Origin: a virus
Length of the DNA: 20,991 nt
IMG/VR virus record: IMGVR_UViG_3300032579_000084
Location: 1-20,991 of that record
Reading direction: 5' to 3' (one strand)
In this document: positions 1-20,991 of the stretch, piece by piece
How positions within the stretch are numbered: the first letter of the stretch is position 1
Layout: the number at the start of each line of letters is the position of its first letter
Notes under the pieces: model-generated
Told to the model about the DNA's origin: nothing
The model's input: the letters and a program-made list of their open reading frames with translations, nothing else
Database searches by the model: none
Made by a program: the position numbers and the translations under genes

Positions 1-925
1 TAGCGGTGTTATTTGGTTGAGATTCACTGAAGGTAGGCAAATTGGTGGCGTTAAATGCCCCGCCCATCAAGCCACCCGTAATAAGCCCTTGTGCAGCGGC
101 TTCTGGCACGCCTTCCATGATAGGCTTGTCATCGGCATAGTTTTGCCACATTTGCTCGGTAGCAGACTGCGGTAATTCCTCTAATGCGCCTTCGGTAACA
201 ATCCCCTTGCCAATGTTTTTGGCATAGGCACCCAGACCAAGTGGGCGTGCGCTTGTAGCGACTTCACCGGCCACGCGGTTAGCAATAGCAGTGTCGATAT
301 CGCCAATGCCTAGTTTTTTAGCCAAGCCACCGCTTAATGCTGATATCGTACCTGTAGTAATGCCCGATCCAAGCGCTGCCGCTGCATCTTTGTCTGTTGG
401 CGTATTACCGTTATTTTTCTCGATAGCATCAGCGTAACTAGAACCGGCTTGCTGCATACCCTCACCAATAGCACCACCAACAAACCCTTTGGCAACCGCG
501 CCGCCCATACCGCCACTAACCGCCATAGCTGGCAGCGATTCAGCAACTTTATTGGCTACAGCAAATGGGTGAGTTGCACCGTATTTTAGTGTATCAACAA
601 ACCCTTGGGTGTTACTCCACGCCTGTTCCTCTTGTTTTGCCTTTTCTGATAAGTTGTCCTTCCACGCCTGCTCGGATGACTTGATATCCAAGCCCAAGTT
701 TTTTGTATTTTGAATTGAGTTCGAGCCGGTTAGTAAATCAGACAAGCCCAAAATACCGCGACCTGCGGCAGCCACACCCGATGCAATCGAGTTACCAATA
801 TCGCTAAGCGCTTTACGCTCAGATTTTTTTGGCTTTGTCTGACCCGAAAAACTTTCCCACGGTTTTTGCTCGGTGTCTTGTGGTTGTGTGTTGGCGAATT
901 GTTCCCATGGTTTTTTATCAGACAT
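1..925 (-). CDS. N-terminal part of a large, probably ejected polyvalent phage protein (runs off window)
   Basis: An open frame begins at ATG 925..923, directly after the TAA stop of the preceding gene (TAAATG), and stays open for 308 codons to the left edge, so the C-terminus is missing. It starts MSDKKPWEQF and carries a second K-P-W-E motif near residue 21. Next come a Gly/Ala segment near residues 45-60, an 'ALEELPQSATEQ' stretch near residue 255, and glycine-zipper-like stretches (SGGMGGAVAKGFVGGAIGEG; GLITGGLMGG). From memory, giant 'PLxRFG-type' polyvalent proteins of podoviruses begin this way, with a PWE opening, a GF-x-DT stretch, NP(F)-x-x-AN-x-VAESLP and the EELPQSA-type motif. 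Such proteins are packaged in the virion and ejected with the DNA. No enzymatic domain lies in the visible part. The N-terminal call is inference; the coding status is secure. Confidence 0.8.
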   Translation of the reverse strand, partial: MSDKKPWEQFANTQPQDTEQKPWESFSGQTKPKKSERKALSDIGNSIASGVAAAGRGILGLSDLLTGSNSIQNTKNLGLDIKSSEQAWKDNLSEKAKQEEQAWSNTQGFVDTLKYGATHPFAVANKVAESLPAMAVSGGMGGAVAKGFVGGAIGEGMQQAGSSYADAIEKNNGNTPTDKDAAAALGSGITTGTISALSGGLAKKLGIGDIDTAIANRVAGEVATSARPLGLGAYAKNIGKGIVTEGALEELPQSATEQMWQNYADDKPIMEGVPEAAAQGLITGGLMGGAFNATNLPTFSESQPNNTA

Positions 926-2518
926 TTACAACTTCTCCCAATTTTTTGCATCTGCTGGATCACCGCCTTTAAAGCGATAACCGTCCATAACTGTACCGAC
1001 CTGTACGGCTGATTGTGCTGCTTGCCCTGCGTCAATAAACATTCCCGTCTGAGTGTCTAGCACTCGTTCTGGTTGAGCCAACACATTGCCTTGTGCATCA
1101 ACACTATCGCCGGCTTTAACAGTAATATAGCGGTCCTTACCACTGGTGCCTTTACTCATAAGCGCCGTGTATTGTTGTGATTTTTCCTTAATTGCTTGAC
1201 GTTCTTCATCCGTGGTGGCTTTGTTATACTGGTCCTGTAATGCAATTAGCATATTTTGTGCGTAATTCTGTGCATTATTTTCCTGTTTTTCCATCGCCAG
1301 TTTTTCGCTTTCAAGTCCCAATTTCGCTTGCTCTTGTTCGCCTAGCTGATTAAGCTTACTAACATCAAGACCTAGCTGCGCTTGGCTACGAGAGTTTTGC
1401 CCCGCTTCATCTAGCAAGGATTTTGTCATGGCATTTTGCTGTTCAAGGCTGGTGCGTGCGTTTTGGTTTTGCTGAGCCATATCAGCTTGGCCATAAGCCA
1501 TTTGCTGCTTATAAGCTTCCATGTCGAGGTTATCGCCTTGCATTGCGATTTCAGCCAACATTTTTTGTTGATTGGCTGTCAAGCCGTCCATTATGGATGC
1601 ACCACCCGCAGGACGCTTAATAGCATCGATTAGATTTTTGCGCTCAAGGTCTGCCGCAAAATCACGCCCCTGTCGTACTGGCATCCGCGTATTGGGTGCG
1701 TTAACCTCGCTATATGTTTGCTGTAACGCGCGCTCTTGTGCGGTATCGTACATTGGCTTGGGTAGAATGGCGTCTTTGGTGTCAATCGGCTTGCCATTAA
1801 TTGATCCGCTTGCCTGTGGTGCTAATTCATTAACCTGTGCTTGGCTTAATACTTGCCTGCCTACGGCTGGATTGCCTTGCGTTTGGTGGCTCATAGGGTT
1901 GGTGGCTGTATCGTAATTGCCTGTGCCGGAGAAGGTGTTTAATGCGCTGTTCGCATTTTGCATATTTGCTTGTGCTTGCGCTGCGTAAAATGGGTTATCC
2001 ACAGTCGAAACGCCTTGTCTATTAGGCGCGGCTGCTTGTGGTTGAGTGTTATCCGATGCAGGCTGATTCCACTTACTCATATTTTTATCGAGATAAGCAA
2101 GGTTTAACCCTGCGCCGATCTTGCTTGGCGCACCTAATAACAAGTTGTCACCAACATCGGACAATACACCCGCTGTTCTGACAGCCAAGTCACCAGCAAA
2201 CGTAGGATTGTCGTTTTGCAGCCCAAAACGGTCACGGTATTGCTCGGTTGATGTATTAAACCCATCAAGTGCCCCATTAAACCCAGACGATGCCACACCT
2301 AATCGACCCAAACCGCGCAAACCTCTAGCTGCTGTATTGGCTGCACCTGCTAGCGCGCCCGTACCCTGTGCCAACATATTAATGGATGGGTATAAACCGG
2401 CTGCCGCAGTACCACCGATGATGCGTGTTGCCTCAGTGCCGCTGACCTGTTGGTTTTGCTTTTGTAGTTGTGCATCACGCTCACGACGCTTCATATCTTC
2501 TTCGTATGAAATTGCCAT
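926..2518 (-). CDS. Candidate internal virion (ejection) protein, 530 aa
   Basis: The start is ATG 2518 with a good Shine-Dalgarno (AAGGGG, 6 nt spacing). The charged N-terminus (EEDMKRRERDAQLQKQ) is followed by a Gly/Ala-rich, moderately hydrophobic stretch at roughly residues 33-80 (IIGGTAAAGL; GTGALAGAANTAARGLRGLG). A Gln/Asn/Ala-rich low-complexity middle follows (about 150-240), then a predicted helical, Gln-rich coiled-coil region (about 310-450) and a short C-terminal domain. Amphipathic Gly/Ala-rich segments combined with Q/N-rich helices are typical of podovirus ejection proteins that enter the cell envelope, but no family signature was recognised. The gene sits between a 99-aa unknown and the giant protein gene, whose ATG follows its stop immediately. 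The coding status is secure; the function is inferred from composition and position. Confidence 0.72.
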   Translation of the reverse strand: MAISYEEDMKRRERDAQLQKQNQQVSGTEATRIIGGTAAAGLYPSINMLAQGTGALAGAANTAARGLRGLGRLGVASSGFNGALDGFNTSTEQYRDRFGLQNDNPTFAGDLAVRTAGVLSDVGDNLLLGAPSKIGAGLNLAYLDKNMSKWNQPASDNTQPQAAAPNRQGVSTVDNPFYAAQAQANMQNANSALNTFSGTGNYDTATNPMSHQTQGNPAVGRQVLSQAQVNELAPQASGSINGKPIDTKDAILPKPMYDTAQERALQQTYSEVNAPNTRMPVRQGRDFAADLERKNLIDAIKRPAGGASIMDGLTANQQKMLAEIAMQGDNLDMEAYKQQMAYGQADMAQQNQNARTSLEQQNAMTKSLLDEAGQNSRSQAQLGLDVSKLNQLGEQEQAKLGLESEKLAMEKQENNAQNYAQNMLIALQDQYNKATTDEERQAIKEKSQQYTALMSKGTSGKDRYITVKAGDSVDAQGNVLAQPERVLDTQTGMFIDAGQAAQSAVQVGTVMDGYRFKGGDPADAKNWEKL

Positions 2519-2528
2519 TTAATACCCC

Positions 2529-2828
2529 TTAAAAAAATAAACGTGGCTCGTTTTCTTCGCGGATTTCAATGCTATGCTCTAGTGGTGATTCAACATCACT
2601 GGCATTGGCAATGCGCGCAACTTTTGGGCGTTCCTCATAGGGGATATGCTCTTGTGTGCGCAACAAACCACTAACATTGCCGATATCATCTAAATTCAAT
2701 CCTAATCTTGCGGCTGATTGCGCAGTAACAGCGGCTTTCTTTTTTGGCGAGTTGAGCATTTTTGCCTTTAATAAGGCATCAAGGATGGTGGGGTCTAAGC
2801 CCGCAGCAAATTGAATTTCATTAGCCAT
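2529..2828 (-). CDS. Hypothetical phage protein, 99 aa
   Basis: A small soluble protein starting MANEIQFAAG. The first two thirds look helical (LDPTILDALLKAKMLNS, then a basic KKKAA run); the C-terminal third is acidic and charged and ends RLFF. It lacks transmembrane segments and cysteines. It is the first gene after the strong terminator at 2905-2930, so it probably needs its own or a read-through transcript. Its TAA stop lies 10 nt before the next ATG, and the Shine-Dalgarno of the next gene directly follows the stop, so the two are likely co-translated. I do not recognise the family. Position next to candidate ejection proteins suggests a virion component, possibly a scaffold or chaperone for them, but nothing in the sequence proves this. 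Confidence 0.72.
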   Translation of the reverse strand: MANEIQFAAGLDPTILDALLKAKMLNSPKKKAAVTAQSAARLGLNLDDIGNVSGLLRTQEHIPYEERPKVARIANASDVESPLEHSIEIREENEPRLFF

Positions 2829-2904
2829 TGCATTAACCTATGAGCGTTTGAATGTATTTAGGTATTATGAATGGCAATAATGAATCGGCTAAACCTTAGA
2901 GAAT

Positions 2905-2930
2905 AAAAAGCCCTATCACTTGGATAGGGC
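2905..2930 (-). terminator. Intrinsic terminator after the coiled-coil protein gene
   Basis: On the minus strand a perfect 8-bp stem (GCCCTATC / GATAGGGC) with a 5-nt loop is followed by TTTTTATT. It lies 5 nt past the stop of the 887-aa gene and closes the long tail block, separating it from the ejection-protein block. Confidence 0.9.
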
Positions 2931-2935
2931 GATTA

Positions 2936-5599
2936 TCAGTAATTATAATTTTTGCTAGTGCTTTCGCTTTTACTTTCACTGGTGCTTGCGCTGCCCGATG
3001 CACTGATACTTGCGCTTACATGGGCTGCGCTCAATGCGCCTGCTGCTAATTGTGCAGTGTATTGCCCCATAGCCTTAGCCGCTTCCAGGGCAATCTGAGC
3101 TTCTGAAACAGCATTTCGCATCTTGGATTCGTATGCCGCGACCTGTGCTTGTGTGTAGGCAATATTGGTGCGACTTGTCATATCGGCATAGCGCGACTTG
3201 GTTTCACTCTCACTTACCTTAATTTGCGCGCCTGCCTTCCATGCTTCGACTTGGGCAGTAAATCGGCGTGTTGCCATTTCAGCGTTACTAAGATTGGCTT
3301 GTGTTTCCGCCTTGTATCTATCAATATCTGCTGTATATTTGGTTAAGAAGGCGCGTGCTACCTCTACTTTATTCTGTGATTGTTTTAGCTGCATATCACC
3401 TTTTGCGGTGGCGGCTTGAACGCGCGCAGCAAATGCGCGAATTTGGGTGTCATATATCTGCGCCTTGCTGTTTTCAGCTCTTACTTGACTATCAAATAAT
3501 TCAACCTTGGCGCGCTGGGCATTATTCTGCGCATTAACCGCATCGATTTGAGCAGAAAATACACGAGCCTGTGTTTCAGCAATACCAAGCTTGGCTTGTT
3601 CAGCTTTTATTTGGCTATCAAACATATCAACCTTTAACTTCTCGATATTGGTTTGCTCTGATACTGCACGCAGCTCACTTTCATAAACACGAGCCTGCGT
3701 TTCAATTAAGCCTGCTTTTATCTGCTCGCCTTGCAATGATGCGTTATAGGCATCTAGTTTCAGTCGCTCACTTTGCAGAAGGGAGTTATGCGCATCGATA
3801 TCGGCGCTGTATAGCTTAGCCTGTGTATCAGCTATCGCAAGTTTAGCTTGTTGGCTTTCTATCTGTGCTTTGTAGTTTTCAATCTTTAGGCGCTCGGCAT
3901 CGATCTTGCCTGCGGCGGCGCGCACCTTCGTTTCATAAATCTGTGCCTGACCCTGCGCAATGCCAACTTTCGCCTGCTGTCCTTTCCATTCAGCCTCATA
4001 GATATCAAATTTTATTTTTTCATTATTGAGCTGTTCGGCATGTGCTTGAATTTCGCTGCGGTACACATCAAACTGCGACTTGGTGATATCAGCCTTAGCT
4101 TGAATGCCGCCCATGATTGCCTTATACATATCGACATTAGCCTGGATGGTTGATACCTTGGCTTTGTATAAATCAACTTTGCTTTGATTTATCTGACCTA
4201 TTGCCAACTGCCCGTCAATCTGGGCTTTAAACACACCAATCTTAGCGGTAGCGGCATCGAGCTTAACGCGGTAAATATCAGCAAGCGTGCGAAACGCATC
4301 ATTTTGCGCATTAAACAATGAGACTTGTGCGTTAAACACACTGATTTTGCTTTCAACATTAAATTTGGCTATTTCAAACAAACGCTTTGTGATGTTCTCA
4401 AAGAAGTTTTGATTGAGTTGTTCCAGGGCGATGCCTTGCTCAATAGCAAAGCGCATGCTTTCAATCTGCCATTTTGCCTGTTCCATGAATACATCGCGAT
4501 TAGCTTCAATGACTTTCAATCGCCCTTCTTCACGCGCGACATTGGCTTGTTTGTTGAGCATACCTGTAGGCATACTAAAGCCACGCGATGCCCATGTATC
4601 GACAGCTTCTTGCACTGAGCGCTCAGTCTCCATGGTGATACGCTCACGCGATTTTAAATAAATGGCATCAATCACTGGGTCCGGTAAACCATGCGTCATC
4701 ATATCCTTCACGGCATCGGTCAGTTCATCAAGTAATTGCGATTCGTATTGCGGCTCTTGCCAATCAGCGAACACCTCTGGCACCGTAAGACCATCGAGCG
4801 CAGGCGGCTTGCCATCAAAATCCGCAATCTCTGGAAACTCAAATAACGGAAGTTCAATGTCTTTTAATTCGGGTAGTGCTATTTGCTCCATTTGCGGCGC
4901 ATCAGGAATAACGATGTTTGTATCAATATTTGGTTTGACTGGCATTTCAAACTGATTGATAACGGGCATTGTTGGGTCAACTATTGCCACATCCGATGTG
5001 GGCGCGTCAGGCATTGCCAAATCGTTTAATATTGGCGCGTCAGTTAAAACAATACCAGTATCAATCGTCGGCTTGGCGGGTAGCGCTATATCGCTAAATT
5101 GTGGCGCTGGCTGAACATTAACCGTAATATTAGCATCCATCTTGGTTGGCATAATTGGCGCTTGCACGCTGGGCAAGTCTGGCAAATTAATTGCTGTATC
5201 AATAGATGGCGCTGTAGGAATAACCACATCATTAATAACCGGAAGTGACGGCATACTAATAGGCTGCGCTATCGGCTCAACCGGCAGCTCCTCAAACTCA
5301 ATGTTATCAAGTTGCGACAATACACCGCTTATTTCCACCGCATTTGGGATATCGCTAATAGGCGTATCTACATTGGGCTCATAATTCGGCATGTTTGGCA
5401 AAGTGATAGCGCTTGGCTCATAGATTGGCATCGTAATTGCTGGCATGTCACCGACGCTTTGGATTTTAATATTGCTAATATTGCTAAGCGACGCCGTAAG
5501 CTTATTGTTGTAGTCCTGCGCCCATCGGTCAATTTCTTCCATCTGGTCAGTCACGGTTTGTACTGTGACGCCCATAATACTATCTGGTGCAATCCCCAT
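2936..5599 (-). CDS. Proline-rich repeat and long coiled-coil virion protein, 887 aa
   Basis: The start at ATG 5599 has an excellent Shine-Dalgarno (AAGGAG, 6 nt). The protein has three visible parts. Residues ~45-285 are a string of imperfect ~16-23-residue repeats of the form (I/V)-x-(I/L)-P-x-x-P-x-(I/V/M), rich in Pro, Asp, Ile and Met. Residues ~290-390 are mixed helical. Residues ~390-830 are an almost unbroken heptad-like Ala/Gln/Lys array with a recurring unit (Y/F)-x-(A/S)-(Q/E)-I-x-A-x-x-x-x-x-x-(E/R)-x-x-K, roughly 17 or 34 residues per unit. The last ~35 residues are Ser-rich (SASTSESKSES) and end KNYNY. It has no transmembrane segment. This is a fibrous structural protein: a tail rod or fibre stalk, or an extended ejected protein. 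A classical tape measure is unlikely because no other long-tail genes are seen. No named family is recognised. Confidence 0.8.
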   Translation of the reverse strand: MGIAPDSIMGVTVQTVTDQMEEIDRWAQDYNNKLTASLSNISNIKIQSVGDMPAITMPIYEPSAITLPNMPNYEPNVDTPISDIPNAVEISGVLSQLDNIEFEELPVEPIAQPISMPSLPVINDVVIPTAPSIDTAINLPDLPSVQAPIMPTKMDANITVNVQPAPQFSDIALPAKPTIDTGIVLTDAPILNDLAMPDAPTSDVAIVDPTMPVINQFEMPVKPNIDTNIVIPDAPQMEQIALPELKDIELPLFEFPEIADFDGKPPALDGLTVPEVFADWQEPQYESQLLDELTDAVKDMMTHGLPDPVIDAIYLKSRERITMETERSVQEAVDTWASRGFSMPTGMLNKQANVAREEGRLKVIEANRDVFMEQAKWQIESMRFAIEQGIALEQLNQNFFENITKRLFEIAKFNVESKISVFNAQVSLFNAQNDAFRTLADIYRVKLDAATAKIGVFKAQIDGQLAIGQINQSKVDLYKAKVSTIQANVDMYKAIMGGIQAKADITKSQFDVYRSEIQAHAEQLNNEKIKFDIYEAEWKGQQAKVGIAQGQAQIYETKVRAAAGKIDAERLKIENYKAQIESQQAKLAIADTQAKLYSADIDAHNSLLQSERLKLDAYNASLQGEQIKAGLIETQARVYESELRAVSEQTNIEKLKVDMFDSQIKAEQAKLGIAETQARVFSAQIDAVNAQNNAQRAKVELFDSQVRAENSKAQIYDTQIRAFAARVQAATAKGDMQLKQSQNKVEVARAFLTKYTADIDRYKAETQANLSNAEMATRRFTAQVEAWKAGAQIKVSESETKSRYADMTSRTNIAYTQAQVAAYESKMRNAVSEAQIALEAAKAMGQYTAQLAAGALSAAHVSASISASGSASTSESKSESTSKNYNY

Positions 5600-5609
5600 G
5601 TCTTACTCC

Positions 5610-6989
5610 TTATATTCTGCGCTTGGTTGAAAGTGCATTAATCGCTAGACTGTTAAGATAGCCATGTGTTGCACTGATGTTTAGAACGAAAGTAAAGTGA
5701 CGCCCTCTTAAACCACGGCCAAACAAAATGCGGCCATTGGTTAGCTCGTCTGCACGCTCGCGCGGCAATGGGTATGTAAATGCTTGTTGTTTTCCGCTTT
5801 GGGTGGTTTTAACCTGCATTGATGCGCTGCCATTTAACTCGTACTCAAGATATGCACTCGTTGGGTGGGACAATGCTTCGCCAAAATCAACCTTCCCTGT
5901 CTCAATGGTTGCGCTCACTATTTCTGTGCCAGTGTCCATTTGATAAATACCATCCTTTGACTCGCCATATAATTTGCCATTAATCACCACCAGGCGATTA
6001 ATCGGCAAATCACCATATCGGCTCATAGCCCAAGTGTCGGTGTTAGCGGTCCATGCGTTAGTACCGCCTTGAGTGTTGATTAATTCATCGTCAATGACTG
6101 CTATATCTTGCCACAAGCTTTTGGCTAATAAACCGACTAAGACAGTATCAAAAGCAGTGGCGCTATCAGATAGCACCCTGCTGTTTGTTTGCTTATAACC
6201 AAGCAGCTCATCACTGATAGCTGCGTTTTCGCTTGCTAAACTTCTGCCTTTTATGTGGGTGGGTGCATTATCTAAGACAATCGCGCTGTCGCTTGATAGC
6301 ATGTCGCGCAGCGTCAGTGAGCCATCACTTGCGATGGCGGTTTCAGATAACAAGGTGTTAACTGTTTTGGTGCCAAACAAGGTGTCTCTAGCAGTAGCAC
6401 CATCGGCAATTATCGCTGTCTGCTCGAGTAAAACCCATTCGCTGATAATTGCGCTATCACTGACTAAGGTTTTTAGATAGCTCTTGCCAATAGCGCTATC
6501 GCTTACCAATGCGGAATCAATAGCTAGCTCTTTACCAAACGACGCCGCGTAATCGCTTACGATTGCAGTATCGGCAGTGGTGCTTATGGCGCGCATAATG
6601 CCGCTGGTTGATTCACGACAAACGGCTGTATCGGTGGTTAAGCTACCAACTGCGCCTTGCCAAAATTCAGTTAATCGCGTTGATTCTGTAGCTATCAGTG
6701 ATTGTTTTAAGATAAATTTATCACTGACTTTTACTGAGTCGAGTATTGTATTTTTTGCAGTTAAATTTCCAAATGCGCTATCACTGGCAACCGCGCTATT
6801 TTGAATCTGCGTTACAACACTGCCAGTAAGCTCATCACTAGCCACCGCTGAATTAATTGACAATGCAGCAATCGCAAGAATAAACAGTTCCTTTACGCGA
6901 GCTGTATTATCCGCGATAGCTGTAAGCCCTGCCCATGTTGCATCACTAGCTATAGCGGTATCTGTCGTATCGTCTCGATAATTACTCAT
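5610..6989 (-). CDS. Virion protein with SDSA-type tandem repeats, 459 aa
   Basis: The start at ATG 6989 has a GGAG Shine-Dalgarno and overlaps the end of the preceding gene by 8 nt, so it is translationally coupled. Residues 1 to ~300 are made of degenerate repeats with the core (D/E)-(S/T)-A-(I/V)-x-(S/R)-D, spaced about 14-33 residues apart (TDTAIASDATW, NSAVASDSAFG, DTAIVSDYAAS, DSALVSDSAIG, ETAIASDGSL, DSAIVLDNAP). Residues ~310-459 form a different beta-rich domain (W-x-x-NTDTWAMSRYGDLP near 315; RGLRGRHFTF near 430). The two-part plan, a repetitive shaft and a compact C-terminal domain, fits a tail appendage or fibre. It has very few cysteines and no signal peptide. The function is not recognised; a structural role rests on context. 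Confidence 0.78.
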   Translation of the reverse strand: MSNYRDDTTDTAIASDATWAGLTAIADNTARVKELFILAIAALSINSAVASDELTGSVVTQIQNSAVASDSAFGNLTAKNTILDSVKVSDKFILKQSLIATESTRLTEFWQGAVGSLTTDTAVCRESTSGIMRAISTTADTAIVSDYAASFGKELAIDSALVSDSAIGKSYLKTLVSDSAIISEWVLLEQTAIIADGATARDTLFGTKTVNTLLSETAIASDGSLTLRDMLSSDSAIVLDNAPTHIKGRSLASENAAISDELLGYKQTNSRVLSDSATAFDTVLVGLLAKSLWQDIAVIDDELINTQGGTNAWTANTDTWAMSRYGDLPINRLVVINGKLYGESKDGIYQMDTGTEIVSATIETGKVDFGEALSHPTSAYLEYELNGSASMQVKTTQSGKQQAFTYPLPRERADELTNGRILFGRGLRGRHFTFVLNISATHGYLNSLAINALSTKRRI

Positions 6990-9534
6990 TTACAACTCCA
7001 ATAAAATAAGGTCTGATAGTATTATCAACTAATAAACTTTCACCCCAATGTGTGCGCGCTTTTTCATCTTTTTTCTCGCTGGTGCTTGCGTAACCAATAC
7101 CAAACGCATTAAATGTTGCGTCACGGTAAAAATAAATAAGCTCACCGCCAGAATCAACGGGCGAGTAACTAAAATACCACGGGTCAGGGTTGTTTTGATG
7201 TACCTTAACCGCCCCAACATCATGTATCGCTATACAAACCTTGCCACTACTTTCGCCATCTGTGGTTTTGTTTATTGTGTACTGATTGATCTGCGGCGCT
7301 TCGCCGCCAATGATTACACCGGTAGCATTACCTGAATATGGAGAATGACGATAGGTATATTTGGCACAAACGCCTGAAACGTCTTTATAGCCACCAACGG
7401 GAACACCGAACCAATCACCGCTATAAGCATATTCATCATAAGGTGTTTTTAATACCGGCTCTCTGTCACGGGTAGCATAGACATACTCACCTACCGTTGG
7501 TGATGGGCTTCCAATGGCATTGTTGCTATTTCCCATCCAGTGAAAAATTGGGTCATACGTCCAAATACCATAACTCACTGGGTCAGCAACAGATTTCCTT
7601 GCTACTTCCTCATAGTAACTGCTGCTGTTATATGACTCTGTAAACGCATATAAAATACTATCCCGACACAAAACAGGAACGCATATTCCAATGCTCAAAT
7701 TATCCCCACCTTTAACCGTTTTAATTGTCTTATGGCTGTAGTACCTTGCACGACTCAAGTCACCCCACATATAAAGAATGGCAGGTGTTTGATAGGCAGG
7801 CTGTCCATAACCCAAATCTTTTCCTGTAATTTTAGTATAAGCTTCGGACTCACTCACAGCTCGCCTATCGTCAAAATCAGTGGTGTATAAATACCCCATA
7901 ATTTGACTATTGCCACTAAAAGTAGTTTCTTCCCATTCGCCGATTATCATGTAATCTTCAAATGTAGATTCCTTGTCTTTATAAAACTTGCTTTCGTCAC
8001 AGAAATACTTAACCACTTTTAGACTATCGTCAACATAACACCCAAAAACAACGGTATCACATTTAACGAATCCGCCTTTGTAGTCAGGCATTGTCATATC
8101 AAATGACTGACAGCCATCGCCATTTAGTGTAGGGAATTTCAGATATCCAAATGACTGCGGCTTGTCTTTTGACCACCAATACACACGCCCCTTGGTTGTC
8201 TGAGCCATACTGCCGGTATGCTTTTTTTTAGGCTCAAGTTTTAACTCATTCCATTGGTCGAAGTTAAAATACTGGTATGCCTGCAACTCTGCACCATTTA
8301 AGCGATTTATTTTATAGCGTATCGCTTTTAATTCTTCGCTCTCGCCATTGAGCCCAGCTAAGATTTTTGCTTTTAATTCCTCGTCATCCCTGTTTAAACT
8401 TACCTCATAATCAATATCAACCAGTTTTAAGGATAGCTTAAAGCCGTAACTCCAACGCATACCGCTATCATCAAACGACCAACAAGTATTAAACCCTTCA
8501 GATGCTTTGCTGTTAAACGACCATCCGCAGGCATCATAATATAAGCTGTGCTTGTAGAATTCTGCCGTGTCGCATAGGCGCTGAATATAACCTGCACGAA
8601 TCCAAGCTTCTCGATATTCACCCACTGGCATTAATTCGCCTGTTGGCAAACCGCCAAATTTATCAATAATGGCGATTATTTCGTCATCATTACGCCTTTC
8701 CACCCACTCACGAAAAGCTGGTGAGGTGGTAGCAGGAATCACGGGTAATGGCATGACGTAAACACCACTTGGCGATACCTCTATCAAAAAACATTGGTTG
8801 CTACTGAATCCTACGGCGTGTGTTTTGCTACCATAAGAATAGCTTATTTTGCCTTCATTGTATGGAACGCCCTTGGATGGTCCAAGTATGTATTGCTCAA
8901 TCTCAATATCTATCTTTTTTGAAACATCATCGGGCAATATGTATAGCTTCTTATCCCAATCGGTTGGCTTATCATCATCAGTTAATGGCCTTCCATAACC
9001 TGCTATGACTTGCACGACACTAGCCATTGCGCCCGAATACCACGTTGGTAATAATTTATGATATTGCGTGTAAAGCATAATGCCTTTATATCTTGGCTCG
9101 AAATATTTGAATTGGTAATCATACTCAACAGCAAGCTTTCTAAATTCGAGCGTTCGTGGCGGCATAGACTTGTTCGGATCGTAACCTATCAATCTGCGTC
9201 GCGTGGTGGTGGTAGCTTTTAGGCTTATGTTGGAATCATCCTTGATTATTGGGCGCTGAATAACACCGCTTAAAATCATAGGGATTTTGTATTTTGTTGA
9301 TAACGGCTGTATTTCAGATAATGGCTTGTCAACGATAACTCGAAGGGTGCCACCCATGTCCTGTATGATAGCTGTACCGCCATCTGGTAAATCATAGACG
9401 CGCTTTAGGCTATCAAGCTCATTTACTTGCTTATAGTTGGTGAATTTTTGCACTGTATGTTGAATAAACGACAAATCATCTTTCGATAATTCGCCGTTTT
9501 CAACAAATAGTGCAAATGGTCTGGGTTGGTGCAT
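6982..9534 (-). CDS. Large phage structural protein of unknown function, 850 aa
   Basis: The protein begins MHQPRPFALF. Its ATG lies 4 nt after the TAG stop of the 193-aa gene (TAGTGAAATG) with no clear Shine-Dalgarno, so translation probably depends on coupling. It is soluble, rich in Tyr, Trp, Asp and Gly, and looks mainly beta-stranded after an N-terminal helical ~50 residues. It has several cysteines scattered through the C-terminal two thirds and no recognisable catalytic motif, Walker box or transmembrane segment. It is flanked by the 193-aa structural protein and the SDSA-repeat protein, within one operon, so a tail or adhesin role is the simplest guess. I do not recognise a family. 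Confidence 0.75.
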   Translation of the reverse strand: MHQPRPFALFVENGELSKDDLSFIQHTVQKFTNYKQVNELDSLKRVYDLPDGGTAIIQDMGGTLRVIVDKPLSEIQPLSTKYKIPMILSGVIQRPIIKDDSNISLKATTTTRRRLIGYDPNKSMPPRTLEFRKLAVEYDYQFKYFEPRYKGIMLYTQYHKLLPTWYSGAMASVVQVIAGYGRPLTDDDKPTDWDKKLYILPDDVSKKIDIEIEQYILGPSKGVPYNEGKISYSYGSKTHAVGFSSNQCFLIEVSPSGVYVMPLPVIPATTSPAFREWVERRNDDEIIAIIDKFGGLPTGELMPVGEYREAWIRAGYIQRLCDTAEFYKHSLYYDACGWSFNSKASEGFNTCWSFDDSGMRWSYGFKLSLKLVDIDYEVSLNRDDEELKAKILAGLNGESEELKAIRYKINRLNGAELQAYQYFNFDQWNELKLEPKKKHTGSMAQTTKGRVYWWSKDKPQSFGYLKFPTLNGDGCQSFDMTMPDYKGGFVKCDTVVFGCYVDDSLKVVKYFCDESKFYKDKESTFEDYMIIGEWEETTFSGNSQIMGYLYTTDFDDRRAVSESEAYTKITGKDLGYGQPAYQTPAILYMWGDLSRARYYSHKTIKTVKGGDNLSIGICVPVLCRDSILYAFTESYNSSSYYEEVARKSVADPVSYGIWTYDPIFHWMGNSNNAIGSPSPTVGEYVYATRDREPVLKTPYDEYAYSGDWFGVPVGGYKDVSGVCAKYTYRHSPYSGNATGVIIGGEAPQINQYTINKTTDGESSGKVCIAIHDVGAVKVHQNNPDPWYFSYSPVDSGGELIYFYRDATFNAFGIGYASTSEKKDEKARTHWGESLLVDNTIRPYFIGVVNE

Positions 9535-9538
9535 TTCA

Positions 9539-10120
9539 CTATACAGTTAGGCTGAGACGATAACCGATTTCAAAAATATCCCCATCTTGGAATACACGGG
9601 CAGATGGATATTTAGTTGCTGAAATCAATGCGCCTGTTGTACCGCCTTTTGCGCTAGAGGTAAGCATAGCAGCGCCTTGCACTGTAAGCTGCGACGCTGT
9701 TTTGATGGTAACGCTTGCCACGTTTGCCATGTTGTCAATCGATGCCGTTGTCGTAGCATTGGCAGGCTTCCATTGTGGGCGTGTTGCTAAGGTATAGCCT
9801 TCGGTCATACTAACAATTTCAGATGCAGTTGCAGAGAATGACGCGGCAGTCCAATCAGCGGTTGGTGTTGCTGATGCAGCAAATAAAGCAAGATAATAGC
9901 CAGATGGTTTGGCAGTTGAGCCTAATGCCACATTTAAGATATGCACTAAACCCTCAGTGACAATTAGGTTTTTAGTAACATTCCACTCACCATCATTTAC
10001 GCGGTCAATGTATTCACCGGCAGCAGCAACGCCTTGGCGTGGGAAGTAGATGCCTTCGCTAGTGACTTCGTAATCTTCTTTACTGATAGCGATAGCAAGT
10101 TCTTTGTTTAAGTTCGACAT
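9539..10120 (-). CDS. Phage virion structural protein, 193 aa
   Basis: The start at ATG 10120 has an AAGGA Shine-Dalgarno 8 nt upstream. After a charged N-terminus (~40 aa) there is a Ser/Thr/Ala-rich beta-sandwich-like domain: NLIVTEGLVHILNVAL near residue 52, a GYYLALFAA strand, an EGYTLATRPQW segment near 108, KGGTTGALISA near 157 and an R-x-F-x-x-GD-x-F-E-I-G-Y-x-L-x-(L) ending. This domain type (TEGL-x-x-LL-x-VAL ... W-Y-x-ALF ... TRP-x-W ... GGTTG-x-L ... GD-x-L-x-x-x-Y) recurs in many phage genomes as a small virion protein of undetermined place, often near tail or head-fibre genes. The stop lies 4 nt before the next gene. The exact role is open. Confidence 0.75.
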   Translation of the reverse strand: MSNLNKELAIAISKEDYEVTSEGIYFPRQGVAAAGEYIDRVNDGEWNVTKNLIVTEGLVHILNVALGSTAKPSGYYLALFAASATPTADWTAASFSATASEIVSMTEGYTLATRPQWKPANATTTASIDNMANVASVTIKTASQLTVQGAAMLTSSAKGGTTGALISATKYPSARVFQDGDIFEIGYRLSLTV

Positions 10121-10149
10121 AGCGATGTTCCTTTGTTGATTAACATCGC

Positions 10150-11328
10150 CTAGCTTACTGTAGTTATCACCCGCTTATTAAACCTTACAGAGTTGCCGCG
10201 CGCCGCAGCAATATCTTTAAGCCTTGATGATTGATACGGGGTCACGCTGCCATCGGGCATACCCGCCATATATCCTAGGTTTGATAGCCACACTACCACT
10301 TGTGCGCCAGTAGATTGCTCACTGGTTTCAATCGCCATTCTTACTGAGCTGCCTTCAATGGGCGCCTGCTGAGCTTTGCGAATTAAAATAAAATCGCTTG
10401 GGTTGGTGCCTTGTAGAAAAGCAACATGATCTCTTTGCCCCACCCAAATACCACCATCGACAGGCTCTAAAAAGGTGATTGCTTGCGGCATTTGGATAAA
10501 ATCATGGCGCTCGTCATGCAAGTGATAGGCAAGCGCTTGCGAAAAACGAATGATATTAGCGGATGCCTGCCATAACCGACCTTGCCACACTGACAAGTAT
10601 TTACCGCTTGGCATGATGGATAAATGTTTGAATGGCGATACTCTACCTAGTTTTGGCAGTACGGTAATTTCATAAGAATGGGTATTAACTGGCAAGGTTT
10701 CGACCAACTGCAAGTCCATGCCTTCGCCGTGGCTGAGGTACAATCTCACCGCGTTAACGGTATTATCTAGCGGCAATGGCAGCGTTATAAGCAAGCCGCC
10801 TGTTTTATCCAACGTGGTAAATGATAACTCGGATAACGCAGATTCTACATCATCCCTGAGCCATGCTATCGCGGCTTTATACTCTCCAGTGGGCAGGCTT
10901 CCTGGTATCAAAGAAACATTCGCTGCGGGTGGCGTATCAATCCCAAGCTTTCTGGCGCGGTTTCCATCGTATGAGAATATGCCGTTCTTGGCGGCCACTA
11001 TCACTTTGTTGTTTAGCACAGCATGGTATAAGGGTGACTCCCCAACATTGGGCATCAATACTTCATGAGTCCATGTATCGGGATCAACTTTGACCCATTG
11101 ATTTTCAAGTAAGCCAAACACATCGCCATGTAGTGAGCTTTGCCATAGTGACTGATAATTAACATCGCTGACTTTTATGCCGCTTTGACGCAGTTTTATT
11201 TTGCCTTCTTTTGAGATATCGACATTAACCGCATCTCGCACATAAACCATTCCGCTACTATTTTTATCAAGCATCGTAACATCAGACGCATTATCCATGC
11301 CGCCGCATGGCAATAGTTTTACATCCAT
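10150..11328 (-). CDS. Candidate beta-propeller tail/hub protein, 392 aa
   Basis: The start at ATG 11328 has AAGGGG 7 nt upstream and overlaps the previous gene's stop by 10 nt. The N-terminus is of the form M-D-x-K-L-L-P-C-G-G-M-D-N-A, then VRDAVNVDI and a KIKLRQSG segment near residue 45. Such openings are seen in phage proteins that begin with 'decorated' residues and then fold as beta-propellers. Repeated strand-turn units are visible (SLHGDVFGLLENQWVKVD; AVLNNKVIVAAKNGIF; GKYLSVWQGRLWQAS; GGIWVGQRDHVAFLQG), consistent with several blades. Phage propellers of this type serve as head-tail or tail-hub plugs (compare P22 gp10-like proteins), but assignment to a named family would be a guess. 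Confidence 0.72.
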   Translation of the reverse strand: MDVKLLPCGGMDNASDVTMLDKNSSGMVYVRDAVNVDISKEGKIKLRQSGIKVSDVNYQSLWQSSLHGDVFGLLENQWVKVDPDTWTHEVLMPNVGESPLYHAVLNNKVIVAAKNGIFSYDGNRARKLGIDTPPAANVSLIPGSLPTGEYKAAIAWLRDDVESALSELSFTTLDKTGGLLITLPLPLDNTVNAVRLYLSHGEGMDLQLVETLPVNTHSYEITVLPKLGRVSPFKHLSIMPSGKYLSVWQGRLWQASANIIRFSQALAYHLHDERHDFIQMPQAITFLEPVDGGIWVGQRDHVAFLQGTNPSDFILIRKAQQAPIEGSSVRMAIETSEQSTGAQVVVWLSNLGYMAGMPDGSVTPYQSSRLKDIAAARGNSVRFNKRVITTVS

Positions 11329-14300
11329 TCGCCTACCCCTTGTCTATAAGTTTCGCTATCCCCATCGGGTCTAATAAAATACTGTCCAAGTTTAACACCA
11401 TGAATGCCAACCGATGAATCATTGATACCGAGTATCGATACCGTTTTATCTAAATTCACCTGCTCAGCCAGTAGCACGCGCATACGCTTACTAAAATACT
11501 TTGACTCATAGTCCATCGTCAGCGCATCAAACCCATCTATCGATAACCCGCGTATTTTTAAAGATATCATACTGCCGCCAAATGCAGCGCTGTCGAATCC
11601 ATCAAGCTGAAACGGCACAAGCTCACCAATGCGCAAAGATTGCCACATATAAGGGGTGTCGTTTCTTGAATAACCGAGTCGCAAAGCATCAAAACCAATA
11701 ACATCAACACGCCTATTCTTTAGCTCTGCATTTCCATAACCTAACGCCAACACATTAAAGCCGTATGCTCTAATATACTGCACGCCCTTATAAGGCGGGT
11801 AATTAACCGTATGCGATCCATCAACAAAACTATCAATCCCTTTGACCTCAATATTTTGCGGAACGAAAGGTATTGACGGGATGCCAAAATAGGGCGGTCT
11901 TATTGCTATTGGCTTAACATACCTTGTCACCAAATCAATATTAACATCATCACCCATTTTTAACGCATCGACGCCGCGAGCATAATATTGACGATGCTTA
12001 TTTTCGACAGATGCCATGCCAACCCAACCGCCAGTCGCTTTACTATCCCAATCATGATAAGGATAAATTGTCTGCAGTTTGATTACAGGCCTGCCAACTT
12101 TTATTTCATTGTCTAAACCAGCTACGTTAATGTAATTATTTTTGTTTCTGATAGTTGGGGCGCTTACGTCTTGCTGCTGTGCAATTCCATACTTAATAAC
12201 AATATTATTTGACCATACAAAGGCATCGCCGAATTTTTGTGATAAAAACCCTTGGGTATAAAGCACGTTTTGATTTATACCTACCGCGCCAAATATCAGT
12301 GATTCAAAGCCGCTTTGTGATTCGTTGTGAAGTATGTATTGCAGGGAATAAGGCGCTGACTGACCTTTTACTATCTTGTGATACTGACTAATATCCGGCG
12401 CGCCAAGCCCGTTTATGATTTTGATATTCTGCTTGGTATCAGATATTTTATGCAGTCCAAACAAATTAGCATTATCGCCTGTAGCAAGCACATTGCGCCA
12501 TTGCGTACGCAAGGAAGCAATGCCAAATTCAGCGCTATCATGTCCAAATGTTTTTACTTCAGGTGTTTTATTCCATACAAACGGCTCGCCAAAATAGTCT
12601 TTTAATGCCCATCTGGGCGTTATTATATTCCTATGGATTGTAAGATGCGGACTGCCAACGGATGACACCCATATACCATCCGCGCTAAAACCTTTCACTT
12701 CGATGTAATTGGTTAGCTTCTCTATGGTAGGCAGATTGACATAAGGTGGCGTTATAGCATAACGACTTTCGATATCTATATTTCGCACTCGATAGGCGAT
12801 CATTGGGGTGCCTAGCTCTTGGCTATTCCAGTTCCCCACACGATCATAATAGCGGCGCGTGTTTTTTATATCCGCATCGCCAAAATCACCAACAAAACCT
12901 TTCGCCGATACTATTCTCGCGCTGTTGTTTATGATACTCCAATGAGAGATTGGCATCGGGTTTATTGACTCGCCAATGATGCGCCTTACGCCAAACGCTA
13001 TCATTGAGACGCCAAAAATATTAGATTTAATGGAATCTGGTAGAACGGGGGATGCGGTATTTTGAATTGACGTATTGCCAAACTTCACAGCATTGAAGCC
13101 GAACGCACCCATATTTCTATTGCGGTTTTCAATCGTGGTCCACAAGCCAAACGGCATCGGCACCAGACCATTGCCGCTATCGTATTGCTGTTCAATATAC
13201 TGCCGTTTATTGAAAACCAATACTTGCCCAATCTGGACTTGAGTTTTTTTAATTGGGTCAAATGTGGTGATAAAGCCATCAACCAAAACATACCTTGTTT
13301 TTAAGCCAATATTAGCTAAGCCAAAATCAGCAACAAAGGGTTGCGGGTAAATATCTTGAGCGATGGGGATAATTCGCTCGCCAAACAATGATGCGATAAA
13401 TCCATTAGGACCAATAACAATATTTCGACTAACACGATGATTGCTTGAGTTTTTGTTGTCTGAGATTATCGAATCAACTTCGATGTATCTTTTCTTGAAA
13501 CTCACCCAATGCGCGCCAAAACTAGCCGCATTGACGCCTTGTGCTATCAGTTCACGAACGCCATGCGTTACAGTTGGCACACCAACATCGAGCCAATTAC
13601 TACCAACCGTATTAACGCGGCGTTGGTAATTCCATGCAATCGTTTCACCAAAACTATTTTTACTGAATCCCACTGCATAAATTTGTCTATACTTGTTTGA
13701 TACCCATGTATTACCAAACAAGGCGGCATCAAAAGGCGATGGGGCAAATGATGGCGTTCGCTTTACCTGCGCATTGCCAACAATGGCAGTATCAAATCCG
13801 GTAGGTGCTGTATAGCGAATCCGTGACGATATAAAAGCTGCACCAAACTCACCAACAAAGCCTCTTGGTTGTAGCGATGGCGTGGCATTGCGTATTTCAA
13901 CATTACCGACTGACGCATTATCAACACCAACCGTTTGAATCACTCTATTTCTAGTGCGCAGCTCAACCCATTGACTAACAGCCAATTCATTGAATCCTGA
14001 AACATCAATGATGCGCCTGTTATTCTTGATGGCAACATCGCCAAATAGCGCGGTTGTCTGCTGTGGGCTCACATATACAATCTGTGTCGGGTCAAATATC
14101 TTAGGATAGCCACTGTCAAAACTATCAATTCCCTTGGCGAAAATCGGTCTAACGCGATACCAAACAGTAGGCATCCCATAAACTGAATGGTCATCGCCTT
14201 TCGGCATTGGGCTACGTTGAATAAGTGGTTGCGGTATGCTTACTGGCGATATGGCTTCTGGGTATAAAGACCTTGGGTTAACAAGTGGAAGTCCTAAAGA

Positions 14301-14861
14301 TAAGCCTAGTATGCCCTGCACTGTGGCATATTGATCGGCACGAGTATTGACAACTTTGGGGTTTGGCAAGGCGGATGTGGAAAAGCCATTCACGGTGACA
14401 GTTTTTACACCACCACCCATAAATGCGTTGCCGAATAGCTGTGCGTCATAGCTATTTGAATTCACATACTGCCGTAGGTTATATATCCTAGGTGAGCCAA
14501 AAGCAGAAGCATTGAATCCGCTATTTTTAATTTCTTTATTGACGTTAAAAATAATATGGTTTGAATAGCTGCTATCAACATACCCGCCAGCTAGAACATG
14601 AGTATTTTTGTTGTAAATTCTTGGTATTGAAAATGACTCAGTAATAAATCCAGTATTTTTTACATCTTGGCCAAAGACCAAGGATATTTGTCCGGATGCA
14701 AAAGTTTCAAAACCAGATGTATTTACAACTTGGGTTATATCACCAGTATTTTCTTCAAAAGACGTGGATAAACCATAGGGCGCAGATAGTATTGATGGGG
14801 TATTTTCATCCTCATAAGATGCCCCTAAATTTGTTGGGGTGCTAACAACTAAACTACCCAC
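11319..14861 (-). CDS. Giant repetitive tail protein (GF...FG repeats), 1180 aa
   Basis: The start is GTG 14861, overlapping the TAG stop of the LamG gene by one base (TAGTG). About 20 copies of the dipeptide F-G and at least as many G-F or V-G are arranged in degenerate units of ~26-30 residues with the consensus G-F-(D/N)-x-x-x-(F/L)-G-x-x-x-(I/V)-x-(N/L)-x-x-R-x-(I/V). Examples are GFDTAIVGNAQVK, PFDAALFGNTWVSNKYRQ, GVNAASFGAHWVSFKKRYI and GFDSAAFGGSMISLKIR. The array runs almost the full length without a distinct enzymatic domain. Units are highly diverged, so they are old repeats. The context between a LamG fibre-like protein and a propeller candidate indicates a tail fibre or shaft component. 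No transmembrane segment or signal peptide is visible. Confidence 0.8.
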   Translation of the reverse strand: MGSLVVSTPTNLGASYEDENTPSILSAPYGLSTSFEENTGDITQVVNTSGFETFASGQISLVFGQDVKNTGFITESFSIPRIYNKNTHVLAGGYVDSSYSNHIIFNVNKEIKNSGFNASAFGSPRIYNLRQYVNSNSYDAQLFGNAFMGGGVKTVTVNGFSTSALPNPKVVNTRADQYATVQGILGLSLGLPLVNPRSLYPEAISPVSIPQPLIQRSPMPKGDDHSVYGMPTVWYRVRPIFAKGIDSFDSGYPKIFDPTQIVYVSPQQTTALFGDVAIKNNRRIIDVSGFNELAVSQWVELRTRNRVIQTVGVDNASVGNVEIRNATPSLQPRGFVGEFGAAFISSRIRYTAPTGFDTAIVGNAQVKRTPSFAPSPFDAALFGNTWVSNKYRQIYAVGFSKNSFGETIAWNYQRRVNTVGSNWLDVGVPTVTHGVRELIAQGVNAASFGAHWVSFKKRYIEVDSIISDNKNSSNHRVSRNIVIGPNGFIASLFGERIIPIAQDIYPQPFVADFGLANIGLKTRYVLVDGFITTFDPIKKTQVQIGQVLVFNKRQYIEQQYDSGNGLVPMPFGLWTTIENRNRNMGAFGFNAVKFGNTSIQNTASPVLPDSIKSNIFGVSMIAFGVRRIIGESINPMPISHWSIINNSARIVSAKGFVGDFGDADIKNTRRYYDRVGNWNSQELGTPMIAYRVRNIDIESRYAITPPYVNLPTIEKLTNYIEVKGFSADGIWVSSVGSPHLTIHRNIITPRWALKDYFGEPFVWNKTPEVKTFGHDSAEFGIASLRTQWRNVLATGDNANLFGLHKISDTKQNIKIINGLGAPDISQYHKIVKGQSAPYSLQYILHNESQSGFESLIFGAVGINQNVLYTQGFLSQKFGDAFVWSNNIVIKYGIAQQQDVSAPTIRNKNNYINVAGLDNEIKVGRPVIKLQTIYPYHDWDSKATGGWVGMASVENKHRQYYARGVDALKMGDDVNIDLVTRYVKPIAIRPPYFGIPSIPFVPQNIEVKGIDSFVDGSHTVNYPPYKGVQYIRAYGFNVLALGYGNAELKNRRVDVIGFDALRLGYSRNDTPYMWQSLRIGELVPFQLDGFDSAAFGGSMISLKIRGLSIDGFDALTMDYESKYFSKRMRVLLAEQVNLDKTVSILGINDSSVGIHGVKLGQYFIRPDGDSETYRQGVGEWM

Positions 14862-15784
14862 TATTCAAAACCTGCAAAATTACTTGGCGGAACAAATGTT
14901 TTCTCTATATAACGAGCAACCCCTTTTGTAATACGAACTGGTCCAACTTCACCAATAAACTCATAAGAATAACCAGGGTAATCAAGGCGACCTATTCGCA
15001 ATCCATAATCTGATACATAAAAAGCAGAGTTAAGTGTTTGTTCAATAACAAGCACTCCATTAATATATAAGCGAGTATAGCCAGATTGATCTTTGCTTAT
15101 GGCGTAGTGGATATAATCACTTGTAGGGTTTATATTCGCAGGCATAGCAACAGACATACCTTGTGTATTGCCGCCACTGCCATCATTAGATTGCACAAAG
15201 CCAAAACTATCAATATTTAAGCTCACCCACCAAGAAAGGTATCGATCTCCAGTTACAGACCCAAATGACAAAACAGTTCTGGTCCCTGTGCTAGTCGATT
15301 TTAACTTTGCAAAAAATTCAATCGTAAATGCGCTGCCAGATAGATTAGTAGCTGCATTCTGAGTTCTTGGGTCATATACAAAATTACCATACGTCCCATC
15401 AAGGCTCAATGATTTCCCAAATCTTGAATCAACGAATAATGCTGGGCTAGATTGATCACTCCAAGCAAAATTTGTGGATGATACTTTCTCTAGTAGGTTA
15501 TTATTAAGAGATAAGAATGTAATCACATTGCTACGATATTGATCGTAAGTTGCTATGGCTTTTATTTCTTCGCTTACAACACGCGACTCACCCTTTACAG
15601 CAACCACTCTATAAAAGTATGTGCCGTCTAGTACAACACTGCCATCAAAGTAAGTCATTTTGGTTAGACCAGTAGCTATGGGGTCTGGCAATGGCAAACC
15701 ATTCATTGTAGCGTTTGATCGCAATATTTCAAAATAATCAAAATCACCGTATTGTGCCCAATTTAAACGGATACCTACTGCCAT
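14861..15784 (-). CDS. LamG/concanavalin-like tail fibre or adhesin protein, 307 aa
   Basis: Residues 1-75 look like a small fibronectin-III-like module (IRLNWAQYGDFDYFEILRS; GTYFYRVVAVKG). From ~90 to 300 there is a LamG/concanavalin-A-like jellyroll: FLSLNNNLLE, GKSLSLDGTYGNFVYD, FTIEFFAKLKS, HYAISKDQSGYTRLYINGVL, LRIGRLDYPGYSYEFIGEVGPVRITKGVARY and the final F-x-P-P-x-x-F. The 'G-x-(I/L)-x-x-(V/I)-R-(I/L)-(T/S)-x-G-x-A-R-Y' ending is characteristic of LamG-type domains in phage fibres. Such domains usually bind carbohydrates, so a host-surface or self-assembly role is likely. The Shine-Dalgarno is weak (AGAG) and the start lies 8 nt after the upstream stop. It overlaps the next start by one base. 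Confidence 0.85.
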   Translation of the reverse strand: MAVGIRLNWAQYGDFDYFEILRSNATMNGLPLPDPIATGLTKMTYFDGSVVLDGTYFYRVVAVKGESRVVSEEIKAIATYDQYRSNVITFLSLNNNLLEKVSSTNFAWSDQSSPALFVDSRFGKSLSLDGTYGNFVYDPRTQNAATNLSGSAFTIEFFAKLKSTSTGTRTVLSFGSVTGDRYLSWWVSLNIDSFGFVQSNDGSGGNTQGMSVAMPANINPTSDYIHYAISKDQSGYTRLYINGVLVIEQTLNSAFYVSDYGLRIGRLDYPGYSYEFIGEVGPVRITKGVARYIEKTFVPPSNFAGFE

Positions 15785-15792
15785 AATCTACT

Positions 15793-16101
15793 CTATTTAA
15801 TTAAACGACCATACACATCTTCCTGCTTCCAGTAGCCCTTAGCGGCGTGCCAGTCACAGTATTGTTGATAAACACCGTCTTGCGTGTTTCTGATTAGCTC
15901 ATTAACCCAAGGCATAAGATTGCCACTAGAAACGCCATACACTTCTTGGGCAAACATAGCGAACGGCGGCAGTCCTGCTAACCTTGTCCAATCCACTTGT
16001 GGTGCGGATTTTGGTTTTATCTCGTCAGCGGGTGTGGTAAAGGCATTAAATCCTTGCACGCCTGCAATTTGCGCAGGCGGCTTTTCTGTTTGGGTGGTCA
16101 T
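15793..16101 (-). CDS. Hypothetical phage protein, 102 aa
   Basis: The start at ATG 16101 has a strong AAGGAG Shine-Dalgarno and sits in an ATGA overlap with the HNH gene stop. The first ~40 residues are Pro/Ala-rich and probably flexible (PAQIAGVQGFNAF). The rest is a compact Trp/Tyr-rich helical domain (VDWTRLAGLPPFAMFAQEVYG, then QDGVYQQYCDWHAAKGYWKQEDVYG). It contains a single cysteine and no transmembrane segment. It lies before the LamG protein, so a small structural, assembly or chaperone role is possible. The family is not recognised. The strong ribosome site suggests this gene was part of the original operon and the HNH gene was inserted in front of it. Confidence 0.75.
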   Translation of the reverse strand: MTTQTEKPPAQIAGVQGFNAFTTPADEIKPKSAPQVDWTRLAGLPPFAMFAQEVYGVSSGNLMPWVNELIRNTQDGVYQQYCDWHAAKGYWKQEDVYGRLIK

Positions 16102-16769
16102 GTAAGCTCCTTAATTTTTTGAGAAACTAAAGTTAATTCGTCTTTGGTGAGCGATGACAACATATCAATCACCTTATCAACCATACGGACGCCATGCGGG
16201 TCTTTTTTGCTTGTACCTACGCCAGTCCATAATTCTAGGTTTTCAGGGCGGTTATCTTGTCGGTTGCCATTTTTATGATGGACGCGCTCGTGACGCTCTA
16301 GGGGTCTGCCAAGAATACTTGCCATGACAAGCCTATGCTCAAGTACCTTTTTGCCGTCTTTGCGTATCACCAAATATCCGCTACTACTAACCGTTTTATC
16401 GCCAATCACTCTATGCTCTAAAGTGATTTCGGGCTTTTTCATTCCTTCTGCTCTTGCTTTATTGGAACAAGTTTTAGAACAGTATGCTTGAGCCTTGCCG
16501 TGAGGTCTTTGAAATTCAGTTTTACAATAAGCACAAATTACTGTTTTATCCTTGCTTATGCCTTTGTTTTTACAAGCGACTGAACAATACTTCTGCTGTG
16601 CATACTTTGCTTTAAACTCATTGCCACAACATTCACACAATTTGTTTTTATTCCTTGTTGTTGAATACCAACATTCTTTAGAACAATAGGTTTGCTCAAC
16701 TCTTTTAGGTCTGAAAACAACATTGCAGTTTTTACAAGCCACATCTGGCAAGTGTCTTAAAGCAGTCAT
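16098..16769 (-). CDS. Zinc-finger HNH homing-type endonuclease, 223 aa
   Basis: The N-terminal ~110 residues hold four treble-clef-like zinc modules, each a C-x2-C followed ~12-15 residues later by a YCS-x2-C pair (CKNCNVVFRPKRVEQTYCSKEC; CECCGNEF...YCSVAC; CAYCKTEF...YCSKTC and related). The C-terminal half carries an HNH_3-type core at residues ~145-185: EHRLVMASILGRPL, then ERVHHKNGNRQDNRPENLELW. The catalytic His pair, the Asn-rich loop and the N-L-E-L-W ending are intact. Such enzymes nick or cut DNA at intron- or gene-free alleles. The gene lies just downstream of a group I intron-split gene but outside the intron, and has its own promoter (16802-16832) and a weak AAGAG ribosome site. 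It overlaps the next gene by ATGA. This is a mobile gene that looks intact. Confidence 0.9.
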   Translation of the reverse strand: MTALRHLPDVACKNCNVVFRPKRVEQTYCSKECWYSTTRNKNKLCECCGNEFKAKYAQQKYCSVACKNKGISKDKTVICAYCKTEFQRPHGKAQAYCSKTCSNKARAEGMKKPEITLEHRVIGDKTVSSSGYLVIRKDGKKVLEHRLVMASILGRPLERHERVHHKNGNRQDNRPENLELWTGVGTSKKDPHGVRMVDKVIDMLSSLTKDELTLVSQKIKELT

Positions 16770-16801
16770 AACAATACTCTTATTGGTTTGAAGGGAATAT
16801 T

Positions 16802-16832
16802 ATTATAGCATAGCAACATGGGAATATGACAA
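16802..16832 (-). promoter_or_regulatory. Sigma70-type promoter for the HNH gene
   Basis: On the minus strand a perfect TATAAT (16807..16802) is preceded by TGC, giving an extended -10 (TGCTATAAT). A TTGTCA -35 candidate lies 19 bp upstream (16832..16827). The -10 is 32 bp before the HNH start codon. The 19-bp spacer is long, but the extended -10 compensates. No comparable promoter was seen before other genes in this window. Confidence 0.6.
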
Positions 16833-16865
16833 ATAACTTACGCTAATTTTATAACGTAAGTTATT
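16832..16865 (-). terminator. Inverted repeat just after exon 2, possible terminator
   Basis: An 11-bp perfect inverted repeat (AATAACTTACG / CGTAAGTTATT) with a 12-nt AT-rich loop lies 9 bp past the stop of the intron-split gene. On the minus strand it is followed by TGTCATATT, not a clean T-run, so termination may be weak; it could equally stabilise the 3' end of the spliced mRNA. It ends where the HNH promoter begins. Confidence 0.45.
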
Positions 16866-16874
16866 GATTTTAAA

Positions 16875-17644
16875 CTAAACTTTGAAAATCTTGTTAGTTC
16901 CGTTGTCCCAAGTAACAATAATCATTATCATTCGCAAGTAGTCGCTAATTACTTACCGCCCTTTCGGACTGCTTATGCTTTCACATAAGATTAGACTATA
17001 TCTTCACCTCACATTGTGAGGGCTTTGCACTTCCACTCGCTTGAGTGTACGCCTTGCGGCTAGTCGTTGAAGTTTCACCTGTACGGTGCTTACCTGCTGA
17101 TTGCCCAATCCTTTATCTTTTCAAACATTCACGCTTACGCTTTCGGGTTACGTTGTAGTGGTAAAGGCTCTAAGGGTGTTCCAGCAATTCACAAAGTTTT
17201 CGGTGACCATATTGTTAATCACCGCCATTCGGAGTGATTGGTCAATTAAGCTAGTTGATAGCTTGTGTTCCGAATAGATTTACACATCGCTGTGTAAAGG
17301 CTCGCCAATAAGCCAGTCGCGGTATCAATCCAAGCAATAAGCGGGCTTGTGCTTTCTGTACCCGTATCTTTATAGATGACAATTGCCTCAATACTTGCAC
17401 CGCTTACCGAGGTAAAAGTACAGTCTGCAGCGTCAGCTGCGCCGCCTGCGGTTGATTTTGCGGTAAGCGTTACGGGTGCAGTGACGCGGGCGGATGATGA
17501 AATGTCAGACAGGAACTTATGTGTTGCAGTCTGCACAGTGTAGTTGCCTGTATCGACCAAAATACATTTCATTGTATCGGTCTGCCAGTTGATTTGCGCT
17601 TCCAAGAGCATTTGGCGCGCGTTGTCAAACAATGTATTAGCCAT
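16875..17644 (-). CDS. Phage structural protein gene split by a group I intron (spliced product ~130 aa)
   Basis: Exon 1 is 17644..17310 (111 codons plus 2 bases), starting MANTLFDNAR with GAGG 8 nt upstream of ATG. Exon 2 is 16932..16875 (58 nt). Joining TT|A gives a continuous frame that ends VTWDNGTNKIFKV and TAG. Exon 1 has the recognisable plan of a small phage virion protein: MKCILVDTG near residue 25, a FLSDI segment near 44, Ser/Thr/Ala-rich strands, AIVIYKDTGT near 88, and SPLIAWIDTATG near 100. In that family the chain continues a few residues to a W-(D/N)-x-G-x-x-(K/R)-I-F-(K/R)-(L/V) ending, exactly what exon 2 supplies. Without splicing, translation runs into the intron and stops at 17246 after ~20 unrelated residues. 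The role in the virion is not known; it follows the head adaptor gene. Confidence 0.88.
16933..17309 (-). ncRNA. Group I intron (IA-like), ~377 nt, no internal ORF
   Basis: All hallmarks can be read on the minus strand. P1: exon 1 end GGCUU (17314..17310) pairs with GAGCC (17303..17299), placing a U-G wobble at the 5' splice site. P2: TTTACACA-GCGA-TGTGTAAA (17298..17279), a perfect 8-bp stem with a GNRA loop. P3: CTTTGTGA (17196..17189) with GTGCAAAG (17030..17023). P4: TGCTG (17186..17182) with CAGCA (17099..17095), inside the P and Q elements. R element: TTCAACGACTA (17071..17061). S element: GAAGATATAGTC (17005..16994). P7 is GACTA/TAGTC. Extra stems P7.1 (17060..17051) and P7.2 (17047..17034) point to subgroup IA, as in the T4 td intron. 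P8 (17021..17007) and P9 (16989..16972) are perfect hairpins. The terminal G is best placed at 16933, which restores the frame; 16945 is a less likely in-frame alternative. Confidence 0.93.
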
Positions 17645-17686
17645 ACAGTTATCCTCATAGCTAGTGTTAATGTAGGCTCTATTATG

Positions 17687-17724
17687 AAAAAAATCCCTGC
17701 AAGTCTTTAACCTTACAGGGATTT
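17687..17724 (-). terminator. Intrinsic terminator after the adaptor gene
   Basis: On the minus strand AAATCCCTG / CAGGGATTT form a 9-bp stem with a 16-nt loop, followed by TTTTCAT. It begins 2 nt past the adaptor stop and ends 42 nt before the ATG of the intron-split gene, so it marks the end of the head block. Confidence 0.85.
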
Positions 17725-17726
17725 GG

Positions 17727-18437
17727 TTAGATAAACCACGGCTCGACTTCGTGTGGCGTATCTTCTCTGGTAATGCGCCTTAAATCGCTATCGGGTCGCA
17801 AACCGAAATACTGCGTAAACTCACGCTCGGCGATAGCTGCGCGGTTTGGGTCGAATGTTTCAGTGTCAGGCACACTAAACGCACGATACAGAGCCCACTG
17901 CACTAGATACTCATGATGAATGGTATTAATTTCTGGTACGTCATCCATGTTTGCCATTGGCTTTATCGGCACCCGATAGCCTTCGACATATAGTTTGCCA
18001 TTAAATTTAGGCGTTGGCACAAGGCGAATGTGGGTATCGTACTGCACCGCATAGCGCAACGTATGACCGTATTGATTAAACACATCATTGCGATTGCGCC
18101 AGTTTGGGTTAATACTTGTCATCATTTCTTGGCTGATAAGCTTGATTTCCTGCTCGTCATCATAAAGGCCTTGATTGGCGAGGGGCGGCGTATATTCATA
18201 ACCAATATACTCAATCTCATAAAACGCAGGGTGCAATGGGTAGTCGCTGGCATCCGCTACCATCGGAATAGTAGAAACGCCAACCGTCGAATGGTCGCGT
18301 ATCAGTCGCCCACGAATAGCGGCTTCACGTTCGGCATCATTAAGCCACATGGTAACTTCTTCATCACTGAAAAAATACGGCTCAACCTTATCAAACGCGG
18401 CGATGCGAAATCGTTGGATAAGCTCAGATAGCGTCAC
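17727..18437 (-). CDS. Phage head-tail adaptor (gp4-like), 236 aa
   Basis: I place the start at GTG 18437..18435 (VTLSELIQRF), which has GGAG 8 nt upstream; the longer frame from 18503 would add 22 residues that are really the out-of-frame tail of a small upstream gene. The N-terminus (LSELIQRFRIAAFDKVEPYFFSDEEV, then WLNDAEREAAIRGRLI) is the typical helical opening of phage adaptor/DUF6682-like proteins. It is followed by beta-rich segments (DYPLHPAFYEIEYIGY; LRYAVQYDTHIRLVPTP; GKLYVEGYRVP) and a helical HHEYLVQWALYRAF segment with an EREFTQYFG-x-R end. Adaptors of this type sit below the portal ring and connect head to tail. The GTG overlaps the TGA stop of the 39-aa gene (GTGA). Confidence 0.85.
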   Translation of the reverse strand: MTLSELIQRFRIAAFDKVEPYFFSDEEVTMWLNDAEREAAIRGRLIRDHSTVGVSTIPMVADASDYPLHPAFYEIEYIGYEYTPPLANQGLYDDEQEIKLISQEMMTSINPNWRNRNDVFNQYGHTLRYAVQYDTHIRLVPTPKFNGKLYVEGYRVPIKPMANMDDVPEINTIHHEYLVQWALYRAFSVPDTETFDPNRAAIAEREFTQYFGLRPDSDLRRITREDTPHEVEPWFI

Positions 18438-18553
18438 TTTTTGCACTCCTTCACAATATGTTTGAGTATGGGGAATAGAAAAAGCCCTGCCCCAATGATG
18501 CAAGATACCAGTAAGACGATTACCAGTATCATTAGCCAGTAAAAGAACGCCAT
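18434..18553 (-). CDS. Small single-pass membrane protein, 39 aa
   Basis: An open frame from ATG 18553 to TGA 18436..18434 reads MAFFYWLMILVIVLLV, then SCIIGAGLFLFPILKHIV and ends KECKK. It is essentially one long hydrophobic helix with a basic C-terminal tail. The ATG follows the previous stop by 1 nt (TAGCATG) and its TGA overlaps the adaptor start (GTGA), so it is wedged exactly between two real genes in a different frame, strong positional support for coding. It has no own Shine-Dalgarno, implying coupled translation. Its placement within head genes is odd for a membrane peptide. Possible roles are a holin- or superinfection-type peptide, but nothing identifies one. Confidence 0.72.
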   Translation of the reverse strand: MAFFYWLMILVIVLLVSCIIGAGLFLFPILKHIVKECKK

Positions 18554-18554
18554 G

Positions 18555-18971
18555 CTATGACCCGAATCGGTCAATTAAGGTATGTACTTCTTTTTTCAAC
18601 TCATCAACCTTTTGGCGCTTATCAAGGTCAATGTTGAATTTGTCTTTTGCAAACTGCTCAAGCGCATCTTTTGTCATCTGATTAACTTGGTCATGTAGGT
18701 CTGCAACGGCATTAACCTTGGCATTTTGCTCGGCTTTCTGTGCTTCTGCTTGCGCCATTGCCTGCTCGGTATCATCGGTCTTTTTCTCTTGAGCGGGTTT
18801 AGCTGTAGCATCTTCGGCAAAAAGGTCCGTGTGTTTTAATAATTGACGCGCGGATTCACTTGGCACAAAACGCACTTGGTCTTTAGTGAAGGTTAAGCCA
18901 GTGCCATAGAGCCGGTCAGTCCATGAGTCGCGGCGGCCAACATACTTCACTGCGATGGTTTTCTTGTCCAT
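18555..18971 (-). CDS. Head-associated phage protein with HeH/SAP-like C-terminus, 138 aa
   Basis: Two ATGs are possible. The one at 18980 overlaps the Shine-Dalgarno itself (AAAGGATGATA), so the second, 18971 (MDKKTIAVKY), at 8 nt from GGA, is preferred. Residues 1-52 form a small conserved phage domain of the type K-x-(I/V)-A-V-K-Y-V-G-R-R-x-x-W-x-D-R-L-Y-G-(T/S)-G-L-x-F, ending LLKHTDLF. Residues 53-90 are an Ala/Gln/Glu/Lys-rich linker. Residues 97-138 (QMTKDALEQFAKDKFNIDLDK, then VDELKKEVHTLI) resemble the HeH/LEM/SAP-like helical hairpin seen at the C-termini of phage head proteins. The gene lies between the Tad2-domain gene and the adaptor, so it is probably a head-completion protein. 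The fold call is by motif only. Confidence 0.75.
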   Translation of the reverse strand: MDKKTIAVKYVGRRDSWTDRLYGTGLTFTKDQVRFVPSESARQLLKHTDLFAEDATAKPAQEKKTDDTEQAMAQAEAQKAEQNAKVNAVADLHDQVNQMTKDALEQFAKDKFNIDLDKRQKVDELKKEVHTLIDRFGS

Positions 18972-19034
18972 TGTTATCATCCTTTCAGGTAGTCGAGAAC
19001 TTGTTATTAGTTAATAAGACGAGGTTTAGTTACC

Positions 19035-19709
19035 CTATTCTACAATCTGCCAATCATCTGCCAGTACGTCAGTTTGACTGGCAAGCCAAGGCACAAACTT
19101 GTTGTCAGCGGTTTTCATACCAATCCAAGGCAGGCAACCATTGGTAGCGTCATCCACTATTCCAGCGACAGCATAAACAGCATAAGCAGGGCGCGGGGGA
19201 ACATTGGCATCATCGTCTGGATGCACCATAGTCAACCACATACCCTTGCCATTCCAACCTTCACGCGCAACACGCAAGCCTTCTTTCAAAGCAGCAACGG
19301 CATCGCCAAAACTTAGGCGCTCAGTCTTAGGTAATACGCTGCCGCCTGAGACTAGCGTTTCTTCTTTTAGCCATTCTTCCTGCGCGGTATTGGTGGGCAA
19401 GCTGTCAAATTCAGCCAACGCCTTGTGTAGCCAAAACCCATACGGCATCCACATTTTTTCAAATGCTTGCTCATAGGCAAACTTTTCACCAATTTTTTGG
19501 TCGAAGTTATTAGGGTCAACACACGCGCTTTCACCAGTAAAGGTAAAGCCGCTTTTGGTGGTAATGGTGCAGTGAGTGTTTGTTTCGCCAAATCGGTTAT
19601 ACTCGACTTTATCGATTTCACTTTCCAAAAATTCTTTGGTAAGTTTTCGCTCTGGCAAAGCTACCGTTAAAGCTATTGCAGTAATAATTCCTAGTTTATA
19701 GTTTCGCAT
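19035..19709 (-). CDS. Gp49/Sf6-gp66-like domain fused to Tad2 (DUF2829) anti-Thoeris domain, 224 aa
   Basis: The start at ATG 19709 has AAGGA 7 nt upstream. Residues ~28-98 match the N4 Gp49/Sf6 gp66 family: VEYNRFGETNTHCTITTKSG, FTFTGESACVDPNNFD, GEKFAYEQAFEKMW and Y-G-F-x-L. Residues ~132-224 match the Tad2/DUF2829 family: LSFGDAVAALKEGLRVAREG, WNGKGMWL, then CLPWIGMKTADNKFVPWLAS and QTDVLADDW. Tad2 proteins are known to bind and sequester the cyclic signalling nucleotides made by Thoeris ThsB, blocking abortive defence; all motif positions look intact here. The Gp49 family is widespread in phages and of uncertain role. The gene follows a terminator and sits within the head operon. A short hydrophobic stretch at residues 6-18 is too weak to be called a signal peptide. 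Confidence 0.88.
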   Translation of the reverse strand: MRNYKLGIITAIALTVALPERKLTKEFLESEIDKVEYNRFGETNTHCTITTKSGFTFTGESACVDPNNFDQKIGEKFAYEQAFEKMWMPYGFWLHKALAEFDSLPTNTAQEEWLKEETLVSGGSVLPKTERLSFGDAVAALKEGLRVAREGWNGKGMWLTMVHPDDDANVPPRPAYAVYAVAGIVDDATNGCLPWIGMKTADNKFVPWLASQTDVLADDWQIVE

Positions 19710-19728
19710 GGTTTTTTCCTTATATAGA

Positions 19729-19756
19729 AAAGACTGACCTTTTACAGCCAGTCTTT
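19729..19756 (-). terminator. Intrinsic terminator after the head decoration gene
   Basis: On the minus strand AAAGACTG / CAGTCTTT form an 8-bp stem with a 12-nt loop, ending in CTTTTCT. It lies between the decoration candidate and the Gp49-Tad2 gene and could reduce expression of downstream genes relative to the capsid and decoration proteins. Confidence 0.75.
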
Positions 19757-19777
19757 GGGGTTGTTGTTAAAGCATGG

Positions 19778-20248
19778 TTAAGGCGCGCCTACAAGCTCAC
19801 CTGTTACTGCGACACGCAATTCGCTTTTCTTGGTATTTGCCGCGGCAAACGTCATGATAAGCTGCGCATCTTTTGGTAGTTTTACCATCGTTTGCTTGTC
19901 CGCGCGAATAACACCGGCTGTCGATACGTCTTGAGCATCAAAGAAATACTTGTCGTTTTGCGGTACTTCGGTACTGTCCTCGCCGTCCTTGTACTTAAAG
20001 CCAAGTGACGCGGCACCAGTGAAGCCAGTGACAACCGATACAATCGCATCGGTCAGCACAAAGCCACAAGGCAAGTCGCCCAAAATAACCACATCACCTG
20101 CGCCAATCGCTTTTTTATCTAAGCCTTGGTCGATGATGCCAGTGGTGCCTGCTGTTGACAGGCGATGATAACGCACCGTATTGTTACCGTAAGGCGCGGT
20201 AAACGTAAAGTGATGCGTCATATCGTTGTTTGCGTTAATAGTAGCCAT
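19778..20248 (-). CDS. Candidate head decoration/fibre protein, 156 aa
   Basis: The start at ATG 20248 has AAGGGG 8 nt upstream, and the gene follows the capsid gene by 12 nt. The protein is almost all beta strand with no cysteine pairs: MTHHFTFTAPYGNNTVRYHRL, then GAGDVVILGDLPCGFVLTDAIV, a GFTGAASLGFKYKDGED turn near 79-95 and an LIMTFAAA...ELRVAVTGEL ending. A small, beta-rich protein encoded immediately after the capsid gene and closed by its own terminator is usually a capsid-decorating or head-fibre protein present in many copies. The named family is not recognised; the role is from size, fold impression and position. Confidence 0.75.
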   Translation of the reverse strand: MATINANNDMTHHFTFTAPYGNNTVRYHRLSTAGTTGIIDQGLDKKAIGAGDVVILGDLPCGFVLTDAIVSVVTGFTGAASLGFKYKDGEDSTEVPQNDKYFFDAQDVSTAGVIRADKQTMVKLPKDAQLIMTFAAANTKKSELRVAVTGELVGAP

Positions 20249-20260
20249 GTATCAATCCCC

Positions 20261-20991
20261 TTATTTACCTAGGCCAGTGATTGGCACCACGGTATCAACC
20301 ACCGTAACACCATAGTCGGTAATTTCTGCGCCGTTGCCAGTGTCAACACCGAAGCGGATTTTCTTAACACCACGAATTGAACCGATAAGCAATTCTTTTT
20401 TATCGCCGTGGTCTAGGTCTTTCTCACTCCAGAAGAATGGAATACCAGACTTGTCAGACGCCGCCAATGCTTCTGCTACCGCTTGCCCGCCTAGGATGAT
20501 TGAACGGTCAATCGCAAAGTTGGTGCCAAATGACGCAGGGACTTTGGCAGTTGCCACGGTTTCGCTGTAGGCATCTGGGCTATAGCGCATATCATTGCCT
20601 GCGTAGAAACGAATAGCTTTCGGCATTTTCTTGATAAGAAAGCCGTTCCAAATACCAACCTCGCCCATAAACAATGGATGGTTTTTGGCTTGTGATGCAC
20701 GCGCATAGGCAGCCGCTTGAATCTGACGGAACTGCGGGTCAGCGGCAAACTTGTTGTATTGGTCTGGCGATACCAACCATACGCGAAGTGGCGCATCGAT
20801 AGCCGATGGGTCGTTTTCAACTTCGATAACTGGCGTCGGTAGTGACTCAGTGTCTAGTACCGACTTCATCGCGTCCACTGTGTCCATCTTGAACATATCC
20901 GTGGTAGTGATATCAATCTCACCCGCGTTTTCTTTAAACGCCTGCACACCAGTACCATCAACGATAAAGTGACGGTTTTTAGAAGGTGGCA
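20261..20991 (-). CDS. Major capsid protein, C-terminal 242 aa (partial; DUF4043/N4-gp56-like)
   Basis: The frame is open to the right edge, so the N-terminus is outside; the GTG at 20947 is an internal valine codon, not a start. Visible motifs in order are KNRHFIVDGTGVQAFKENAG, DMFKMDTVDAMKS, a PLRVWLVSPDQYNKF segment, QIQAAAYARASQAKNHPLF followed by MGEVGIWNGFLIKKMP, then IRFYAG, a GGQAVAEALAAS segment, and FFWSEKDLDHGDKKELLIGSIRGVKKIRF near the end. This order (FIVDG, MDTVD, LFVSP-like, HPLF-x-GE-x-G-x-W-N-G, A-x-A-x-G, E-x-D-x-x-x-x) is that of the DUF4043 or N4-gp56 type capsid proteins, an HK97-fold coat found in podoviruses. It forms the icosahedral shell and is the anchor for reading the rest of the window as a virion gene cluster. 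Confidence 0.9.
   Translation of the reverse strand, partial: PPSKNRHFIVDGTGVQAFKENAGEIDITTTDMFKMDTVDAMKSVLDTESLPTPVIEVENDPSAIDAPLRVWLVSPDQYNKFAADPQFRQIQAAAYARASQAKNHPLFMGEVGIWNGFLIKKMPKAIRFYAGNDMRYSPDAYSETVATAKVPASFGTNFAIDRSIILGGQAVAEALAASDKSGIPFFWSEKDLDHGDKKELLIGSIRGVKKIRFGVDTGNGAEITDYGVTVVDTVVPITGLGK

Follow-up and report, generated by a model that had tools for sequence, protein, structure and literature searches.

Collaborative homing, of which few cases have been documented, is exemplified by the psbA intron of cyanophage S-PM2 and the endonuclease F-CphI (PMC6083498; reviewed in PMC3984707), where an ORF-less intron in a conserved gene adjoins a free-standing endonuclease gene. The window analysed here, the whole 20,991-nt stretch of viral DNA taken from IMG/VR record IMGVR_UViG_3300032579_000084, presents the same arrangement, with an ORF-less group I intron beside a free-standing endonuclease gene. 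It differs from S-PM2 in that the enzyme is a zinc-finger protein of the HNH family rather than of the Endo VII type, the host gene is a tail-tip gene and cleavage is a prediction; furthermore, the HNH gene is also found without the intron and the intron without the HNH gene, and an additional mini-insert is present. In intronless homing of the SegF type (PMC6083498), as in this gene, the endonuclease genes lie between conserved genes and are imported together with the end of the adjacent gene (here in the relatives L102 and L085; relatives are designated by locus numbers throughout), whereas the presumed target in the window is interrupted by an intron. The terminase intron of phage ICP1 with its T5orf172 homing endonuclease gene (PMC10448857) is a further parallel, since that gene too is located beside, and not inside, an intron of a structural gene; however, its nuclease is of another family and no mini-insert has been reported there. 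For ICP1, turnover of an intron-internal endonuclease gene has been proposed (PMC10448857).

The nearest known counterparts of the mini-insert are the tiny degenerate group I introns of fungi and engineered trans-excision ribozymes. The former occur in the rRNA of Phialophora and in lichen fungi, measure 56-81 nt, and in the small Phialophora type include P7 and a pairing with the 3' exon among their features (PMC3160393). The mini-insert resembles them in possessing P1 and P10, in having lost most of the core and in its length, which at 67 nt in the window and 49-51 nt in relatives corresponds to the 50-80 nt taken as typical of the Phialophora type; it differs in residing in a phage protein gene, in carrying a P2 with a GNRA loop and in always being accompanied by a full intron that lacks P2. 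The group I core of trans-excision ribozymes and spliceozymes (PMC4094466) excises a short internal stretch that does not belong to the core, as we infer here, but the present case would be natural, would operate in cis and would have its guide sequence within the excised segment. Our preferred reading, to which we assign a probability of about 0.6, is that the tail-tip gene harbours a three-part mobile unit composed of a homing HNH endonuclease, a collaborating main intron, and a mini-insert that is excised by the core of its neighbour.

The host gene, its exons and the main intron

The gene order in the window (major capsid, adaptor, host gene, PHROG 11163) is similar to that of phage F116 and its relatives. 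The host gene belongs to PHROG 644 (E 2e-37), and the profile of its relatives matches chain Ra of PDB entry 9d93 (E 3e-20), which is Bxb1 gp31, the 'tail wing arm' in a solved tail tip; fold comparison again returned Bxb1 gp31 as the first match. In nearly all relatives the gene is uninterrupted, comprises approximately 135 codons and ends in IDTATGLPITPNGGDIIVTWDNGTNKIFKV, and some 130 intron-less relatives encode ...GLPITPNGGDIIVTWDNG.... Where no HNH gene is present, the PHROG 11163 gene follows the host gene directly or almost directly. The host gene also has three plasmid relatives, the Acinetobacter one being an intact gene without an HNH gene. F116-like phages have a CsrA-like gene that overlaps with the host-gene start (L004:3814-4020, F116p47), and a CsrA-like reading frame also precedes the host gene in L085.

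Profiles and the intron-less relatives place exon 1 at 17310-17644 on the minus strand, ending in ...ACTGGCTT, and exon 2 at 16875-16922 on the same strand (IIVTWDNGTNKIFKV, followed by TAG). The first-pass annotation had drawn a single intron from GGCTT|A, a boundary that had to be abandoned because the stretch from 17309 includes a 25-nt coding exon. The supposed intron contains the codons for PITPNGGD (17241-17218), and there are therefore two inserts, one of 67 nt (17309-17243) and one of 295 nt (17217-16923). The mini-exon between them, E1b (ACCAATCACTCCGAATGGCGGTGAT; 17218-17242, minus strand), encodes (L)PITPNGGD and matches the relatives residue for residue. GGCTT| delimits the mini-insert and is separate from the main intron. 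Across E1b and E2, the lineages that bear the mini-insert differ from one another at 10-15 synonymous positions per ~15 sites and at only 0-2 nonsynonymous positions per 54 sites (12 and 0 for the window against L039, 15 and 0 against L166), L039 and L054 being near-copies in this comparison. These codon differences indicate strong purifying selection on both E1b and E2 and, since nearly all of them are synonymous, that both are translated. An in-frame stop is found within the mini-insert in every lineage, so that, with E1b translated, the mini-insert must leave the message.

The main intron (16923-17217, minus strand) contains a group I core recognised by Rfam model RF00028 on the minus strand (75 bits against a cut-off of 50, E 1e-17); Rfam reports it as a single group I intron of the window, at 17319-16972. 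Its 5' splice site is GGTGAT|TAAC and its 3' splice site AATG|ATTATT. P1b, formed by GGTGAT and GTCACC, has six pairs with a terminal U.G, P10b comprises 8 bp with exon 2, the omega-G is located at 16923, and P2 is absent. The corresponding intron-less junction reads GGNGAY|ATHATHGTNACNTGG, and the site is fixed by L084, which has the second insert alone, exactly at GGGGAT|ATTATC. Comparison with the relatives bears out these pairings: P1b forms six of six pairs ending in U.G in seven introns, including that of the window, and the guide follows synonymous change in the exon (GGTGAT with GTCACC; GGGGAT with GTCCCC or GTTCCC). P10b has 5-8 contiguous pairs with the intron's own exon 2; matched against exon 2 of relatives, most introns give fewer. 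The main intron is predicted to self-splice. It contains no ORF of at least 60 aa, in agreement with the first-pass annotation, the 132-aa ORF in this area being exon 1 read on into the insert, and no ORF remnant was found in the seven introns of the window type that were read. No intron-bearing copy was found among 369 genomes of the class, and one (L166) among 348 genomes of the family.

In an unspliced message, the reading frame runs on into the insert and, in four of seven types, reaches its stop after LAA, LAA, VAA or LAV (L084:3545-3571; the mini-inserts of L147, L149 and L166; the 5' end of the L154 intron; L028:4379-4429). These ends resemble the ssrA degradation tag, while those of the window and L039 end in LA and that of L030 in KDH. 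In a post hoc comparison, 0.27% of random frames had ssrA-like ends, and none was seen in 12 other, related phage introns or their upstream reading frames. Such ends could, as a post hoc suggestion, clear proteins made from unspliced message.

The mini-insert and the core of its neighbour

The mini-insert (17243-17309, minus strand) has the borders U|...G|, with its boundaries derived from intron-less relatives. It folds into P1a, in which GGCUU (17314-17310) pairs with GAGCC (17303-17299), followed by a P2 hairpin with a GCGA loop (17298-17279), and a 5-bp P10a may form between 17309-17305 and 17241-17237. A P1 with U.G, an omega-G and a P10, as expected of group I introns, can thus be recognised, the support for P10a being moderate; P3-P9 are missing, and besides P1a and P2 only a weak 3' hairpin is folded. 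Homologues of 49-51 nt are present in L039, L054, L147, L149 and L166, and in these, as in the window, the main intron always adjoins. A pattern that accepts whatever U|...G| insert occupies this position recovered four contigs from 2.9 million, all of them already known from the intron search. The mini-inserts fall into three sequence types with the same fold, namely P1a and then directly a GNRA-capped P2, whose loops are GCGA, GCGA and GUAA and whose stems differ. P1a is invariant. P10a rests on two types, pairing AUUGG with CCAAU in the window and L039, and UCGGU with ACCGA in L147, L149 and L166; shuffled loops reach five pairs in ~2% of cases per type, and the window's loop pairs equally well with E1b of 8 of 51 relatives.

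The main introns beside a mini-insert are all devoid of a P2 of their own, whereas the sole intron of the same type without a mini-insert, that of L084, retains it. Indeed, the spacing from P1b to the P4 marker is 11-12 nt in all six introns accompanied by a mini-insert, as against 33 nt, with a P2 hairpin, in L084. When L084 is aligned with L147 and L166 on the 5' side, two blocks of difference are apparent: the mini-insert gained and a 21-nt P2 missing. The succession of P1 and, at once, a GNRA-capped P2 recurs in L084 and, on visual inspection, in two introns of this class from Pseudomonas phages (L172 and L182). The most economical interpretation is that the P1-P2 domain on which the core depends is now located in the mini-insert. 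We would put at even odds the fuller proposal that a natural group I ribozyme excises both its own intron and a core-less mini-intron 25 nt upstream holding the relocated P1-P2 domain, so that a 25-nt exon would nest between its P2 and P3. No natural precedent for a single core acting on two introns was found, and our literature search, in which few subscription journals were covered, returned no paper describing phage group I introns that lack a core, or degron tails encoded by an intron.

Other accounts of the mini-insert appear weaker. That it splices alone, in the manner of the degenerate introns of Phialophora rRNA and without the core of its neighbour, would accord with its size range and its P1 and P10, but it occurs only beside the main intron, and beside exactly those introns that lack P2; we therefore regard autonomous splicing as unlikely. 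Far more improbable is a single large intron extending from GGCTT| to exon 2, as first annotated, or a dead truncated gene: Rfam does place P1 and P2 on the mini-insert, yet the strong purifying selection on E1b and E2 opposes both versions. The direct joining of GGCTT to ATTATT was rejected, as it shifts the frame and loses PITPNGGD, which is kept in all close relatives. We attach marginally less weight still to ribosomal bypass of the mini-insert, the mechanism of T4 gene 60: although a length of ~50 nt and hairpins in the gap would be in keeping with this, the P10 complementarity would be superfluous to it. Bypass with matched take-off and landing codons was discarded, since TGA precedes the resumption codon CCN in all lineages and no landing codon therefore matches the take-off codon.

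The HNH gene and its association with the intron

The HNH gene (16098-16769, minus strand) is free-standing and intact, and encodes a predicted endonuclease of 223 aa, as supported by PF13392 (3.5e-10), PHROG 1271 (2.7e-27) and a model. Its N-terminal half is rich in cysteine, with zinc-finger-like units, and an HNH_3 domain occupies residues 145-182; the PF13392 match is above the cut-off and the HNH residues are invariant in 14 relatives. No PDB relative was identified by sequence or fold, nor any NCBIfam model. The first-pass annotation correctly described an intact gene beginning 105 nt beyond exon 2, and a stop stitched through ATGA (16101-16098) to the start of the next phage gene, PHROG 11163 (15793-16101, minus strand). 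The extended -10 that it reported (TGCTATAAT, 16810-16802, minus strand) can be read by eye upstream of the HNH gene, although it is not listed by the stock promoter scan, which gave nothing above chance; L030 has TGATATAAT at the same place. An 11-bp inverted repeat (16832-16865, with arms at 16832-16842 and 16855-16865) lies between exon 2 and the HNH promoter and has no T run.

The tree of HNH proteins, which is poorly resolved, contains a group A (window, L030, L031, L084 and L154) and a group B (L039, L054 and L147), both of which are found beside introns, with intron-less members elsewhere in the tree. N-terminal modules have been exchanged among the HNH genes of L039, L055, L070 and L147; the N-termini are zinc-finger-like in the window's group and helix-turn-helix-like in others, with an HNH core common to both, and a C-terminal part, KDPHG.R..D, is often common across the module types. 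The HNH gene of L070 carries an in-frame stop in the region of the HNH motif and is a decaying copy.

Among the loci ascertained by exon 1, four possess both elements, none the intron only, seven the HNH gene only and 110 neither (p 3.9e-5), so that the HNH gene is present in 4 of 4 loci with the intron and in 7 of 117 without it; the p value becomes 0.005 if the four intron loci are counted as two lineages. With all queries combined and identical exon 1 sequences removed, the counts are eight, two, 12 and 86, respectively, a sample biased by how the loci were found. A broad match to the window's HNH protein recovered eight loci, all with the HNH gene just downstream of the host gene. The two elements are associated, but the proposition that they are always gained together fails on the 12 relatives with the HNH gene alone and on L149 and L166, in which the mini-insert and intron are present without an HNH gene: joint gain is not obligatory. 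L030 (4360-4654), L031 and L154 carry another type of group I intron, located 2 nt further on (GACAT|..G|C) and next to a member of the window's HNH family; the P1 of this intron type was identified by eye, and only L154 scores above the Rfam cut-off. In L149 (reverse strand, 2455-1774), a single gene tail accommodates the mini-insert together with two group I introns, of which the second lies at NG|TNK. Yet another position, the third intron site, is occupied in L028 (4379-4720; TGGGAT|AATGG), where the downstream region has no HNH gene.

Comparison of L039 with L054 points to joint movement. Their identity is 70-77% over the last 220 nt of exon 1, before the unit; within it, identity is 100% for the mini-insert and E1b, 95% for the intron, 94% for exon 2 and 84% for the HNH gene, and it drops to 62% after the HNH gene. 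Such high identity between diverged flanks therefore suggests that the whole unit moved. Furthermore, GC3 of the tail minus that of the body is -0.11 in genes with the HNH gene and +0.09 in those without (p 3e-6, with loci treated as unrelated), and in L102 and L085, which are GC-rich, intron-less and HNH-bearing, the synonymous positions turn to AT 10-25 nt before the intron site and up to the HNH gene. This composition indicates that HNH-bearing genes carry an imported tail that begins near the intron site, and the conversion footprint in L102 and L085 would accordingly place the break there. Taken together, association, co-transfer and footprint fit an HNH enzyme whose target would be the intron-less gene, close to where the intron sits. 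The collaborative homing put forward in the first-pass annotation is thus supported comparatively, with the reservation that gain is not always joint.

The proposed homing mechanism, rival explanations and significance

In the mechanism that we propose, the free-standing HNH endonuclease would cut within the last 60-70 nt of the host gene, near the codons GGD|IIVTW, and the main intron, being located in that stretch, would remove the cut site from its own genome. Repair of the break would carry the main intron along, which constitutes collaborative homing. The mini-insert 25 nt upstream would represent a degenerate second group I intron that kept the substrate half, consisting of P1, a GNRA-looped P2, P10 and the terminal G, and the P3-P9 core of the downstream intron, its own P2 lost, would most likely excise both inserts. 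One ribozyme would in this way join three exons: E1 (...GGCUU), E1b (25 nt) and E2.

A less probable explanation is that the free-standing HNH endonuclease homes to the gene tail on its own (intronless homing), and that introns land in this tail independently, because its codons are highly conserved, and merely hitch-hike. The 12 relatives with an HNH gene and no intron in the same slot, the two with an intron and no HNH gene, and the hotspot character of the tail, with at least three intron sites, are all in line with this; it sits poorly with the association in exon-ascertained loci and with the joint transfer in L039 and L054. It is doubtful, and more so than hitch-hiking, that the intron once encoded an endonuclease of its own, since lost, with the free-standing one taking its place, in which case the pair would not reflect collaboration evolved as such. 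Related introns do adjoin different HNH types: the window has type A and L039, L054 and L147 type B, yet their mini-inserts and introns are related, from which it follows that intron and enzyme have been reshuffled. Nevertheless, the seven introns of the window type lack any ORF remnant, and no relative with an HNH gene inside an intron of this type was found. Our preference accordingly remains with a mobile unit in which the HNH gene and the main intron collaborate.

The host gene displays, side by side, copies with neither element, with the HNH gene only, with both and with the intron only, as well as two intron types and two HNH groups. With so many natural states in one gene, the proposed path to mobile introns becomes testable. 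If the shared-core reading is true, the mini-insert would count as a naturally occurring, non-autonomous group I intron, and would parallel the step from self-splicing introns to introns that use a shared catalytic core.

What the first reader, a model, noticed from the sequence alone, without database searches (positions are those of the whole stretch)
16875..17644. Group I intron splits a phage structural gene and hides its true C-terminus
The frame 17644..17246 looks complete, but its last ~20 residues are intron read-through. The minus strand from 17309 carries a full group I core: a U-G wobble P1, P2 with GNRA loop, P3, P4, P7 (TTCAACGACTA with GAAGATATAGTC), P7.1, P7.2, P8 and P9. A 58-nt exon 2 restores the family-typical WDNG-x-NKIF end exactly in frame (TT|A). 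Automated annotation would give a wrong C-terminus and miss exon 2. Unspliced RNA would make an alternative ~132-aa protein, so splicing could also act as a switch.
Basis: partly seen in the sequence, partly recalled or inferred. Interest (0 to 1): 0.92.

Follow-up and report, generated by a model that had tools for sequence, protein, structure and literature searches.

The report
Core-less mini-intron beside phage ribozyme intron
A phage structural gene is cut not by one self-splicing intron, as first read, but by an ordinary 295-nt group I intron plus a tiny 67-nt insert that has a group I intron's splice-site parts but no catalytic core, which suggests that one ribozyme removes both pieces.

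Summary
The group I intron is real (Rfam RF00028, 75 bits, E 1e-17), but its boundaries and exon 2 were misread. Intron-less relatives end TGLPITPNGGDIIVTWDNGTNKIF.

The best model has three exons on the minus strand:
- exon 1, 17644-17310
- a 67-nt insert, 17309-17243
- a 25-nt exon, 17242-17218
- a 295-nt group I intron, 17217-16923
- a 48-nt last exon, 16922-16875

Joined, they give exactly 135 aa, the family length. A scan of every G as a possible intron end puts the predicted 3' splice site first (once tied) for each guide sequence, in the window and in two related contigs. Changes between the window and its relative L034 are compensatory in P10 and in a helix joining the insert to the middle exon. 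All 12 differences from L034 in the two short exons are synonymous.

The insert has P1, a GNRA-capped P2, P10 and a terminal G, but no P3-P9. The neighbouring intron has the core but lacks the P2 that nearly all its relatives carry. I infer that one core removes both pieces in turn. No splicing was shown. Four loci carry the insert, one of them chimeric.

The parts
17310..17644 (-). Exon 1 (335 nt, 111 codons + TT)
   Evidence: 80% protein identity to tail genes of Shewanella and Pseudoalteromonas phages; phrog_644
17243..17309 (-). 67-nt core-less mini group I intron (P1, GNRA-capped P2, P10, terminal G)
   Evidence: Best P10 of 88 candidate 3' sites; hairpins; same element, 49 nt, in L034, L049, L089
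17299..17303 (-). 3' strand of the insert's P1 (GAGCC), pairs with exon GGCTT 17314-17310, U.G at the cut
17305..17309 (-). Guide extension AUUGG, P10 with CCAAU 17241-17237
17279..17298 (-). P2 hairpin UUUACACA-GCGA-UGUGUAAA with A-GNRA-U cap
17270..17277 (-). Insert strand of helix PM (CUAUUCGG), pairs with middle exon CCGAAUGG 17232-17225
   Evidence: Two double compensatory changes against L034
17218..17242 (-). 25-nt middle exon, A CCA ATC ACT CCG AAT GGC GGT GAT (PITPNGGD)
   Evidence: Matches intron-less relatives; its 3 differences from L034 are all synonymous
16923..17217 (-). 295-nt catalytic group I intron without P2
   Evidence: Rfam hit; core covariation; P1 and 7-bp P10, compensatory in L034; same site as L122
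16875..16922 (-). Last exon, 48 nt, IIVTWDNGTNKIFKV*
   Evidence: Spliced product is 135 aa like its relatives
16098..16769 (-). Free-standing HNH endonuclease gene, possible homing partner
   Evidence: Pfam HNH_3, PHROG HNH families; relatives lie next to the same gene

Best explanation
The gene has three exons and two group I-type introns served by one ribozyme core. The 295-nt intron (17217-16923) is an ordinary phage group I ribozyme. The 67-nt insert upstream is a core-less mini group I intron. It brings its own internal guide sequence: P1 sets its 5' splice site, P10 its 3' splice site. It also brings the GNRA-capped P2 that the big intron lacks, and it is held to the middle exon by helix PM. 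Most likely the P1-P2 of the mini-intron first docks on the neighbouring core, which cuts after ACTGGCTT and joins exon 1 to the 25-nt exon. The second P1 then docks on the same core, which removes the big intron and itself. Shown from sequence: exon identity, both pairs of splice sites with P1 and P10, compensatory changes, absence of a core in the mini-insert. Inferred: that splicing happens, its order, and that the neighbour's core does it.
For: Removing both pieces gives 135 aa identical in layout to intron-less relatives, in three loci. For the insert's guide the predicted 3' site is the best of 88, 102 and 101 candidates; for the big intron's guide it is the best of 70 and 85 and ties for best of 84. 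P10 of the big intron and helix PM show compensatory changes between window and L034. Middle and last exon differ from L034 by 12 changes, all synonymous. Core P3-P9 covaries in six introns. The insert's hairpin carries the A-GNRA-U cap found on P2 of six of eight distant relatives, and these P2-bearing relatives include L122 at the same site, while the window, L034 and L049 introns lack P2. In the window the insert's L2 loop matches the neighbour's P8 by the rule that nine conventional introns obey.
Against: No RNA evidence. The L2-P8 match fails in L034 and L049. Only four loci, one of them (L089) chimeric after the insert; three share an identical insert, so compensatory change rests on two insert types. 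The PM helix alone is reached by 3% and 8% of shuffled tails. A 3' splice site upstream of the core that uses it has no natural precedent that I know of.
Confidence: 0.6

Rival explanations
1. The mini-intron is spliced by its own minimal ribozyme, as reported for the 67-nt SSU rRNA intron of the fungus Phialophora americana, without help from the neighbouring core.
For: Same size class; P1, P10 and a helix between intron middle and 3' exon (PM) are shared with the Phialophora introns (PMC3160393).
Against: No P7-like G site was recognised; the end is G, not U; the insert's P2 is the very part missing from the neighbour, which points to a shared core.
Confidence: 0.13
2. The insert is not removed in most transcripts: it ends the protein early (132 aa here, 126 aa in L034/L049), as a decayed end or a regulated alternative C-terminus.
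For: Exon 1 reads into the insert and meets an in-frame stop near its end in all loci.
Against: Middle and last exon are under strict coding constraint, and the splice-site helices covary, which would not last if they were never joined. The tail peptide is not conserved.
Confidence: 0.12
3. One reading: one 377-nt intron from 17309 to 16933 giving a 130-aa protein with MIM in place of PITPNGGD.
For: In frame in the window, L034 and L049; Rfam aligns the insert's P1-P2 with the core.
Against: Loses eight conserved residues; at most 2 Watson-Crick P10 pairs at that site in the window; L122 shows the 3' end ten bases later; a second, covarying P1/P10 set is left unexplained.
Confidence: 0.05
4. 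The ribosome skips the insert (translational bypassing, as in T4 gene 60) and only the big intron is spliced.
For: Similar gap size (49-67 nt), a stem-loop at the gap start, and an in-frame stop in the gap.
Against: No matching take-off and landing codons: the triplet before CCA is UGA, not UUA. It does not explain the P1/P10 guide or the terminal G.
Confidence: 0.03

Closest known systems
Conventional group I introns in the same gene (L122 at the same site; L101 and L023 after TWD; L025/L026 a group I-like insert a few bases on)
   Same: Same gene, same ribozyme family, HNH gene nearby in L122 and L025/L026
   Different: They carry their own P2 and have no mini-insert; L025/L026 gave no Rfam hit
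Small group I introns (63-75 nt) of Phialophora SSU rDNA (PMC3160393)
   Same: Size, P1 with U.G, P10, helix between intron middle and 3' exon
   Different: Those are in fungal rRNA, end in U, are reported to contain P7 and splice alone; here a core lies next door
Engineered group I spliceozyme (PMC4094466)
   Same: One group I core removes an intron that has no core
   Different: Artificial, acts in trans, guide sits on the ribozyme; here the guide sits in the mini-intron, in cis
Phage Twort orf142 introns 2 and 3 (described in PMC10136302)
   Same: Tiny exon (23 nt) between two phage group I introns
   Different: There both introns are group I ribozymes (subgroup IA2) and the exon can be skipped; here skipping would break the frame

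Membership tests
Group I intron (295-nt element, 17217-16923) | Conserved core P3-P9, match to RF00028 | tested here: met
   75.1 bits; covariation in six introns
Group I intron (295-nt element, 17217-16923) | P1 with U.G at the 5' site, P10, terminal G | tested here: met
Group I intron (295-nt element, 17217-16923) | Guanosine-dependent self-splicing | not testable with these tools
   Needs in vitro transcription
Group I intron (67-nt insert, 17309-17243) | P1 with U.G, P10, terminal G | tested here: met
Group I intron (67-nt insert, 17309-17243) | Catalytic core P3-P7-P8 | tested here: not met
   Only three short hairpins fit in 67 nt; L089, which holds the insert without the core, gives no RF00028 match at E 0.01
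Phialophora-type small group I intron | P1, P10 and PM helices | tested here: met
Phialophora-type small group I intron | P7 with G site | tested here: inconclusive
   None recognised by eye in the fold
Phialophora-type small group I intron | Terminal U | tested here: not met
   Ends in G in all copies
Collaborative homing (ORF-less intron + free-standing endonuclease) | HNH gene next to an intron without ORF | tested here: met
Collaborative homing (ORF-less intron + free-standing endonuclease) | Endonuclease cuts the intron-less insertion site | not testable with these tools
   Needs a cleavage assay

The most novel reading that the evidence does not exclude
A natural non-autonomous group I intron: a 49-67-nt mini-intron that keeps only its guide, P2 and splice sites and is excised by the catalytic core of the intron next door, so that one ribozyme splices two introns of one mRNA in succession, a natural spliceozyme in cis.
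Probability: 0.5. Interest if true: 0.85.

Novelty: new variant of a known kind. Interest (0 to 1): 0.72.

Why it matters
If one group I core can serve a neighbouring core-less intron, it is a living intermediate between self-splicing introns and a shared splicing machine, a step proposed (for group II introns) on the way to the spliceosome and, as far as I found, seen for group I only in engineered 'spliceozymes'. It is small, lies in a phage gene, and can be tested in a test tube. It also shows that automated annotation, and even a correct Rfam hit, can give the wrong exons.

Tried and rejected
Ribosome bypassing: rejected because take-off and landing triplets do not match in the needed frame.
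Skipping of the 25-nt exon (17310 joined to 16922): out of frame.
Assembly artefact: unlikely, because the arrangement recurs in other contigs; L089 is itself chimeric just after GGCGGTG and was used only for the insert.
L121: judged a chance match of the pattern.
No further mini-insert copies were found by four pattern scans of viral contigs, a scan for the intron's 5' region, a blastn of the phage collection, or a DNA search of 391 genomes.
L2-P8 contact as proof of docking: consistent in the window, not in L034/L049, so left as suggestive only.

Full report
Observation. Rfam finds one group I intron in the window, 16972-17319 on the minus strand, 75.1 bits against a cut-off of 50. The interrupted gene belongs to phrog_644, and its exon 1 product is 80% identical to proteins annotated 'minor tail subunit' of Shewanella phage Y11 and Pseudoalteromonas phage Y7. 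The window is a 20,991-base virus record whose major head protein resembles those phages and several Pseudomonas phages.

Of the relatives found in viral contigs, most end ...DTATGLPITPNGGDIIVTWDNGTNKIFKV at 135 aa. Joining 17310 to 16932 gives TGL-MIM-IIVTWDNG, without PITPNGGD. That peptide is encoded inside the supposed intron, in the sequence CCAATCACTCCGAATGGCGGTGAT at 17241-17218 in the window, and at the same place in two other contigs, L034 and L049.

Catalytic intron. Directly after GGTGAT lies UAACAAUAUGGUCACC. It forms a second P1 (GGUGAU with GUCACC, U.G at the cut) and folds with z -4.7. Its guide extension AACAAUA pairs over 7 bp with exon UAUUGUU just after ...AATG|ATTATTGTT (16923|16922). 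In a scan of every G as intron end, this site ranks first in the window (70 candidates) and L034 (85), and ties for first in L049 (84 candidates, 5 pairs). In L034 both P10 strands differ from the window's and still pair. L122, whose neighbouring HNH protein is 69% identical to the window's, has an ordinary intron at the same site. The core P3-P9 is supported by compensatory change: 38 of 73 predicted pairs in an alignment of six introns. So the catalytic intron is 17217-16923, 295 nt.

Mini-insert. What remains between exon 1 and PITPNGGD is 67 nt in the window and an identical 49 nt in L034, L049 and L089. It starts with P1 (GGCUU/GAGCC, U.G) and a hairpin with a GCGA loop, and ends in G. 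Its guide extension AUUGG pairs with CCAAU just after TTAATTG|A, the best of 88 candidate sites in the window and of 102 and 101 in L034 and L049. Removing it gives TT|A CCA, that is Leu-Pro, in frame. With both pieces removed, the window, L034 and L049 all encode 135 aa matching the family.

Coupling of the insert to the middle exon. The tail of the insert pairs with the middle exon: CUAUUCGG x CCGAAUGG in the window, CCGUUUGG x CCAAACGG in L034, with two double compensatory changes and one one-sided change. The middle exon's three differences are all synonymous, and two of them are matched by changes in the insert. The last exon's nine differences from L034 are synonymous too. The middle exon is therefore most likely read as protein, and it also carries strands of three helices: P10, PM and the second P1. 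The PM helix in either locus alone would be modest evidence (shuffled tails reach it in 3% and 8% of trials).

Origin of the insert. Six of eight distant phage relatives of this ribozyme have a P2 hairpin with an A-GNRA-U cap between P1 and P3; the other two were unclear. The insert's hairpin has the same cap (ACACAGCGAUGUGU). L122, L101 and L023 also have P2, but the catalytic introns of the window, L034 and L049 have none. The P1-P2 part and the core thus lie on opposite sides of a coding exon. In nine conventional introns the L2 loop and P8 base pairs follow one rule (GNGA with CU:AG, GNAA with CC:GG; the rule is recalled from Costa and Michel's work, and it holds 9/9 here). The window's insert loop and its neighbour's P8 obey it, but those of L034 and L049 do not. 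The insert is identical in L034, L049 and L089 while their exon 1 sequences are only 73-81% identical, so it probably moves between phages, perhaps together with the intron by homing.

Mechanism. The insert lacks every core helix. My best explanation is that it docks its P1-P2 on the neighbouring core, is spliced first, and the same core then removes itself. This is inference; no RNA was seen.

Known context. Small degenerate group I introns exist in fungal rDNA. Engineered group I ribozymes remove core-less introns in trans (PMC4094466). Twort orf142 has a 23-nt exon between two group I introns. Nine literature searches listed no paper whose title or abstract describes a natural group I intron dependent on a neighbour's core; only a few papers were opened and the library holds open-licence papers only, so this absence is weak.

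Mobility. A free-standing HNH gene lies 105 nt downstream of the last exon (16098-16769). Related HNH genes occur next to the same gene in phages with an intron (L122; L025/L026, read by eye) and without one (L123, L124, L125), while L034 and L049 have a different HNH-like gene there. This fits collaborative homing (PMC3984707), untested.

Noticed in passing
window 16098-16769 (-); L122, L123, L124, L125, L025, L034, L049: The spot just downstream of this tail gene is repeatedly occupied by free-standing HNH genes, of at least two kinds, with or without an intron in the gene.
   Followed up: partly
L023, L101, L025/L026, L122, window: The last 20 codons of this gene family are a hot spot for group I-type insertions: at least four different insertion points (after TGL, GGD, GGDI and TWD).
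   Followed up: partly
window 16832-16865: An A/T-rich inverted repeat (AATAACTTACG...CGTAAGTTATT) between the last exon and the HNH gene looks like a terminator.
   Followed up: no
L089 (IMGVR_UViG_3300033926_000002): The contig carries the 49-nt insert but runs, just after GGCGGTG, into the reverse complement of an upstream head gene: probably an assembly chimera.
   Followed up: partly
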